From Nitrospiraceae bacterium (lineage in GTDB: Bacteria > Nitrospirota > Nitrospiria > Nitrospirales > Nitrospiraceae): DNA of 64,000 bases. Both the position numbers and the translations under genes were made by a program. The DNA lies in the NCBI GenBank assembly GCA_019637075.1, contig JAHBWI010000005.1:124001-188000 (forward strand), read 5' to 3'. Positions 1 to 64,000 of the stretch are shown piece after piece (within the stretch, counting starts at the first letter, position 1; every line of letters begins with the position of its first letter). The notes beneath the pieces are model-generated. The model searched no databases and was not told the DNA's origin. It worked only from the letters and a program-made list of their open reading frames with translations.

Positions 1-415
1 TCGGATTCACATTGCCCCAGTAGGTTTCAGGTTGCGGATTCAACAGGGGGTCACCATATACCTCGGACGTACTCGCAAGGAGAAACCGAGCGCCCTTGGC
101 TTTGGCTAACCCAAGCGCCTTATGGGTGCCCAACGCTCCTACCTTCAGCGTCGCGATCGGCATCTCCAAATAGTCTTGGGGGCTGGCCGGCGAGGCAAAA
201 TGCATCACGGCATCCAAGTGCCCGTCCACGTGGAGGTAATCACAAACATTGTACTTTACAAAGCTGAACTTGGAGTTTCCGATGAGATGCGCGATATTTT
301 CGGCCCGACCTGTGATCAGATTATCTAAAGCGATAACCTCATGTCCCTGTCCGATCAACAAGTCCGACAAATGACTCCCGAGAAATCCGGCACCACCGGT
401 GATTAAAATTCGCAT
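1..415 (-). CDS. UDP-glucuronate decarboxylase-like SDR epimerase (N-terminal part)
   Basis: This is the first 138 codons of an extended short-chain dehydrogenase; the C-terminus lies beyond the left edge. The N-terminus has the Rossmann motif [10 protein letters not shown] followed by LDNLITGR. Further on come [11 protein letters not shown] and STSEVYGDP, which are characteristic of the UXS family that converts UDP-glucuronate to UDP-xylose in the cytoplasm. The ATG at 415 is preceded by a good GGAGGAAG ribosome site. It ends the surface-glycan cluster, downstream of the carbamoyltransferase gene, and could supply UDP-xylose to the nearby glycosyltransferases. The catalytic YxxxK lies outside the window, so the exact sugar product is inferred from family resemblance. 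Confidence 0.85.
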
Positions 416-450
416 CGAACTCTTCCTCCTTCATAAGCTGGCTTCGCCTG

Positions 451-2295
451 CTAATCTAACTCGAACTCCTTCTTCCAGTCCGAATCGCCGTCCAACGGGG
501 TTTGTTCGGACTTTTGAATCACACAGTTCTCAAGCACGAGCACGTCCATTTCCGTTCTCATGAAACAACGGTAGGCATCCTCAGGCGTCGAAACAATCGG
601 TTCGCCCCGGACGTTGAAGGATGTATTGACCAGTACCGCGCATCCCGTTTTCGCTTCGAATGCCTTGAGAAGCGCATGGTATCGGGGATTCGTCTCCTGG
701 TGAACAGTCTGCACACGGGCGGAATAGTCCAGATGGGTTACAGCAGGAATATCCGACCTCGGCACATTTAGCAACTCGATTCCCCAGAGCCCTTTCTGGC
801 CAGAACTCATCGGGAGTCGTCGCTTTTCGACGACCGGAGCGACGATCAACATATATGGGCTATCGTCACTGAGTTGGAAGTAGTCGGATACCCGCTCCCG
901 TAGGACCGAGGGAGCGAATGGCCGAAACGATTCACGATACTTAATCTTCAAGTTCATGACCGACTGCATCTGAGTATTCCGCGCATCCCCGAGAATGCTT
1001 CTCCCTCCCAACGCGCGCGGCCCAAATTCCATTCGGCCTTGCAGCCACCCAACAACCTTTCCCGCCGCCAGTTCCCCCGCCACAGAATTAAACAAGTCCG
1101 CATCACTGAGCCGGACGTACGGAGCATTGATCGATGTGAGGTACGATTCTATTTCTTCATTCGTGTGCGAGGGACCGAGATACGACCCCTTAATAGAATC
1201 TCTTCCTGATGTCACTTGACGCGGCTGCTGTTCATATTGATACCAGGTAGTCAGGGCTGCCCCAAGCGCGCCTCCCGCATCACCCGCAGCAGGTTGGATC
1301 CAAATCCCCTTGAATGGCCCTTCCCTCAAAACTCGACCATTGCCCACACAATTCAACGCAACGCCCCCAGCCATACACAGGTGGTCAACCCCTGTTTCTC
1401 GTTGCAGTGTTCGCGAGAGACGGAGCATGACTTCCTCCGTGACCTCCTGAACAGAACGAGCAAGATCCATTTCTCTCTGAGTCAGCTTGGATTCTGGTTT
1501 TCTCGGCGGCCCGCCGAAGACCTCGTCAAACCGGTTCCCCGTCATCGTCAGCCCGGTGCAGTAATTAAAATACTCCATGTTGAGGCGGAAAGTACCATCC
1601 GGCTTAAGGTCGAGAAGATGTTCATAGATGGCTTTCACATATTTGGGCTCGCCATAAGGGGCAAGTCCCATCACCTTGTACTCGCCCGAGTTCACCTTAA
1701 ACCCGGTATAGTATGTGAATGCTGAATACAAGAGACCGATAGAGTGAGGGAAGGGAATCTCCCAAAGGGGAGTTAACGTATTGCCCTCTCCAAGCCAGGC
1801 AGAGGTTGTCGCCCACTCCCCGACTCCATCCATACACAGTACAACAGCCTTCTCGTACGGTGAGGGGAAGAAGGCGGAAGCCGCGTGAGATTCGTGATGT
1901 TCCGAAAACAATATTTCCGGCAACTGCGCCTTCGTCAGGCCAGGTGCGTGTGAGAGGAACTCCTTTTGCAACAAACTCTTCAGCAACAGCTTTTCTTTAA
2001 GCCAAACCGGCATCGCAGCGACGAATGACTGCATTCCGCGTGGTGCAAATGCCAGGTACGTCTCCAAGAGACGCTCAAACTTCACGAGCGGCTTATCATA
2101 GAAAACCAGATATTTGACATCCTCCAGACGAATGCCGCCCTCCCGCAAACAGTACTCAATGGCCTTGTGGGGAAATCCTGGGTCATGCTTTTTCCTCGTG
2201 AAGCGCTCCTCCTGCCCGGCCGCGATGATTTCACCCTTGCGTACGAGACAAGCAGCACTGTCATGGTAAAAAGCGGAGATACCCAGAATGTTCAT
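451..2295 (-). CDS. Carbamoyltransferase, NodU/CmcH family
   Basis: The 614-residue protein begins MNILGISAFYHDSAACL, the hallmark N-terminus of NodU/CmcH O-carbamoyltransferases. HHESHAASAFF is the metal-binding region of the Kae1-like domain. GPRALGGRSILGDAR near residue 440 and VRGEPIV near the end belong to the C-terminal half. The family uses carbamoyl phosphate and ATP to carbamoylate a hydroxyl group. Here the acceptor is probably a sugar of the surface glycan made by the neighbours. I chose the ATG at 2295 rather than the in-frame ATG nine codons earlier because AGGAAAGGA lies just in front of it. It follows a GT4 gene after a 125-bp gap that holds a CCCC/GGGG inverted repeat without a T tract. 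Confidence 0.93.
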   Translation of the reverse strand: MNILGISAFYHDSAACLVRKGEIIAAGQEERFTRKKHDPGFPHKAIEYCLREGGIRLEDVKYLVFYDKPLVKFERLLETYLAFAPRGMQSFVAAMPVWLKEKLLLKSLLQKEFLSHAPGLTKAQLPEILFSEHHESHAASAFFPSPYEKAVVLCMDGVGEWATTSAWLGEGNTLTPLWEIPFPHSIGLLYSAFTYYTGFKVNSGEYKVMGLAPYGEPKYVKAIYEHLLDLKPDGTFRLNMEYFNYCTGLTMTGNRFDEVFGGPPRKPESKLTQREMDLARSVQEVTEEVMLRLSRTLQRETGVDHLCMAGGVALNCVGNGRVLREGPFKGIWIQPAAGDAGGALGAALTTWYQYEQQPRQVTSGRDSIKGSYLGPSHTNEEIESYLTSINAPYVRLSDADLFNSVAGELAAGKVVGWLQGRMEFGPRALGGRSILGDARNTQMQSVMNLKIKYRESFRPFAPSVLRERVSDYFQLSDDSPYMLIVAPVVEKRRLPMSSGQKGLWGIELLNVPRSDIPAVTHLDYSARVQTVHQETNPRYHALLKAFEAKTGCAVLVNTSFNVRGEPIVSTPEDAYRCFMRTEMDVLVLENCVIQKSEQTPLDGDSDWKKEFELD

Positions 2296-2420
2296 GGCAT
2301 GGTCCTTTCCTAAAAGAAACAAGTGGACCTATCCTAGCATCACAGCTGACAACCCACTTCCCCGTCTTTGGGAGGGGCGACAAACTCTGGAGGTTTTTAA
2401 ATTATCCCCCCGGTACGGAG

Positions 2421-3569
2421 CTAAGCCCTCAAATGCTCGAGGTACCGCTGGGCAATGACCGTCCAATTGTATTGCTTCAACGCCCAGTCCTTCCCCCTCG
2501 CCGCAAGTTCCTGCCGATGGGATGGTTGAGTGGCGAGGTCAACCATCGCCCTTGCAAGCGCCTGAGGGTCTTCGGATGGTACTAACAGCCCGGTGGAACC
2601 CTGCTGCACCATATCTGGAATTCCGTCGACTTCCGTCGCAACGACCGCGGTACCGCAAGCCATGGCTTCTGCCACAACCAACGGCATTCCTTCAGCTCGA
2701 GAAGCAAGGACAAAAAATGCGCTCGCCTTCATCAAGCTCAGCACTTCTTCCTGCGATCTATTTCCTAAAAATTTGATTTGGCCGGCAACGTCCAATTCTT
2801 GCGCTTGCCAGATCAAAGCCTCGCGCTCTGGTCCATCTCCAGCAATCATCATCTGAACTCGTACTCCGGCATCCTTGGCAAGCTTCAGGGCAGAAATGAT
2901 GACATCAATGCCTTTTCTGCGAATCAAATGACCAGCCGTCAAGGCGAACTCCTGATGGCCCAGCTTCTCGGTCTGCGTAGGCTGTACCCGCTCAATTAGG
3001 GCAAGCGGGGCGCCATTTGGCATGAGGGACTGTCTCTTTGTCTGGAACCAAGGAAATGCTTGCTGCACCTTCGCCAACAGCGTCCTAGACACTCCGAACA
3101 CGATGTCGGCCTCGCGAAGCAGGAATCCCACCAAAGCTCGTTCCCATCGATGCCATTCTCCCAAATCATGTGCATCGTTACCGTTGTAGGTCACTACAAG
3201 GCGCACCCCAGACAATCGTGTGAGCAAACCGAAGTAAAACATATTCGGCAGCGGGTACTGAACAATGATCGCGTCCGTCTGAAGTTGCGTCACCAACCGG
3301 ACCAACTGCCATATGGTAAACGGGAACGCAAACAGCCACTTCGCAAACCCGAGCAGCGGGAACTCCCTTGAAATAGGGCACCTGAGATACATTCCATAGA
3401 CCGGAATAGTTTGCAGTGATTCTATCTGCCTCACAACGTTGTTCTCGTCAGTCACAAAGACTGCTACCCTGTGTCCGAGTTTCTCAAATTCAGTGCCGAG
3501 GCTGGCGATGACGGTGCTGATTCCACCGGTCGTCGAGGGTCGCCATGGTGTAACCAAAAGAATATTCAT
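2421..3569 (-). CDS. Glycosyltransferase family 4
   Basis: The 382-residue protein starts MNILLVTPWRPSTTGGIS, a GT-B fold N-terminus with the glycine-rich acceptor loop. The C-terminal half carries AEGMPLVVAEAMACG, the EX7E motif of retaining GT4 enzymes, and AGDGPEREAL, a nucleotide-sugar-domain signature. It should transfer a sugar from a nucleotide donor to the growing lipid-linked glycan at the inner face of the inner membrane. The ATG at 3569 fits the family N-terminus better than the longer frame, although no strong ribosome site is visible. Donor and acceptor cannot be read from sequence. Confidence 0.9.
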   Translation of the reverse strand: MNILLVTPWRPSTTGGISTVIASLGTEFEKLGHRVAVFVTDENNVVRQIESLQTIPVYGMYLRCPISREFPLLGFAKWLFAFPFTIWQLVRLVTQLQTDAIIVQYPLPNMFYFGLLTRLSGVRLVVTYNGNDAHDLGEWHRWERALVGFLLREADIVFGVSRTLLAKVQQAFPWFQTKRQSLMPNGAPLALIERVQPTQTEKLGHQEFALTAGHLIRRKGIDVIISALKLAKDAGVRVQMMIAGDGPEREALIWQAQELDVAGQIKFLGNRSQEEVLSLMKASAFFVLASRAEGMPLVVAEAMACGTAVVATEVDGIPDMVQQGSTGLLVPSEDPQALARAMVDLATQPSHRQELAARGKDWALKQYNWTVIAQRYLEHLRA

Positions 3570-3621
3570 AGCGAATTTTGCTGCCACACATTCATGTTTA
3601 CGAGTCGGAGCTATTCATCCG

Positions 3622-4551
3622 CTAAGCGGCCGTAGACACTGAGCCCGTGCTGGGTTGATGCAGATAGGTCTTGAGAAAATCGAGGTACAATCGCCATTGC
3701 CATGGGTGCTGTGACAAGAGACCGCGAAGACGTTTTCTCGCCGACTCCACTTTACCTTCACGTCGCTCCAAATAGGCAATTTGTCGCTGTGTATTGAACA
3801 ATTGATCCCGAAGAAAATCACCCAAGTCTCTTCCAAACCGATGATCAATATCGCGTTCAACCAGTAGGATATGGTTGATCATGGCTATGTCTTCCAACAA
3901 TCGCTTCGAGTTCCCCATAAGACTACCCTGCCGCCAACGGTATTGTCCCAATGGCTCTGGGATGTACCCAATCTCCCATCCTAGAAGGGCTACGCTAATC
4001 CAGTGCAAATAATCCTGCGCAACGGGCAGACGTCGATCAAACTCCCCGGCGGCGTCAAAAACTCTTCGTCGCTCCATAACTGTGAGAGTTTGGATATGCG
4101 AGCGTATAAGCAGATCGCGGATACAGGCTCCTTCCGGGACGGCACGGCCGGTCTCCTGATTGAAGCGGGCATGCAAAACTCGATTCTGCTCATCAATGAC
4201 CGAAACTTCCGTATGGAGGAGTCCACAGCGTGGATGTGCATCCATATAGGCAACCTGCATTGCCAACTTGTCTGGCATCCACAGATCGTCCGCGTCCAGA
4301 TAGGCAATGAACTCCCCTTTCGCCTGATGCATAGCCAGGTTTCGCGCTGCAGAGGCTCCTTGGTTTGCCTGCCGAAAATAGCGGACGACCCGACCATACT
4401 GAGCCATGAGGGAGTGGGTTCCGTCCGTTGATCCGTCATCAACGACGATCACCTCATAGTCTGCATATGTCTGGGCAAGCACCGACTGAACAGTTTGCTC
4501 AAGGTACCGCTCACAGTTGAAGGTGGGAATGATGACAGAAACTCGGGGCAT
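3622..4551 (-). CDS. Glycosyltransferase family 2
   Basis: The 309-residue protein begins MPRVSVIIPTFNCERYL, the canonical GT-A family 2 start, followed by VVDDGSTDGT and then AYLDADDLW, the metal-binding DxD-like region. It is an inverting transferase probably acting on the lipid-linked glycan precursor. The ATG at 4551 gives the conserved N-terminus; the 38 extra in-frame codons upstream look non-native and overlap the preceding gene. The C-terminal 60 residues are basic and probably helical. It lies between two GT4 genes. Confidence 0.9.
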   Translation of the reverse strand: MPRVSVIIPTFNCERYLEQTVQSVLAQTYADYEVIVVDDGSTDGTHSLMAQYGRVVRYFRQANQGASAARNLAMHQAKGEFIAYLDADDLWMPDKLAMQVAYMDAHPRCGLLHTEVSVIDEQNRVLHARFNQETGRAVPEGACIRDLLIRSHIQTLTVMERRRVFDAAGEFDRRLPVAQDYLHWISVALLGWEIGYIPEPLGQYRWRQGSLMGNSKRLLEDIAMINHILLVERDIDHRFGRDLGDFLRDQLFNTQRQIAYLERREGKVESARKRLRGLLSQHPWQWRLYLDFLKTYLHQPSTGSVSTAA

Positions 4552-4579
4552 GATAGCGCTGCCATGCATAGATTGATTG

Positions 4580-5818
4580 TCAAGCAGCCATGCCGACAGA
4601 TTTCTTAGACAGAAGTTCCAGCGTACGTGTCGTTGCCGTTTCCCACGAAAACCATTCCTCGGCAAATCGTATTGCGCCCGCCGTCAATCGAGATCTCATC
4701 TCGCGATCATCCATGAGGTTGAGGAGATGGCCGGCGACAGCTTCAACGTCTCGAGGTTCGCACGTGAGCACATTTCCGCCGTCCAGAAAAACCGTGTCCA
4801 TCATGGGGCCGCGTGTAACAATCGTGGGCAAGCCATGCGCCATAATTGAAGCAAATGAGCTATTGTTCAGCTGCACCCCCTCCAGAAACGGGAGCACACA
4901 CGCATCCGAAGCGTAGAGGTATTGCGAGGCTTCCTCCTCTTCAGACTTGAAGGCCCCGGTCCAGATGGTTTTTCCCTCGATGCCTAATTCTTTGGCCAGA
5001 GCTTGCATTTCCTCGAAATAAGACGAGCCTCCGGCCACGTCCAGACCAACTTTTCCGCCAATGAATAGCAATCTTGCCTGAGGCCGTTGTGAGGCGACTT
5101 TAGCGAACGCACGCAGCAAGGTATCAACACCCTTGATCGGATAGAGATACCCAAAGAAACTTACCACGAAGTTGTCAGAGGACAGACCTAGCTTAGCCCG
5201 CCCCTTCACTCTTGCCTCGTCGTTCACGTTGGGCGCAATACGAAGGTTCGGCGGAGGAGGAATCAAAGCGGTCTTACTCCTGACGGGGGGCCATTCTTCC
5301 ACCATCATTGATTGATGGCGTTCGCAGAGAGCCACCACTGCATCACTATCCCGAAGCAAAGTGCCCGAACTGTAGGCGACATCCTTTCCGCCGGCCCATC
5401 GGACCATGAACTTTCTAAATGCTCGCGAGAGGAGCCCCCACCTAGATGGATCCGCTCCGACAAATGCACTTTCATACCGAGTCACAACCGGAATATGCGG
5501 CCAGATTCGTTTGCAAAGAGTTGGAGCGAAGGTCACCATCGGGTGATAGTGATACATCAAGCCGATATACATGATGAATACGGCATCAGGCGAACAGGAC
5601 TTAAGTTCTGTCCGCAAGCGAAGCATCTCAGCCCAATCCCAATCTCGCATAACCGGATGCACATGAATCTCTGAATCGCCCAGCCCCACATTGTCCCTGG
5701 AGGTAAGGACATGCACCTCAACCCCACGTTGTGCCAGCTTCTTGCACAAATGGTAGGTGTTGGTGGCCTCGCCGGCATGCATGGGCGGATATGCCGCAGA
5801 AATAACAAGAATTTTCAT
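4580..5818 (-). CDS. Glycosyltransferase family 4
   Basis: The 412-residue protein begins MKILVISAAYPPMHAGEATN, a GT-B N-terminus of the GT4 type. FFGYLYPIKGVDTLLRAF marks the start of the donor domain. The donor-binding segment reads FLEGVQLNNSSFASIMAHGLP: the first acidic residue of the EX7E motif is present but the second is replaced, which occurs in some GT4 subgroups. It should act in the cytoplasm on the lipid-linked glycan. The start at 5818 is chosen from the family N-terminus and avoids overlap with the upstream epimerase gene that ends at 5871. Confidence 0.88.
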   Translation of the reverse strand: MKILVISAAYPPMHAGEATNTYHLCKKLAQRGVEVHVLTSRDNVGLGDSEIHVHPVMRDWDWAEMLRLRTELKSCSPDAVFIMYIGLMYHYHPMVTFAPTLCKRIWPHIPVVTRYESAFVGADPSRWGLLSRAFRKFMVRWAGGKDVAYSSGTLLRDSDAVVALCERHQSMMVEEWPPVRSKTALIPPPPNLRIAPNVNDEARVKGRAKLGLSSDNFVVSFFGYLYPIKGVDTLLRAFAKVASQRPQARLLFIGGKVGLDVAGGSSYFEEMQALAKELGIEGKTIWTGAFKSEEEEASQYLYASDACVLPFLEGVQLNNSSFASIMAHGLPTIVTRGPMMDTVFLDGGNVLTCEPRDVEAVAGHLLNLMDDREMRSRLTAGAIRFAEEWFSWETATTRTLELLSKKSVGMAA

Positions 5819-5870
5819 CGTGTGGCATTCACCATCATAAAGAGACGTCGTTCTCCCTTTCAGCTGACGC

Positions 5871-6932
5871 TCATGCGGCTCCGGCAGTCCGTTTGACCCA
5901 GGACTGGTAAATTTCCTCAAAAATAGTTCTTAGGCTCTTGGAAATACCCCAGCTTGGATAGTGAGATATCATTTTATTCAGATTGCTGATGTAACAAATA
6001 TGGTCCCCCTCACGATTCTTGTCGACGTACTCATATTGCATTTTCTTGCCTGAAATACTCTCGATCATTGAAAACGCCTCAAGGATCGAACAGCTGTTTC
6101 CCCTCCCACCACCGAGATTGTAAACCTCGCCGCAACGTGGAGATTCAATGAACGCATGGATGAATCGCGCTACGTCATAGGAGTGAATGTTATCCCTTAC
6201 CTGCTTTCCCTTATATCCGTAAATATTGTACTTCTTGCCCTCAAGATTGCACTTCACGAGATAGCTCAAGAAACCATGCAACTCCACACCGGAATGATTG
6301 GGGCCGGTCAGACAACCACCGCGGAGGCAACAGGTCTTCAATCCGAAATACCGTCCATACTCTTGAACCATCACATCAGCCGCAACCTTTGACGCGCCAA
6401 AGAGAGAGTGCTTTGACTGGTCGATTCGCATTTGTTCAGTGATGCCGTCGAAGTCGCCTGGTGCGGCGTAGTCCCACCGGGTGGCCTGCTCGGCCAGAGG
6501 CAGTTCATTCGGAGCGTCCCCATACACTTTGTTCGTAGACATGTGTGCGAACACGGTAGTTGGAGCATGCATTCGTGTCGCCTCGAGCAAATTCAACGTC
6601 CCGACCGCATTCGTATCAAAGTCGTCGAACGGTATCTTAGCAGCCAAATCGTGGGACGGTTGTGCGGCCGTATGGACGATCACTTCCGGTTTCAATTCAC
6701 CGATCAACGCCATCACACCAGGCCGATTGCGGATATCGAGTTCGTGGTGGCGGAAGTTTTTCAATTGCGCAGCCAGACGCTGTTGATTCCAACGAGTATC
6801 ACCGCTGGGCCCAAAAAAGGTCGCGCGATTGTTATTGTCGACCCCATGAATAAACCACCCTTGCCCATGGAAATAGCTACAGACCTCCGAGCCGATGAGC
6901 CCGGACGAACCCGTCACCAGCATGTTCCCCAT
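5871..6932 (-). CDS. NAD-dependent epimerase, CDP-paratose 2-epimerase-like
   Basis: The 353-residue extended SDR has [14 protein letters not shown] for NAD binding, TAAQPSHD, and [15 protein letters not shown]. The stretch [19 protein letters not shown] is typical of the RfbE/TyvE branch, which epimerises C2 of CDP-paratose to give CDP-tyvelose. The family resemblance is good, but the substrate is uncertain because no CDP-paratose synthase or CDP-glucose 4,6-dehydratase is seen in this window. The ATG at 6932 has AAAGGAG nine bases upstream. A glucose-1-phosphate cytidylyltransferase at 22536 in the same cluster fits a CDP-sugar route. Confidence 0.82.
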
Positions 6933-6957
6933 ATCGACTCACTCCTTTGCTTCAGTT

Positions 6958-8037
6958 TCAATACGAGGCAATTAGCCCGCCACGCGCACGAATGTGCCTC
7001 AACAGCGACTCCGCCACCAATGCGTGACCGCGCTCGCTCCAATGATTGTCCGAAGCGAGCACATCCTCCCCGTCCGCCTCCGCGCGCTGAACCACCGCAC
7101 CCACATCATCCCAGTACTCGATGTCATGATGTCGGGAGATATCTCCAAATGCCTGGCTGTATGGCTCAAAGCGGAGGCAACTGAACGCCATGACGGGACG
7201 TTTCCCCACACGCTGACGCACCAACCCCATCAGGCGGTCGGTCGTTTCCACTGATCGACGAAAACCAGGATGAGATTGCCCAACCTTCTCAATCTCCATC
7301 TCAACGGTGTCTTTGCTAGCCCGAGCCCGCAGACGATCCACACGACTCAGGATGAAATAGGCCAGGCGACTGTTACGATTGGCCCATTCCCTTATTCGCA
7401 CTGCCGACTCCTTCGGCGACAACATCTCGATTTTTCCATTCTGCCAATAAGGGCGCGTCCAGCCATTGTTATTGATCGTACTCAGCCGCTCGAGTTCGTT
7501 GTCGTTATTGATGAAATCATTGACGCAATATTGCCACAACAGCGCGTCAGGTTGGATGAGATCCAGGTAGCGATCCAACACAAGCCACTCTTGCAAGGTG
7601 CCATATCCGCCAGCTCCGTACGCAAACACTTCCACCCCCAATGCCTTCGCCAAAATAGCATGGTAGGTTCGCTCATCCGATACTGCCGTGGCCTGGGTAA
7701 AAGAATCACCGATCACCAGCAGCTTGGGTTTGGCCGATTCCACATTCCCAAATTGGCGAAAGCCAAATTGTTTCTGTGAGCGTCTGACGATATACGGATG
7801 CCCCTGACTCGTCTTCTCAACTAGCTGTTCCTCGTAGGAATCTGTCGCCCGCCAACCCCAATCGGGATCAAGGGTGATCGGCCCAACGCGGCCACCGGCC
7901 GCACTTTCAAAAAACGGAATACCGTCCCTCAGTAGATGCACCATACGTAAAGCAGCCTCACCGACAAGGCAGACAAGCAAAGTCAAGACAACCGTTGCCC
8001 CTGCAGCCACCCCCGTCAGCAAAGCCCGTTTGCGCAC
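6958..8037 (-). CDS. SGNH/GDSL-family hydrolase with N-terminal membrane anchor
   Basis: The 359-residue protein has one hydrophobic segment at residues 11-31, so the rest should face the periplasm. VIGDSFTQ near residue 110 supplies the nucleophilic serine. SDNHWSERGHALVAE near the C-terminus supplies the Asp and His of an SGNH triad. Such proteins add or remove acyl groups on surface polysaccharides, or are inactive relatives. The start is a GTG at 8037 with GAGGT about eight bases upstream. The next gene upstream is also an SGNH hydrolase, and the pair sits among glycosyltransferases, so a glycan acyl-modification role is likely but not proven. Confidence 0.8.
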   Translation of the reverse strand: MRKRALLTGVAAGATVVLTLLVCLVGEAALRMVHLLRDGIPFFESAAGGRVGPITLDPDWGWRATDSYEEQLVEKTSQGHPYIVRRSQKQFGFRQFGNVESAKPKLLVIGDSFTQATAVSDERTYHAILAKALGVEVFAYGAGGYGTLQEWLVLDRYLDLIQPDALLWQYCVNDFINNDNELERLSTINNNGWTRPYWQNGKIEMLSPKESAVRIREWANRNSRLAYFILSRVDRLRARASKDTVEMEIEKVGQSHPGFRRSVETTDRLMGLVRQRVGKRPVMAFSCLRFEPYSQAFGDISRHHDIEYWDDVGAVVQRAEADGEDVLASDNHWSERGHALVAESLLRHIRARGGLIASY

Positions 8038-8066
8038 TCTTGTCTACCTCTGCTTGCTATTATTAG

Positions 8067-9602
8067 CTAGGGGGCTGGCCTTCGCAAGGACACAGTGTTT
8101 TCCAGCCGACCAGTAGCTGTCGCGATGGCCCGTACCGGCTCAGCAGGAAGCGCCTTCAGCACAAGGGAAGCCACCAGTTCGTGACCGACCTCGTTATAGT
8201 GGCCCCGTTGCCGAAAGGGAAAGAGGCTCAATGGGTCCTTCATAGACTCAAACGTCGGATGTACATCGATGATGGGCACATGTAGCTCTTGGATGGTGCC
8301 AAGCACACGGTCTCGATTGGGGTTCAGGTGAGGCGACCCGGCGTACCGCTCCCACTGTGGAAGGTAGACGAAATACAAACGGCCGCCCCATTCTTGAACC
8401 GTCCGTTGGGCTTCGGCAATAACGGTCCGAAACAACTCCATGTCACCCGGCGACGCCGGGCTTGAATTTTCGGCAAAATACCGCTGCTCTTCTGGTGTGA
8501 TGCCACGTTGCTGTACTTGCTTCAACAACACCGCCAGTTTGTCCCTTAAATGGTGTAACTTGACGATTTCCTCAAACCTCACTTGCGGCACCTGTTCGGC
8601 TCGAACCTTGGCCACGTAGGATGCCAAGAGGTCATCGATATGGGTCTGCTGATTTCGCAGTTGTTGTCGAAATCCTGGACGGAGGTAATTCATCAATAAA
8701 GGCGAATTGCGCTCTCGTCGCAAATCGCCGAGGTCATTTCCCTCAAAGTAAAACCACAGTACGATTTTGGGCCTCAGATCGGCAGCATACTCCTTGATGG
8801 AAGCCAGCATCATCAAAGGCCCATTGTCGTCCATACCAAGATTGACCAGAGAGGGAACACCTGCCCGAATCTTTCCCACGAAGCTCTTATCCGACGGCAC
8901 ACAAGCGCCGTGCGTGAAAGAATCCCCGACGGTGACCATCTCCAGACTCGCAACATTCCAACTGCCAATCGGATTGTGAAAACCCGTCTCATCACTGTCA
9001 TAGATCGTGTACCGACCGTTCTCATTGCAGAAAACCGTCGTAACCCGAGAAATTCCTCCCAAGGGAAGTAGTTCTTTCCCGCCCGCCTTTACTTGGGACT
9101 CCTCTACACCCTCGGCGTTCGCTTGAAGAAGGATGCTCGGGACCATCGCCGGATAGGCACGCACCCCTCGACGCTCCAAGTCTTCGACAACCTCCAATCG
9201 GCTTCGCCTATCGAATTGCACTCCTTGCTTCGATGCTCGCCCCGCGGTTTCTGACACTTCTTCGGCAGAGAAGACCGAAGCAAACCGAAGCCACATTGGG
9301 CCCTGATCTGATGGGGTGGCTCGGGCCGATACCAGCATCACCACTTCTGCGGCATATACGGATAGCCCGGTTACGAGAACCAGAATTGCAAGGTTTGCTT
9401 TGAGGTCTTGGCGTCCAAACAGGGCGGCAAGGAGAAGACCTCCGACTACAATCAGCACCCCATAGTGAGGCGCGATCCCGTAACGCACGATGCAATAGCC
9501 AGCCAGTGTTAGGACGAAAAAGCCGGCACCACCAAGAACACCATCGGCTAGGAATCGGGCTACCTTTGGCACACTCCCTTCAACACTCTTCGAAGCTAGC
9601 AT
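8067..9602 (-). CDS. Membrane-anchored SGNH-hydrolase-like protein
   Basis: The 511-residue product has three hydrophobic segments near residues 20-40, 45-62 and 68-90, followed by a large soluble domain. VTVGDSFTHGACVP carries the SGNH nucleophile motif and RGHYNEVGHELVA the distal His block. The architecture recalls membrane-tethered periplasmic enzymes that modify exported polysaccharide. The ATG at 9602 is preferred because 75 longer in-frame codons would overlap the upstream glycosyltransferase and look non-native. It may act with the second SGNH protein just downstream. Acyl donor and acceptor are unknown. Confidence 0.72.
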   Translation of the reverse strand: MLASKSVEGSVPKVARFLADGVLGGAGFFVLTLAGYCIVRYGIAPHYGVLIVVGGLLLAALFGRQDLKANLAILVLVTGLSVYAAEVVMLVSARATPSDQGPMWLRFASVFSAEEVSETAGRASKQGVQFDRRSRLEVVEDLERRGVRAYPAMVPSILLQANAEGVEESQVKAGGKELLPLGGISRVTTVFCNENGRYTIYDSDETGFHNPIGSWNVASLEMVTVGDSFTHGACVPSDKSFVGKIRAGVPSLVNLGMDDNGPLMMLASIKEYAADLRPKIVLWFYFEGNDLGDLRRERNSPLLMNYLRPGFRQQLRNQQTHIDDLLASYVAKVRAEQVPQVRFEEIVKLHHLRDKLAVLLKQVQQRGITPEEQRYFAENSSPASPGDMELFRTVIAEAQRTVQEWGGRLYFVYLPQWERYAGSPHLNPNRDRVLGTIQELHVPIIDVHPTFESMKDPLSLFPFRQRGHYNEVGHELVASLVLKALPAEPVRAIATATGRLENTVSLRRPAP

Positions 9603-9658
9603 CACTTCACCCCCGCGCTGGTAGGAAGCAGGTACGCCTTCAGATCTCCCACCGACAC

Positions 9659-10537
9659 TTACTCGACCATCACAGGAGGACCGCCAAATCGGATACTTCC
9701 CTTCAACGAACCCATTAAGCGGCCAAGTCGCCACAACAGAAGTGTCTTTCCGGTCGAGGAACGCAGCAACTCCGGCGCTCGCCCCAAGAGCAACCACCAG
9801 GCCTGAAAGTACTTGCGCCAACGCCACATTTCACTCATGGATCCGGCCTGAGCATACTTGGTGTACAGATACACCTCGTATTTCGCATACTGCGACGCTT
9901 GGCGGTAGACGTGCTGAGGAGTCGTCCGTAATCGGTAGTGAATGACGGCCGATGAAACGAATTGCAGTCCCACTCCACGCTGCTGCACCTTCATGCAGTA
10001 ATCGACATCCTCGCAGATGGGCAGCGATTCATCGAACCCACCGACCGCTTCGTGAAGGAACCGTTTGATACCTAAGGTACCAGCCCCCGCATGCCCGAAT
10101 GGCAAGAAAGCAAATCGCTGGAGGCCCCAGGCTTGCGTATTCCCTCGGCTCGCGCGCACGGGTGCTGGGTTCAGCAATTCCGTATCAAGCCTGCATGCAA
10201 CGAAGTCATTTGTTAGCAAAGCCTCGGCCATAGCGGCGGCCCATCCATCCGCCGGAACGTCGTCGGCATCACAGAACAGAACAACCTCTCCGAGAGCTGC
10301 CTTCACACCGCAGTTACGTGCGTAAGAAGGGCCGCGTCTACCGGAAGCATCGATCATTCTGAGACCGGACATTCTGTTGACATAGGTCTCAAGCACCTGC
10401 TTTGTCGAATCCGTCGAGCCGTTGTCGGCGACAATCACTTCCCATTCACCCGGCCACGCTTGTTCCCATAGCGACTCAAGGGTCTCTCCCAGCGTATCAG
10501 CAGAATTGTAGCAAGGGACGATGATGCTCAATTTCAT
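9659..10537 (-). CDS. Glycosyltransferase family 2
   Basis: The 292-residue protein starts MKLSIIVPCYNSADTL and contains VADNGSTDST and LFCDADDVPADGW, the family 2 donor-binding and DxD-type metal region. Further on, GGFDESLPICEDVDYC matches the acceptor-side ED motif. It is a soluble or peripheral inverting transferase of the glycan cluster. It has no transmembrane helix and no extra domain. No clear ribosome site precedes the ATG; the upstream gene, another GT2, ends 29 bp away, which suggests co-transcription. Confidence 0.9.
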   Translation of the reverse strand: MKLSIIVPCYNSADTLGETLESLWEQAWPGEWEVIVADNGSTDSTKQVLETYVNRMSGLRMIDASGRRGPSYARNCGVKAALGEVVLFCDADDVPADGWAAAMAEALLTNDFVACRLDTELLNPAPVRASRGNTQAWGLQRFAFLPFGHAGAGTLGIKRFLHEAVGGFDESLPICEDVDYCMKVQQRGVGLQFVSSAVIHYRLRTTPQHVYRQASQYAKYEVYLYTKYAQAGSMSEMWRWRKYFQAWWLLLGRAPELLRSSTGKTLLLWRLGRLMGSLKGSIRFGGPPVMVE

Positions 10538-10566
10538 GGCCGAACAAACCCACGCGCGAGGCGGCG

Positions 10567-11817
10567 CTAGTTGGACGAAACAGCGCCCTCAGTCTGTGGC
10601 ACCGGGGAATCCCGCACGACTTTCAGATCACGGAATACTCGAATAATACGCCAGGGTCTGATCCAAGACTGCGGGTCATGAAGCACGGCTCCAATTCCAA
10701 CCAGCCAGGCTCTCCGAGGGGATCCGGTTCTCAGATACAGCGCCGCATCAGTCAACATGGTGCCAAGTAACGCCCGTGCTCTGAAGCGAGGCCCCACAGA
10801 TCGCCCCCCTATCGCCCGTATAATCTGCCGCCAGAATTCCTTCACTGCCCCGATGGGTTCACCCGCATTCCCGGCCAAGGTCGTCGTGATACGCTTGATC
10901 CAGGTCCTCACGGAAGGTTCATTCAGCAACCCGGGATCACGTTCAATAGAAGTCAACAGGTATTCTCGAGTTGGATTGAGGCCTCCACCAATAAACCACC
11001 GCTGACCTGCAATGCTGGCGCAGACCGCCGCCCTGGCCTTTCGCTTGATCCGCTCAGTATCCTCGGTTAGTGGTAACCTCGCCAATGCCGCCTCAACAAT
11101 CTGAGGCAACTGCACCTCATTGGTACCATCCGCGATCGTGCTGTACCACAAACCTTTCTTTGAAAATCGGCCCCGGGCGACTGGACCTCCGGCTAAAAAT
11201 TTCCATGGAGTCAATGCGGCGATTCGTAGCGCCATATCGTAGTGCTCCATGCCAGCCTTCGACTCATCAAAAAATCCTGCGGCCTCGAACAATTCCCGGC
11301 GAACCAACCATGTAGGCGGATGGAGAAAGTCGTCGGTTCGTGTAATAAACTCTTCAAATACTTGCCCGGATGGGCCGGCTTCAGGCCACAGCAATAGAGG
11401 CACATCTGATCCGGTCACGACGCTTTGCCCGTAGACCACCCCAATTTCGGTATGTGCTTCAAGTATGGGAACCTGCACCATCAACTTGTGAGTCAAAAAC
11501 TCATCGTCATCGTCCAACAACGCAATGTACTTTCCTTTGGCACGCTTGATTCCCGCGTTCCGTGCACCGGATGCACCGCTGTTTTTTTCCATTCTCATGT
11601 AGCGCACACCGGGAAACGAGGCAACGACCTGTGGAGTCTCGTCCGGCGAACAGTCATCGACGACGATAATCTCCATCTCGAACATCTCGCCAGCCATTTC
11701 CTGAACCAAAACGGATGCTATCGCCTTCTTCAGCAACGAGGCTCGTTTATAGGTGGGTATCACCACGCTGACAAGAGGTCGTTTACTGGCCTGTTTAGAA
11801 CTTTCACTGCTCGACAT
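10567..11817 (-). CDS. Glycosyltransferase family 2
   Basis: The 416-residue protein has a GT-A domain in its first 230 residues: VSVVIPTYKRASLL, VVDDCSPDETPQ and ALLDDDDEFL, where the acidic run forms the metal site. The C-terminal 170 residues are basic, probably helical, and not recognised. The ATG at 11817 has an excellent GGAGGGGAC site. It is separated from the DUF5672 gene upstream by 150 bp in which I see no gene or clear signal. It should add a sugar to the cluster's glycan; donor unknown. Confidence 0.9.
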   Translation of the reverse strand: MSSSESSKQASKRPLVSVVIPTYKRASLLKKAIASVLVQEMAGEMFEMEIIVVDDCSPDETPQVVASFPGVRYMRMEKNSGASGARNAGIKRAKGKYIALLDDDDEFLTHKLMVQVPILEAHTEIGVVYGQSVVTGSDVPLLLWPEAGPSGQVFEEFITRTDDFLHPPTWLVRRELFEAAGFFDESKAGMEHYDMALRIAALTPWKFLAGGPVARGRFSKKGLWYSTIADGTNEVQLPQIVEAALARLPLTEDTERIKRKARAAVCASIAGQRWFIGGGLNPTREYLLTSIERDPGLLNEPSVRTWIKRITTTLAGNAGEPIGAVKEFWRQIIRAIGGRSVGPRFRARALLGTMLTDAALYLRTGSPRRAWLVGIGAVLHDPQSWIRPWRIIRVFRDLKVVRDSPVPQTEGAVSSN

Positions 11818-11967
11818 GTCCCCTCCACCACTCCCGTCGCTTCGGAACTACTCAGAATTCCTTTCTAGCACCAGTACCGATTTTCCCGTATATCCATTTT
11901 CGCACCCCGCGACGACATCTGACTTTTGACAGCGGCATCGACGGAGCTGCGAGGGTCCGACTAGGAC

Positions 11968-12876
11968 CTATTGGTGCGATTTCGCTGAGGAGAAAGTCTT
12001 AGAGCCACTACACCCAGAGGAGGCCCTAAACTTAGCCTCTTCAAGTAGGTGCGGTTCCCAAAAAGAACGGTCATAACGAGGCCAGGCATGACAGCCGAAA
12101 GGCAACCTGTGATGATTGAGTTCGAAGCAATGTCGTGGAACGACTTCGAAGGCAAACCTTAGTCCCGCCTCAAATGACGCCACCCTGAAATTCGGGTCAT
12201 AGTGGACGGCGCGATCAGACCAAAAATGATCCTCGTTTTTAGTTCCATCAGGACGAAGATGCCACTGTGACAGCTCGCGCTGAACCCCGTTGAAACGACG
12301 AATCCCCTTCCACAACTTTCTCGGCCAGTTGAGCCACTGCAGGAAGACAGGTTTCCCCGCACAGAATGACGCCCAGTATTCATCAGGGTCTATCCAATAC
12401 CGGTTGGAATCAATGACGTGCAGAAAACTGCGGACCTTCCTGAGCGAAAACCCTCCATTCCCAACACGAGACAGGCCAACCCAAGGACTATCCGCACTGG
12501 CCAGCCAGGGGGCCCCGATATAGTCTAAATCAGTGTCGCACCATTCGAGCAACTGATCAGAAAAGACCAGCGCATCCAACTGATAAATCAACACATACTT
12601 GTACTCGGCGAATCGCTCATAAAATTGACGGGACAACATCAACTTCGCATTCGCAATTGCACTCCCAAAGAAACTGTCGGAGAAACGACTAATCTCATAG
12701 CCCGACCGTTTGATCGCAAGGCTTTCTGGCACGACAAGATACTTGTCGTACTTCCCTAGAAAGTGCTCCAGGTGACGAAACGAGATTTCCTCGTCGGGCG
12801 TAAACTCAGAACGGTTGTAGCCTGGCACAACAACCGCGACTGTTTTACCTGGATTGGCCGTCTGGTTTAAGGTCAT
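11968..12876 (-). CDS. DUF5672 family protein, glycosyltransferase-like
   Basis: The 302-residue protein contains VAVVVPGYN, FLGKYDKYLVVPESL and YVLIYQLDALVFSDQLLEWC followed by DYIGAPWL. This arrangement matches the DUF5672 family, which is found in surface-glycan clusters and resembles GT-A transferases; YQLDALVF would be the DxD-like element. The longer frame opens with TTG, so I prefer the ATG at 12876, which has AAGGA seven bases upstream. Enzymatic activity of this family is inferred rather than established. Confidence 0.75.
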   Translation of the reverse strand: MTLNQTANPGKTVAVVVPGYNRSEFTPDEEISFRHLEHFLGKYDKYLVVPESLAIKRSGYEISRFSDSFFGSAIANAKLMLSRQFYERFAEYKYVLIYQLDALVFSDQLLEWCDTDLDYIGAPWLASADSPWVGLSRVGNGGFSLRKVRSFLHVIDSNRYWIDPDEYWASFCAGKPVFLQWLNWPRKLWKGIRRFNGVQRELSQWHLRPDGTKNEDHFWSDRAVHYDPNFRVASFEAGLRFAFEVVPRHCFELNHHRLPFGCHAWPRYDRSFWEPHLLEEAKFRASSGCSGSKTFSSAKSHQ

Positions 12877-12942
12877 TCCTTCGTCCTTCGCCGGCAGATC
12901 GTCCGACAACCATCGACACAGTTCAGTTCTAGCAGAAATCCG

Positions 12943-13716
12943 CTATCCCCACTTCTGCAGCAGGCGCTCGACCAATCCCAGCCCAGGCGACGGTGCGACC
13001 CGCTTGAACCAGCAAGAACGATATGGTAGCCCTCGTCGCATTAATTCAGGAACTGTCACAAACTCAAATTTTGATCCAATCCGCTCAAACATCATTTCAA
13101 GCGCGCACAGCATTGCCTCACGATCTACCCATGAATCCCTGTCCGGAACAGGACCTCGGTGTGGCTTTCCATGGTCATAAATCGTATCGTGCAATAGGAC
13201 AATATCGCCTGAGTGGATTCGCTCGACGAGCAGATCAGCAATAGTTGATGCATCGGACTCATACCAATCTTCAGAACTCACACTCCACCCGATGACTTCA
13301 AATCCGGCTCGCCACGCATCCACCTTTGCTGCCAGTGTCAGTTCCCCATATGGAGGGCGAAACAGCCGGCTTCCATATGCTCCCAGTGAGCGCTCGCAGG
13401 CCATCAGCTGTGCCCGCCGCTCCCTTCCTGTGATCAAGGGAAAGGCAGAATGGTCCCAAGAATGACTTCCAATCGTATGGCCCTCATCCGCCATGCGACG
13501 GATTAGAGCCTGGTGCTCAGCAACCGACTTGCCGACCGTAAAGAACGTGCCACGGGCGTGATATCTGTCCAGCAGGTTCAACAGCCTTGGCGTGATGAGG
13601 GGATCAGGCCCATCGTCGAATGTCAGGGCCACAAGCGGCAATTCCGTTTGTACACGCGTCACACTGCCGCATACCCTACGGACTCGTCGCTTCATTTCCC
13701 GCATCGGATTGATCAT
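12943..13716 (-). CDS. Polysaccharide deacetylase (NodB homology, CE4)
   Basis: The protein of about 257 residues carries the CE4 motifs in order: LTFDDGPDP (motif 1, catalytic Asp), GSHSWDHSAFP (motif 2, metal His pair), FRPPYGE (motif 3) and VLLHDT near the end. It would remove N-acetyl groups from a sugar of the exported glycan. There is no signal peptide, so it may act in the cytoplasm on the lipid-linked precursor. Three ATGs (13716, 13704, 13695) are possible starts and none has an ideal ribosome site. I took the first, which begins 14 bp after the wzt stop. Confidence 0.85.
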   Translation of the reverse strand: MINPMREMKRRVRRVCGSVTRVQTELPLVALTFDDGPDPLITPRLLNLLDRYHARGTFFTVGKSVAEHQALIRRMADEGHTIGSHSWDHSAFPLITGRERRAQLMACERSLGAYGSRLFRPPYGELTLAAKVDAWRAGFEVIGWSVSSEDWYESDASTIADLLVERIHSGDIVLLHDTIYDHGKPHRGPVPDRDSWVDREAMLCALEMMFERIGSKFEFVTVPELMRRGLPYRSCWFKRVAPSPGLGLVERLLQKWG

Positions 13717-13729
13717 CTTTCCGGTGTCC

Positions 13730-15007
13730 CTATGCGCTCCTAGTGGACGCTTTCCAGGTATGCCGGACAAACATTCCCTGTCCACGCCACCCGTCATGAG
13801 GGTAGAGCTTTCCGGTGCCGTAGTAATCCCCCTCTACGACCTCAATTTCTCCGGCAGATTCGACCCAGTCCTGGCATGCTGTGTTTCCCGCGTGCTCGAT
13901 AGCCGCATTCATATAATACCGGCCGGCACCCAAGGGTAAGTCAGGAACAGTAAACTCAACATACCCGTCACCGGACAGCGACAATGGCCGTTGGTCAACC
14001 AGATCCGTCGCCATTACAAAACAGGCGCGCCCTTCATGATTGAAAGATGCCAGGACTCTGTAGTTGCTGAACATCTTGCTGGTACGACCGTGGTAATGAA
14101 CCCGCACCCTCAATTCCTTTCCGGACATAGCGTGCTGGATGCGTTTTCCGTCCCCATCATAAAACTCAATCGCACTCACGATCATTGCGCCTTCCCCGGA
14201 TCGGTCCGTGCGATCAAGCAGTGAGGTACTTGCAAGACTGAACGTTTCCTTCAAATAGCTCTCGATCAAACGGTGCGGATCTCCATCCTCCGCAATCGAG
14301 CCTTTTTTCATCCAAATCACGCGCCGACAGAGATTTGCGATAGTCGGCAGGTCATGACTTACCAGAATAATGGTCCTTCCACCTTTCCGAACATCATCCA
14401 TCTTGCCCAAGCATTTCTTCTGAAATGCCGCATCACCAACAGAGAGCACTTCATCCACGATCAAAATATCGGTTTCCAAGTGCGCCGCAACCGCAAATGC
14501 CAATTTGACATACATGCCACTCGAATATCGCTTAACCGGTGTATCAAGGAACTGTCCGATCTCCGCGAATTCGACGATTTCATCAAACTTTCTAGAAATA
14601 TCAACCCGGCGCATGCCCAATATAGCGCCGTTGAGAAAGATATTTTCACGTCCGGTCAGTTCCGGATGAAAACCCGTTCCAACCTCCAAGAGGCTACCCA
14701 CACGACCGAAAATCCGCGCACGCCCTTTGGTTGGCAGAGTAATGCGGGACAATACCTTCAATAGAGTACTTTTTCCCGCTCCGTTTCTGCCGATAACTCC
14801 AATGACTTCACCATGTCGAGCTTCAAAGCTGACATCTTTGAGTGCCCAAAAATCTGCCTGTTGATTGCCCTTCATGGTTTTGGCAGTGTCCGATCCCAAT
14901 ACCCGTCGTACCCGGTGTGTCAGGTAATCGGTCAGCAGGCTGTGTTGCTGTATGCCAATGCGATAGAGCTTCGACAGGTTTTCAACGCTGATTACAAGAT
15001 CACTCAT
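13730..15007 (-). CDS. wzt: ABC transporter ATP-binding protein, Wzt-like with C-terminal glycan-binding domain
   Basis: The 425-residue protein has an ABC domain in residues 1-250: GRNGAGKST (Walker A), YSSGMYVKLAFAVA (signature), LIVDEVLSVGD (Walker B) and LVSHD (switch). Residues 270-420 form a beta-rich extension as in Wzt proteins that recognise a modified chain end, for example a methylated or otherwise capped terminus. It should power export of a lipid-linked O-antigen-like polysaccharide across the inner membrane together with the permease encoded just upstream. The presence of the extension argues that chain length is set by terminal capping rather than by a Wzy/Wzz system. Confidence 0.93.
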   Translation of the reverse strand: MSDLVISVENLSKLYRIGIQQHSLLTDYLTHRVRRVLGSDTAKTMKGNQQADFWALKDVSFEARHGEVIGVIGRNGAGKSTLLKVLSRITLPTKGRARIFGRVGSLLEVGTGFHPELTGRENIFLNGAILGMRRVDISRKFDEIVEFAEIGQFLDTPVKRYSSGMYVKLAFAVAAHLETDILIVDEVLSVGDAAFQKKCLGKMDDVRKGGRTIILVSHDLPTIANLCRRVIWMKKGSIAEDGDPHRLIESYLKETFSLASTSLLDRTDRSGEGAMIVSAIEFYDGDGKRIQHAMSGKELRVRVHYHGRTSKMFSNYRVLASFNHEGRACFVMATDLVDQRPLSLSGDGYVEFTVPDLPLGAGRYYMNAAIEHAGNTACQDWVESAGEIEVVEGDYYGTGKLYPHDGWRGQGMFVRHTWKASTRSA

Positions 15008-15101
15008 GGCAGATTTGCAGCGCTCCTCAGATGCGTCACCGCATCAGTCGATCAGTCGCAGAATGAATGGGACCGCACGCCAAGGCCTTGGGGAGACCGA
15101 G

Positions 15102-15947
15102 CTAGATGACGTCGGAAAAGGTGTCCTCGACGCTCCTAAAATAGATGACTCCTCCCACAAACAGCGCAAGCACGACCGCGGCACTCAGCATCATGGCATC
15201 AAAATCCGGTCTCGCATTCCCAAGCAAAGCCCATCGAAAACCCTCGATGACGCCGACCATGGGATTCAGGCTATAAAGAAACTTCCATTGATCGGGAACC
15301 ATGGACAACGGATAGACAACCGGCGAGGCAAACATCCACAATTGAGTCGCGAGCGGCACCATCGACGCTACGTCGCGGTACTTCACATTTGTTGCGGAAA
15401 GCCACAAACTCACTGAAAGCGCCGTTAATAGCGCAAGCCCAAGAAATACTGGTAACAGCAAGATTCCCCAGGTCGGGACAATGTGATACCACCCCATCAT
15501 GGCCAGCAAAAAGAGAAACGCTACAGAGAAATCCACTAGTCCGATAACCGAAGCCGCGAGCGGGATAATAAGTCGCGGGAAGTATACCTTTCGGACGAGC
15601 GCCCCCTCGTTTACAACGCTGGTGCTGCATCGTTCCAGGCTTCTCGCCATATAGCCCCATGGAAGCAATGCCGTGAGAGCGAAGACAGAATAAGGCAGTC
15701 CATCCGACGGGATATTAGCCATTCGGCTGAATACGAGTGTGAACATCAGCATAGTGAACAACGGCTGAACAATAGCCCAGCCAATGCCGATAGCGGTTTG
15801 TGCATACCTTGTCTTCAGGTCGCGCCACGCCAAAAAATACAGCAATTCGCGGTAATGCCACGTTTCGCGGAGATTAAGACGAAACAGACCCTTGGGGGGC
15901 TCAATCACAATCGATACGTCGTTACCAGCATTCACAAGACCACTCAC
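15102..15947 (-). CDS. wzm: ABC-2 type polysaccharide export permease, Wzm-like
   Basis: The 281-residue membrane protein has an amphipathic N-terminus (ELLYFLAWRDLKTRYAQT) and about six hydrophobic segments. NPMVGVIEGFRWALLG near residue 235 is typical of TagG/Wzm permeases. It pairs with the Wzt-like ATPase whose gene begins 94 bp downstream. The start is a GTG at 15947 with AAGGA very close to it. Its presence shows that this cluster uses the ABC-dependent rather than the Wzx/Wzy route. Confidence 0.92.
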   Translation of the reverse strand: MSGLVNAGNDVSIVIEPPKGLFRLNLRETWHYRELLYFLAWRDLKTRYAQTAIGIGWAIVQPLFTMLMFTLVFSRMANIPSDGLPYSVFALTALLPWGYMARSLERCSTSVVNEGALVRKVYFPRLIIPLAASVIGLVDFSVAFLFLLAMMGWYHIVPTWGILLLPVFLGLALLTALSVSLWLSATNVKYRDVASMVPLATQLWMFASPVVYPLSMVPDQWKFLYSLNPMVGVIEGFRWALLGNARPDFDAMMLSAAVVLALFVGGVIYFRSVEDTFSDVI

Positions 15948-16032
15948 TTCCTTAGGTTGCCTAATTTCCCGCTATCACCTATATCATATGGGGCCACACC
16001 GGAACGCAGGCGTCCTGCCGAATTGCTAGACG

Positions 16033-17169
16033 TCACATCTTCAACGCCTTCTGGCCAACGATTTCTACTCCTTCGCTCCTGCCAAGACCAACCCACTCCT
16101 GTCTTCGTCCGCTGAGCTCAACGGCGGCCATGGCCTCCTGTGCAAGCAGGCCATCCTGAAATGACGCATCAACTTCCAGATCCAACTCTCCACGACAGCA
16201 TGCTTCGACAAAACTTCTCATCATAAGCCCCAAACAATGCGGCTTCCCGTCAGATGCAGCATCCGGAAGGGAGACTTCTTCCCAAGTTGGCCGGCTAGGC
16301 TGCGAGCGCTGCAAGACATCGACAGAGCCTCTACTGAGCAGCGCCCTCAGTGCGCCTCGCTCCCCAATCACCTCAACCCAACTTTTCGACCCTACACTTG
16401 GGGAGACGCGACTGATGGAGATTTGGCCTCGCACGCCATTCTTAAATGTGAGTAATGCCGTGGCCATATCGTCTGTCTCGACCTGTAACGTCTCTCCGGA
16501 GCGACTATCTAACGCATGCCGCGGCACACTTACGGTTAAGCCCGCAATTTGGTCAATTGGCCCAATCAAGTGGGCAGCAAGATCGATGAGATGACTGCCC
16601 ACGTCGAACAGTACACCTCCTCCAGCAAGCTCCATTTTGTCCCGGAAACCGATTTGGAAACCCTGCTCAAGACCTTGCCAGGTATCGTACTGAAGGCGAA
16701 TGTAATGTGGGACACCAATTTCCCCTTGACGCACAAGTTGACGTAGTCGCCTGACACCGTATAAGTACCGGTAGGTGAATGCTACCTGATGGATACCGGG
16801 AATCTCGCCGGCCAATGATGCCATCCGTTTGGCATCGGCCACCGTCGTCGCCAACGGCTTTTCGCAAAAAACGTGCTTCCTGCCATGAAGTGCCGCGATG
16901 GCATGACTCACATGATCAATGTTTCTCGAGGCAATTGTGATTGCATCCACATCAGGGCGGGCACATAATTGGTGGTAGTCAGTCATGGCCTCTGCGATTC
17001 CATGCCGAGTCGCCAAAAGCCTTGTTCTTTGCAAGTCACGCCCACAGAGAGCTACGATCTCGACCCGTGGGTGGGCCTTCAATTCCGGGATGTGGCAAGC
17101 CTCGACAAAATCTCCGGTACCGATGATGCCCACCCGTAACAGTTTAGCCCCATTACTGCTGCAAACCAT
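16033..17169 (-). CDS. Gfo/Idh/MocA family oxidoreductase
   Basis: The 378-residue protein begins with a Rossmann fold (RVGIIGTGDFVEACHIP) and has the family signature HVFCEKPLATTVADAKRM near residue 100. GGGVLFDVGSHLIDLAAHLIG near residue 180 carries the catalytic-type Asp and His of the C-terminal domain. Members oxidise or reduce a sugar or nucleotide sugar with NAD(P). The ATG at 17169 has GAGGT seven bases upstream. It follows the 2OG-oxygenase gene by 66 bp, so the two may modify the same sugar or precursor. The substrate is unknown. Confidence 0.88.
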   Translation of the reverse strand: MVCSSNGAKLLRVGIIGTGDFVEACHIPELKAHPRVEIVALCGRDLQRTRLLATRHGIAEAMTDYHQLCARPDVDAITIASRNIDHVSHAIAALHGRKHVFCEKPLATTVADAKRMASLAGEIPGIHQVAFTYRYLYGVRRLRQLVRQGEIGVPHYIRLQYDTWQGLEQGFQIGFRDKMELAGGGVLFDVGSHLIDLAAHLIGPIDQIAGLTVSVPRHALDSRSGETLQVETDDMATALLTFKNGVRGQISISRVSPSVGSKSWVEVIGERGALRALLSRGSVDVLQRSQPSRPTWEEVSLPDAASDGKPHCLGLMMRSFVEACCRGELDLEVDASFQDGLLAQEAMAAVELSGRRQEWVGLGRSEGVEIVGQKALKM

Positions 17170-17235
17170 CGCGCTACCTCAGGCTCGTGCATCGATCACA
17201 ACAAAGTCCAGATGCCCTTTCAGACGCCAGCTTCC

Positions 17236-18156
17236 TTACGTAGGTCGATAAGTAAGGTTCCCCTGCTCAGCAGTTCCATCATCGTACATTGCAACGAGAT
17301 CATCCGGAATATGAGTCAAATCAGTTCCTCTGAGATAATCCCGCATAGTGGTACCGGTGCATTCCTCATCGACCTTCGGCGCTCCGGCTTTCGACCGTAC
17401 GTCATCGAGATGAACAAGCCTAAAATCGATACTAAATCGAGTCTTTCCAGAGGTATTCGGTACGCTCGAATGCATCTGTGCGGCGGAAAACATAATCACG
17501 CCTCCAGCAGGAACGATCAATCGAAGCTGGGGGTCCAGATCGAGCGCCCCCGAGGGCCTGGGCAGCGGTCGCGGATCTTGCTTGAGAAACTGTGCCACAT
17601 GCCCTCCCCGATGTTGCTGATTCCAAGCGTAGTAGTTGTAACCTTTTGAGGTGTTCGCAACCGTACGATTCCAATACTGGGGATGAAACGCCATTGCATT
17701 GTCCGGCTGAATATCATAAATGGGAATCCACCAGTTAATTTGCGACATGGGCGCTGAGTACCAAGTATCGCGATGGGGATGCCACGCATAAGCGATACCG
17801 GTTGTTAAGTAGTTGTCGCTCGTGGAACTTCGCATCTTCGGCACGTCAAAATAGGTTTTCCCCAAATCACACCCAAGGTCTGCGAGCACAGCCTGTATGT
17901 GCTTCTTAGACTCTGGATGATGGATGAACTGCGGTTTCAATTTCCCCAAAATTTCTGCGTATGCTTCAACCGATATGTGGTACTGCGCATGCTCGGGGTC
18001 GTGCGGGGCAAAGGCGTCTCGAATCAACTGCCTGGCAAACTCGACAAATGCAAGCGATGCTTTTCGCGGCGAGTACGCAAATAGCTGCCCTTCAAATAGG
18101 AGTCGACGGCGAGCGTCATCGGTCACCTGAGCATCATAGTACACCGCGTTGTTCAT
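17236..18156 (-). CDS. Putative Fe(II)/2-oxoglutarate-dependent dioxygenase
   Basis: I do not recognise a named subfamily, but the 306-residue protein shows an apparent Fe(II) triad: WHPHRD at residues 126-130 (His128, Asp130) and MHS with His229. Arg240 in GKTRFS is a candidate 2OG ligand. The region PAGGVIMFSAAQMHSS looks like the distal strand of a double-stranded beta-helix. It should hydroxylate a small molecule or a sugar. The ATG at 18156 has a strong AGAGGAGAG site. Its place between a sugar dehydrogenase and nucleotide-sugar genes points to a glycan building block, but this is inference. Confidence 0.7.
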   Translation of the reverse strand: MNNAVYYDAQVTDDARRRLLFEGQLFAYSPRKASLAFVEFARQLIRDAFAPHDPEHAQYHISVEAYAEILGKLKPQFIHHPESKKHIQAVLADLGCDLGKTYFDVPKMRSSTSDNYLTTGIAYAWHPHRDTWYSAPMSQINWWIPIYDIQPDNAMAFHPQYWNRTVANTSKGYNYYAWNQQHRGGHVAQFLKQDPRPLPRPSGALDLDPQLRLIVPAGGVIMFSAAQMHSSVPNTSGKTRFSIDFRLVHLDDVRSKAGAPKVDEECTGTTMRDYLRGTDLTHIPDDLVAMYDDGTAEQGNLTYRPT

Positions 18157-18170
18157 AGACTCTCCTCTGT

Positions 18171-19499
18171 TCAGGATTCTTTCGCTTCCACAGCATTCGC
18201 GCGGACCAGCCCACTCGCTTCTAGCAATTTCGACGCAGCATGAATAGCTACGAACGGAATCTGCGCCTTTTCGGCAATATCCAGGAGCGAGTGTTCCCCA
18301 TCAGCCATGTTCAGCACCCATAGGAGCGCCATCTCGCTACTCGCCCCTTCTTTCTGCCCGGCGATTGCCCGATACAGTCCCCGCCTCCCCAACTGCGGTT
18401 CACAAAACGGGTTCTTGCTAACAGGTTTAGTGTCATTTTCGAGTACGTACAAGGCGTTGAGCACTAGGTCCAGTGAATCTTGCAAAGACTCTGCTTTTAC
18501 CAGCTCCAAGTTGTCGGCAGATGTATGGTACTCCGGATACTCCCCATGTGGAGTCCGCATCAAGCAGCCTACTGGAAGATTGAACCCCGGAGAGCAATAC
18601 TGCCGCTCGTCATATCCATATGGATAAAACTCGATTATCCTATAGGACTTTCCTCGATGCTTGAGAACATGTGCCATAGCCCGATCTATTAAGCTGATGC
18701 CTCGGCGACTTTGCTTGTAGGTCACGCCGCCGCCATCCCCAATACCCGTTAGCACGAGACCGGCCTGGATCCGCCCGACTTGATCCTGGTTTCTAGCCAA
18801 CCAAGTAATGGATCCGATTGTCCCAGGAATAAAAAGGAAACGGTAGGAATATGTCCTGGCCATACCACTGAGAAGCTCGGCTAGCATCGTCGCGACGACG
18901 ATCCCCGAAAGATTGTCGTTGCAAAGAGACGGGTGACAGACGTGACTGGAAATCAAAATCTCTTGATCACTCTCGCCTGGTATCAATAACTCACCGTACG
19001 TCAGGCTCCCTTTCTCAAGAGTTGCCTCAATCCGCACATCATACTCAGCTGCACGGAGCTCCAGTCGTTCGCGATGCGAAAGGCAAAAACCCCAATTCCC
19101 CTTGTAGTAGGACGTTCGATATGGAATCCAATCCGGATGCTCGGGCAAGGAATGCAAATGCGATTCTAATTCGTCACGTGAGACCCGCCCTTGGAAGGGG
19201 ACACTGTACCCAACCACGTGAAGATTGTTGTCTCTAAAATCCACGACGCGATGACCATCGATCGTAGCCAGGTAAGCATCCCGAACGTTCCACTCCAGAG
19301 GAACCATCCAGTCAAACACAGGTGTACCTGAAGCCACCTCGTGGACGTGGAGTGGTACGCGTTTTCCAAGCCTGGCAAGCGTCTCTCGTACACCGTTGCC
19401 CGTAATGCTGCGACAAATTGGGTAGAGTTCCTTCATGAGGCCATACATTTGTCCAGCACGGGTTTTGGCTAATACAAGTTCTAGTTCAGCCAGGGTCAT
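18171..19499 (-). CDS. DUF4910 peptidase-like protein with C-terminal winged-helix region
   Basis: The 442-residue protein matches the DUF4910 layout: an N-terminal DUF2172-like part with YPICRSITGNGVRET, then an M28-like domain with SSHVCHPSLCNDNLSG near residue 190 (His186 and Asp195 are plausible metal ligands) and SADNLELVKAESL. A C-terminal part with LLWVLNMADGEHSLLDIA resembles a winged helix. The glutamate region reads PGTIGS rather than the usual acidic motif, so classical aminopeptidase activity is doubtful. Such proteins recur beside sugar SDR/methyltransferase genes, and a role in nucleotide-sugar or amide chemistry is possible. The start is the ATG at 19499. Confidence 0.8.
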   Translation of the reverse strand: MTLAELELVLAKTRAGQMYGLMKELYPICRSITGNGVRETLARLGKRVPLHVHEVASGTPVFDWMVPLEWNVRDAYLATIDGHRVVDFRDNNLHVVGYSVPFQGRVSRDELESHLHSLPEHPDWIPYRTSYYKGNWGFCLSHRERLELRAAEYDVRIEATLEKGSLTYGELLIPGESDQEILISSHVCHPSLCNDNLSGIVVATMLAELLSGMARTYSYRFLFIPGTIGSITWLARNQDQVGRIQAGLVLTGIGDGGGVTYKQSRRGISLIDRAMAHVLKHRGKSYRIIEFYPYGYDERQYCSPGFNLPVGCLMRTPHGEYPEYHTSADNLELVKAESLQDSLDLVLNALYVLENDTKPVSKNPFCEPQLGRRGLYRAIAGQKEGASSEMALLWVLNMADGEHSLLDIAEKAQIPFVAIHAASKLLEASGLVRANAVEAKES

Positions 19500-19505
19500 C
19501 TAACT

Positions 19506-20039
19506 TCACCGTTCGACAAAATCGTCATACGTACGGTCTCGATCCGAAATCATCCGAACACTCTCAGGCCAATCAATCCCAAACGCTGCATCATTCCATC
19601 GAAAACCTCTCGCATATTCCGGCGCGTAAGCCTCTGACATCTGGTAGGCAACTTCGGCATCATCTGTTAATGTCTGGAAACCATGTGCAAAGTCTTTTGG
19701 CACATAAAGCATCTTGTAGTTTTCTGAGGATAGAACCACCGCAAACCATCGCCTATATGTGGGAGACTCACGACGCAAATCTACGATCACGTCATACACG
19801 GCTCCGCGAGTACAGCGCACTAGTTTGGCTTCCGCTGCGGGGGACACCTGGTAATGCATGCCACGGATCGTACCTCGCAAACGTGTGTAAGAGAGGTTAC
19901 ACTGTACGAGCTGAGCATCGAGTCCCTTGGCAAGGAATTCTTTGGCACACCATGTCCTTGCAAAAAACCCGCGCTCGTCCTCTCGACGCTCAAGATCAAT
20001 CGCAAATGCTCCTGATAAACCTACCTCTTGAAAAATCAC
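19506..20039 (-). CDS. dTDP-4-dehydrorhamnose 3,5-epimerase-like protein (RfbC family)
   Basis: The 177-residue cupin has EDERGFFARTW near residue 20 and TIRGMHYQ with the catalytic His62. It also shows KMLYVPKDFAHGFQTL and QMSEAYAPEY, all typical of RfbC/RmlC. The family epimerises C3 and/or C5 of 4-keto-6-deoxy nucleotide sugars in the cytoplasm. Its ATG overlaps the methyltransferase stop by 4 bp, so the two are translationally coupled. With the cytidylyltransferase nearby, the true substrate may be a CDP- rather than a dTDP-linked keto sugar, and no RmlA/B/D genes are in the window. The symbol is therefore left empty. Confidence 0.88.
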   Translation of the reverse strand: MIFQEVGLSGAFAIDLERREDERGFFARTWCAKEFLAKGLDAQLVQCNLSYTRLRGTIRGMHYQVSPAAEAKLVRCTRGAVYDVIVDLRRESPTYRRWFAVVLSSENYKMLYVPKDFAHGFQTLTDDAEVAYQMSEAYAPEYARGFRWNDAAFGIDWPESVRMISDRDRTYDDFVER

Positions 20040-21343
20040 GAAAGCACTCGCACCTCAGGAATCGGCACAACAAATTTTCCTCCCCACTCCTTGATATAGG
20101 CCATTTGCTGAACCACCTCCGCCTGAATGTTCCAGGGAAGAATTAAGACATAGTCCGGTTTGGTCTCACGAATTTTTTCAGGAGGAAGAATGGGGATCCG
20201 TACTCCCGGCAAGAGATGCCCCTGCTTGTAGGGGCTCCGATCCACCGTATAATCGAGAAAATCTGTCCGGACACCACAGAAGTTGAGAAGCGTATTCCCC
20301 TTAGCGGGAGCCCCATAACCGACAACCGATTTACCTTGTGTCTTTGCCTCAATGAGAAACTTGAGCAGTTTCATTTTCGTTTCAATAACTTGCTTGGAAA
20401 ATGACAGGTAATGGTCCAGACGTCCAAACCCTTCCTTCTCTTCTCGATCCCGCAAATCCAAAAGGCGCTTCTCGATAGGCTTGGTGCGATCATCGGCATG
20501 GCAGGCGAAGATTCTCAGTGACCCTCCATGAGTGGGTATCTCCTCAACATCAAACAGCGCGAGGCCATGCTTGGCGAAAACCCGCGCCACAGACAACAGC
20601 GACCAATACGAAAAATGCTCATGATAAATGGTGTCAAACTGGTTCTCCGCCATCAGTCTCATCAGGTGCGGAAACTCCATGGTCACGACACCTTTGGGCT
20701 TGAGCGCAATCTTGAGTCCACTGACGAAATCATTGATGTCCGGGACGTGCGCCAAAACATTGTTGCCGACGAGCAAGTCAGCACGCTTACCGGCTTTGGC
20801 CAACTCCCGTGCCGTCTTGACGCCAAAAAACTTGACGATCGTAGGGATCTTCTTTTTCCGTGCTATCTTTGCGACATTTGCGGCTGGTTCTACCCCCAGT
20901 ACCGGCACACCCCGTTCCACAAAGTATTGCAAGAGATATCCGTCATTGCTGGCAATCTCGACAACCCTATGACGCTTGTCGAGGGATAGCCGTGCCGTAA
21001 TGTCTTGGACATATCGTCGTGCATGATCCAGCCAACTCTCGGAGAATGATGAGAAGTACGCATAGTCACCAAAAATGCTCTGTGGACTGGTGAACTCTTC
21101 GAGTTGAACCAGGAGACAAGCACTGCACACAAATACATGAAGGGGATAAAAAGGCTCCATTCGGTTGGCCATATCACTCTTGATGTACGAATTTGCAAGA
21201 GGAGACATGCCAAGGTCCGCAAAGGTATGCTCCAGCCCCGCACCACAAAATCGGCAGGACCGTTGGCCAGACTGCACCGTTTTAAGGCGAGTCGGTTTTA
21301 CGGACTTGCGTTTGTTCGACGTCGAAGAGCTCTTGCGCATCAT
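20036..21343 (-). CDS. Sugar C-methyltransferase (zinc-binding N-terminus, SAM-dependent)
   Basis: The 435-residue protein follows the TylCIII/NovU-type layout. It starts with a zinc-binding domain (Cys30, Cys33, Cys73, Cys76, with CRFCGAGLEHTFADLGMSP between). A class I SAM domain follows with VVEIASNDGYLLQYF and NVLAHVPDIN. The C-terminal domain holds VGYGAPAKGNTLLNF. It should place a methyl branch on carbon 3 of a 4-keto-deoxy sugar. Two consecutive ATGs exist (21343 and 21340). AGGAGGT touches the first, so the second may be used. It is coupled to the RfbC-like epimerase. Confidence 0.9.
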   Translation of the reverse strand: MMRKSSSTSNKRKSVKPTRLKTVQSGQRSCRFCGAGLEHTFADLGMSPLANSYIKSDMANRMEPFYPLHVFVCSACLLVQLEEFTSPQSIFGDYAYFSSFSESWLDHARRYVQDITARLSLDKRHRVVEIASNDGYLLQYFVERGVPVLGVEPAANVAKIARKKKIPTIVKFFGVKTARELAKAGKRADLLVGNNVLAHVPDINDFVSGLKIALKPKGVVTMEFPHLMRLMAENQFDTIYHEHFSYWSLLSVARVFAKHGLALFDVEEIPTHGGSLRIFACHADDRTKPIEKRLLDLRDREEKEGFGRLDHYLSFSKQVIETKMKLLKFLIEAKTQGKSVVGYGAPAKGNTLLNFCGVRTDFLDYTVDRSPYKQGHLLPGVRIPILPPEKIRETKPDYVLILPWNIQAEVVQQMAYIKEWGGKFVVPIPEVRVLS

Positions 21344-21402
21344 ACCTCCTGCATTTCATTTACCCCGAGATACTTCATGCCACTGGGAAACCGATGGAGC
21401 CC

Positions 21403-22455
21403 TCAGCACCCCTTGTTCCACCGAAGCTCATCTGTCACATACCCTCGACTCTTGAGACCCTTCAATACGTTGAGCCTCATTAGGTGGGACTTCCGGAAAT
21501 CAGCATCTGCAAAATGCATATTTGTTAACCCCTGCCTCAGATCACGGATGGCATGGTCAAGATCCACCTCAGGCTGATACGCAGGAGCAAGCCGTCGGAA
21601 CTTGTCAAAACTCACACGATAGGACCGCTTATCAGGCTGGGCGTCCTTGTTGATGGAAATCTGCACATCGGGGACAATCTTTCCAACAGCCGCTGCAAGA
21701 TCTTTAACTTGGTAATTCCATGAGTCCGTACCGACATTCACAATGACACATTCGCCGCCGTTGTCGGACTTACGCTGGACCCCCCAATCAATAGCCTTTG
21801 CCATATCCTTGATATGGATTAGGGGACGCCAAGGTGTACCATCGCTCAAAATAGTAATCTTTCCAGTAGCTAGAGCACTTGCCACAAAGTCATTGAGAAC
21901 CAAATCAAGCCTGAGGCGGTCGCTCATCCCGCAGGCAGTCGAAAATCGCAAGCAGGTCACTGAAAAGCCAGCCGCGGCAAATTTTGCAAGCTCCTGCTCT
22001 GCTTCAATTTTTGACTTCGCATAGGCAGTCAGAGGATTGACCATTGATTCTTCTGTTTTCGCCCCCTCTTCAGCAAATCCATACACGCTGCAACTGGACG
22101 CAAAGACGAAACTTTTTGCACCGCAGCTCTTTGCCATTTCAGCCATTGCCACGGCGGCGCGACAATTTACGTCCATCGTGACTCCCTCAAACGAGGCTCC
22201 CATCGGATCGTTTGATATCGCAGCCAGATAGACGATGGAATCCACGCCTTTGAGCATCTCACGATCCACGGTCCTGACATCTGCAAATACTTGAGCATCC
22301 AACCGGCACTCAGGCAGAAAGTCACTTGCGGTGAGACAATTGGCAAAGTAGCCCATATCTAACCCGAAAATTACCGCAGATGGGTACGACTGCCGCAACC
22401 GCCGTACTACCGTCGAACCGATATAGCCCATATTACCCGTGACTAGAATCTTCAT
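21403..22455 (-). CDS. NAD-dependent epimerase/dehydratase (extended SDR)
   Basis: The 350-residue protein has KILVTGNMGYIGSTVV (NAD binding), VYLAAISNDPMGASF, FASSCSVYG and then YAKSKIEAE, the YxxxK catalytic pair. RPLIHIKDMAKAI is a common SDR substrate-domain motif. The gene lies between a glucose-1-phosphate cytidylyltransferase and a C-methyltransferase, the expected place of a dehydratase or 4-ketoreductase acting on a CDP-sugar. The sequence alone does not tell which. The start is the ATG at 22455 with GGAGATG upstream. Confidence 0.88.
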   Translation of the reverse strand: MKILVTGNMGYIGSTVVRRLRQSYPSAVIFGLDMGYFANCLTASDFLPECRLDAQVFADVRTVDREMLKGVDSIVYLAAISNDPMGASFEGVTMDVNCRAAVAMAEMAKSCGAKSFVFASSCSVYGFAEEGAKTEESMVNPLTAYAKSKIEAEQELAKFAAAGFSVTCLRFSTACGMSDRLRLDLVLNDFVASALATGKITILSDGTPWRPLIHIKDMAKAIDWGVQRKSDNGGECVIVNVGTDSWNYQVKDLAAAVGKIVPDVQISINKDAQPDKRSYRVSFDKFRRLAPAYQPEVDLDHAIRDLRQGLTNMHFADADFRKSHLMRLNVLKGLKSRGYVTDELRWNKGC

Positions 22456-22535
22456 CTTCTCGACATCTCCATGATCATACTAACTTCCTAAATTAGCTCG
22501 GGCATCCAAAGCGTCAGTCGGAGAAAATCATCCTT

Positions 22536-23306
22536 TTACCAGATCTTCCAGGGAGCCTTTCCTGAGGCCCATAGTTCCTCTAGGTAATTCTTTTCCTTCA
22601 AGGTATCCATGCAAGACCAGAATCCATAATGTTTGAATCCCATCAGCTGTCCGGCATGCGCAAGCCGTTCAACAGGTTCCCGCTCCCATGCAGTTTGGTC
22701 ACCATCAACGTAGTCGAGCGTGTTCGTATTTAGGACAAAAAACCCCCCGTTAATCCAGCCCTCCCCCGCATCCGGTTTTTCGAGAAACTCACGAACTTGG
22801 TCACCATCGAAACCAATACGTCCAAATCGTGCGGGAGAACGCACCGAAGTCATTGTTGCCTGCTTCCCATGTGAACGGTGAAACTCCAAGAGTGACCTGA
22901 TATCAATGTCCGCAACACCGTCGCCATAGGTCAGCATGAATTCTTGATCATCTCCGATCCATTTTCGCAGACGCTTTACTCGCCCTCCAGTTTGTGTATT
23001 CACACCTGTGTCAACTAGATGGACCGTCCATTTCGGCTGATTACCATCATGGATCTTCGTCTTTCCCGTAGACAGATCAATCGAAAGATCATTGTTGATT
23101 GCAAAGAAGTTCAGGAAATACTCCTTAATCATTTCTCCCTTATAGCCCAATGCAATGAGAAATTCTGTAATGCCATACGCAGCATGAATTTGCATGATAT
23201 GCCAGAGAATCGGTTTTCCACCGATCTCTACCATCGGTTTGGGTCGCAGAATCGTTTCCTCTGAAAGTCGTGTCCCCAGTCCTCCTGCAAGTATGACTGC
23301 TTTCAT
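22536..23306 (-). CDS. rfbF: Glucose-1-phosphate cytidylyltransferase
   Basis: The 256-residue protein begins MKAVILAGGLGTRLSEET, then RPKPMVEIGGKPILWHIM, the nucleotidyltransferase active site. The glutamate-rich signature and the tail WSCMDTLKEKNYLEELW fit RfbF/DdhA rather than the thymidylyl enzymes. It makes CDP-glucose from CTP and glucose 1-phosphate, the entry to CDP-6-deoxy sugars. The ATG at 23306 has AAGGAG at good spacing. It is the first gene of the leftward surface-glycan cluster, after 588 bp of non-coding DNA. Confidence 0.92.
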   Translation of the reverse strand: MKAVILAGGLGTRLSEETILRPKPMVEIGGKPILWHIMQIHAAYGITEFLIALGYKGEMIKEYFLNFFAINNDLSIDLSTGKTKIHDGNQPKWTVHLVDTGVNTQTGGRVKRLRKWIGDDQEFMLTYGDGVADIDIRSLLEFHRSHGKQATMTSVRSPARFGRIGFDGDQVREFLEKPDAGEGWINGGFFVLNTNTLDYVDGDQTAWEREPVERLAHAGQLMGFKHYGFWSCMDTLKEKNYLEELWASGKAPWKIW

Positions 23307-23894
23307 GAGTCTCCTTCCTATCCTGCTACTAGAACCTACATGCCACGGCCGTTTAGGATCTACCCAAGGAACCTATTGCTCATACTGTATCGAACCGAAT
23401 TTCGCTACTGAGATTCCGACGGTATCGAATGTGGGAGAACCTTAAATGATATGCATTCTCTCCGCCGTTTAGGGAGGGTTTGTAGGCTATAAATGCGTCC
23501 CTTACGGACCCCCAATCAGCTGCCCTTAACAACAATATCATTTTTGGTGCGGAATGGATCGTCATCCCACTTCTGAGGGGGGAAAATAGAGGCACGGCAC
23601 ACCGAAAATCCCTGTCCAAGCATTGGGTTCCAGGACAGAGAGACGCCCGCTACCCGCAAGCAAGTTCTAGGTCCCAACCAAACCAACCTGAAGCTGAGCG
23701 TCTAGACAGCCAAGGACAATCAACTTCGCAGCCTCAAGAACGATTCGACATACTTGAGGCATAAAATTACCTTGGTGTTACACAAACAATGGTGTCGTGG
23801 ACAGGCAGAACGCACGCCTGACAGTGCACTATCGCACCCACTGCGAAGAGAGCATGTGTCACGAAATGGCTCGCCCCGCCGTCAAAATTGGCGT
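23307..23894. other. Long intergenic region between two glycan loci
   Basis: No gene is supported in these 588 bp; the short frames have no family features. On the minus strand a weak sigma70-like pair (TTGGGG, 18 bp, TATAGC, near 23486-23515) could serve the rfbF cluster. The region also holds a perfect 8-bp inverted repeat at 23731-23760 and a CTGTCC/GGACAG inverted repeat near 23612-23637. Its base composition is lower in GC than the core genes to the right. Confidence 0.5.
23731..23760. repeat. Perfect inverted repeat downstream of the deacetylase gene
   Basis: GCCTCAAG at 23731-23738 and CTTGAGGC at 23753-23760 are perfectly complementary across a 14-base spacer. The element lies 135 bp past the stop of the DUF3473 deacetylase gene. 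No T tract follows on either strand, so it is not a classical intrinsic terminator. It could be a regulator site or an mRNA 3-prime end structure. Confidence 0.6.
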
Positions 23895-24752
23895 CTAGCG
23901 GCAAATCGCTCCAATTGGCGCAAAGACTTCACGGATGGGGGCAAACCGAAAATCTTCCAACAATCGTGCTAGCCGGGATTCCGTTTTGTGCAAATTAAGA
24001 TAATGACGAACACGTGAGAGCAATGGCCCTTCCATACGGGGCTGATCTGGATCCAATTCCCACGGATGCAGATACATCACAAATGAGCTTCCCTCACGCT
24101 CAAGCCGCCGCAGAAATCCTCGAAGAATACCATAGGGGTATAGGCGGAAATAGCCGCCACCGGCGATTGGCAGCCGAAATCCACAGAACTTCACAGTCGA
24201 AGGTGGTGCTTCCCACAGCTCACCAGAACTTGTAACGATCTGATGCACATTCGGATTGGCACCGGGTACTCCGTAGCGGTCATGAACTACCGGAAAGATA
24301 CTGGAGTCATAGCAGTATCCTTCCTCAATTAGGATAGGCAAAGCCCATAATGTCTGTTGAGTTATGGTGAAGCTGGGAGCACGATAACCATGAACAGGCT
24401 GAGACAGTATCCCCTCAAGTATTCCCTTGGCACGACGGACATCCTCACGAAACTCTTCCGGCGTCAGACTTGTCACTAATTGATGACCATAGCCGTGGGA
24501 AGCTACCTCATGTCCTTCAAGAGCAATGCGCCGCACTAGATCGGGACACCGTTCGGCAACCCAGCCCAAAACGAAAAATGTGGCCCGAATGTCCTTGGCT
24601 GACAAAAGCCTGAGGATTCTCTCTGTATTGGCCTGAACTCGGCTTTCAAATTGCCCCCAATGCCGCCTACGCATCGGCGATTCAAAGGCGGAAACCTGAA
24701 AGTGTTCCTCGACATCAAAGGAAAGCGAGTGCAATCTTAGAGTCGTTCCCAT
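23895..24752 (-). CDS. Polysaccharide deacetylase, XrtA/PEP-CTERM locus type (DUF3473)
   Basis: The 285-residue protein has SFDVEEHFQVSAF near residue 12, ATFFVLGW, VASHGYGHQLV (metal His pair) and HGYRAPSFTIT, in CE4 order. LPIAGGGYFRLYPYG and FVMYLHPWELD are the DUF3473 tail typical of deacetylases from exosortase-linked exopolysaccharide loci. It should N-deacetylate an exopolysaccharide or its precursor. It is the last gene of the locus that starts at 31164, 13 bp after the sugar transferase. The ATG at 24752 has only a weak ribosome site. Confidence 0.9.
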   Translation of the reverse strand: MGTTLRLHSLSFDVEEHFQVSAFESPMRRRHWGQFESRVQANTERILRLLSAKDIRATFFVLGWVAERCPDLVRRIALEGHEVASHGYGHQLVTSLTPEEFREDVRRAKGILEGILSQPVHGYRAPSFTITQQTLWALPILIEEGYCYDSSIFPVVHDRYGVPGANPNVHQIVTSSGELWEAPPSTVKFCGFRLPIAGGGYFRLYPYGILRGFLRRLEREGSSFVMYLHPWELDPDQPRMEGPLLSRVRHYLNLHKTESRLARLLEDFRFAPIREVFAPIGAICR

Positions 24753-24765
24753 TCAAGAAAACTCT

Positions 24766-25833
24766 CTACCTTGCCCCGTCTCCCATCAGCATCACTTTGA
24801 CCGTGTGCAGGACAATCCGCAAGTCGAGCAGCAAGGACAGGTTCTTAACATAGAACAGGTCGTACTGCAGTTTGACGTGAGAGTCTTCCTTCGATGCGCC
24901 ATACCGGAAACGAGTCTGCGCCCAACCTGTGATGCCGGGACGAACGGTGTGTCTGAGATCGTAATATGGAATAGAGTTGCGCAGCTCTTGCACAAACACT
25001 GGCCGCTCCGGCCTTGGGCCAACCAAGCTCATTTCCCCTTTCAACACATTCACGAGCTGAGGCAATTCGTCCAAGCGGGATTTTCGCAACCATTTCCCCA
25101 CTCGCGAGATTCTGGGATCTTCCGCGGAAGCCCACCGCGCGCCACTCTTTTCAGCATCTTGGCGCATTGATCTGAATTTCCAAATCATATACGGTCTTCC
25201 ACGCAGGCCAACTCTCATTTGTCGGTAAACAACTGGTCCTGCAGAATCCACCTTGATGACGACCGCCAGGACCATGAACAAAGGTATAAGCATTAACAGC
25301 CCAACTGCTGCCACGAAAACGTCAACGCACCGCTTAAACACCATGGACAGCATGCGCCGACGAAAACCCGTCGAAAAAATAAGTGCGCTAGGCTTGAGAT
25401 GATCGATCGATAGCCGACCGGACTCCTCCTCATAGAGGTAATGCCCATCTACAACATCACGGCCCATTGCTTTCATATCGAGCAAAGTCTGCACAGGGAG
25501 TACTGCTCGGCGGTCCTCCAAGCAGACTGCAACAGTATGAACTTGGTAGCGCTCAGCGATCTCAAATAGTTGGTCGTAGGTCCCAATAATGCAAGGATTT
25601 ACTATTCGTTCGCCCACTCGACTACCATCCTTGTCTAGAAACCCTACCACTTCCGTCAATCCCGCACGCTTTGCCAGCAACGCCTGGCATAGGTCACGTG
25701 CAAGCGGGCCGACGCCTAGGATTAATACTCGCCGCTTCAACTTTGGGAAGCTGACAGAAACCGAAATCAGCGGTTGCGGAACCACACTCTCGCTGATTTC
25801 AAGACTCTGATCAGATTTACTTGAGCTGTTCAT
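24766..25833 (-). CDS. Sugar transferase (polyprenyl-phosphate phosphoglycosyl transferase)
   Basis: The 355-residue protein has a Rossmann-like regulatory part (RVLILGVGPLARDLCQALL) at residues 35-165. One hydrophobic hairpin (VFVAAVGLLMLIPLFMVLAV) follows, then the bacterial sugar transferase core with VYRQMRVGLRGRPYMIWKFR, SRLDELPQLVNVLKGEMS and GPRPERPVFV. It starts glycan assembly by moving a sugar phosphate to undecaprenyl phosphate. It resembles the XrtA-system type but lacks the usual N-terminal membrane helices. The ATG at 25833 overlaps the BY-kinase stop by 17 bp, which supports co-translation. Confidence 0.9.
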   Translation of the reverse strand: MNSSSKSDQSLEISESVVPQPLISVSVSFPKLKRRVLILGVGPLARDLCQALLAKRAGLTEVVGFLDKDGSRVGERIVNPCIIGTYDQLFEIAERYQVHTVAVCLEDRRAVLPVQTLLDMKAMGRDVVDGHYLYEEESGRLSIDHLKPSALIFSTGFRRRMLSMVFKRCVDVFVAAVGLLMLIPLFMVLAVVIKVDSAGPVVYRQMRVGLRGRPYMIWKFRSMRQDAEKSGARWASAEDPRISRVGKWLRKSRLDELPQLVNVLKGEMSLVGPRPERPVFVQELRNSIPYYDLRHTVRPGITGWAQTRFRYGASKEDSHVKLQYDLFYVKNLSLLLDLRIVLHTVKVMLMGDGAR

Positions 25834-28171
25834 GATGTGCTTCGCGGTAGTATTCCTGCTGCATGTAATACGGCGTGGTATGCGCGTCAAGTCCGTTCAG
25901 TATGATCCCGACGTTAGTCGTATCTCCTATCGCCTTTAAGGCCTTCTGGACCACATCCCGTCCCGTCACACCGGCCTTCACTACATAGGCAAGCACATCG
26001 GCCAAACTCCCCAGGACGTGGATATCGGCAAGAGGGAGCACCGGCGGTGCATCAATGATTACGTAATCAAACTTTTCCTTCAATTCCATTACCAAGTCCG
26101 CCAACTCATGCATTTTCGACAACGCAAGAGGATTGTCAGCCACGGAACCAGCGGTCAGAATCCAGGGGCCCGCCTCCCCAATCCGCTGGATACAATCCTC
26201 GACTGTCTTGGTGCCACGAAGAACCTCTGCTAAGCCAGGCTGTTGCCACACGCCAGCATAGATATGTTGCATCGGTCGCTTCAAGTCACAATCGATGACG
26301 ATGGTTCGACGGTCAAGATCTTTTGCCAGCACATAACCAAGATTGAGCGCTGTGGACGACTTACCCTCGCCCATGACGGCACTAGTGACAACTACTGCCG
26401 TGCTTTTCCGATCACCGACCATTAACTCTAACCGCGTTGCCGCGACTCGATACTGTTCTGCGACAAAAGAAAGTGGGCGCCACATAGAAACCAGTTCCAA
26501 ACCAGGCGCAGGGCTGTGTAAGTTCCCAGGCTGAGGCCGCTGGCGTGCCATTCCTACCACTGGCACCCCTCCGCTCACTGCAATCTCGCGGTCTTCCGTG
26601 TCTGCGCCGGAAGGAAGAAGCTGAGTTGCTCTTGACTTGTGAGACAGGGTTCGCACCGTCTGCATAGTCCCACCAAATGCCGTCTCATATAATGGAACGG
26701 AGGCGATTACGGGTAAGCCGAGTGTGACTTCCACTTCCTCGGCAGATCGGAAACCTCTGCCCATTAACTCAAGACCTATCGCTCCGCCAAAACCAACCGC
26801 ACATCCAACGACGAGGCCAGCAAGCATAATGAGGGGAATATTGGGAACAACAGGGACAATTGGGGTATAAGCAGGGTCCACCACGCTGAACTTCGCACCC
26901 TTTCGTCCACGCGCCATGTTTTTTGCCATACCCGCGCTCAATTTCTTATCGAGCAAAGATTGATAGTTCTTCTGCAAGTTTTCATAATCACGCTCGAGAG
27001 TTTTCAGGCGTTGCTCACGTTCCGGTGTACGCTCAACCCTTCGCTCGTACTGCGAACGTTCAGCCACGATCTGAGACTGATGTCGCTTGACCGCTTCTAG
27101 TTCGATTACAAGTTCCTCTCGCTGGCGCAACTGTTCAGCATGATAGGGGTCAATGGCCTTCTTCTTCGTCCGTTTTGTCCCACCCGTATCCTCCTGCTCA
27201 TCCGATTCCGGAAGAAGATCCCGATACTGTGCCGTGGTCATCTCCTTGAGCTTTTTCAACTCTTCTTTGATTTGAACGAGATCCGGATAAGTGTCTTTGT
27301 ACATCGACGAAAGCTCAACCATTCGTCGCTCGAGGTCCTTAATCCTAGCAAGCCTTGGATCCTTGTTTTTTTTAGTTGTTCCGGAGATTCCAGGGACATC
27401 ACTCGCCTCTCCGGTTTCCTCATAGTCTCGAATCGCCTTGTCCAATTGAATCAACCTGCTTGATAAGGTCTGGGCAAGATCGCTTTGTGACTTCATATCG
27501 TCTTGAAGACGATCCAGCTTGTGCAAATTGGCATCAATCTGCTGAGGGAGTTCCCCAAGATGCTGCTGCTTAAACTCAGAAATAACCTTCTCTTTAGCCT
27601 CAAGATCCGACTTTGCTCTTTTTAATTCCTGTTCCAAAAATTCTTCTGCGGCCTCAACACCCCGCTCGCGATCCTTCAAGGTCTCCTCTATGAACAGATC
27701 GCCCAACTTTCCGGCTACATCGCGAGCCATAATCGGGTCTTCGCTCAGAAACGATAGGACAATAAACAGCTTGTCCTTGGTCGGCTCTACCTTGATAGAT
27801 CCTCGCATAGCCCTAATGGCATTCTCAGATTCCGACGACTCGGGGCGTTCCTTTTCATACCCATACAACCCGAATTCTCCAGCAATCGCCCCGAGTGTTT
27901 TCCGACCCATGACAAACTGTCGAACCTCCATCACTCTGTCATCCAGAGAAGGGACGTATGCCCCTCCAGCGGGATTAGGGCCGCTGACGATTGATTCCTC
28001 TATCTTTGCCCCCTCGAACCACATCTTTACGCCAGACATATATGTCTTGGGCATCAAAGCACAAACTGCGCTTGCGATACTGAGCGAGATGAGGATCGCG
28101 GACACCACCAACCATTTCCGGCTAACAATGGAACGCCAGTAGTCTTCCGGAGACAAAGTACGTGTGTTCAT
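25817..28171 (-). CDS. Wzz-type chain-length protein fused to BY-kinase
   Basis: The 784-residue protein has two transmembrane segments (residues 17-35 and about 450-475) bracketing a periplasmic coiled coil of some 400 residues. NIPLIMLAGLVVGCAVGFG is the second helix. The C-terminal cytoplasmic kinase shows SAVMGEGKSSTALNLG (Walker A), TIVIDCDLKRP (Walker A') and YVIIDAPPVLPLADI (Walker B). The tail has a tyrosine cluster (YYMQQEYYRE) for autophosphorylation. It controls export and length of the exopolysaccharide with the Wza-like proteins. Its ATG overlaps the barrel gene stop by 4 bp. Confidence 0.93.
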   Translation of the reverse strand: MNTRTLSPEDYWRSIVSRKWLVVSAILISLSIASAVCALMPKTYMSGVKMWFEGAKIEESIVSGPNPAGGAYVPSLDDRVMEVRQFVMGRKTLGAIAGEFGLYGYEKERPESSESENAIRAMRGSIKVEPTKDKLFIVLSFLSEDPIMARDVAGKLGDLFIEETLKDRERGVEAAEEFLEQELKRAKSDLEAKEKVISEFKQQHLGELPQQIDANLHKLDRLQDDMKSQSDLAQTLSSRLIQLDKAIRDYEETGEASDVPGISGTTKKNKDPRLARIKDLERRMVELSSMYKDTYPDLVQIKEELKKLKEMTTAQYRDLLPESDEQEDTGGTKRTKKKAIDPYHAEQLRQREELVIELEAVKRHQSQIVAERSQYERRVERTPEREQRLKTLERDYENLQKNYQSLLDKKLSAGMAKNMARGRKGAKFSVVDPAYTPIVPVVPNIPLIMLAGLVVGCAVGFGGAIGLELMGRGFRSAEEVEVTLGLPVIASVPLYETAFGGTMQTVRTLSHKSRATQLLPSGADTEDREIAVSGGVPVVGMARQRPQPGNLHSPAPGLELVSMWRPLSFVAEQYRVAATRLELMVGDRKSTAVVVTSAVMGEGKSSTALNLGYVLAKDLDRRTIVIDCDLKRPMQHIYAGVWQQPGLAEVLRGTKTVEDCIQRIGEAGPWILTAGSVADNPLALSKMHELADLVMELKEKFDYVIIDAPPVLPLADIHVLGSLADVLAYVVKAGVTGRDVVQKALKAIGDTTNVGIILNGLDAHTTPYYMQQEYYREAHHEQLK

Positions 28172-29763
28172 TTCTTTAGGTCCACTCCTCCAGGACTGTT
28201 TGTTCCTGATCCGCTTCCAGCACCAGACGACTCAGAAGACGCCCCTTCCCAAAACGCTCCAGACCGAAAGAAATCACCACGAGGTGCGTACGCGTAAGTA
28301 AGACCTAATAGAACAACCTGCTTAGAAAAGCTGAGGTCACCAGCACCCACCGCTGTCACATTGTTATCAAATTGCAGCCACCGATGAGTCAGGAATGCAG
28401 TGAATGTGGGGGTAATGAGATAGTTCAACCCCACTGTCGTTCCATAGCTATTGAATGTAGTTCCAACCGTATCAGCCGTAAAGCTACTATGTGCGAAGTT
28501 AAACCCGGCTTGGGCTGTCAATCGATCGGTAATACCTGCCGCACTTGTGAGCGCGACCAAGTGAGTATAAATCGGACCTGCCGTCTGTACGAAACTGGGA
28601 TACACACCAAGATTGTAGCCCAGTGTCACACGATAAGACCCCGGCGCGGCAATCCCACCTGGCATATTCATCCCCGGCAGGATTGGCAAAAACCCTCCAC
28701 TCATTGCACCAGACGAAGACCCTCCAGTCGCTTCTTGTATCTCGCTTCCCAGTCTCCTCAAAAACGACGACCCTGAAGCATAGGTTACAGTAAAACCACC
28801 CGTTGGCAACATTGTCGCGGGAACCCGTCGCTGCCCACCAACCGCCGTCGCGTCCGGCGTAGGTTCAATCAACTGCAAGCCGCCGTTCACACTGGAACTC
28901 ATTTCTCTCGTCCAGTTCCTCCCCCAACCCAGGGTTCCGGTATGAAAGGTAAAATCTCCAAACGAGGCTTGGGAGGTTTGAGTAAACGTGTATTTGAAGG
29001 AAACCGTATCGGCCCCGGAAATCCGCATGGTGGGTCCGGCGCTGATCGTATGGGTGTGAGTATCAAAGACGGTGTTCACAGCCTGACCGGTGCTCGTAGT
29101 GGTGGGAGCCAGATTACCACCAAAACTTATTTGGGAATAACCATACGAAGTCTGAAAGTCGGTGGTTGGAGATAATGCGTAAGAGGTGGCAGCACCGACA
29201 TTATAAAGACTTGTCCGAATCCGTCGCGTCACTAGTCCGGAATCGATCGGCCCAGTCACACCAATCCCGCCACTACCAAAGGTACCTCCCCCAATTCCTC
29301 CCCCTAATCCGCCCGCTCCAAACGCAGATGCTGAAGGTGTGAATTGATAGGTGCCGTAAATCCGTGCCATCTTCATTCTCGGCAGAACGTTACTGACAGC
29401 CCTGGAAAAATCAATGCCTGCGGCCGCATTGAACCCAAAGTTATCCAACTCTGAATTATTGGCAAATTTCTGGACTACCGCTCCCAGCGACAAGTTCATC
29501 GTGACCTGTGAGCTACGCTGGGAAAGATTTATCTGGGGCGTGATAGTCGTAATAAGGTCATCGGGCTTCTTCCCAGACAATTGCGATTTTGGTGCAAAAA
29601 ACACATTGCTATCGTACTGCTCCAAGATGGATATGGATGGCACCACTCGAACCTGCTGCGCCCATACCTGCTGAACCAGAACGGCGAAGAGGATCACAAT
29701 TGCGAGAGAAGCCCGCCCCCATGCTCGCCCGCCCCATCCATGCCTAAGGCACGACAATGACAT
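28168..29763 (-). CDS. Outer-membrane beta-barrel protein of the exopolysaccharide locus
   Basis: From the ATG at 29763 (AAGG six bases upstream) the 531-residue protein has a positively charged N-terminus and a hydrophobic segment (ASLAIVILFAVLVQQVWAQQ) that reads as a signal peptide. The rest is rich in alternating aromatic and polar strands, with a glycine-rich stretch near residue 150. It resembles the barrel proteins associated with PEP-CTERM/XrtA loci. It may form or assist the outer-membrane exit for the polymer. The extreme C-terminus is a Ser/Gly-rich tail and not a classical aromatic-ending strand. Confidence 0.75.
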   Translation of the reverse strand: MSLSCLRHGWGGRAWGRASLAIVILFAVLVQQVWAQQVRVVPSISILEQYDSNVFFAPKSQLSGKKPDDLITTITPQINLSQRSSQVTMNLSLGAVVQKFANNSELDNFGFNAAAGIDFSRAVSNVLPRMKMARIYGTYQFTPSASAFGAGGLGGGIGGGTFGSGGIGVTGPIDSGLVTRRIRTSLYNVGAATSYALSPTTDFQTSYGYSQISFGGNLAPTTTSTGQAVNTVFDTHTHTISAGPTMRISGADTVSFKYTFTQTSQASFGDFTFHTGTLGWGRNWTREMSSSVNGGLQLIEPTPDATAVGGQRRVPATMLPTGGFTVTYASGSSFLRRLGSEIQEATGGSSSGAMSGGFLPILPGMNMPGGIAAPGSYRVTLGYNLGVYPSFVQTAGPIYTHLVALTSAAGITDRLTAQAGFNFAHSSFTADTVGTTFNSYGTTVGLNYLITPTFTAFLTHRWLQFDNNVTAVGAGDLSFSKQVVLLGLTYAYAPRGDFFRSGAFWEGASSESSGAGSGSGTNSPGGVDLKK

Positions 29764-30376
29764 CACCAGCCTTGAGGAAGAAATTCCCCTCTGAATTCTT
29801 TCCTTGAATGATGTCTTCATAGGGAACAGGGATTTGGATCTGTTTCGGCTGCCCCTGTCCATTGGGAACCACACGTAGCACGTGGATTTTGTTTCGCGAA
29901 GCAAAGGTCGTAAATCCGCCCGCCAAAGATACTCCTTGCAACACGGTGGCGTAGGACTTGAGCGGAACCTTGCCAGGCTTCTGAACTTCTCCCAACACAT
30001 AGACATAGTAACTATTTACCTCTTTGACTTGAACGGAGACGGTCGGATTGGACATGAATTCTGCCAATCCATCCGCGATTCGCTTTGCCAGCACGTTAGC
30101 CGTCATACCAGCGGCCTGGACATCGCCAATAAGCGGCATGGAAATTTTCCCATCCGGCCGGATGATGACCTCACGGGACAATTCCTGGTTTCGCCACACG
30201 TTCACCACCAAAATATCCTCAGGCCCGAGAAGAAACTCATTTGGGGGAATATAAGTGACGTTAAAATCTAATTGTTCGTTGCCAAGCCAGCATCCTGGCA
30301 GAGCAAGGAAAAGTCCCAGGGCAATACATAACCCTCCTCGCGCGACTGTGCAACCGAAAGTTTTCACTTTCCTCAC
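29744..30376 (-). CDS. Polysaccharide export lipoprotein, Wza family
   Basis: The 210-residue protein has a lipoprotein signal ending ALPGC (Cys28-29). A Poly_export domain follows with LGPEDILVVNVWRN and IRPDGKISMPLIGDV, then a SLBB domain with YVYVLGEVQKPGKVPLKS. It would form part of the outer-membrane export channel. It lacks the long C-terminus of E. coli Wza. It is clearly paralogous to the product of the next gene upstream. The frame opens with GTG at 30376; a GTG three codons later has AAGGAG at better spacing and may be the real start. Confidence 0.9.
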   Translation of the reverse strand: MRKVKTFGCTVARGGLCIALGLFLALPGCWLGNEQLDFNVTYIPPNEFLLGPEDILVVNVWRNQELSREVIIRPDGKISMPLIGDVQAAGMTANVLAKRIADGLAEFMSNPTVSVQVKEVNSYYVYVLGEVQKPGKVPLKSYATVLQGVSLAGGFTTFASRNKIHVLRVVPNGQGQPKQIQIPVPYEDIIQGKNSEGNFFLKAGDVIVVP

Positions 30377-30459
30377 TCCTTTTGCTCCTTAGTCCTAAAT
30401 CAAAAATCTAAATCAAACGCTTCGAGGTCGCAACGAACTGACCTCGGCAAATGCAGCTT

Positions 30460-31164
30460 CTATCGAGTAGGCAATACGACCATCGTCTCCGAAGGAACTA
30501 CAATTTGGTCGCCCGGCTTGAGCTCGATGTTTTGATCCGAGCCATCGCGTAGAACAATGTCATCGTAGCTTGCTTTAATCTTATTCAGTCCCTCTCCATC
30601 CTTTCCAAACCGAAACACCACGATCTTATTCCGTGCCGCGACTTGGGTGAACCCACGCGCTATGGTAATGGCCTGCAGAAGCGTGGTCTTGCTCTTAAGA
30701 GGATATTTGCCTGGAGCATTCACTTCTCCCAGCACATAAATCTGATAGCTGTTGACCTCACGCACCACAATTGAAACCGTGGGATTCTCCATATAAGACT
30801 TGAGACGTGACGAAATCTCCTCTGTCAATTGAGCTGCGGTGCGACCGACTGCTGAAACATCGCCGATCAACGGCAGGGAGATTCTCCCGTCGGGTCTCAC
30901 TTGTACCTGCTTCGAGAGATCTGCATTCTTCCAAACTGTAATTTCAAGAACGTCCTCGGGACCAATGATATAGTCGGGGGTCACCGTCAACGAAGACTTC
31001 TCCGCTCCTTCAGGAATCGAGGCATGACGCGGACTTGCCGATGGATTAGAACCAGCCGTCAAAGTAACCCTTGGACTCGACTCCAGAGGATTTGCGCTGA
31101 CGGAGCTCACAAGCATAACCCCGCTCAGCAGGATGGCGCCGCCAAGATTTAGTCTTCCAATCAT
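30460..31164 (-). CDS. Polysaccharide export protein, Wza family, with Sec signal
   Basis: The 234-residue protein has a cleavable signal peptide (AILLSGVMLVSSVSA, residues 10-24) and no lipobox cysteine. The Poly_export domain has IGPEDVLEITVWKN and VRPDGRISLPLIGDV; the SLBB part has YQIYVLGEVNAPGKYPLKS. It is the first gene of the exopolysaccharide locus. The ATG at 31164 has GGAGAAG at good spacing. It and the following lipoprotein are recent-looking tandem paralogues, about half identical by eye, which suggests two different rings or subunits in one export machine. Confidence 0.9.
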   Translation of the reverse strand: MIGRLNLGGAILLSGVMLVSSVSANPLESSPRVTLTAGSNPSASPRHASIPEGAEKSSLTVTPDYIIGPEDVLEITVWKNADLSKQVQVRPDGRISLPLIGDVSAVGRTAAQLTEEISSRLKSYMENPTVSIVVREVNSYQIYVLGEVNAPGKYPLKSKTTLLQAITIARGFTQVAARNKIVVFRFGKDGEGLNKIKASYDDIVLRDGSDQNIELKPGDQIVVPSETMVVLPTR

Positions 31165-31184
31165 GTTGATCTTCTCCCCAAATG

Positions 31185-31199
31185 TGTGATGACGTCACA
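31185..31199. promoter_or_regulatory. CRP/FNR-like palindrome in the leader of the exopolysaccharide locus
   Basis: TGTGA at 31185-31189 and TCACA at 31195-31199 flank five bases, and TGACGTCA inside is itself a palindrome. The spacing is one base shorter than the classic CRP site. It lies about 20 bp upstream of the first wza-family ATG, and a run of six A-T pairs adjoins it. It may be an operator, but the binding protein is unknown. Confidence 0.35.
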
Positions 31200-31228
31200 A
31201 AAAATAGCACGCGGCCAGGCCAGCTCAG

Positions 31229-31606
31229 CTAAAACAGAAACTTCAGTCCAACAAAATACGAGTCACTGTGCTTGGACGAACCAAACGGAACCCTCCTCAT
31301 CCATCGGACTTCGGCAAGCGTTGGCGTCTCAGCCTCGGCAACAGGAGTTGGTACATATACCTTCATGACTTGTTCGAGGGTCGGAGCCGTGTCCATAAGT
31401 AGCAACATACCTCCACTGCTAATGTTCACCGAGAGCGCACGCCCTTGCACAGCTTTGCCCGGCAACTCAGTTGCCAACGTTGTCAGCTCGTAGGGGATCG
31501 GCCGAAGTAGCGTGACCCGCTCACTGTGCTTTTGGTGCGTCGGTGAGATTGGCCATTCCCAATCGGTATGTGCCACGGAGTTGTTTCCCGACTGAAATTC
31601 ACGCAT
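31229..31606 (-). CDS. PilZ domain protein
   Basis: The 125-residue protein has a basic N-terminal segment (SERVTLLRPIPYEL) and then ALSVNISSGGMLLLMD, the SxxG-type PilZ core, followed by EVRWMRRVP. The classical RxxxR motif is not plain, so cyclic-di-GMP binding is likely but not certain. It could tune export or synthesis of the exopolysaccharide encoded downstream. The ATG at 31606 has GGGAGGG nine bases upstream. Only 64 bp separate its stop from the wza-family ATG, so the two may share a transcript. Confidence 0.78.
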   Translation of the reverse strand: MREFQSGNNSVAHTDWEWPISPTHQKHSERVTLLRPIPYELTTLATELPGKAVQGRALSVNISSGGMLLLMDTAPTLEQVMKVYVPTPVAEAETPTLAEVRWMRRVPFGSSKHSDSYFVGLKFLF

Positions 31607-31947
31607 GGCTGAGAACCCTCCCCAGTCCCTAATTCACCCTTATCGTTACCCTTGTACCAATCAAAGTTGGCACATCATCTAAATTTTGTCTAAACCCCAG
31701 GCACACTTCGCTTAAGCCCCCTCAATACCTACTCTCAAATCATTGATTTTCTTGCAATCCAATCGGGATAAGCTATTATCAGCCTTGCCCCTCGGTCCAA
31801 GCGCACACATCTTTGGAGATGGAGATCAATCCTCGGTGGGTGGCCACAGGCCCAAATTGCACAACATATGTGCCACAAGAACAAGTGTCAGTATAGAAGC
31901 ATCCAGGATTACGAACAATACCGATCACGTGGGAACGAGATCCTCGA

Positions 31948-31966
31948 AGGTAGGATTTGACTACCT
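31948..31966. repeat. Inverted repeat AGGTAG-N7-CTACCT
   Basis: The perfect 6-bp arms lie about 100 bp upstream of the LuxR-type start codon. A second, similar element follows 10 bp later. Together they look like paired operator sites. Confidence 0.5.
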
Positions 31967-31976
31967 CGAAAGTGTT

Positions 31977-31993
31977 ATGTAGCATTACTACAT
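31977..31993. repeat. Inverted repeat ATGTAG-N5-CTACAT
   Basis: The perfect 6-bp arms are separated by CATTA. The element shares the GTAG/CTAC core with its neighbour at 31948-31966 and lies 75 bp upstream of the LuxR-type start codon. Confidence 0.5.
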
Positions 31994-32068
31994 GACCTCC
32001 GCTCTCACCTAAGTTACCAGAAAGAGATCGATTGTCTAGCTTGGTCAAGTACTTTAGGAGCACACGCC

Positions 32069-32680
32069 GTGGCTGAAAACGCGATCAATACTCAGGATTC
32101 CGCAGATGGCTTGGTTGACCAACGGGCCGGGGCGGGCATCGTCGTCCTATCCTCATCGATGCAGCTGCTGCACATGAACCGCCAAGCGGCCGAGCTCTCC
32201 AAGCAGATCAATATGGCAGAAAATGGTGGCGTCCCTGCCAAGGCCGCACAAGGAGTGCTGCCATCCGCCCTCACTGAGCTCTGTGCCGAGATCATCAAGG
32301 CCCTCCAGGTCAGAACTGAGGCCAAGGATTGGGAACAGTTCGAGGTAAAACGAGTCGCCGGCAATCCAAACCAACCAGTTCTGCTTCGGGGATTCGGGCT
32401 ACCGGACCGGGGCGGCATTCAGCATGCGCGTCTGGTTGTAACCCTGGAGGAGTTGGGTCGACGCCAACACCTCAATACAGACCAGGCCAAAGAACGATTC
32501 CAACTAACCAATCGCGAACAGTCCGTTGTGGAAAACTTGGCCAAAGGCTGGACCAACAAGGAAATCGCCAACGCCCTTCAGATCACTGAACAAACAGTCA
32601 AAGAACACATCAAACATATTATGAGGAAAACGAACTCAACGACCCGCACCGGCATTCTCGTCCAGGTGTTTAAGTCCTAA
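32069..32680 (+). CDS. LuxR-type transcriptional regulator
   Basis: The 203-residue protein has a C-terminal LuxR helix-turn-helix at about residues 145-203: LTNREQSVVENLAKGWTNKE, then TVKEHIKHIMRKTN. The N-terminal 130 residues include IVVLSSSMQLLHMNRQAAEL, which looks like a degenerate PAS sensor. There is no receiver domain. It starts with GTG at 32069, preceded by AGGAG at nine bases. It is divergent from the PilZ/exopolysaccharide genes and may control them and itself. The signal sensed is unknown. Confidence 0.85.
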   Translation: MAENAINTQDSADGLVDQRAGAGIVVLSSSMQLLHMNRQAAELSKQINMAENGGVPAKAAQGVLPSALTELCAEIIKALQVRTEAKDWEQFEVKRVAGNPNQPVLLRGFGLPDRGGIQHARLVVTLEELGRRQHLNTDQAKERFQLTNREQSVVENLAKGWTNKEIANALQITEQTVKEHIKHIMRKTNSTTRTGILVQVFKS

Positions 32681-32957
32681 TACATCTGACAATCTCAGCA
32701 ACTCCCCTCTCTACCTCGCCCCAGATATTCTGGCTTGGTTGACTGCCATCATCTCTTCTCAAGCAATTGCCTCTGTCGCAAATTCCTCACAGTGAATGAA
32801 ATTAGAGACGATCACACGCATCGCCACACAAAAATAAACATTATAGATCATACAGTTACGATTCTGGTTACTGGCCCAGCCTTTGCTCAACACTTATAGT
32901 TGTTTGCCCCTGTTGGGGACGACCGAGTTGATGGGGAATCTTAGGCGGGTATCAGGG

Positions 32958-33449
32958 ATGAGAACTCCATTCAGACACCAGATTCTGGCGATTGTGGCAG
33001 GCAGTCTCCTCGTATCAGCCTGCCAGTCCGCACCACAGGCTACTTCCAATCGATACAACAATGGCGCGTTCATGGATCTGTGGGGAACCTACACCCATTG
33101 CCTTGCAACCGATCAATTTCTGACGGCAAACCTAGACTCAACGAAGCTCCGCGGCGTCAGTGCAAATGCCTCGGCTCAGACGACATTGGAAACTCTCGTT
33201 CCGACCGCCCTGCGCAAGCACTTGACTCAATCATCCCCTCGTCTGGCCGTTGACCTCCACGCGATGGCGGCCTCATGCAGTCTCCATACGGGTACCCTGG
33301 CTGCATCCGTCGGCGAATTCGATGTGGCCCGCGCACAGTTTCGACAAGTCGTGGCGGCCGAAGGCCAAGGACAAACCCGCTACTACGTGGACCTAGCCCG
33401 CACCAAGCTTGCCGAACTGGAACTAGCGCTCCAAGCCTCAGCCAGGTAA
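32958..33449 (+). CDS. Small putative lipoprotein of unknown function
   Basis: The 163-residue protein begins MRTPFRHQILAIVAGSLLVSAC, a lipoprotein signal with Cys22. The mature part includes FMDLWGTYTHCLATDQF and a C-terminal helical stretch (VGEFDVARAQFRQVVA) that resembles one TPR-like hairpin. I do not recognise the family. An ATG at 32931 is a possible earlier start. The 277 bp before it hold no gene that I can support. It is convergent with glgA, 16 bp apart. Confidence 0.7.
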   Translation: MRTPFRHQILAIVAGSLLVSACQSAPQATSNRYNNGAFMDLWGTYTHCLATDQFLTANLDSTKLRGVSANASAQTTLETLVPTALRKHLTQSSPRLAVDLHAMAASCSLHTGTLAASVGEFDVARAQFRQVVAAEGQGQTRYYVDLARTKLAELELALQASAR

Positions 33450-33465
33450 GTGGAGCCCCCTATCC

Positions 33466-35001
33466 CTAGGACAAATTCCCTGGCTGCTGCTCCTTCCGGC
33501 TAACCGAGTGGAAGAGTTGTATATACTTAGCAGCCGACTGCTGCCAGTTTAGTTCCTGCCGCATGCCAGCAGTCGCAATCCCTCGCCATTCTGCTTTGTC
33601 TCTATAGACCTCCAAAGCCAACATGATGCTCGCCAACAGTGACTCCGAACTGGAGTCAACAAAGACAAAACCGGTCGAACGCTTTGCCTTGGCCGCCACC
33701 GGCGCATAGTTGCAGACCGTATCGGCCAATCCACCGGTTTTGCGAACAATCGGAACCGTACCGTACCTGAGGCTATAAAGTTGGCTCAAGCCACACGGTT
33801 CATAGCGGGAGGGCATAAGAAAGAGATCGGCGCCGGCCTCGATGCGATGCGCTAAGCCTTCGTCGAACGCCTGTCGAAACGCGATCTTCTTCGGATACCG
33901 CTCCGCCCATTCCGTGAGCGTCCGTTCATACATCTGATCTCCAGTACCGAGAACCACCAACTGAAGATCCAACTCGATCAACTCAGGCAACAACGCGACG
34001 ATCAGGTCAATCCCCTTTTGACTCGTCAATCTAGCGATCACAGACAGCAGCGGCACACTTTGTTGCGGCAGGCCAACTTCCTTTTGGAGATCGCTCTTGC
34101 AGCGGGCCTTCCCAGACAAGTCCTCCACGGAATAATGGTAGCGAAGGTGCGGATCCGTCGCCGGATTCCATAGGCTGTCATCGATTCCGTTGACAATTCC
34201 ATGCAAAACCCCTTTCCGCTCTTCCAGAACCCCCTCAAGGCCAAAGCCGAACTCCTTCGTCTGAATTTCGCGGCTGTATGTCGGGCTCACGGTCGTGAGG
34301 GCATCAGAGAAAACCAATCCTCCCTTGAGCAGATTCACGGACCCGTAAAATTCCAGATGTTTGGGACCAAAGTATTGGACAGGCAGACCAGTCGTCGGAA
34401 AACTCTTACCAGGAAAGAGGCCTTGGTAGCCAAGATTGTGCACTGTCAGAATCGTACGGAGGTTCTTAAAGGCAGATGTCGTTTGATACAAGGTCTTCTG
34501 ATATGCCGCACAGAGCGCCGTCTGCCAGTCATGCAGGTGGAGAATGTCTGCGTACCATGATTCGTGCTCACCAAGAAATACCAACCATTCCATCACCGCT
34601 CGACAGAACAGACTAAACCGTTCAAGGTTGTCGGGATAATCAGCCCCCCCTTCCTGGTACAGCCCAGCACGGTCGAATGACGCATCATGCGATATCGCGA
34701 ATATCCGCAGCCGCCCCGCCCCGGCCGGCTGTGATTCTCCTCCCGCCGAGATCTCATGAATGCCGACTTTCGCCATCCCCGAAACCGTCGGCACCACAAG
34801 CCGCGCAACTTCCTTTCGGTGAGATGCAGCCGCCAACAGCTGTCGGTATCCGGGGATCAGGAGGTTGACATCGTGCCCCAAGCGACAGAATTCCACCGCC
34901 AGGGCGCCAACGACATCTGCTAGCCCGCCGGTCTTGGCAAAAGGCACAGCCTCTGAGGATGCCATGCAAACATTGAGAGGAGAGAGTTGGACTTTGCTCA
35001 T
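33466..35001 (-). CDS. glgA: Glycogen synthase (ADP-glucose type, GT5)
   Basis: The 511-residue enzyme has EAVPFAKTGGLADVVGAL near the start, carrying the KTGGL ADP-glucose site, and LTVHNLGYQGLFPG. In the C-terminal half it has RYEPCGLSQLYSLRYGTVP and RKTGGLADTV. It adds glucose from ADP-glucose to alpha-1,4-glucan in the cytoplasm. Length and motifs are normal for the family. No Shine-Dalgarno sequence precedes the ATG at 35001. It ends the minus-strand housekeeping run and is 20 bp from the lipoprotein gene upstream. Confidence 0.95.
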   Translation of the reverse strand: MSKVQLSPLNVCMASSEAVPFAKTGGLADVVGALAVEFCRLGHDVNLLIPGYRQLLAAASHRKEVARLVVPTVSGMAKVGIHEISAGGESQPAGAGRLRIFAISHDASFDRAGLYQEGGADYPDNLERFSLFCRAVMEWLVFLGEHESWYADILHLHDWQTALCAAYQKTLYQTTSAFKNLRTILTVHNLGYQGLFPGKSFPTTGLPVQYFGPKHLEFYGSVNLLKGGLVFSDALTTVSPTYSREIQTKEFGFGLEGVLEERKGVLHGIVNGIDDSLWNPATDPHLRYHYSVEDLSGKARCKSDLQKEVGLPQQSVPLLSVIARLTSQKGIDLIVALLPELIELDLQLVVLGTGDQMYERTLTEWAERYPKKIAFRQAFDEGLAHRIEAGADLFLMPSRYEPCGLSQLYSLRYGTVPIVRKTGGLADTVCNYAPVAAKAKRSTGFVFVDSSSESLLASIMLALEVYRDKAEWRGIATAGMRQELNWQQSAAKYIQLFHSVSRKEQQPGNLS

Positions 35002-35021
35002 ATTCGATAAAGGAGAGGGTC

Positions 35022-35516
35022 TTAGCGAGGCAACGATTCCAATCGTGTTTTGAATTGCTCCTCGTATTTCCAGGTCTTACCAACGGCGTGGATTTTTTCA
35101 GTCGTCATCGGCTCGTAATAGACGAGGGCCTCTTCGAGAAAAACAAGGTACATGCCTGGATCGGCATAAGCCAGAAATAGCGCATCGCCCGCTTCCAATC
35201 CGGTTTCCCATCCCTGTGGAGCCTCTCCCAATGACAGCCGCGCCTGCGGGATTAATCGCCCATCCTTCATCCCGAAAAAGTGAGTGAACTGATGATGCAT
35301 GTAGGTCGGCTGACCCCACGTTTCCACAAACGCCTTCGGCGTAATCTGTCGAACACGAAAATCCTTCTGTTCGACGAAGCGCTTTTGCTCGGCAAGCGGC
35401 GGCATCGCTGTGCAGGATGAGAGTAGGAGCCCCACCAGCAGACACCATGACCACAGCCCATGGGCACCGCTATAAGCCTTCGCCCCTCGAATCTCCGCCG
35501 AGAGATACCTGCTCAT
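35022..35516 (-). CDS. Putative lipoprotein of unknown function
   Basis: From the ATG at 35516, which has an excellent GGAGGAAGG site, the product is 164 residues. It has a hydrophobic signal and lipobox LLLSSC. The mature protein includes VRQITPKAFVETWGQPTY and DALFLAYADPGMYLVFLEEA. The longer in-frame extension overlaps the DUF971 gene and is not native. The family is not recognised; the mature domain looks like a compact alpha/beta fold on the inner face of the outer membrane. Confidence 0.75.
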   Translation of the reverse strand: MSRYLSAEIRGAKAYSGAHGLWSWCLLVGLLLSSCTAMPPLAEQKRFVEQKDFRVRQITPKAFVETWGQPTYMHHQFTHFFGMKDGRLIPQARLSLGEAPQGWETGLEAGDALFLAYADPGMYLVFLEEALVYYEPMTTEKIHAVGKTWKYEEQFKTRLESLPR

Positions 35517-35530
35517 CTGCCTTCCTCCAG

Positions 35531-35887
35531 TTAGAGTAATCGACGAGACTTCGGCGCCTCGACTTTCACCGGCTGACAGATGTCGCACTGACAATGCCGG
35601 CGCAGAAACGCGTAGGAGTAGATCCCCGTATCGTGCCCATCGCTCCAGGTGAATTGGAATGCATACCGGCCCACAGGCTGCACGTCCTGCAGCATGATCA
35701 GCAATGGCACATCGTCCGGCTTCAATCGAAGTTCGCCGGTCCACTCGTCGGTGCAGGCGGCGCACGGACAATGTTGACGCAGGTATCGAACTGGATACCG
35801 GGCCTTATGGCCATCGCTCCACGTGATGGAGAGCACCCCCTTCTCCACCCATTCCATATCGATCGGCTCAAGCACCGCTTCGGTCAT
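35531..35887 (-). CDS. DUF971 family protein (gamma-butyrobetaine hydroxylase-like N-terminal domain)
   Basis: The 118-residue protein shows two similar halves, each with a WSDGH motif followed by a cysteine cluster (LRQHCPCAAC and LRRHCQCDIC). This is the standalone DUF971 layout and the cysteines probably bind a metal or iron-sulfur cluster. A link with Fe-S metabolism is suggested for relatives but its role here is unproven. The gene lies between recO and a lipoprotein gene with 14-15 bp gaps. Confidence 0.85.
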   Translation of the reverse strand: MTEAVLEPIDMEWVEKGVLSITWSDGHKARYPVRYLRQHCPCAACTDEWTGELRLKPDDVPLLIMLQDVQPVGRYAFQFTWSDGHDTGIYSYAFLRRHCQCDICQPVKVEAPKSRRLL

Positions 35888-35902
35888 GATCTTTCAACCC
35901 CC

Positions 35903-36673
35903 TCAGCACAACGGTCGGGCCGGTGGCCCGCTCGCCAAGAAATCGATCGGCGGCAGCCGTCGTCCCGCCACCACCGTCACATAACTTTCAATTGCCGCCT
36001 CCACTTCCGTCCGTACTTGGCCGGCAGCATGAAGACGGTTCACCAGCGCCGGCTGCATCTGTAACGCTTGGTGAAGAAATGCCGCGCTGCCGCGAGACAA
36101 CACGGTGCAGCGAGCCGGCTGTTGGCTGGCGCAACGCTCGCAGACGAGCCCCCCCGCAAGCGGAGAGAAATTCGGCAATGGGCGGGACTGGGTCTGGCCG
36201 CAAGCCGCGCAGTGATCCGTCTGGGGACGAAAGCCACTCAGCCCGAGCAGACGAATCTGAAATAACAGTGTGGTCCACGCCACATCCCGACTCATTAACA
36301 ACGATCGCAGCCCCTGTTCCAGCCCTTCGAACACCCGGGGTTCGGCATCTCCTTCGGCCATCACAGCCCCAACCAAATTGACCATCCGGCTGGCCGCCGC
36401 CATCAGCGACAAATCATCACGAAACTTGGCGAAAGGCTCGTCGATCGTCACCTGGGAGATCCGATAGAGAGAATCACCCGGCTTCTCGAACAGATCAAGC
36501 TGGCACAAAGTGAAGGGTTCGATCATGCCGCCCAAGCGGCTCTTCAGTCGCCGCGCGCCGCGCGCCACCCCGCGCAACTTTCCAAACCGCAGGGTGAAAA
36601 ACGTGACGATCCGGTCGGCATCTCCCCACTTGCGGCTATGCAGGACGATGGCGGGCGTTTTGACGAGCGGCAC
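35903..36673 (-). CDS. recO: DNA repair protein RecO
   Basis: The protein of about 256 residues begins VKTPAIVLHSRKWGDADRIV, the OB fold, with VARGARRLKSRLGG next. The C-terminal part has a zinc ribbon: CAACGQTQS and VCERC. RecO loads RecA onto SSB-coated DNA with RecR and anneals strands. I prefer the GTG at 36673, with AAGGGTGAG upstream, over the ATG ten codons earlier, because the OB fold should start here. It lies between mgtE and DUF971. Confidence 0.92.
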   Translation of the reverse strand: MPLVKTPAIVLHSRKWGDADRIVTFFTLRFGKLRGVARGARRLKSRLGGMIEPFTLCQLDLFEKPGDSLYRISQVTIDEPFAKFRDDLSLMAAASRMVNLVGAVMAEGDAEPRVFEGLEQGLRSLLMSRDVAWTTLLFQIRLLGLSGFRPQTDHCAACGQTQSRPLPNFSPLAGGLVCERCASQQPARCTVLSRGSAAFLHQALQMQPALVNRLHAAGQVRTEVEAAIESYVTVVAGRRLPPIDFLASGPPARPLC

Positions 36674-36724
36674 TCTCTCACCCTTGAACGGAAGACTGCA
36701 CAAGACATCCGGCGTGGGATTCCA

Positions 36725-38161
36725 CTACCGCAACTGCTCCAGGAAAATGGTCGCCAGCGTCAGATAGATGGCAATCCCGGTAATGTCGTTGGCCGTGGTC
36801 ACGAAGGGACCGGCCGCCACAGCGGGATCTACGCCCATGCGCTTCAGCATGATAGGCATCACCGTGGCCATGCTGGTGGAGACGAGAAACGCCGTGATCA
36901 GCGATACCCCAACCACAACGCCCAAAAAGACCTGGTGCCATAACCAGCCGACGGCCGTCAGCATCAAGCTGCAGGCCACGCCCATCAAGAACGCGATCTT
37001 GATCTCGCGAAAGAAAATCTTCCAGACGTCCGTCAGTTCGAACAGGCCGGTGGCCAGCCCCCGAATGATCAGTGTCGACGACTGCAACCCGACGTTTCCG
37101 CCCATCGCGGCTATGACCGGAATGAAACTGACAATGGCCACGACCTCTTGGATCGTAAATCGGAAAAACCAGAGAATCGTCCCCGACAACAGGCTCCCGA
37201 TCAAGTTGGTGAACAGCCAGGGAAGGCGCACGCGCGCCGCCGCCAAACTGGACGACTTCGACGTCGCTTCTTCCTCGATGGCGCCGGCCATCTTCAACAT
37301 GTCTTCGTTGGCTTCTTCACGGATCACGTCCACCACATCGTCGACAGTGATGATTCCGACCAACTTGCCGTCCTTTTCCACCACCGGGATGGCCAAAAGA
37401 TTGTAGCTGGCCACCTGACGCGACACCTCTTCCTGGTCCATGTCGACCGCGACACTGATCAAGTCCCGCGTCATGATGTTTTTGAGCGGCGTCGCCGGCG
37501 GGACCGTCAGCAGTTGCCGAAGGGACAGCACCCCGACGAGGCGATCGTCCTTGTCCGTCACATAGATGTAGAACACCATCTCCGCGTCCGTCGCCTGCTG
37601 CAGCCGGCGGATCGCCTCTTGCGCCGTCGCATCCTCGGACAGCGCGAAGAACTCCGTGGTCATGATGCCGCCGGCGGTCCCCTTCGGATACTTCAGGAGA
37701 TCGGCGATTTCGGTGGAGTCCTCGGTCCGCATCAGCGAGAGGACTTCCTTCGCGCGCTCGTTCGGAAGCACACTCAGGATGTAGGCAATGTCGTCGGCAC
37801 CCAAGTCCTTCAGCAGCCAGGCCACGTCGGAGGGCAGCAAATCGGCCAGCACGAGCGTCATGCTGTCGCCGTCAAGCTCGCTCAGCACCTGGCCGCGCTT
37901 CACTTCACCGCGCACCAACTCGAAGATCTCGCGCTTTTCTTTCGGGGAAGAGAGGTGATCGATGACGTTGGCGATGTCCGCCGGGTGCATTCGCGCGAGC
38001 ATTTTTGTCAGATTCGTGATCGCCCCACGCCGCAACAGACGCTGGATCGACACGAGACGCATGTCGGCCTTGGCCTGCCCGCGCTCCAGCGACTCGCGCG
38101 GCGGCTCCTTGACCGGCACCTCCCGTTCGGGAGGCCGGACTCGCTCAGGCTGGGACTGCAC
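36725..38161 (-). CDS. mgtE: Magnesium transporter MgtE
   Basis: The 478-residue protein has a helical N domain (residues 40-165) and two CBS domains with EFFALSEDATAQEAIRRL and MTRDLISVAVDMDQEEVSRQ. Five membrane helices follow, including FIPVIAAMGGNVGLQSST, the ion-pore signature. It carries Mg2+ through the inner membrane and is gated by Mg2+ at the CBS region. The frame starts with GTG at 38161, 10 bp after era, and the first 30 residues are charged and variable. A later start is possible. Confidence 0.94.
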   Translation of the reverse strand: MQSQPERVRPPEREVPVKEPPRESLERGQAKADMRLVSIQRLLRRGAITNLTKMLARMHPADIANVIDHLSSPKEKREIFELVRGEVKRGQVLSELDGDSMTLVLADLLPSDVAWLLKDLGADDIAYILSVLPNERAKEVLSLMRTEDSTEIADLLKYPKGTAGGIMTTEFFALSEDATAQEAIRRLQQATDAEMVFYIYVTDKDDRLVGVLSLRQLLTVPPATPLKNIMTRDLISVAVDMDQEEVSRQVASYNLLAIPVVEKDGKLVGIITVDDVVDVIREEANEDMLKMAGAIEEEATSKSSSLAAARVRLPWLFTNLIGSLLSGTILWFFRFTIQEVVAIVSFIPVIAAMGGNVGLQSSTLIIRGLATGLFELTDVWKIFFREIKIAFLMGVACSLMLTAVGWLWHQVFLGVVVGVSLITAFLVSTSMATVMPIMLKRMGVDPAVAAGPFVTTANDITGIAIYLTLATIFLEQLR

Positions 38162-38171
38162 CGGTGCGTCT

Positions 38172-39052
38172 TTAATAACCCAACTCCATCAGGACCCGTT
38201 CGTCCTCTCGCCACGAACCGCGCACTTTGACCCACAGTTGCAAAAAGACTTTCATCCCGAAGATCCGCTCCATATCTTGACGAGCTTCCGTACCGACCTG
38301 CTTCAACCGCTCTCCGTGCTTGCCGATCAGGATTCCCTTTTGGGATTCTTTTTCCACCAGCACGGCCGCGGTGATGCGCGCCATCTTCTTCGTTTCTTGA
38401 AACTCTTCGATTTCCACCGCCACAGAATGGGGAATTTCCTCGTAGGTCTGCCGAAGAATCTTCTCTCGAATCAGTTCCGCGGCAAGCGTCCGCATGGACT
38501 GATCGGTCACCATGTCGTCGCCGTAGACCGCTTCCCCCTCCGGCAACAGCGCCACCGTCACGGACAACAAGCGATCCACGTTGTCGCCGGTTTCAGCCGA
38601 CAATGGAACCACCTCCGTCCACGAGTACAGCCGCGCATACTGCTCCATCCGCGGAAGCAGCCGCATCTTATTGACCACATCCACCTTATTGATCACGAGT
38701 ACGACCGGCCTCGCTTCTTTCGCGACCGCCTCCCGCACGTGACCGATCACCGCCAAATCGCCCGGTCCCGGCTCGGAAGTCGCGTCCACCACCACATACA
38801 GCACGTCCGCGTCCTCAAAGGTCTCGAGGGTCGTCCGCACCATTCGGCGGTTCAACAGATGTCTCGGCTCATGCAATCCCGGCGTATCCAAAAAGACGAT
38901 CTGCGCGCCATCCACGTGCGCGACGCCAAGGATACGGGTCCGCGTCGTCTGCGGCTTATCGGAAACAATCGCAATTTTTTCTTGAAGCAGCCGGTTCAAG
39001 AGCGTCGACTTGCCGACGTTCGAGCGCCCGACAATGGCCACACTGCCGAACT

Positions 39053-39056
<4 letters not shown>
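38172..39056 (-). CDS. era: GTPase Era
   Basis: The 294-residue protein has VGRSNVGKSTLLNRLL (G1), FLDTPGLHEPRHLL (G3) and LVINKVDVV (G4). The C-terminal KH domain includes VEKESQKGILIGKHGERLK. Era binds 16S rRNA and helps small-subunit assembly. Its ATG overlaps the ftsB stop by 4 bp, so the two are translationally coupled. Length and motifs are normal. Confidence 0.96.
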
Positions 39057-40713
<1,657 letters not shown>

Positions 40714-40753
40714 CTACCTCATCTTGGGGTTAACACCGCACACTGCCGTCGTC

Positions 40754-42184
40754 TCACCCGGCCAACGTGGCCCGGAGCATCTCATTCACCTTGCCGGGGT
40801 TCGCCTTGCCGCCCGAGGCCTTCATCACCTGACCAACCAGAAATCCGAGGACCTGCTGCTTCCCAGCCTTATATTGCTCCACCTGCGACGGATTCTTCGC
40901 AAGCACCTCGGCAATGATGGTCTGCAGGGCGCCTTCATCCGACACTTGGGTCAGGCCTTTGGCCTTCACGATCTCCTCCGGCGACTTCCCGCTCCGGTAG
41001 ACCTCCGGGAAGATATCCCGCGCGACCTTCAGGCTGATCGTCCCCTGATCCACTAACCGGAGCAACCCAATCAACCGTTCGGGAGAGACTGGCGACTCGG
41101 CGGCATCCGTCCCCGACTGGTTCAGCTCGCGCAGTAGTTCGCCCATGACCCAATTGCTCACCGTTTTGGGTTGCGGATAGAGCTTCACGCTGGCTTCAAA
41201 ATAGGCCGCCAGGGATCGCGACGAGGTCAAAATACCCGCGTCGTATTCGGGCAGACCGAACTCGCTCACGAAACGCTGGGATTTGGCCGATCCAAGTTCA
41301 GGCAGCTCCTGCCGCAATTTTTCGATCCAATCTTTCGAAAGCTCCAACGGCACCAGGTCGGGATCGGGAAAATACCGATAGTCATGCGCTTCTTCCTTCG
41401 AGCGCATCACGGCCGTTTCACCGCGCTCAAGATTCCACAATCGCGTCTCTTGCCGCACCGTCCCGCCTTCGCTCAACACCTTGGCTTGCCGTTTGATCTC
41501 GTACTCTACGGCATCTTTCACGAACTTGAAGGAGTTGATATTCTTCAGCTCAACCTTGGTACCGAACGCCTTCTGCCCCACCGGACGAAGGGACAGGTTC
41601 GGTTCACAGCGAAAGCTGCCCTCATCCATATTGCCGTCACACACATCCAGGTACATCAGCACGTCGCGCAGGCCCTTCAGGTAGCCCACGACCTCGTCAG
41701 CGGACCCCATATCCGGCTCGGTCACGATTTCCAAGAGCGGCGTGCCCGCCCGGTTTAAATCGACCCGGCTCATCCCGCTGGCTCCATCATGCACGTTCTT
41801 GCCGGCGTCCTCCTCCAAATGGGCGCGACGAATTCGCACCCGCTTCGTCGCGCCGCCGACGGCCACGTCGATCCACCCATGCTCGCAGATAGGTTCTTCG
41901 TATTGAGAGATCTGATAGCCCTTGGGCAAATCCGGATAGAAGTAGTTCTTGCGCGCAAACCGGTTCTGCGCGCGGATCGTGCAGTTCAGCGCGAGCCCCG
42001 CACGCACCGCCATCTCGATCGCCTTGGCGTTGATGACCGGCAGGCTCCCGGGAAGACCCAGACAGACCGGACAAGTCTGGGCATTGGCCGTCAGCCCGAA
42101 GGTCGTGCCGCAGGCACAAAACATTTTCGACTGCGTCCGCAGTTGGGCGTGGACCTCCACGCCGATGACGACTTCGTAATTCAC
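40754..42184 (-). CDS. gatB: Aspartyl/glutamyl-tRNA amidotransferase subunit B
   Basis: The 476-residue protein begins [19 protein letters not shown] and has [13 protein letters not shown], which carries half of the zinc site. [19 protein letters not shown] and [20 protein letters not shown] follow. The C-terminal YqeY-like tail is complete. It transfers ammonia from GatA to Glu-tRNA(Gln) or Asp-tRNA(Asn). It starts with GTG at 42184, 2 bp after the YtxH gene. GatA and GatC lie upstream in the same run. Confidence 0.96.
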
Positions 42185-42186
42185 GC

Positions 42187-42507
42187 TCAGCTCGGTTCTC
42201 CCTTGGTAAAGCGATCCCGTTCGCGCCGCATCGCCTCGCGGCCAGCATCGAAGGCCTCGCGCAGGACCGACTTCTTGGATTCGATGAAATCACGCCCTTC
42301 CTCCACTACTTCCTCGAACGTCTCCCCGGCTTCTCCGGCCAGATCGCGCAACCCATCCTCCGCCCGCCGAGCGTAGCCACGCAGAATGTCTCGCGACTCC
42401 TGGCCGCTACGGGGCGCCAGCAACAGGGCCGCCATTGCGCCCAACGCCGCCCCACTCAGAAAGCCCAACAACACCGCCGCCGTTGAGGGTCCTCGTTCAT
42501 CCGCCAT
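42187..42507 (-). CDS. YtxH domain protein
   Basis: The 106-residue protein has an N-terminal glycine-rich membrane helix ([20 protein letters not shown]) with the PRSG motif right after it. An amphipathic helical tail rich in Glu and Arg follows. This is the YtxH-family layout of small envelope stress-related proteins. Its ATG has GGAGGG at good spacing and overlaps the DUF948 gene by 11 bp. It is inserted between gatA and gatB. Confidence 0.85.
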
Positions 42508-42898
42508 TGTGATGCCCTCCTTCTTTCATGCGTTCCTTCACCACCTGTTTGGCCGCGCGAAAACCCGCCACCATGCTGACCAAATTGCTGACCAGCGACC
42601 CGCCGGATCCCCGCACCATGCCGTGAACCTGCTGAACCGACTCTCCGACCTCGCCAACCGCGTGCAGCAAGACCGCCGCATGTTCGACCCCGCCCCGCGC
42701 CTGGTCGGCAAGATCGTTCAGGTTCTGGCTCATCGCACGCAGCTCCGTGATCAATGTCGGAAGTTCCGCATTCATCCTGGTGAGCAACTGTTCCGACTCC
42801 GCTACCGTCTTCCGCATCTGAATCAGGAGCGGCACGAGATAGCCCACGAGGACCGCGAACGCCACCGCGACTAGAATCGCTGCAATTTCCACAATCAT
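42497..42898 (-). CDS. DUF948 family membrane protein
   Basis: The 133-residue protein begins with a membrane helix (IAAILVAVAFAVLVGYLVPLL) followed by about 90 residues of heptad-type helix (MRKTVAESEQLLTRMNAEL). This matches DUF948, often paired with YtxH as here. Function is unknown but envelope-associated. Its ATG at 42898 has GGCGGGGG upstream, 17 bp after gatA. Confidence 0.85.
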   Translation of the reverse strand: MIVEIAAILVAVAFAVLVGYLVPLLIQMRKTVAESEQLLTRMNAELPTLITELRAMSQNLNDLADQARGGVEHAAVLLHAVGEVGESVQQVHGMVRGSGGSLVSNLVSMVAGFRAAKQVVKERMKEGGHHNGG

Positions 42899-42915
42899 GG
42901 TTCGTCCCCCGCCGG

Positions 42916-44382
42916 TTATCGGATGCTCGGCTTCTTCATCCGCCAGTTGGTCGTCTGTTCATAGGCATGCGCGGCGCGCAACAGCATGTCTTCTTCGAAT
43001 GCACGCCCGATGAGCTGCATCCCGATCGGCAAGCCGGTCTTGCTGAACCCGCACGGCAAGGCGATCGCAGGCAATCCGGCCAGGTTGACCGAGATCGTGT
43101 AGATGTCCGACAGGTACATGGTCAATGGGTCCTGGACTTTCTCGCCGAACTTGAACGCCGGGGTCGGGGTCACGGGTGTCACGAGCAGATCCACATCCTG
43201 GAACGCTTGCTGAAAGTCTTCGCGAATCAAGGTGCGCACCGCCTGCGCCTTCCCGTAGTAGGCATCGTAATAGCCGGCGCTGAGGACATACGTCCCCAGC
43301 ATGATCCGGCGCTTCACTTCCGCACCGAAACCTTCGGCCCTGGTCTTCACGTACATCTCCAGCAGATCCCGGCTCTCCTTGGCCCGCGTCCCGAACTTCA
43401 CACCGTCGTATCTGGCCAGGTTAGAACTCGCCTCCGCCGTCGCGATCACATAATACGTAGCCACCGCCGCATCGGTCCGAGGAAGCGACACCTCGCGCAC
43501 GTCAGCCCCCAACTCGCGCAATCCTTCGATCGCGGTCCGCACCGCCTGTTCGACTTCGGGGTCCAGCCCCTCGCCAAAATACTCGACCGGCACGCCGACC
43601 TTGACCCGCTTCAAATCTTTCCGTTTCAGCGCCTTGAGATAGTCCGGCACCGGCACGTTGGCCGAGGTCGAATCTCGCGGATCGTACCCTGCGATGATAC
43701 CCAGCAAGAGCGCGGCATCCGTCACGTCTTTGGTGATCGGACCGATTTGATCGAGGGACGACGCAAACGCGACCAATCCATAGCGGGAAACACGGCCGTA
43801 GGTCGGCTTCACCCCCACCACGCCGCAAAACGCCGCCGGCTGCCGGATGGATCCGCCCGTATCCGACCCCAATGCCGCCGCACATTCATCCGCCGCCACC
43901 GCCGCGGCCGATCCGCCGCTCGAACCACCCGGCACCGTCTGCACGTTCCAGGGATTGCGGCTCGCACCGAACGCCGAGTTCTCGGTGGAGGAGCCCATCG
44001 CAAACTCATCCAAGTTCGTTTTCCCAACCAGGATGTACCCCTGCTCCCGCAGTTTCGCTGCAACCGTGGCGTCGTACGGCGGCGTGAATTGCTCCAGAAT
44101 GCGCGAGGCGCAGGTGGTCCGCACGCCCTGGGTGCAAATGTTGTCCTTCACCGCCAACGGCATCGCCATCAGCGGGGCGGTCTTTCGCCACCCCTTCAAT
44201 TTCTCATCCAACTCCGCGGCCCGCGCGAACGCGGCGTCCTTGCATTGCGTGAGATAGGCCTTCACCTTCGGCTCGACCTGCGTAATGCGAAGCCAGTAGG
44301 CGCGCACGATCTCGGTCGCCGACACCTCGCCCGCGGTAAACTTGCGCTGCAACTCCGACAATGTCAGTTTGTGCAGCGCCAT
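42916..44382 (-). CDS. gatA: Aspartyl/glutamyl-tRNA amidotransferase subunit A
   Basis: The 488-residue amidase has the Ser-cisSer-Lys site: [12 protein letters not shown] (Lys), then [13 protein letters not shown] and [16 protein letters not shown]. It hydrolyses glutamine and channels ammonia to GatB. Sequence length and motifs are normal. Its start overlaps the panD stop by 1 bp, which indicates coupling. Two small envelope genes separate it from gatB. Confidence 0.96.
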
Positions 44383-44747
44383 CAGCGTTTGGATCCTTTA
44401 CGAAGCATACGGTTCTTTCCGTCCACCTGGATGATCTTCGGCTTGTGCCGCTTGATCTCGGCGTCGCTGTAATACTCGTAACAGAAGATGATGATCTGAT
44501 CGCCTACCGCCGCCTTCCGCGCCGTCGGACCGTTCAATACGATTTCGCCCCCGCCCCGCTTCCCTTTCATGGCGTAGGTCATGAACCGTTCGCCGTTGTT
44601 GAGATTCGAGCAGACGATGGCCTCATAAGGGAGAATGCCCGCCGCCTCCAACAATTCCTCGTCGACTGTCAGGCTCCCTTCATATTCGAGACAGGCCTCC
44701 GTCACGGTGGCCCGATGGATCTTCGCACGCAACATTTGTCGAAACAT
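44382..44747 (-). CDS. panD: Aspartate 1-decarboxylase
   Basis: The 121-residue proenzyme carries [13 protein letters not shown]: cleavage between Gly24 and Ser25 creates the pyruvoyl group. [17 protein letters not shown] and FMTYAMKG also match the family. It makes beta-alanine for pantothenate and CoA. Its position between gatC and gatA is notable. AGGA lies nine bases before the ATG at 44747. Confidence 0.95.
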
Positions 44748-44830
44748 TCGTCGTCATCCTCACTATGGGTGATCTGTGACAAGTACCGCCAACCGGATGG
44801 CACAATGCTGAAGAAGCAGCCCCCATCCGA

Positions 44831-45130
44831 TCACCGTTCGCGGTCCTCGATAATTTTGGGTACGAGAAACGCCTGCCCCTCAGTCTCCGGCGCGTTGGCC
44901 ACAGCCTCGGCTGCCGACAGAGACGGTGCCACGCTGTCTTCACGGAAAACATTCACTTGTCCGAGCACCGTAGCCGTCGGCTCGACGCCCTTGGTGTCGA
45001 AGGTGTTCAACTTCTGCACGTACACTAAAATCTGGCTCAACTGCGAGGCCATGGCCGGCAATTCCGCCGGCGACATCTCCAGCCGGGCCAGCTTGGCCAC
45101 CTTTTCCACTTCCTGAGTCGTGATCTTCAT
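44831..45130 (-). CDS. gatC: Aspartyl/glutamyl-tRNA amidotransferase subunit C
   Basis: The 99-residue protein begins ITTQEVEKVAKLARLEMSP, the conserved GatC helix. LSQILVYVQKLNTFDT and a tail ending FLVPKIIEDR follow. GatC wraps around GatA and stabilises the GatCAB complex. It is separated from panD by 83 bp and from glmS by 103 bp; no gene is seen in either gap. Confidence 0.94.
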   Translation of the reverse strand: MKITTQEVEKVAKLARLEMSPAELPAMASQLSQILVYVQKLNTFDTKGVEPTATVLGQVNVFREDSVAPSLSAAEAVANAPETEGQAFLVPKIIEDRER

Positions 45131-45233
45131 TTCATGCTCTCATTTCTGCAAGGATGTTCACCATGGTCTTCCCACAAGGCCGCAGAAAGCCCGGCGACCG
45201 AGAACGCAGTGGGAAGCCATATTCAACATTCGG

Positions 45234-47066
45234 CTACTCCACCGTCACACTCTTCGCGAGGTTTCGCGGCTGATCCACATCCTCGCCGCGCAACACGGCA
45301 ATGTGGTAGGCCAGCAACTGCAATGGAATCGTGAACAGAATCGGCGACAGCAACGGATGCACGTCCGGAATCGTGAACACCGCGTCGGCGGTCTTGCCGA
45401 GTTCCCGCTCGCCTTCAGCCACAAACGCAATCACCGGCGCGCGGCGAGCCTTCACTTCCATCAGGTTACTGACCGTCTTTTCATACAACCGATCCCGCGG
45501 CGCCAGCACCACGACCGGCATGTCCTTATCGATGAGCGCGATCGGACCGTGCTTCATCTCCCCCGCCGCATAGCCCTCGGCGTGGATGTACGAGATCTCC
45601 TTCAGCTTGAGCGCCCCTTCAAGCGCGATCGGATAGTTGATCCCACGCCCCAGGTATAAAAAGTTCGGCTTTTTATAATAGCGCTTGGCGATCGCCAGAA
45701 TCTCGGCTTCCCGTCCGAGCACGTTCTTGACCAAGGTCGGCAAAGTCACGAGCCGATCGAGCCAGGCCTTGCCGTCCGCCACCGTGAGGGTGCCGCGCAC
45801 GCGGCCAAGGTGGAGTGCGAGCAGATAGAGCGCCGCGAGCTGGCTGGTGAAGGCCTTCGTGGAGGCCACACCGATCTCGGGTCCGCAATGGGTGTACAGC
45901 ACACCGTGCGACTCGCGAGCGAGGGTGCTGCCCACGACATTGACGATCGACACGACACGTGCGCCCTTCTCTTTCGCTTCGCGCGCTGCGGCCAGGGTAT
46001 CCGCCGTCTCGCCCGACTGCGAAATCGTCACGAACAAGTCGTTCTTCTCGATCAATGGGTCGCGGTACCGGAACTCCGACCCGATGTCGACCTGGACCGG
46101 CGTGCGGACCATTTCTTCCAGCAGATACTTCCCGACCAGGCCGGCATGCCAACTCGTACCGCAGGCCACGATCCAAATTCGCCCGACCTCGGCAAACTGC
46201 TTCGGCGTCAACCCAATGTCCGGAAGATCCGCCTCACCGCTGTCATACGAGTAGCGGCCGCGCATCGTATCGAGAATGGTCTGCGGCTGCTCGTGGATTT
46301 CTTTCAACATGAAATGCGGATAGCCGCTCTTCTCGGCCGCCGAGGCGTCCCACGTCACCTTGGATTTCTTCCGCGTCACAGGCCGGCCTTCGATGTCGGT
46401 GTACTTGATGTCCGACGACGTCACTTCCGCCACGTCGCCTTCCTCGAGGAAGGTCACGTCCCGCGTATAGGACAACATCGCCATCACATCGGAGCCGACG
46501 AACGAGGAATCCGAGGTCCGGCCGATGACCAAGGGACAGCCTGACCGCGCCGCAACCAGCAAGCCCGGTTCGCGCTCGGAGATCACCGTGATCGCGTAGC
46601 TGCCGCGGATCTCCTTCGCTGCGGCGCGCACGGCGTCCGCCAGATGCAGGCCCTTCTTCTGGATGTACTTGTCGATCAGATGCGCCACCACCTCGGTGTC
46701 GGTCTCGGACTGAAACTTGTACCCATCCTTCTGCAGTTGCTGCTTGAGCTGGACATAGTTTTCGATGATGCCGTTGTGGACCAGCGTGCAGCTCTCCGAG
46801 CGATGCGGATGCGCATTCTGCTCGGAAGGCTTGCCGTGGGTCGCCCAGCGCGTATGGCCGATCCCGCAGGTTCCGGTGATGGATTTCTGCGCGAGCGACT
46901 TCTGCAGATTGACCAGTTTGCCCACGCTGCGGCGGATCTCGATCTTCTCGCCCCGCTGCACCGCCACGCCCGCCGAGTCATAGCCGCGGTACTCCAGCTT
47001 CGACAAGCCGTTCAGCAGAATCGGAACCGCTTCCTGATTGCCCACGTACCCAACGATTCCACACAT
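45234..47066 (-). CDS. glmS: Glutamine-fructose-6-phosphate aminotransferase (isomerizing)
   Basis: The 610-residue enzyme begins MCGIVGYVGNQEAVPIL; Cys2 becomes the N-terminal nucleophile. GHTRWATHGKPSEQNAHPH completes the glutaminase domain. Two SIS domains follow, with VACGTSWHAGLVGKYLLEE and SQSGETADTLAAAREAKEKG. The end DQPRNLAKSVTVE is the classical C-terminal tail. It makes glucosamine 6-phosphate. It lies 9 bp after glmU, which acts later in the same pathway. Confidence 0.97.
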   Translation of the reverse strand: MCGIVGYVGNQEAVPILLNGLSKLEYRGYDSAGVAVQRGEKIEIRRSVGKLVNLQKSLAQKSITGTCGIGHTRWATHGKPSEQNAHPHRSESCTLVHNGIIENYVQLKQQLQKDGYKFQSETDTEVVAHLIDKYIQKKGLHLADAVRAAAKEIRGSYAITVISEREPGLLVAARSGCPLVIGRTSDSSFVGSDVMAMLSYTRDVTFLEEGDVAEVTSSDIKYTDIEGRPVTRKKSKVTWDASAAEKSGYPHFMLKEIHEQPQTILDTMRGRYSYDSGEADLPDIGLTPKQFAEVGRIWIVACGTSWHAGLVGKYLLEEMVRTPVQVDIGSEFRYRDPLIEKNDLFVTISQSGETADTLAAAREAKEKGARVVSIVNVVGSTLARESHGVLYTHCGPEIGVASTKAFTSQLAALYLLALHLGRVRGTLTVADGKAWLDRLVTLPTLVKNVLGREAEILAIAKRYYKKPNFLYLGRGINYPIALEGALKLKEISYIHAEGYAAGEMKHGPIALIDKDMPVVVLAPRDRLYEKTVSNLMEVKARRAPVIAFVAEGERELGKTADAVFTIPDVHPLLSPILFTIPLQLLAYHIAVLRGEDVDQPRNLAKSVTVE

Positions 47067-47075
47067 AGGTCGTCG

Positions 47076-48713
47076 TTACCTCCGTTTGGTCCGTTGAACC
47101 GCTTGCCGCTGCTTCTTACCCGCCGGTCGTGACGCCTTGGTGGCCGCCGATGGCTTTGTCGCTTTGGATGCACCTTTTGATTTGGTCTTTGCGTTTGTAT
47201 TCGGCTTCGACACGACCTTGGGAGCGGCATTGGACGGTATGGCCTGCCCCAACTGCAACGCGCGCCGCCTCGCCGCCCAGCCCTGCCTCGTGACCTGCTG
47301 CACTCGGGAAATCACAAGCGCATCGGCCGGCACATCTTCGGTCACCGTCGTACCCGCGGCGATCACGGCACCCTGACCGACCGTCACCGGCGCCACCAAC
47401 TGCACGTCGCTGCCGACGAAGACCTGTTCACCGATCACCGTCTGATACTTCTTGTATCCATCGTAATTGCACGTGATGGTCCCGGCACCGATATTGGCAC
47501 CCTTGCCGATCTGCGCGTCGCCAAGATAGCTCAAGTGATTCGCCTTCGCGCCCTCGCCGAGCACGGCTTTCTTCATCTCGACGAAGTTGCCGACCTTCGC
47601 GTTCCGCCGGATGATCACCCCCGGCCTCAGATGCACGAAGGGGCCCAGATGTGCGCCTTCTTCGATCTGCGATTCGCGGAACAGACAATGGTCCAAGATC
47701 TCCACGCCGTTGCCGACCGTGCAATCGCTGATGCGTGTCCCACCGTGTACCACCACATCTTCGCCGATAACCGTCTTGCCCTCCAGCGTCACCTGCGGAT
47801 ACAACACCGTATCCCGCCCGATCGTCACCTCCGTGTCGATCCAGGTCGAAGCCGGATCGCGCATAGTCACGCCCGCCTCGAGCCATCGCTCGCGGATGCG
47901 CTGTCGGATCACCTGCTCCGCTTCCGCCAACTGCACGCGGCTGTTGATACCCAATCCCTCATCGATCGTTCGCAGCCGCATCGCCGCAACCGTGCGGCCC
48001 TGCTCGACGGCCATCTGGATGATGTCCGTAAGATAGTATTCGCCCTGGGCGTTGGCCGGCGTCAATTTCTCCAACGATGGAAAGAGAAACGCGCCGTCGA
48101 CCACATAAGTCCCGACGTTGATTTCGCGAACCGCCCGTTCTGCCTGGCTCGCATCCTTGTCCTCGACGATCTTCTGTACCGCATTGTCCGCGGCGCCCGC
48201 CTGCCACTCGTCGCGCCGCTGCCGGATGACGCGGCCATACCCGGACGCATCGTCCAGCACAGCCGTCAGCAACGTCACCGCCGCCTTCTGCTGATCGTGC
48301 ACCGCGAGCAACTCCCGCACCGTCGCCTCCGTCAGCAACGGGGTGTCGCCGTTCAGAATCAGAAAGCGCGAAGGCCGCCGTTGAACATCGCCGGCAAATA
48401 CCGGCTGCGCTTGCAACACCGCATGGCCGGTCCCGAGCTGTTTGGTCTGTTCGGCAACGGCTACCTGGCGGCCGCCTACCTCCACAGCCTTCCGCACGTC
48501 CGCACCCTGGTGCCCCACGATGAGGGCGACGCCCTGCTCACCGAGCCGGCAGGCGACATCGACGACATAGAGCACCATCGGTTTGCCGGCCACGGGATGC
48601 AGCACCTTGGCCAGTTTGGATTTCATCCGTTTGCCGAGCCCGGCCGCCATGATGATCACGCCGAGTCCGGGAATCGACGACTGCGAGGTCTGATCAAGTG
48701 ATGAGTGCGTCAT
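47076..48713 (-). CDS. glmU: Bifunctional UDP-GlcNAc pyrophosphorylase/glucosamine-1-phosphate acetyltransferase
   Basis: The 545-residue protein has IMAAGLGKRMKSKLAKVLHP (uridylyltransferase) and FLILNGDTPLLTEATV in its first 250 residues. A left-handed beta-helix then carries VEMKKAVLGEGAKANHLSYL and IGAGTITCNYDGYKKYQT. It produces UDP-GlcNAc. The usual family length is about 455-460; here the last 55-60 residues form an extra Lys/Thr/Ala-rich basic tail. AAGGAG lies only 2 bp before the ATG at 48713. Confidence 0.95.
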   Translation of the reverse strand: MTHSSLDQTSQSSIPGLGVIIMAAGLGKRMKSKLAKVLHPVAGKPMVLYVVDVACRLGEQGVALIVGHQGADVRKAVEVGGRQVAVAEQTKQLGTGHAVLQAQPVFAGDVQRRPSRFLILNGDTPLLTEATVRELLAVHDQQKAAVTLLTAVLDDASGYGRVIRQRRDEWQAGAADNAVQKIVEDKDASQAERAVREINVGTYVVDGAFLFPSLEKLTPANAQGEYYLTDIIQMAVEQGRTVAAMRLRTIDEGLGINSRVQLAEAEQVIRQRIRERWLEAGVTMRDPASTWIDTEVTIGRDTVLYPQVTLEGKTVIGEDVVVHGGTRISDCTVGNGVEILDHCLFRESQIEEGAHLGPFVHLRPGVIIRRNAKVGNFVEMKKAVLGEGAKANHLSYLGDAQIGKGANIGAGTITCNYDGYKKYQTVIGEQVFVGSDVQLVAPVTVGQGAVIAAGTTVTEDVPADALVISRVQQVTRQGWAARRRALQLGQAIPSNAAPKVVSKPNTNAKTKSKGASKATKPSAATKASRPAGKKQRQAVQRTKRR

Positions 48714-48761
48714 AGCTCCTTCACAATGGGCGACACGACAATAGCGAACGGCGCGTACAGA

Positions 48762-49430
48762 CTAGGCGATCGGCACACCCTGCTGGGGCTGGGCGACGTG
48801 CGACCACTTTCCGCCCAATTGCATCGACGCGCCGGATGCGTTGGGTGTATACAACCCGCCCGACACAATCAGCTTCATGGCTTCTTCGACCGAAATATCC
48901 ACCGCGATCACTTCCCGCTCCGGCACCAAAAGAAAATATCCCGAAGTGGGATTGGGCGACGTCGGGACATACACATGGACGAGCGGGTCGGGCGAGAGCG
49001 TCTGGATCTCACCTTTGGTCACGCCGGTCACAAACGCAAAGCAATAGTGCCCGTTCTTCGGAAACTGGATCAGTACTACGCGACGGTAGGTCTCTCGCTC
49101 GGCGAACGACAGGATATCCATCATCGACTTGATCGTCGAATAGATCCCGCGCACCACCGGCACGCGATTGAGCAAATTTTCCCACTGCCGCACGACATGG
49201 CGCCCGATGAAATTCGCGGCGAAGAGGCCGGTGAGAAAAATCAGCAGCACCAACGCAACGATTCCGAGCCCAGGGATATAGTACCCTCTGGTCACCAACC
49301 GCGCCGCCGCATCACCCAAAATCCCGTCCAGACTCAGGAACAGGGTCTTTAAAATCAGCACCGTTCCCCAAATGGGGATCATGACGAGCAATCCCGTCAA
49401 AAAGTACCGCTTTAACGAGGCTTTTAGCAT
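48762..49430 (-). CDS. DUF502 family membrane protein
   Basis: The 222-residue protein begins MLKASLKRYFLTGLLVMIP. It has two membrane segments (residues 9-30 and about 55-80) and then NLLNRVPVVRGIYSTIKSM and YVPTSPNPTSGYFLLVP. These are the DUF502 signatures. Function is unknown but the family is envelope-located. The long upstream extension of the frame overlaps the divergent tmk gene and is not used. A minus-strand promoter at 49461-49490 precedes the ATG at 49430. Confidence 0.9.
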   Translation of the reverse strand: MLKASLKRYFLTGLLVMIPIWGTVLILKTLFLSLDGILGDAAARLVTRGYYIPGLGIVALVLLIFLTGLFAANFIGRHVVRQWENLLNRVPVVRGIYSTIKSMMDILSFAERETYRRVVLIQFPKNGHYCFAFVTGVTKGEIQTLSPDPLVHVYVPTSPNPTSGYFLLVPEREVIAVDISVEEAMKLIVSGGLYTPNASGASMQLGGKWSHVAQPQQGVPIA

Positions 49431-49460
49431 GCGTCGGCAAGGGACCCGAGGTAGAGCGTC

Positions 49461-49490
49461 ATGATACCGAGATTCGAATGGTTCGGGCAA
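49461..49490 (-). promoter_or_regulatory. Sigma70-like promoter for the DUF502-glmU-glmS run
   Basis: On the minus strand TTGCCC (49485-49490) and TATCAT (49461-49466) are 18 bp apart, about 30 bp upstream of the DUF502 ATG. The site is in the 135-bp divergent gap with tmk. Confidence 0.5.
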
Positions 49491-49498
49491 GCCTTTTC

Positions 49499-49527
49499 TT
49501 GCTATTTTCAATAACTTGGAATAGGAT
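49499..49527 (+). promoter_or_regulatory. Sigma70-like promoter for tmk
   Basis: TTGCTA (49499-49504) and TAGGAT (49522-49527) are 17 bp apart, upstream of the GTG start of tmk at 49566. It is back to back with the DUF502 promoter. Confidence 0.5.
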
Positions 49528-49565
49528 TCCGCCCCGTCATTCACCATCCGAAATGGATCGAAAAC

Positions 49566-50243
49566 GTGGCGCGACGTCGGCGGCGGTTCCCGGGCATCTT
49601 CATCACCCTGGAGGGCATCGAAGGCAGCGGCAAATCCACCCAGGCCAAGCGGCTGGGGGCGCACCTCCGGGCCCTCGGATACCGTATCGTGGAAACCAGG
49701 GAGCCCGGCGGAACGCCGCTCGCGGAAAAGATTCGTGCCGTCCTGCTCGATCGCACCGCCGAACCCTTCGCTCCCGAAACCGAAGCCTTTCTCGTTTTCG
49801 CGGCGCGGCGCCAACACGTGACGCAAGTCATCGAGCCGGCCCTGTCCCGCGGCGCCATCGTCCTCTGTGACCGCTTCAATGATTCAACCCTTGCGTACCA
49901 AGGATCCGCGCGCGGCCTCGACCTCGCCTCGCTGGAACGCATGAACGGTCTCGCCACCGACGAGCTCGAACCGGACCTGACATTGCTCTTCGACCTGCCG
50001 GCCAAGACCGGCCTCGCGCGCCGTCGTCGGGCCGCCGAGACGAACCGGCTCGACCGCGAAACGCTTCGTTTTCACGAAAAAGTCAGGGCCGGCTTTCGCT
50101 CCTTGGCCCGACGGGAACCTCGACGCATCAGCCTCATCGATGCGGATCGCCCCGAAGAGGCGATCGCGCGTGATGTCACCCAGGCCGTGATGCCCTTGCT
50201 CGCCCGTACGCCCAGACGAAAGGTTCGCCATGCCGTTCGCTGA
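49566..50243 (+). CDS. tmk: Thymidylate kinase
   Basis: The 225-residue enzyme has FITLEGIEGSGKSTQAKRL (P-loop), ETREPGGTPLAEKIR (the DR/E specificity region) and LCDRFNDSTLAYQGSARGLD. The lid carries RRRAAETNRLDR. It converts dTMP to dTDP. It starts with GTG at 49566 and its end overlaps holB by 14 bp, so both are expressed together. The N-terminus is unusually Arg-rich (ARRRRRF). Confidence 0.94.
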   Translation: MARRRRRFPGIFITLEGIEGSGKSTQAKRLGAHLRALGYRIVETREPGGTPLAEKIRAVLLDRTAEPFAPETEAFLVFAARRQHVTQVIEPALSRGAIVLCDRFNDSTLAYQGSARGLDLASLERMNGLATDELEPDLTLLFDLPAKTGLARRRRAAETNRLDRETLRFHEKVRAGFRSLARREPRRISLIDADRPEEAIARDVTQAVMPLLARTPRRKVRHAVR

Positions 50244-51258
50244 CGTCATCGGCCACGAGCGCGCCAAGCGACTGATCAAGGCCGCGATCCTGCAAGACAG
50301 GCTCGCGCACGCCTACCTGCTGCACGGGGAAGATCGAATCGGCAAACGCCTGCTGGCGGTCCGCATCGCGCAAACCCTGCTCTGCGAACAGATGCCGGAC
50401 CCGCAAGACCCGGATGCCTGCGGGCACTGCCGCGCCTGCCAACAGATCGAGTCGCGCACGCACCCCGACTTCCTGCTGATCGAAGCCGATCGCGAACAAG
50501 CGAACCCGCAGATCAAGATCGAGTCCATCCGCGACATTGAGCAGCAGATGATTTATCGCCCACTGATCGGTGATCGAAAAATTTGCCTCATCGACGAAGC
50601 GGAACGCATGACGATCGGCGCGGCCAATGCGCTCCTGAAAACGCTCGAGGAGCCGCCGGACCACAGCCTGTTTCTGCTCGTCTCCAGCCGGCCCTACGCG
50701 CTGCCCTCCACGGTACGCTCCCGTTGTCAGGCCGTCAGGCTCCCGACGCCGGCTCAGACCCAAGTAGAAATGGCCGTCATCCTGAAACGGGAACTCCCGC
50801 CCGCTGACGCGCGCTTTCTTGCCCTGCTGAGCGATGGGCAGTTGGGACGCGCGCTCGAGTCGGACATCAAGTCGACGCGCACGACGCAACAAGAGTTCGC
50901 GACACTCTTCTCGCCGAAAGGCCTTCAGTCGATCTCGCAAGTCCTCACGACCGCCGAAGCACTGGCGAAGGCGGAGCGAGGTCCCGAAGCGTTCGACTGG
51001 CTCTTGCGCTGGCTGCGTGATGTGATGTTGCTCGCCGCAGGCGCCGATGCAGACCACCTGCTGAACCTCGAACAACGAAGCGAGCTGCAGTCGCTGGCCC
51101 GACACATCGACGTGAACGGACTGCTGGACCTCATCGGTGAACTCGAGAGGCTGGAGCGCCAGGCGCATCGCAACCTGAACATCCAAATGGCGCTCGAAAC
51201 GATTCTGCTGCGGCTCAGGGCCCTCATAGGTTCTCAGGCGTCCACCTCTGCGCGGTAA
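50230..51258 (+). CDS. holB: DNA polymerase III subunit delta prime
   Basis: The 342-residue protein has HAYLLHGEDRIGKRLLA, where the P-loop is degenerate as is usual for delta prime. A zinc module with DACGHCRACQQIE, then IEVR-like sensor parts and TLEEPPDHSLFLLVSSRP follow. It is part of the clamp loader. AAAGG lies six bases before its ATG, within the end of tmk. Downstream, metG follows after a 78-bp gap. Confidence 0.92.
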   Translation: MPFADVIGHERAKRLIKAAILQDRLAHAYLLHGEDRIGKRLLAVRIAQTLLCEQMPDPQDPDACGHCRACQQIESRTHPDFLLIEADREQANPQIKIESIRDIEQQMIYRPLIGDRKICLIDEAERMTIGAANALLKTLEEPPDHSLFLLVSSRPYALPSTVRSRCQAVRLPTPAQTQVEMAVILKRELPPADARFLALLSDGQLGRALESDIKSTRTTQQEFATLFSPKGLQSISQVLTTAEALAKAERGPEAFDWLLRWLRDVMLLAAGADADHLLNLEQRSELQSLARHIDVNGLLDLIGELERLERQAHRNLNIQMALETILLRLRALIGSQASTSAR

Positions 51259-51336
51259 CGGGCCCCGGATCGATATTCGCGAGCGAGAGTCGCGCTAGCT
51301 TTAGGCCCCGCCGTCTTGCTATCTTCCAGATCACCT

Positions 51337-53334
51337 ATGAGCAATCCGAACACGTTCTACATCACGACGCCTATCTACTACGTCAACGACGTCCCGCACA
51401 TCGGCCATGCCTATACGACGATCGCCGCGGATGTGCTTGCCCGGTACTGGCGACTCCGAGGTCGTGACGTGTTTTTCCTCACCGGCCTCGATGAACATGG
51501 ACAAAAGGTGCAGCAGGCGGCGGCGAAGGCTGGCATCGATCCCCAGGCCCATTGCGATCGACTTGCGCCGCAATTCAAAAACCTCTGGCATCGCTTGAAC
51601 ATTTCCAACGATGCCTTCATCCGCACCACCGATGGCGCGCACAAGACAGTCGTACAACGATATCTTCAGCAATTACATGATAAGGAATTGATTTACAAGG
51701 CTGATTACATAGGATGGTACTGCACCTACGATGAGCGATTTTGGACAGAAAAGGATGTGGCCGACGGTCTCTGCCCCGACTGCAAGCGCCCCATCGAGCG
51801 ACTCAGCGAGCACAACTATTTCTTCAAGATGGGCCAGTACCAGGAACGGCTGATCGCCCACATCAACGCCCATCCGGAATTCATTCGCCCCGAGTCGCGG
51901 CGCAACGAGGTACTGGGCTTCTTGCAGACGCAAAAGCTCGGCGACCTGTCGATCTCGCGGCCCAAGTCAAGGCTGTCCTGGGGCATCGAGCTTCCCTTCG
52001 ACCGTGACTATGTCACCTATGTGTGGTTCGACGCGCTCGTCAATTACATCTCCGGTCTGCAGTACCTGACGGAGAAGCCATCGGTCGATCGCTACTGGCC
52101 GGCCGACGTGCACCTGGTCGGTAAGGACATTTTGACGACGCACGCGGTCTATTGGTCCACGATGTTGATGGCGCTCGAGCTGCCGCTGCCCCGCACTATC
52201 TTTGCCCACGGCTGGTGGACGGTCGACGGCGAGAAGATGTCGAAGAGCCGGGGCAACGTGGTCGATCCCAACAAGATGGTCGAACAGTTCGGCGTCGATG
52301 CGTTCCGCTACTTCCTGCTGCGCGAAGTGCCGTTCGGCCAGGACGGAGATTTTTCACAGACAGCCATGGTCACGAGCATCAACAGTGACCTCGCCAACGG
52401 CATCGGCAACCTGCTGAGCCGTACCCTCACGATGATCGAGCGATTCGCCAAGGGCGTGATCCCCGAACCAGGCGTTCCCGCCCTTCCAGAGATCGAAGCG
52501 CGGCTCACCGAGGCCGCACGCACACTGCCCGAGCAACTGGAGCGCGGGTTCGCGGCGCTCGCCTTCCGGGAAAACCTACAGGCAATCTGGGGACTCATCG
52601 GCCTGTGCGACGAATACATCGACAAGGCCGCCCCCTGGCAACTCGCCAAGATGCCCGACGACGAGCCTCGTCTCCGCACGGTCCTGAATACCGCAGCCCG
52701 GGCGCTTCGACTCCTCGCCGTGCTGATAAATCCCATCATGCCCCAGACCGCGCAGCACATGGCTCAGCAACTCGGCATGAGATTCGACTTCGGCAAACCA
52801 ATCGACGATTTCGCGTATCGGTGGGAAGCCCCGCTCGCCGGGGTACCGATCGCAAAAGGTACCGGGCTATTCCCCCGCATCGAAACCAAACCACAAGGAG
52901 CCAAACCCGTGAGCGATTCACCCGCGACCGCCCAACCACCTGCTGCATTCCCTGCCGCGCCCACGACCGCGCCGCAACCGGCTACCGCCGTTCCTCCCGC
53001 AGCAACGCCGGGACAAATCACCATCGACGAGTTCATGAAGATTCAGCTCAAGACCGCGAAGGTGCTCAGCGCCGAACGTGTCCCGAAATCGGAAAAGCTG
53101 CTGAAGTTGCAGGTGAGCCTCGGAACCGAGCAGCGCCAAATCGTCGCCGGGATCGGCAAGAAGTACGAACCGGAGGCGCTCATCGGCAAAACCATCGTGA
53201 TCGTCGCGAACCTCAAACCGGCAAAGCTTATGGGCATCGAGTCCCAGGGCATGGTGCTCGCCGCCGGCGACAGCGAGGTCCGTGGACTGGCGACCTTCAT
53301 CGAAGACGTGGAGCCCGGCACCAAAGTGAAATGA
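51337..53334 (+). CDS. metG: Methionyl-tRNA synthetase
   Basis: The 665-residue enzyme has TPIYYVNDVPHIGHAYTT (HIGH motif) and KMSKSRGNVVDPNKM (KMSKS). A short connective peptide contains one CPDC pair with a single upstream Cys. After residue 515 a Pro/Ala-rich linker leads to a C-terminal tRNA-binding OB domain with FMKIQLKTAKVLSAERVPKS. The ATG at 51337 gives MSNPNTFYITT; no Shine-Dalgarno is seen. Its TGA overlaps the next ATG as ATGA. Confidence 0.95.
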   Translation: MSNPNTFYITTPIYYVNDVPHIGHAYTTIAADVLARYWRLRGRDVFFLTGLDEHGQKVQQAAAKAGIDPQAHCDRLAPQFKNLWHRLNISNDAFIRTTDGAHKTVVQRYLQQLHDKELIYKADYIGWYCTYDERFWTEKDVADGLCPDCKRPIERLSEHNYFFKMGQYQERLIAHINAHPEFIRPESRRNEVLGFLQTQKLGDLSISRPKSRLSWGIELPFDRDYVTYVWFDALVNYISGLQYLTEKPSVDRYWPADVHLVGKDILTTHAVYWSTMLMALELPLPRTIFAHGWWTVDGEKMSKSRGNVVDPNKMVEQFGVDAFRYFLLREVPFGQDGDFSQTAMVTSINSDLANGIGNLLSRTLTMIERFAKGVIPEPGVPALPEIEARLTEAARTLPEQLERGFAALAFRENLQAIWGLIGLCDEYIDKAAPWQLAKMPDDEPRLRTVLNTAARALRLLAVLINPIMPQTAQHMAQQLGMRFDFGKPIDDFAYRWEAPLAGVPIAKGTGLFPRIETKPQGAKPVSDSPATAQPPAAFPAAPTTAPQPATAVPPAATPGQITIDEFMKIQLKTAKVLSAERVPKSEKLLKLQVSLGTEQRQIVAGIGKKYEPEALIGKTIVIVANLKPAKLMGIESQGMVLAAGDSEVRGLATFIEDVEPGTKVK

Positions 53335-54197
53335 ACCGAACGGACGTCCTCCGGCTGCTCAGCACCTGCCTTCTCGTGCTGCCTACCAGCACAGCGTCCG
53401 CGTATGTCGCCGAGCCGTCCGAAGCCGAGATCGAAGCCCGTCAGCACTACAACGATCCCATTCCCACCACAGTCCTGGTCCGCGTCGTCGCGCACGGCGC
53501 GCTCGTGCTCGGCCGAGAGGTCGGCGGTGCTCGCATCACGATCACAGAAGTCGCCAGCGGCCGCATCCTTGCTGCCGGTATTCAGCAGGGGGAAGCCGGC
53601 GACCAAAACCACATCATGCGCACGCCGCACCTCATGGAGGAACCGCTCTATAGTTCCCGTCCGGCGGCCTCCTTCAGCGCCACATTGGAGCTGGCGCAGC
53701 CCACGCTGGTGGAAATTGCAGCCGAAGGACCGCTGGCGTACCCGGCCGCGGCGCAGCGCGCGAGCAAAACCGTACTGCTCGTGCCGGGCCAGGACCTGAC
53801 CAACGACGGCATCGTCCTGCAGCTCTACGGCTTTCTCGTCCAGATCAACCATCCCAAACCAGGCGAGTCACTCATCGCCAAAGATGACGTCATGCTGCGC
53901 GCCTCGGTCCGCACCCTGTCCGGTACCTTGGTTCGCCCGCACAGTGATTGGGATTCGAGGCGGATGCACATCTATGGCGAAGTGCTGATCGGCGACCGGG
54001 TGGTGGAACGTCTGCAAATGTTCTATGCGGGCGAGAAGGGCAGCTTCGAAGCTCCCTTTTTCGTACCGATCGCGAAAGATGCGCCGGACGGCATCACGCT
54101 TCGAGTCATCGCCGCCGACCCCGTCGGAGGCAACATCGGCATGGGCGTGGTCAAATACCCGGTCCTGACGGAACGGCTGAAGCCGCGCCAGAAGTGA
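53331..54197 (+). CDS. Secreted protein of unknown function
   Basis: The 288-residue protein begins with a signal peptide (VLRLLSTCLLVLPTSTASA, residues 6-24). The mature part has beta-type stretches such as ARITITEVASGRILAAGIQQ and IVLQLYGFLVQINHPKPGES. The family is not recognised; the mid part resembles Ig-like or carboxypeptidase regulatory folds. Its ATG overlaps the metG stop (ATGA), so it is coupled to metG. The much longer in-frame reading upstream is out-of-frame metG and is not used. Confidence 0.7.
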   Translation: MNRTDVLRLLSTCLLVLPTSTASAYVAEPSEAEIEARQHYNDPIPTTVLVRVVAHGALVLGREVGGARITITEVASGRILAAGIQQGEAGDQNHIMRTPHLMEEPLYSSRPAASFSATLELAQPTLVEIAAEGPLAYPAAAQRASKTVLLVPGQDLTNDGIVLQLYGFLVQINHPKPGESLIAKDDVMLRASVRTLSGTLVRPHSDWDSRRMHIYGEVLIGDRVVERLQMFYAGEKGSFEAPFFVPIAKDAPDGITLRVIAADPVGGNIGMGVVKYPVLTERLKPRQK

Positions 54198-54320
54198 CCC
54201 GTTGACTCGCTCCGAAAATTCGTGATCTGGTAATGTGGCGATCCGGTGAAGCAGCGAATCGACGGCATCCATCACCAGGTCGACAAATCATTAACCTGAC
54301 ATTCTCCACGCGTCACGACG

Positions 54321-56105
54321 ATGGATCCTAAACAGCGGCAATTTTCCATCTGGTATATGTTCATCGCACTCTGGGTGCTGATGCTCATCCAGATGTTCCT
54401 ACCGACGTTGTTCAACCCAACCGAGATTCCTTACAGCGAATTCAAGACCGCCGTCGATGCCGGCAACGTGATGGAGGTAGCGGTATCTCCGCACCTCATC
54501 CACGGCAAGATGAAGGACGGCAAGGTCTTCGACACGATTCGGATCGAAGACCCCGACCTCCTGCGCGGGCTCGGGCAGCACCAGGTCAAGGTCACCGGCG
54601 TCATCGAAAGCACCTTCCTCCGAGACCTGCTCTCCTGGATCGTGCCGATTGCCCTTTTCTTCGGCGTCTGGTGGTTCGTCCTCCGGCGCATGGGTCAAAG
54701 CCAAGGCTTCATGACGGTCGGCCAGAGCAAGGCCAAGATCTACATGGAGAAGGAAGTCAAGGTCAGCTTCGCGGACGTGGCGGGCGTGGATGAAGCCAAG
54801 CAGGAACTGGAAGAGGTCGTGGAGTTCCTCAAGACGCCGGACAAGTTCCGCCGGCTCGGCGGCAAGATTCCGAAGGGCATCCTGCTGGTCGGTCCGCCCG
54901 GCACCGGCAAGACCCTACTCGCCAAGGCCGTGGCGGGAGAATCCGGCGTGCCGTTCTTCTCGATCAGCGGCTCGGAATTCGTGGAGATGTTCGTGGGAGT
55001 CGGCGCGGCGCGCGTGCGCGACCTCTTCGAACAGGCCAAGGTCAAGGCCCCCTGCATTATCTTCATCGACGAGTTGGATGCTCTGGGCAAGGCGCGGGGC
55101 ATGGGCCCGATGGCCCACGAGGAGCGCGAACAGACGCTCAACCAGTTGCTCGTCGAGATGGACGGATTCGACTCCCGCACCGGGGTGATTCTGATGGCCG
55201 CCACGAACCGCCCGGAAATTCTGGACCCCGCCCTCCTCCGGGCAGGGCGCTTCGATCGTCAGGTGCTCGTCGATCGTCCCGACAAGATCGGTCGGCTCGC
55301 GATCTTGAAGGTCCATGCGAAGACCATCACCTTGGCCAACGAAGGTGATCTGGACACCATTGCCGCCATGACCCCCGGCTTTGTCGGCGCCGACCTGGCA
55401 AACCTGCTGAACGAGGCCGCTCTCCTGGCCGTGCGCCGGGGCAAGGACACCGTGAGCTTGAGCGAATTGCAGGAGGCCGTGGAACGGGTCATCGCAGGAC
55501 TCGAAAAGAAGAACCGAGTGCTCAATAAGATGGAAAAGGAACGGGTCGCGCACCACGAGGTCGGCCATGCGTTGGTGGCGCTCGCCGTGCCGGGCGCGGA
55601 TGCGGTCCAGAAAATCTCGATTATCCCGCGCGGCATCGCCGCACTCGGCTATACCCTGCAACTCCCCACCGAAGACCGCTTCCTGATGACGGCCTCGGAA
55701 CTGCGCAACAAGATCGCAGTCCTCCTCGGCGGGCGCGCAGCCGAAGACATCATCTACGGGGAAGTCTCCACCGGCGCGCAGGACGATTTGCGCAAGGCCA
55801 CCGATATCGCCAAGAGCATGGTGAAGGTCTACGGGATGAGCGAGAAGCTCGGCCAGGTCAGCCTGGAGCGAGACCGCCAGTCCCCCTTTCTCCAATCGAT
55901 GCCAGGCCAGACGCCTGCCGACTACAGCGAGCAGACCTCACGGGAGATCGACTGTGAGGTGCGGCAGTTGATCGACGACCAGTATGCTCGCGTACGAGAC
56001 ATCATCCAGCGGCAGGAGCCCGTGCTCCGCAAGGCGGCGCAGGTCTTGCTGGAAAAGGAAACCATCACCGGCGACGAACTCAAAGCGCTGCTGCCACCCG
56101 CCTAG
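54321..56105 (+). CDS. ftsH: ATP-dependent zinc metalloprotease FtsH
   Basis: The 594-residue protein has two membrane helices (residues 10-30 and about 100-122) around a small periplasmic domain. The AAA domain carries [17 protein letters not shown] (Walker A), [11 protein letters not shown] (Walker B) and [20 protein letters not shown] (SRH). The protease has [11 protein letters not shown], the HExxH zinc site, and a downstream Asp. It degrades membrane and some soluble proteins. No clear ribosome site precedes the ATG at 54321. Confidence 0.96.
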
Positions 56106-56197
56106 TCTCGCCCCGACAGCGGCACCCTCGATTCCCATCCTCTCGGAAAGCCCCCTAAACCCTTGCCCTGTTTCGTTGCCCGTGAGACACTGAGCCT

Positions 56198-57136
56198 ATG
56201 GTCCCGCACACGTACCATGAATTGCGGCATCGTCTTCGAGTGGCATTGGCACTCAATGCCTTGGTGATCGTGGCGGAATTCGTCGCGGGGTTCCTGACCA
56301 ACAGTATCGGGCTGATCGGTGATGCCGGTCATAATCTGGTCGATCAAGGTTCACTCTTCCTCGCCCTCTATGCCCATATCCTGACCGAGCGACCAGCCAC
56401 CGCCAGCCGCACCTTCGGTTACCATCGGGCGGGTGTCGTCGCGGCCTTTTTGAATTCGTTTCTTCTCCTCCTGACCGCCATCGGCATCCTGCTGGTCGGC
56501 GCCAAGCGACTCCTCGAACCGGTGCCCATCGCCGGGGGTTGGGTCATGATTGTCGCCTTGGTCAGTTTTGCCGCAAACCTGGGCATTGCGCTCTTGCTGC
56601 AACATGGCGCCAAGGATGACCTGAACATCCGCAGCGCCTTCTGGCACATGTTGGCCGACGCCTGGGTGTCGCTGGGTGTCGTCGTCAGCGGCGCGATGAT
56701 CCTCTACACGGGCTGGACCATCCTGGACCCACTGATCAGTTTCTTCGTAGTCGCGGCAATCCTCAGGGGCTCATGGCCCCTCTTCAAAGAATCGCTGGAG
56801 GTCCTGTTGGAATCCACGCCTCCCGGCGTGAGTCCGGCCCACGTGGCCGCCGCCATCGAGTCGATGCCGGGCGTGAAGAACGTGCATGACCTCCACATCT
56901 GGGCGGTCGAACCTCGCCTCGTCATGATGACGACCCACATTCAAGTGGACGACGACGCATCCCTCACCAACGATCTCCTCAATGCCATCCGCGCCAAGGT
57001 CTCCACCGAATTCGGCATCAAGCACCTCACGATTCAACTCGAAACCCAGTGCTGCCATCCCGACGCCGTGCATTGCGACCTCAACCGCCTGACGGCACAG
57101 CACGCGATGCCGGAACTCCATCACAGCCACCACTAG
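56198..57136 (+). CDS. Cation diffusion facilitator, ZitB/CzcD-like
   Basis: The 312-residue protein has six hydrophobic segments. IGDAGHNLVDQG and HMLADAWVSLG carry the two HxxxD metal sites of TM2 and TM5. The C-terminal cytoplasmic domain has NVHDLHIWAVEP. It exports Zn2+ or a similar divalent ion against protons. A short His-rich end (HHSHH) closes the protein. The ATG at 56198 has a weak GAG upstream. It may be functionally linked with the CobW-type GTPase that follows. Confidence 0.92.
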   Translation: MVPHTYHELRHRLRVALALNALVIVAEFVAGFLTNSIGLIGDAGHNLVDQGSLFLALYAHILTERPATASRTFGYHRAGVVAAFLNSFLLLLTAIGILLVGAKRLLEPVPIAGGWVMIVALVSFAANLGIALLLQHGAKDDLNIRSAFWHMLADAWVSLGVVVSGAMILYTGWTILDPLISFFVVAAILRGSWPLFKESLEVLLESTPPGVSPAHVAAAIESMPGVKNVHDLHIWAVEPRLVMMTTHIQVDDDASLTNDLLNAIRAKVSTEFGIKHLTIQLETQCCHPDAVHCDLNRLTAQHAMPELHHSHH

Positions 57137-57285
57137 GGGCACGTGGCTTGGTGTGAGACGTCAGCCGGCAGACATGGTACGAAGCGCATCGCGAATAGTT
57201 GGACCTGAGACGAGAGACATCAGACCACCCCACTGTGTTGTCCTTTTCCATTTCTTAGTTGTTCGCTTGTCTGCGCGGTGACTGC

Positions 57286-57315
57286 TTTTCAGCCATCGTG
57301 CCGGCCGGGTACAAT
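57286..57315 (+). promoter_or_regulatory. Promoter predicted to give a leaderless cobW-type mRNA
   Basis: TTTTCA (57286-57291) and TACAAT (57310-57315) are 18 bp apart. The ATG of the CobW gene begins 7 bases after the last T of the -10 box, so transcription could start on the A of the ATG. Confidence 0.45.
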
Positions 57316-57321
57316 AGCCCG

Positions 57322-58287
57322 ATGGAACAGATGTCGCCCGTCCCGTTTTACATGCTCTGCGGATCGCTGGGAGCCGGCAAGACCACCCTGCTCATGCGGC
57401 TGCTCGAGTATTGGAACGGGCAAGGCCATACAGTCGGCGTGCTGATGAACGAGGCCGGGCAAGTCAGTATCGACGGGCCTCGAGCCGGTACGTTGGCGGA
57501 GCAGGTGTTGAATCTGGCCGGCGGCTGCATCTGTTGCGACACCAAGGACGACCTCGCCTGGAGCATCGCCCAGCTGGTGCAAGACTACAAGTCGAGCCTG
57601 ATCGTGCTGGAGTGTTCCGGCATGGCGGACCCGGCGGAGGTCGTGGATGCCGTGACCGATGCTTACGTCTCGCGGATGGCGAAGCTCGAACGCATCCTGG
57701 CGCTGGTCCATCCGGTGCCGCTACCGGACAGCGGCCAGGCCGAGGTCGTAACCAAAAACGCGATCCGTTACGCCGACGACCTGATCCTCAACAAACGCGA
57801 CCTGTACATCCCCGGCCATTGGGAACAGTTTCGCGACAGCATCCTCCGGCAGAACCCTTATAGTCGGCTCTGGGAAACCAGCCACGCCCGTGTGGACGTC
57901 GCAGCGCTCTTGAGCGGTCCTGCGATGAGGCCCAAACCCACGAACGTAACATTCGGCGGCAAGCCGGACCTCCTTGCGGACTCGCACCAACGAGCATCCC
58001 ACCACCCTCTGGTCACGACGGTGACACTCCCCACCCCGCTCGACCGGGAACGCTTTACGAAATGGATGGCGGAGCTGCCGGAGGGACTGGAGCGGGCGAA
58101 GGGATTTTTTCGATTTGCGAAAGAACCGGAGCTGCAGGAGTTTCAGTTCTCACGACCGCGCGTGAGTACCGTTGAGCCGGTCATGCTGCTGGACGAGCCG
58201 CCTCACGCCATCGTGCTCATCGGCCGAGGCTTCGACCATGACGGCTGCAGGCGAGGACTACTCGACTGCCTCACCACCCTTTCCTAA
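57322..58287 (+). CDS. CobW/COG0523 family GTPase
   Basis: The 321-residue protein has MLCGSLGAGKTTLLMRLLE (P-loop) and GGCICCDTKDDL, the CxCC metal motif. LECSGMADPAEVVDAV and LILNKRDLY complete the G domain. The C-terminal CobW domain is degenerate. It is thought to pass a metal, usually zinc, to a client protein. No ribosome site precedes the ATG at 57322. It lies after the CDF exporter gene and upstream of repeat-rich DNA. Confidence 0.9.
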   Translation: MEQMSPVPFYMLCGSLGAGKTTLLMRLLEYWNGQGHTVGVLMNEAGQVSIDGPRAGTLAEQVLNLAGGCICCDTKDDLAWSIAQLVQDYKSSLIVLECSGMADPAEVVDAVTDAYVSRMAKLERILALVHPVPLPDSGQAEVVTKNAIRYADDLILNKRDLYIPGHWEQFRDSILRQNPYSRLWETSHARVDVAALLSGPAMRPKPTNVTFGGKPDLLADSHQRASHHPLVTTVTLPTPLDRERFTKWMAELPEGLERAKGFFRFAKEPELQEFQFSRPRVSTVEPVMLLDEPPHAIVLIGRGFDHDGCRRGLLDCLTTLS

Positions 58288-58441
58288 CGGGCTGTTGAAA
58301 CAGTCCGCCAGCTACGAGCCACGGTCGACGAGACAGGCGATCAACCGAAGGCAGCACCACAGCGGCAACTGCTAACAGTGAAGACTCGAGAATCGAATAC
58401 GCTTTACGAGGTACGAGCTACGGCCGATACGCATGCTCGAC
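58288..58441. repeat. Repeat-rich intergenic stretch between cobW-type and PAP2 genes
   Basis: No gene is seen. GGGCTGTTGAAACAGTCCGC near 58290 resembles the edge of interspersed repeats seen in some Nitrospirota. TACGAGCCACGGTCGA (58313-58328) and TACGAGCTACGGCCGA (58412-58427) form a 14-of-16 direct repeat. The two flanking genes are convergent. Confidence 0.5.
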
Positions 58442-59029
58442 TCAAGATGCCGCATCCGGAGAAGGAGCGCTAGGAGGCAGCGCAGCCTGGCCGACCGTGG
58501 CAGGCCTGAACCAGACTCGCCGACTAAGAAAGTACGCCACCCCCGCCCCGATGGCCCCGCCGATCACCCACCCACCCATCACATCCGACAGGTAGTGCGC
58601 GCCGATGTAGACGCGTGAAAAACCGATCGCTGCCACCAACGGCCAGCTGATCCAGCCGCTTCGCGGATACAGCACCTGGAAGAAGGCTGCCGCAGCCGCG
58701 GTGTTGACCGCGTGGTTCGAGGGAAAGGAAAAGGCCTTTCCACATCCCAGCAATGCATGCACGTTTTGAAGCGTGAGACAGGGGCGCGGTCGCTGAACCA
58801 AGTCCTTGCAGAAGGTCCCAATGCCATCTGCCATCCCGATTACGCCGGCGAGCGCCGCCGACCCGATCAGGCACTCGCGCCAATTCCGCCACAGCCAATA
58901 GGCCGCCGCCAACCCACCCGGATAATAGAGGTTGCGGGGCCTTGCCAGTTGGACCATGAGCCAATCCACCGTTTCGGATCGGCCTGCCACTCCATTGATG
59001 GCCTGGAAGAGTGCTTCGTCAAGGGACAT
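58442..59029 (-). CDS. PAP2 family phosphatase (undecaprenyl-diphosphatase-like)
   Basis: The 195-residue membrane protein has the PAP2 motifs KDLVQRPRP, FPSNHAVNTAAAA and SRVYIGAHYLSDV, with about five hydrophobic helices. It probably removes a phosphate from undecaprenyl diphosphate or a related lipid at the outer face of the inner membrane. The ATG at 59029 is preferred over a longer frame. This lipid recycling would serve both glycan loci, but it could also act on phosphatidate. Confidence 0.85.
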   Translation of the reverse strand: MSLDEALFQAINGVAGRSETVDWLMVQLARPRNLYYPGGLAAAYWLWRNWRECLIGSAALAGVIGMADGIGTFCKDLVQRPRPCLTLQNVHALLGCGKAFSFPSNHAVNTAAAAAFFQVLYPRSGWISWPLVAAIGFSRVYIGAHYLSDVMGGWVIGGAIGAGVAYFLSRRVWFRPATVGQAALPPSAPSPDAAS

Positions 59030-59315
59030 GGATGGGACCATAAAGGGTCGGGCGGGATCAGTCAAATGGTTCGCAGAGATTGAGAGAAGGAAAGAGTTTC
59101 GGGTCCTGTTATCACCCCAGCCCATTCATCCCCATCCACCCGTCCCCCAGCAGGTCCATGACGCCACGAGCGAACGGGCACCAGTGTCGGCGCCGCCCAA
59201 AACTCCTTTTCTTGGAGAGCGAGCGATATGCGACTAGCGCCTTTCCTAGGTCCGCCTAGGGATCGCTGCTGGTAACTAGACGGGAGGGCTATTGGGCGAA
59301 TCGAGGAGGCTGACT
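59030..59315. promoter_or_regulatory. Divergent intergenic region with a nested hairpin
   Basis: This 286-bp region separates the PAP2 gene from the small lipoprotein gene. At 59245-59260, CCTAGG-TCCG-CCTAGG forms a perfect stem, and AGCG/CGCT (59236-59239 and 59264-59267) extends it. No promoter was assigned with confidence. Confidence 0.45.
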
Positions 59316-59795
59316 ATGAGGACGATCGGTTTTGTATTGCTCACCGCGCTGTTCTTGGCAACGACCGGATGTATGACCGATGCCAGCACCGAGTTGGTGA
59401 AGGCGCCGTTTGACGCGACCACCCAACTGACGGATGGGACATCCAAAGCGATCGGGGAGTTTCTTGATCCACTCACCGAATTGACTTCAAGCACCACGCC
59501 CGGCGCCTTGACCGACGGACAATTGCTTCGGGCAAAGCAAAAGGTCACCGTCTTTGCGACGCACACCCATGAAAATCTCCGCGTGGATATTGCCCGCGGT
59601 CAGGGAGAATATCTGGTCTCACTGGCGAGCCTGGCCGGTGTGCCTACCGTCAACTGGCCTGAGTTCCAAAGCCGGATGAGCGAGTCCTATCAGACGCTGT
59701 TCGACGGCGAACAGTCACCGACTCAATCAACCGAACGCATCGTCGAAGCAGCCTGGGCCAGCGGGTATGGCACGCAGGTGGCGACGAACCGGTAG
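59316..59795 (+). CDS. Small putative lipoprotein, possibly DUF3015-like
   Basis: The 159-residue protein has a lipoprotein signal (LLTALFLATTGC, Cys19). The mature C-terminal half with ENLRVDIARGQGEYLVSLA weakly resembles DUF3015-type proteins. It is convergent with and directly abuts the TonB-C-like gene; their stop codons form TAGCTA. The ATG at 59316 has GAGGAGGC upstream. Function is unknown. Confidence 0.6.
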   Translation: MRTIGFVLLTALFLATTGCMTDASTELVKAPFDATTQLTDGTSKAIGEFLDPLTELTSSTTPGALTDGQLLRAKQKVTVFATHTHENLRVDIARGQGEYLVSLASLAGVPTVNWPEFQSRMSESYQTLFDGEQSPTQSTERIVEAAWASGYGTQVATNR

Positions 59796-60242
59796 CTATT
59801 GCGGTGTTCTGAAATGGATGCGGACGGTGAGTTCCCCGTCGACCGGATCCTCGCCGTTCATTTGAGGCAGGAACGTCCACTTGCTGAGCGCAATCATGCT
59901 GGCAAGGTTCAGTTCCCGATGCTTTGCCGGCTCGAGAACCACGACCGTCACCTGATTGTCTTTCGAGACGAGGATACGAGCCTTCATCCAATCGTCAAGC
60001 GGTTTGCCGTCGAGCGAAGCTGGAATCGCCGGCCACGGTGTGGCCTTCGGCACCGGGCCTTCCTGCTGATTCTTGTTCAGCGGCATCCCGTGTACATGCA
60101 CTTCGGGCAACTCGATGATGTCGGCATCGAGCGCATGATCCGCCTCATGCGTCGCCTCATCTCCTCTCACGGCCACCGCCGAAATCGGCAAACCAACGAT
60201 ACCTAGGGCCGCTATAATCGCCTTCCACCCCATAGTTTTCAC
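59796..60242 (-). CDS. Secreted protein with a TonB C-terminal-like domain
   Basis: The 148-residue protein has a signal peptide (IIAALGIVGLPISAVA, residues 9-24). It has a short His-rich stretch (ATHEADHALDADIIELPEVH) and a C-terminal part ALSKWTFLPQMNGEDPVDGE that resembles the TonB C-terminal fold. There is no cytoplasmic or membrane anchor, so it is not a normal TonB. It lies 259 bp from the TonB-dependent receptor and may be an accessory of it. Confidence 0.65.
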   Translation of the reverse strand: MKTMGWKAIIAALGIVGLPISAVAVRGDEATHEADHALDADIIELPEVHVHGMPLNKNQQEGPVPKATPWPAIPASLDGKPLDDWMKARILVSKDNQVTVVVLEPAKHRELNLASMIALSKWTFLPQMNGEDPVDGELTVRIHFRTPQ

Positions 60243-60501
60243 ATCCTACTCCATCAAATCAGAGTTGCTCAAACGGAGGCGCCAGAATTTCAATTGCTCA
60301 GCCCACATGCCACTGAGACCTCTTGCAGCGCACTCAAAGAGACCGTCGAAAAAGACGATATCTTTCGCCGTCGGCACAGATACCCAACAAGGTTGTCCGG
60401 CAAGAGCGCAGGGCACTCGGCGACTGAGGCGTACCCTTGCGGTACGTCGCAGGGAGACAAGTGCCTGAGAACGCCGCTGGCAACCTTGTTCGGCATCTGA
60501 C
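60243..60501. other. Intergenic region containing a 105-bp nested palindrome
   Basis: No gene is seen between the TonB-C-like gene and the receptor gene. The region is mostly occupied by the inverted repeat at 60386-60490 described separately. Confidence 0.5.
60386..60490. repeat. Nested palindromic repeat (REP/MITE-like)
   Basis: Four pairs of arms nest in order: AACAAGGTTG/CAACCTTGTT (60386-60395, 60481-60490), GGCACT/AGTGCC (60412-60417, 60460-60465), GCGAC/GTCGC (60420-60424, 60446-60450) and GTACC/GGTAC (60431-60435, 60441-60445). It has no coding frame. It may fold as a cruciform in DNA or a long hairpin in RNA. It resembles palindromic interspersed repeats of Nitrospirota. Confidence 0.75.
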
Positions 60502-62946
60502 TTAAAAGAACCACTGGCCGCGGAAGAAGAACGACCTCGGCATCCCCGCATGGGCCACACCGAGCCCGATACTCCCTTCCCCTTGGTTGATGAAGTACTT
60601 CTGGTCCAACAGATTGATAATGTCGAACCCCAGCAGAAACTTCTGTCCTTCCCAGGGCAACGGAACTACATGTGCGATCGACAGATTGTAGATCGTGTAC
60701 GAAGGGCTATGCGTGCTGTTCGTCTTGGCCTCCGCGTCGGCCGCGGTGCGCAATCCCGAGGCATACAGCATCTGCCCTGTGACCGTCGTCCGTTCCAGGA
60801 ACCGGTAGGTAACGATCGCCGAGCTCGTAAGGGTCTGCATATGGTCGCAAAACACCCCGCCCTTGCTGCCAATGTCGGCGATTTCCTTCGCCTCCAAGAG
60901 GAAATGGCCGGACTGCAGACCATAGCCTTTGCATTGACCCCAGGCGACGTTGCCGCGCGCCGTGAGATTGTCCGTTACTTGCAGCTTCAAGGCGCCGTCG
61001 ATTCCGCGTTGCCACCCGCGCTCGAACGCAAAGTAGTTCAGGAGCGGAGTCGTGCCGAACTGACCGGCATCGGATAGAAAGTTGCTAAGCTTGTACCACC
61101 CGGTCAATTCGAGCGTGGCGAAGCGGGTGAGCGCGTGGTAGCTGCCGACCTCAAAATAGTGCGCCCGCTCGGCCCTGACCGTGTTGTTGGTGACATCTTC
61201 CGGCTGCGCCCTCGTCCCGATCGTGTTGAGTTTGGCAAACGAGATGGCTTCCAGGTTCGGCGGCGTAAACATGCGCCCGTAAAATGCATGGAACACGTTC
61301 GACTGGTTGTATTTGTAGGTCGCACCGACGCGCGGGCTGATCTGGCCTTCGTTCCGCAAATACTGCACCGCGTCACCCCGGACGCCGAGATTGAACGTCC
61401 ACTGCTCAGTGGGACTCCATTGGTCCTGGATCCAGAATTCCTGCCGATAGCCGATTTGGCGATTGTCGGCGTTGAGGTTGAGCAGATCGCCTGTGGGATT
61501 GCCGACGCTGTCGTCAGCGAAAGTGAACAGCCGCGTCTTGTTGACCGCCTGCGTCCGTTCGATCTGGAAGCCCGCCTTGATCAGGTGCTCCTTGCTATGG
61601 ACATAGGTGTGGTCGAGGCGAATGCCCGCAGAATAGGCGTTACGATCTTGATCCGCGGCCGAAAAGGGTTCCGCGGGATCAGCCGTGTAGGCCAGCACGT
61701 TCAACGGATCAGTCTTGAACGTGGCACGCGTGTGCCGCATATAGCCGGCCAGACTGAAGAAGTTACTGGCGTTCACGTCGTGCCGCCACACCATGTGGCC
61801 ATATTGGTTGTTCTCCTTCTGGAACTCATTGATCGCCTGGGACGCCACCGGCGTAAAGCCCGGACGGGTTGCCTGCAGCAACGGCAGCATCTGTCCGCTG
61901 GGATCGAGCCCCAGCGCCGGATTGGTCGGTATTTGATATTTGGCAACGGAGTTCAGAAACAGCCAGGTCACGCTGTTCTTGTTGTCATGTTGATAGTCGC
62001 CGCGAATGAACGTTTGGTTCCGCTCGCTCTGGCCGTGGAAGATCGAATGTCCGAGCGTCGGCGGCTCGATCCCGCGATTCGTCGCCGTATGGCTGTTCAG
62101 GATGTAGAAGCGGAACTTTTCGCCAACCGTACCGCCATATTCGAACGATGGGTTGATCGTCTGATTCGATCCCCCCATCATCTGCACCGATCCAAAGGAA
62201 GGCTTGCTCCCGCTCTTCGTGGTGATGTCCAGTACCGCTGCGGTCTTATTCCCATACTGGGCCTCCATCCCGCCCAGGATAATGTCCGCCCGTTCCCAGG
62301 CTCGCGGGGAGATGACGTCGGAGAAGGTCGAAGAGACCGTCTCGGGAATCGGCACGCCGTCCACGCGAAGCTGGAGGTTTGCATGGTCCTGCCGAAGGTG
62401 CACCTGCTTCAACGACCCATACACGGCACCAGGCACCGTCGCCAGGACATCCTGCAACTCGACGTTGTTGCCGCGCGGCAGAGCTTCGATCTCCTTCCGG
62501 CCGAGGGCGTAGGTTTCGCTCGAAACCTTATATTGAATCGGCGCCAGCGGCGAACGAATCTCCAGCGCGATCTCCTTGGTCTTCGAGAGCGTCAGCTTGA
62601 CGGAAGCCGGAGGGTCCTCCCCGATTCGGATCACGACGTACTCGCTGCGATAGGGGTCCTGCCCGGCGCTGACCGAGTAGGTACCATCCTCCGGCGCAGT
62701 CAGGACAAACCCACCGGCCGAGTTGGATACCGTACTCGCCACTGTGTTCCCTTCCTGATCCCTCAGTTCAACGATCGCCTGCGGCACTGCTCGAAGATCT
62801 TGATGCTGGACGGTCCCGACAATGGTCCGCGCCGCCGGACCGGATTGGGCCGGCTGTTGCGCCATCCCCTCTGATGGCACGACTGGCAAACTTCCCAGCC
62901 CCAATACGAGTAGGCAAGTCCTGACGAGACTGACAACGCGAGGCAT
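60502..62946 (-). CDS. TonB-dependent outer-membrane receptor with carboxypeptidase-like N-terminal domain
   Basis: From the ATG at 62946 (GGGGAGGAG upstream) the product is 814 residues. It has a signal peptide with LVLGLGSLPVVPSEG, then a carboxypeptidase regulatory-like domain (GTVQHQDLRAVPQAIVEL), a plug with LEIRSPLAPIQYKV and NVELQDVLATVPG, and a 22-strand-like barrel ending RSFFFRGQWFF. No classical TonB box is obvious. It should take up a large or scarce ligand. The substrate is not visible; His-rich neighbours suggest a metal or metal complex. Confidence 0.9.
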   Translation of the reverse strand: MPRVVSLVRTCLLVLGLGSLPVVPSEGMAQQPAQSGPAARTIVGTVQHQDLRAVPQAIVELRDQEGNTVASTVSNSAGGFVLTAPEDGTYSVSAGQDPYRSEYVVIRIGEDPPASVKLTLSKTKEIALEIRSPLAPIQYKVSSETYALGRKEIEALPRGNNVELQDVLATVPGAVYGSLKQVHLRQDHANLQLRVDGVPIPETVSSTFSDVISPRAWERADIILGGMEAQYGNKTAAVLDITTKSGSKPSFGSVQMMGGSNQTINPSFEYGGTVGEKFRFYILNSHTATNRGIEPPTLGHSIFHGQSERNQTFIRGDYQHDNKNSVTWLFLNSVAKYQIPTNPALGLDPSGQMLPLLQATRPGFTPVASQAINEFQKENNQYGHMVWRHDVNASNFFSLAGYMRHTRATFKTDPLNVLAYTADPAEPFSAADQDRNAYSAGIRLDHTYVHSKEHLIKAGFQIERTQAVNKTRLFTFADDSVGNPTGDLLNLNADNRQIGYRQEFWIQDQWSPTEQWTFNLGVRGDAVQYLRNEGQISPRVGATYKYNQSNVFHAFYGRMFTPPNLEAISFAKLNTIGTRAQPEDVTNNTVRAERAHYFEVGSYHALTRFATLELTGWYKLSNFLSDAGQFGTTPLLNYFAFERGWQRGIDGALKLQVTDNLTARGNVAWGQCKGYGLQSGHFLLEAKEIADIGSKGGVFCDHMQTLTSSAIVTYRFLERTTVTGQMLYASGLRTAADAEAKTNSTHSPSYTIYNLSIAHVVPLPWEGQKFLLGFDIINLLDQKYFINQGEGSIGLGVAHAGMPRSFFFRGQWFF

Positions 62947-63051
62947 GCACTCCTCCCCACAAATTCCATAACGGCTCTCCGCACCAAGGCCAAGCCCGGG
63001 ACGACGCCGATCCACACACAGTTTCATCAATTGTGAGAAACGCCGCGGAAC

Positions 63052-63363
63052 CTAGCTCAAGGGAGGCGCACGGGAGGCACGGGACGAGGGAGATGACTGT
63101 GAAGAAAAAGTCGGGACATGCGCCACCTGGGGCGGCGCATCAGCTAGGAAGGCGCAGGGAACCGGGACATCGCCCGAGAGCGAGTGGCCTGTGTGGTACT
63201 GAACCCACTGACAGAGATCGGTATCCGAATGCTCATGGCCGTCATGGTCGGCAGCCGCCAATTCGTGGTGAATTTCCAGGGCGGCGGCGAAGGGTGCCAT
63301 CGTCACCAGAAGGCAGGTCACGAGCAGAGCAAGAAGACTGCGGCGCGATTTGACGAGCATCAT
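63052..63363 (-). CDS. Small His-rich DUF2946-like protein
   Basis: The 103-residue protein has a signal-like segment (LLALLVTCLLVTMAPFAAA), a histidine-rich part (IHHELAAADHDGHEHSD) and DTDLCQWVQYHTGHSL. The latter recalls DUF2946-type proteins found beside TonB receptors and copper or other metal genes. The C-terminus is Ser/Arg-rich. Two ATGs lie at the start; the first is 63363. It may bind a metal in the periplasm next to the receptor gene. Confidence 0.65.
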   Translation of the reverse strand: MMLVKSRRSLLALLVTCLLVTMAPFAAALEIHHELAAADHDGHEHSDTDLCQWVQYHTGHSLSGDVPVPCAFLADAPPQVAHVPTFSSQSSPSSRASRAPPLS

Positions 63364-63442
63364 TGCGTGCTGAAGTTCTTATAGGTAAAACGCGGTTAGT
63401 CTTACCAAACCTGGTGCTTGAACACAACTCTCCCGCCGGCAC

Positions 63443-63472
63443 TGGACTTTCCCCCCGTGATTCCGCTATCTT
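63443..63472 (+). promoter_or_regulatory. Sigma70-like promoter for the DAHP synthase gene
   Basis: TGGACT (63443-63448) and TATCTT (63467-63472) are 18 bp apart and 41 bp upstream of the ATG at 63514. Confidence 0.4.
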
Positions 63473-63513
63473 AGTGGCCATTTCTAAAACATTGCTTAAC
63501 CAAGGACCCCACG

Positions 63514-64000
63514 ATGAGCAGGCCGATCGACAACCAGCACGTCATTGAAATTAAGCCGCTGCCCTCTCCCCGGGAGGTGAAGACCAGCCTGCCGATCACC
63601 GACAACGTTGCCGAGTTGGTGTTTCAAACACGCCGAGCCATCCGAGACATCCTGCATGGCCGCGACACGGAGCGGCTGATCGTCATCGTCGGCCCCTGCT
63701 CGATCCACGACCCTGGCGCTGCCTATGAATACGCCGACCGTTTGAGGCCGATCGCCGAGGCCGTACAAGACAAGCTCCTGGTCGTCATGCGCACATACTT
63801 CGAAAAGCCGCGCACGACGGTGGGATGGAAAGGCCTGATCAACGATCCGCATCTGGACGGCACCTGCGACATCGCAATGGGAATCCAGCTGGCACGCACC
63901 ATCCTGCTCAACATCAACGGCAAGGGGCTCCCCTGCGCGACGGAACTGCTCGACCCCGTCACACCGCAATACATCGCCGACCTCTTGAGTTGGACCGCCA
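63514..64000 (+). CDS. 3-deoxy-7-phosphoheptulonate synthase, class I (N-terminal part)
   Basis: The first 162 codons are present and the rest is past the right edge. LIVIVGPCSIHDPGAAYEYA and VVMRTYFEKPRTTVGWKGL are hallmark motifs of AroF/G/H-type DAHP synthases, as is LPCATELLDPVTPQYIADL. It joins phosphoenolpyruvate and erythrose 4-phosphate to start the shikimate pathway. The ATG at 63514 has AAGGAC about eight bases upstream. Feedback type cannot be told from the visible part. Confidence 0.95.
   Translation, partial: MSRPIDNQHVIEIKPLPSPREVKTSLPITDNVAELVFQTRRAIRDILHGRDTERLIVIVGPCSIHDPGAAYEYADRLRPIAEAVQDKLLVVMRTYFEKPRTTVGWKGLINDPHLDGTCDIAMGIQLARTILLNINGKGLPCATELLDPVTPQYIADLLSWTA

Follow-up and report, generated by a model that had tools for sequence, protein, structure and literature searches.

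The 64,000-nucleotide stretch of Nitrospiraceae DNA analysed here, referred to below as the window, contains a long nested palindrome between the 3′ end of a gene for a TonB-dependent receptor (60502–63030, minus strand; Pfam PF00593, PF07715 and PF13620) and a short TonB_C-like gene on the same strand. A first-pass annotation had placed the palindrome at 60386–60490 and suggested that it could be a mobile repeat of the REP or MITE type or a structured RNA, naming a genome-wide repeat search and folding as checks. The question is which of these it is. The perfectly complementary 10-bp outer arms of that description (AACAAGGTTG/CAACCTTGTT, 60386–60395 and 60481–60490) were found as given, and the symmetry extends outward into 19-nt arms (60377–60395 and 60481–60499) that are 89% complementary. 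The covariance model of the family (R1, see below) sets somewhat wider ends, at 60375–60501, where the element abuts the stop codon TAA of the receptor gene (60502–60504). The model matches this focal copy on the plus strand (116.6 bits, E = 8.5e-31), while the element is read here on the minus strand, in the same direction as its host gene, and represents the hairpin part of a longer unit. Its predicted fold is far better than that of shuffled sequences on both strands, with −63.4 kcal/mol on the plus strand (z −5.9) and −66.4 kcal/mol on the minus strand (z −6.8), and none of 200 shuffles was as good in either case.

The palindrome is not a single-copy feature. BLAST searches revealed diverged copies, as relatives of 125 bp, in its own genome and in 26 of 41 related genomes. 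The model R1, built from an alignment (A1) of 33 full copies, detects 45 copies in the own genome (4.06 Mb) at E < 0.001. In a phylum-wide sample of 80 genomes it matches 33, with copy counts that are lower bounds (43 candidates per genome scored). An exact-pattern scan of GTDB genomes gave at least 120 stretches, and the records listed are named Nitrospira, Nitrospirae, Nitrospirota or a family or order thereof, with the sole exception of one labelled 'uncultured Nitrosospira NOB2'. A distant blastn search of phage and plasmid collections with one copy as query gave no match, and no description of this Nitrospirota family was found in the papers searched. Ten genomes of another family of the phylum carry 7 to 32 weaker R1 matches each, which are read as a distantly related sister family.

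These copies also bear on another reading of the locus, a chance palindrome or an ordinary intrinsic terminator unique to the receptor gene. The arms do resemble a terminator in their A and T runs and in their position beside a stop codon, but the approximately 45 homologous copies in the genome refute this reading, and the folding z of about −6 and the terminal repeats and duplications described below leave it practically no probability. A separate terminator-like hairpin with a run of five T residues lies just past the element (60354–60369, minus strand), at a shuffle chance rate of 0.6 per region, and is missing from the corresponding site of two related genomes (G005 and G001) in the alignment. 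A terminator-consensus scan of the focal site flags this neighbouring hairpin and nothing else. Because it comes after the element, the element need not itself be the terminator here.

The window holds three copies of the element, and each begins right where a gene's stop codon ends or overlaps it. The second, of 86 bp and lacking the apical hairpin, lies at 45149–45234 on the minus strand (R1 63.8 bits, E = 7e-16), directly after the stop codon TAG (45234–45236) of a glmS-like gene (45234–47066, minus strand) whose product ends in SVTVE*. Of the third, 25 nt of the stop-side end remain (CGGGCTGTTGAAACAGTCCGCCAGC; 58288–58312, plus strand; 33.6 bits), and they directly follow the TAA of a cobW-like gene with a CobW/HypB/UreG domain (57298–58287, plus strand; Pfam PF02492 and PF07683). 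The suspicion that a fragment near 58290 was debris of a related element proved correct, as GGGCTGTTGAAACAGTCCGC at 58289–58308, taken together with its flanks (58288–58312), is the best outer-end match in the window, and none of about 128,000 background positions on both strands is as good.

In the reading direction of the host gene, the stop codon is followed by an outer arm (CAGGATGCTGAAAAAG..CCGCCAGC), an internal loop with two boxes (CGTTCTCG and CTGCGGCCTTGCTGG), a variable stem, an apical stem of the form GTAC-loop-GTAC, and the returning arm (..CTTTTTGAGCATCCTGC). The GTACC-loop-GGTAC hairpin within the focal palindrome is this conserved apical stem. Many copies run on into a tail of about 80 bp that ends in TTTTTCCGCAGCCTG, where the stop-side end recurs in inverted orientation, so that the unit is bounded by terminal inverted repeats (TIRs), CAGGATGC(T/G)GAAAAA ... 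TTTTTCCGCAGCCTG. Among 25 tailed copies the mean identity is 81% in the hairpin and 42% in the tail, and in older copies the hairpin of approximately 125 bp is kept as the 85-bp tail decays. A hairpin-only form that moves as a separate unit was considered and rejected; its far end lacks a duplication (identical 4-mers in 0 of 106), and the form is therefore read as a decayed long form. Inward TIR pairs at spacings of about 200 to 440 bp on eight contigs of one related genome (G017) probably represent several related MITE subfamilies.

The hairpin is supported by extensive covariation. Twenty-six of its 37 pairs vary on both sides, with 148 both-sided cells compared to 44 in shuffles, and 93% of the cells are paired versus 33–41% with a shifted partner. 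In 103 of 112 copies the better fold belongs to the strand antisense to the host gene, a preference shared by the rare wobble pairs (51 to 22, in cells that are not independent of one another); part of the strand bias may be inherited from the founder sequence. Because the better-folding strand is the antisense one, a simple sense-strand terminator fits poorly. A structured RNA, the other possibility raised in the first-pass annotation, is thus backed by strong covariation and is possible as a secondary role, though neither the window region nor an intact copy matched any Rfam covariance model at E ≤ 1.

The mobile origin of the family is most clearly seen in the complete genome of Candidatus Nitrospira defluvii (4,317,083 bases; FP929003.1), which contains nine near-identical copies of 199 bp between their flanks, with TIRs of approximately 15 bp. 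All nine are flanked by matching 4-bp sequences of the form NTAG (in sense orientation CTAG, TTAG, CTAG, TTAG, TTAG, ATAG, TTAG, CTAG and GTAG). Compared with the IS5-type pattern YTAR, seven of these duplications read YTAG and the other two ATAG and GTAG. The trace persists in the diverged tailed copies of the GTDB set, where flanking 4-mers are identical in 16 of 39 cases, re-pairing giving an expectation of 9.8 (p = 0.0015), and one copy of the own genome has TTAA on either side. In the N. defluvii stretch 1804000–1814000 (positions 5320–5645), a recent intact copy has landed 127 bp beyond an old one located at a stop codon. The element is short and without coding capacity, occurs in many dispersed copies, and has TIRs and a target-site duplication of constant length; with TIRs of about 15 bp and matching duplications in nine of nine recent copies, it is a miniature inverted-repeat transposable element (MITE). 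The suggestion of a dispersed mobile repeat with conserved arms is borne out in its MITE version.

The REP version fares differently. A repeat of the REP/REPIN type, mobilised by a RAYT (Y1 HUH transposase), would likewise be palindromic, abundant and located near gene 3′ ends, and the terminus of GTAG REPs often supplies a TAG stop (PMC3733652). However, no Y1_Tnp domain (PF01797) was detected in the own genome (G000) or in the copy-rich genomes G004 and G009, the duplications occur at both ends where single-strand transposition gives none, and a 199-bp element with TIRs contrasts with a hairpin of 20–40 bp on a GTAG/GTGG foot that lacks a duplication. A RAYT partner is therefore highly improbable.

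A search for the transposase that mobilises the MITE returned no partner. Neither Y1/RAYT nor IS5-type or IS701-type transposases were found in the own genome; DDE_Tnp_1, DUF772 and DDE_5 were absent both there and from the copy-rich G009; and in the genomes searched none of these domains, Y1_Tnp included, occurred in an autonomous partner with the same ends. The IS5, IS1182 and IS701 transposase genes of relatives lack matching flanking TIRs, save for one weak, decayed DUF772 locus in G005 that was judged unconvincing. The IS5-like multi-copy element of G024 was discarded as a source of the TIRs, since its ends (GGGAAGATCTGATTAATTC) differ. Candidate autonomous copies, in the form of inward TIR pairs 0.6–3.5 kb apart, proved to enclose host genes between two separate elements, and about 0.5 Mb of N. 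defluvii sequence, when read through, showed no autonomous copy. We infer DDE-type mobilisation from the TIRs and the duplication.

In 100 of 191 copies, which were collected through conserved patterns, the stop codon of an open reading frame with a coding score lies 4 to 6 nt ahead of the hairpin core. Measured from the GGATG anchor, the offset is −5 in 77 copies, −4 in 14 and −6 in nine, while any other offset within 60 nt has zero to five stops. Stops at −5 in the GTDB set are mostly TAG, followed by TAA, and rarely TGA. The stop-side end lies within 3 nt of a stop in 31 of 49 copies of the own genome, and the other end in one of 49. The neighbouring genes of the own-genome copies are arranged in tandem in 34 cases and converge in 10, with no divergent pair, compared to 78 tandem, 15 convergent and 16 divergent among spacers from 20 stretches of the same genome. 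As the docking counts depend on pattern-selected copies, an unselected N. defluvii sample of 371 kb was added; nine of its 14 hits meet a stop with their stop-side end, no hit does so with the opposite end, and no hit falls inside an open reading frame. The gene calls behind all these counts come from our own codon-score script rather than a published gene finder.

The nine recent N. defluvii copies present a different picture. Four touch a stop codon and five lie in spacers, and contact is made by the hairpin end in one and by the other end in three, whereas old copies touch stops almost exclusively by the hairpin end. These numbers, small as they are, would fit insertion at NTAG in either orientation followed by preferential survival of the arrangement with the hairpin at the stop. 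A preference for TAG in front of the element persists in copies without a gene end (in the GTDB set, 27 of 74), which indicates that NTAR itself, rather than the stop codon, is the target. TGA stops at −4 do occur in the own genome and its relatives, and these do not fit NTAR.

A site directly behind a stop codon, with a better-folding antisense strand and a variable apical region, also recalls the attC recombination sites of integron gene cassettes, which act as a folded bottom strand directly after the stop. But the genes alongside are core genes (glmS, the TonB receptor), no RYYYAAC/GTTRRRY core boxes are apparent by inspection, and the copies have two TIRs and 4-bp duplications; an attC-like origin is scarcely credible.

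Comparison of individual sites among relatives reveals different histories. The glmS product ends in SVTVE* in all 29 relatives read. An element or its remnant follows the gene in six genomes (the own genome, G017, G022, G014, G003 and, in a collapsed form, G001), all with TAG as the stop, and is absent from 23, in which the stop is TAG, TAA or TGA. In the collapsed form at the glmS 3′ end of G001, TAGTGGGATGTTGAACATCCC, the outer arms seem to be fused to each other, as though the inner hairpin had been excised or deleted. At the receptor site, the focal copy is common to three genera (own, G005 and G001). The element is 83% (G005) and 77% (G001) identical to the focal copy, a long aligned block consisting mostly of the gene is 73% and 68% identical, and the spacer beyond cannot be aligned. 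In these comparisons the hairpin is retained to a degree not seen in the adjoining spacer. A copy of the focal subtype also occurs in N. defluvii, after an open reading frame that ends in the same codons.

Retention at one site in three genera, together with a conserved internal loop (AAGGCCGCAG/CGAGAAC), covariation, and an antisense strand that folds better and carries the rare wobble pairs, could instead describe an ancient 3′-end RNA element, that is, a terminator, stabiliser or protein-binding site that was spread by past transposition, is no longer mobile in most lineages and is now maintained mainly by selection. Its functional form would then be the antisense strand, either as RNA or as single-stranded DNA. 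Against it stand the intact recent copies with duplications in N. defluvii and the possible contribution of the founder sequence to the strand bias. We regard this reading as possible but unlikely.

Among known systems, IS5/IS701-type MITEs are one of the closest, being small, gene-free elements with TIRs and a 4-bp duplication; a YTAR duplication is on record for IS5 insertions (PMC10359306) and a duplication of exactly four bp for IS701 insertions (PMC2266710). Unlike these, the present element has a large hairpin on one TIR and long-lived copies exactly at stop codons, and its own genome holds no IS5, DUF772 or DDE_5 transposase. The enterobacterial ERIC/IRU and YPAL elements, of 127 and 168 bp, are also non-autonomous, palindromic and intergenic, have no known transposase and are said to fold in mRNA (PMC2759123, PMC3733652), but they duplicate TA instead of NTAR and differ in sequence and hosts, and exact stop-codon docking does not figure in the passages of these descriptions consulted. 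GTAG REPs are likewise palindromic and lie mostly between tandem and convergent genes, near 3′ ends, with the TAG of their terminus often serving as the stop (PMC3733652). They are, however, RAYT-moved, tagged hairpins of 20–40 bp. The 3′-end barrier favoured below as a role of the retained hairpin is drawn by analogy with proposals made for REPs and enterobacterial MITEs (PMC3733652, PMC2759123). The element described here is thus a new MITE family with an IS5-like target, set apart by its stop-codon docking and large one-sided hairpin.

Taken together, the palindrome very probably belongs to a non-autonomous DDE-type MITE of Nitrospirota that docks at stop codons and whose hairpin is retained as a likely mRNA 3′ end. 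The intact element of about 199 bp consists of a stop-side TIR folded back into a hairpin of approximately 121 bp, a tail of about 80 bp, and the second TIR. Its insertion at NTAR, mostly YTAG or YTAA, with duplication of 4 bp, would be the work of a transposase acting in trans. Most targets within genes would be lethal or costly, but a TAG or TAA stop, being restored by the duplication, would be tolerated, and survivors would therefore gather at stop codons and in spacers; survivorship is thus the presumed cause of the placement. With time the tail would decay and stop-adjacent hairpins would be retained, most likely as a ready-made mRNA 3′ end that forms a barrier to read-through and exonucleases.

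A more far-reaching idea, rather improbable at present, is that the transposon family gave Nitrospirota a stop-docked 3′-end module in an estimated ~100 genes per genome in copy-rich species, and that a putative host factor binds the loop AAGGCCGCAG/CGAGAAC, as antisense RNA or single-stranded DNA, to form a post-transcriptional regulon. Nitrospira are key nitrifiers and difficult to manipulate. For annotators, these stop-side repeats are neither genes nor RAYT repeats. Fresh and old copies stand side by side in this family, where a transposon whose target resembles a stop codon comes to form the 3′ ends of host genes time and again, and the step from parasite to part of a 3′-UTR becomes directly testable.
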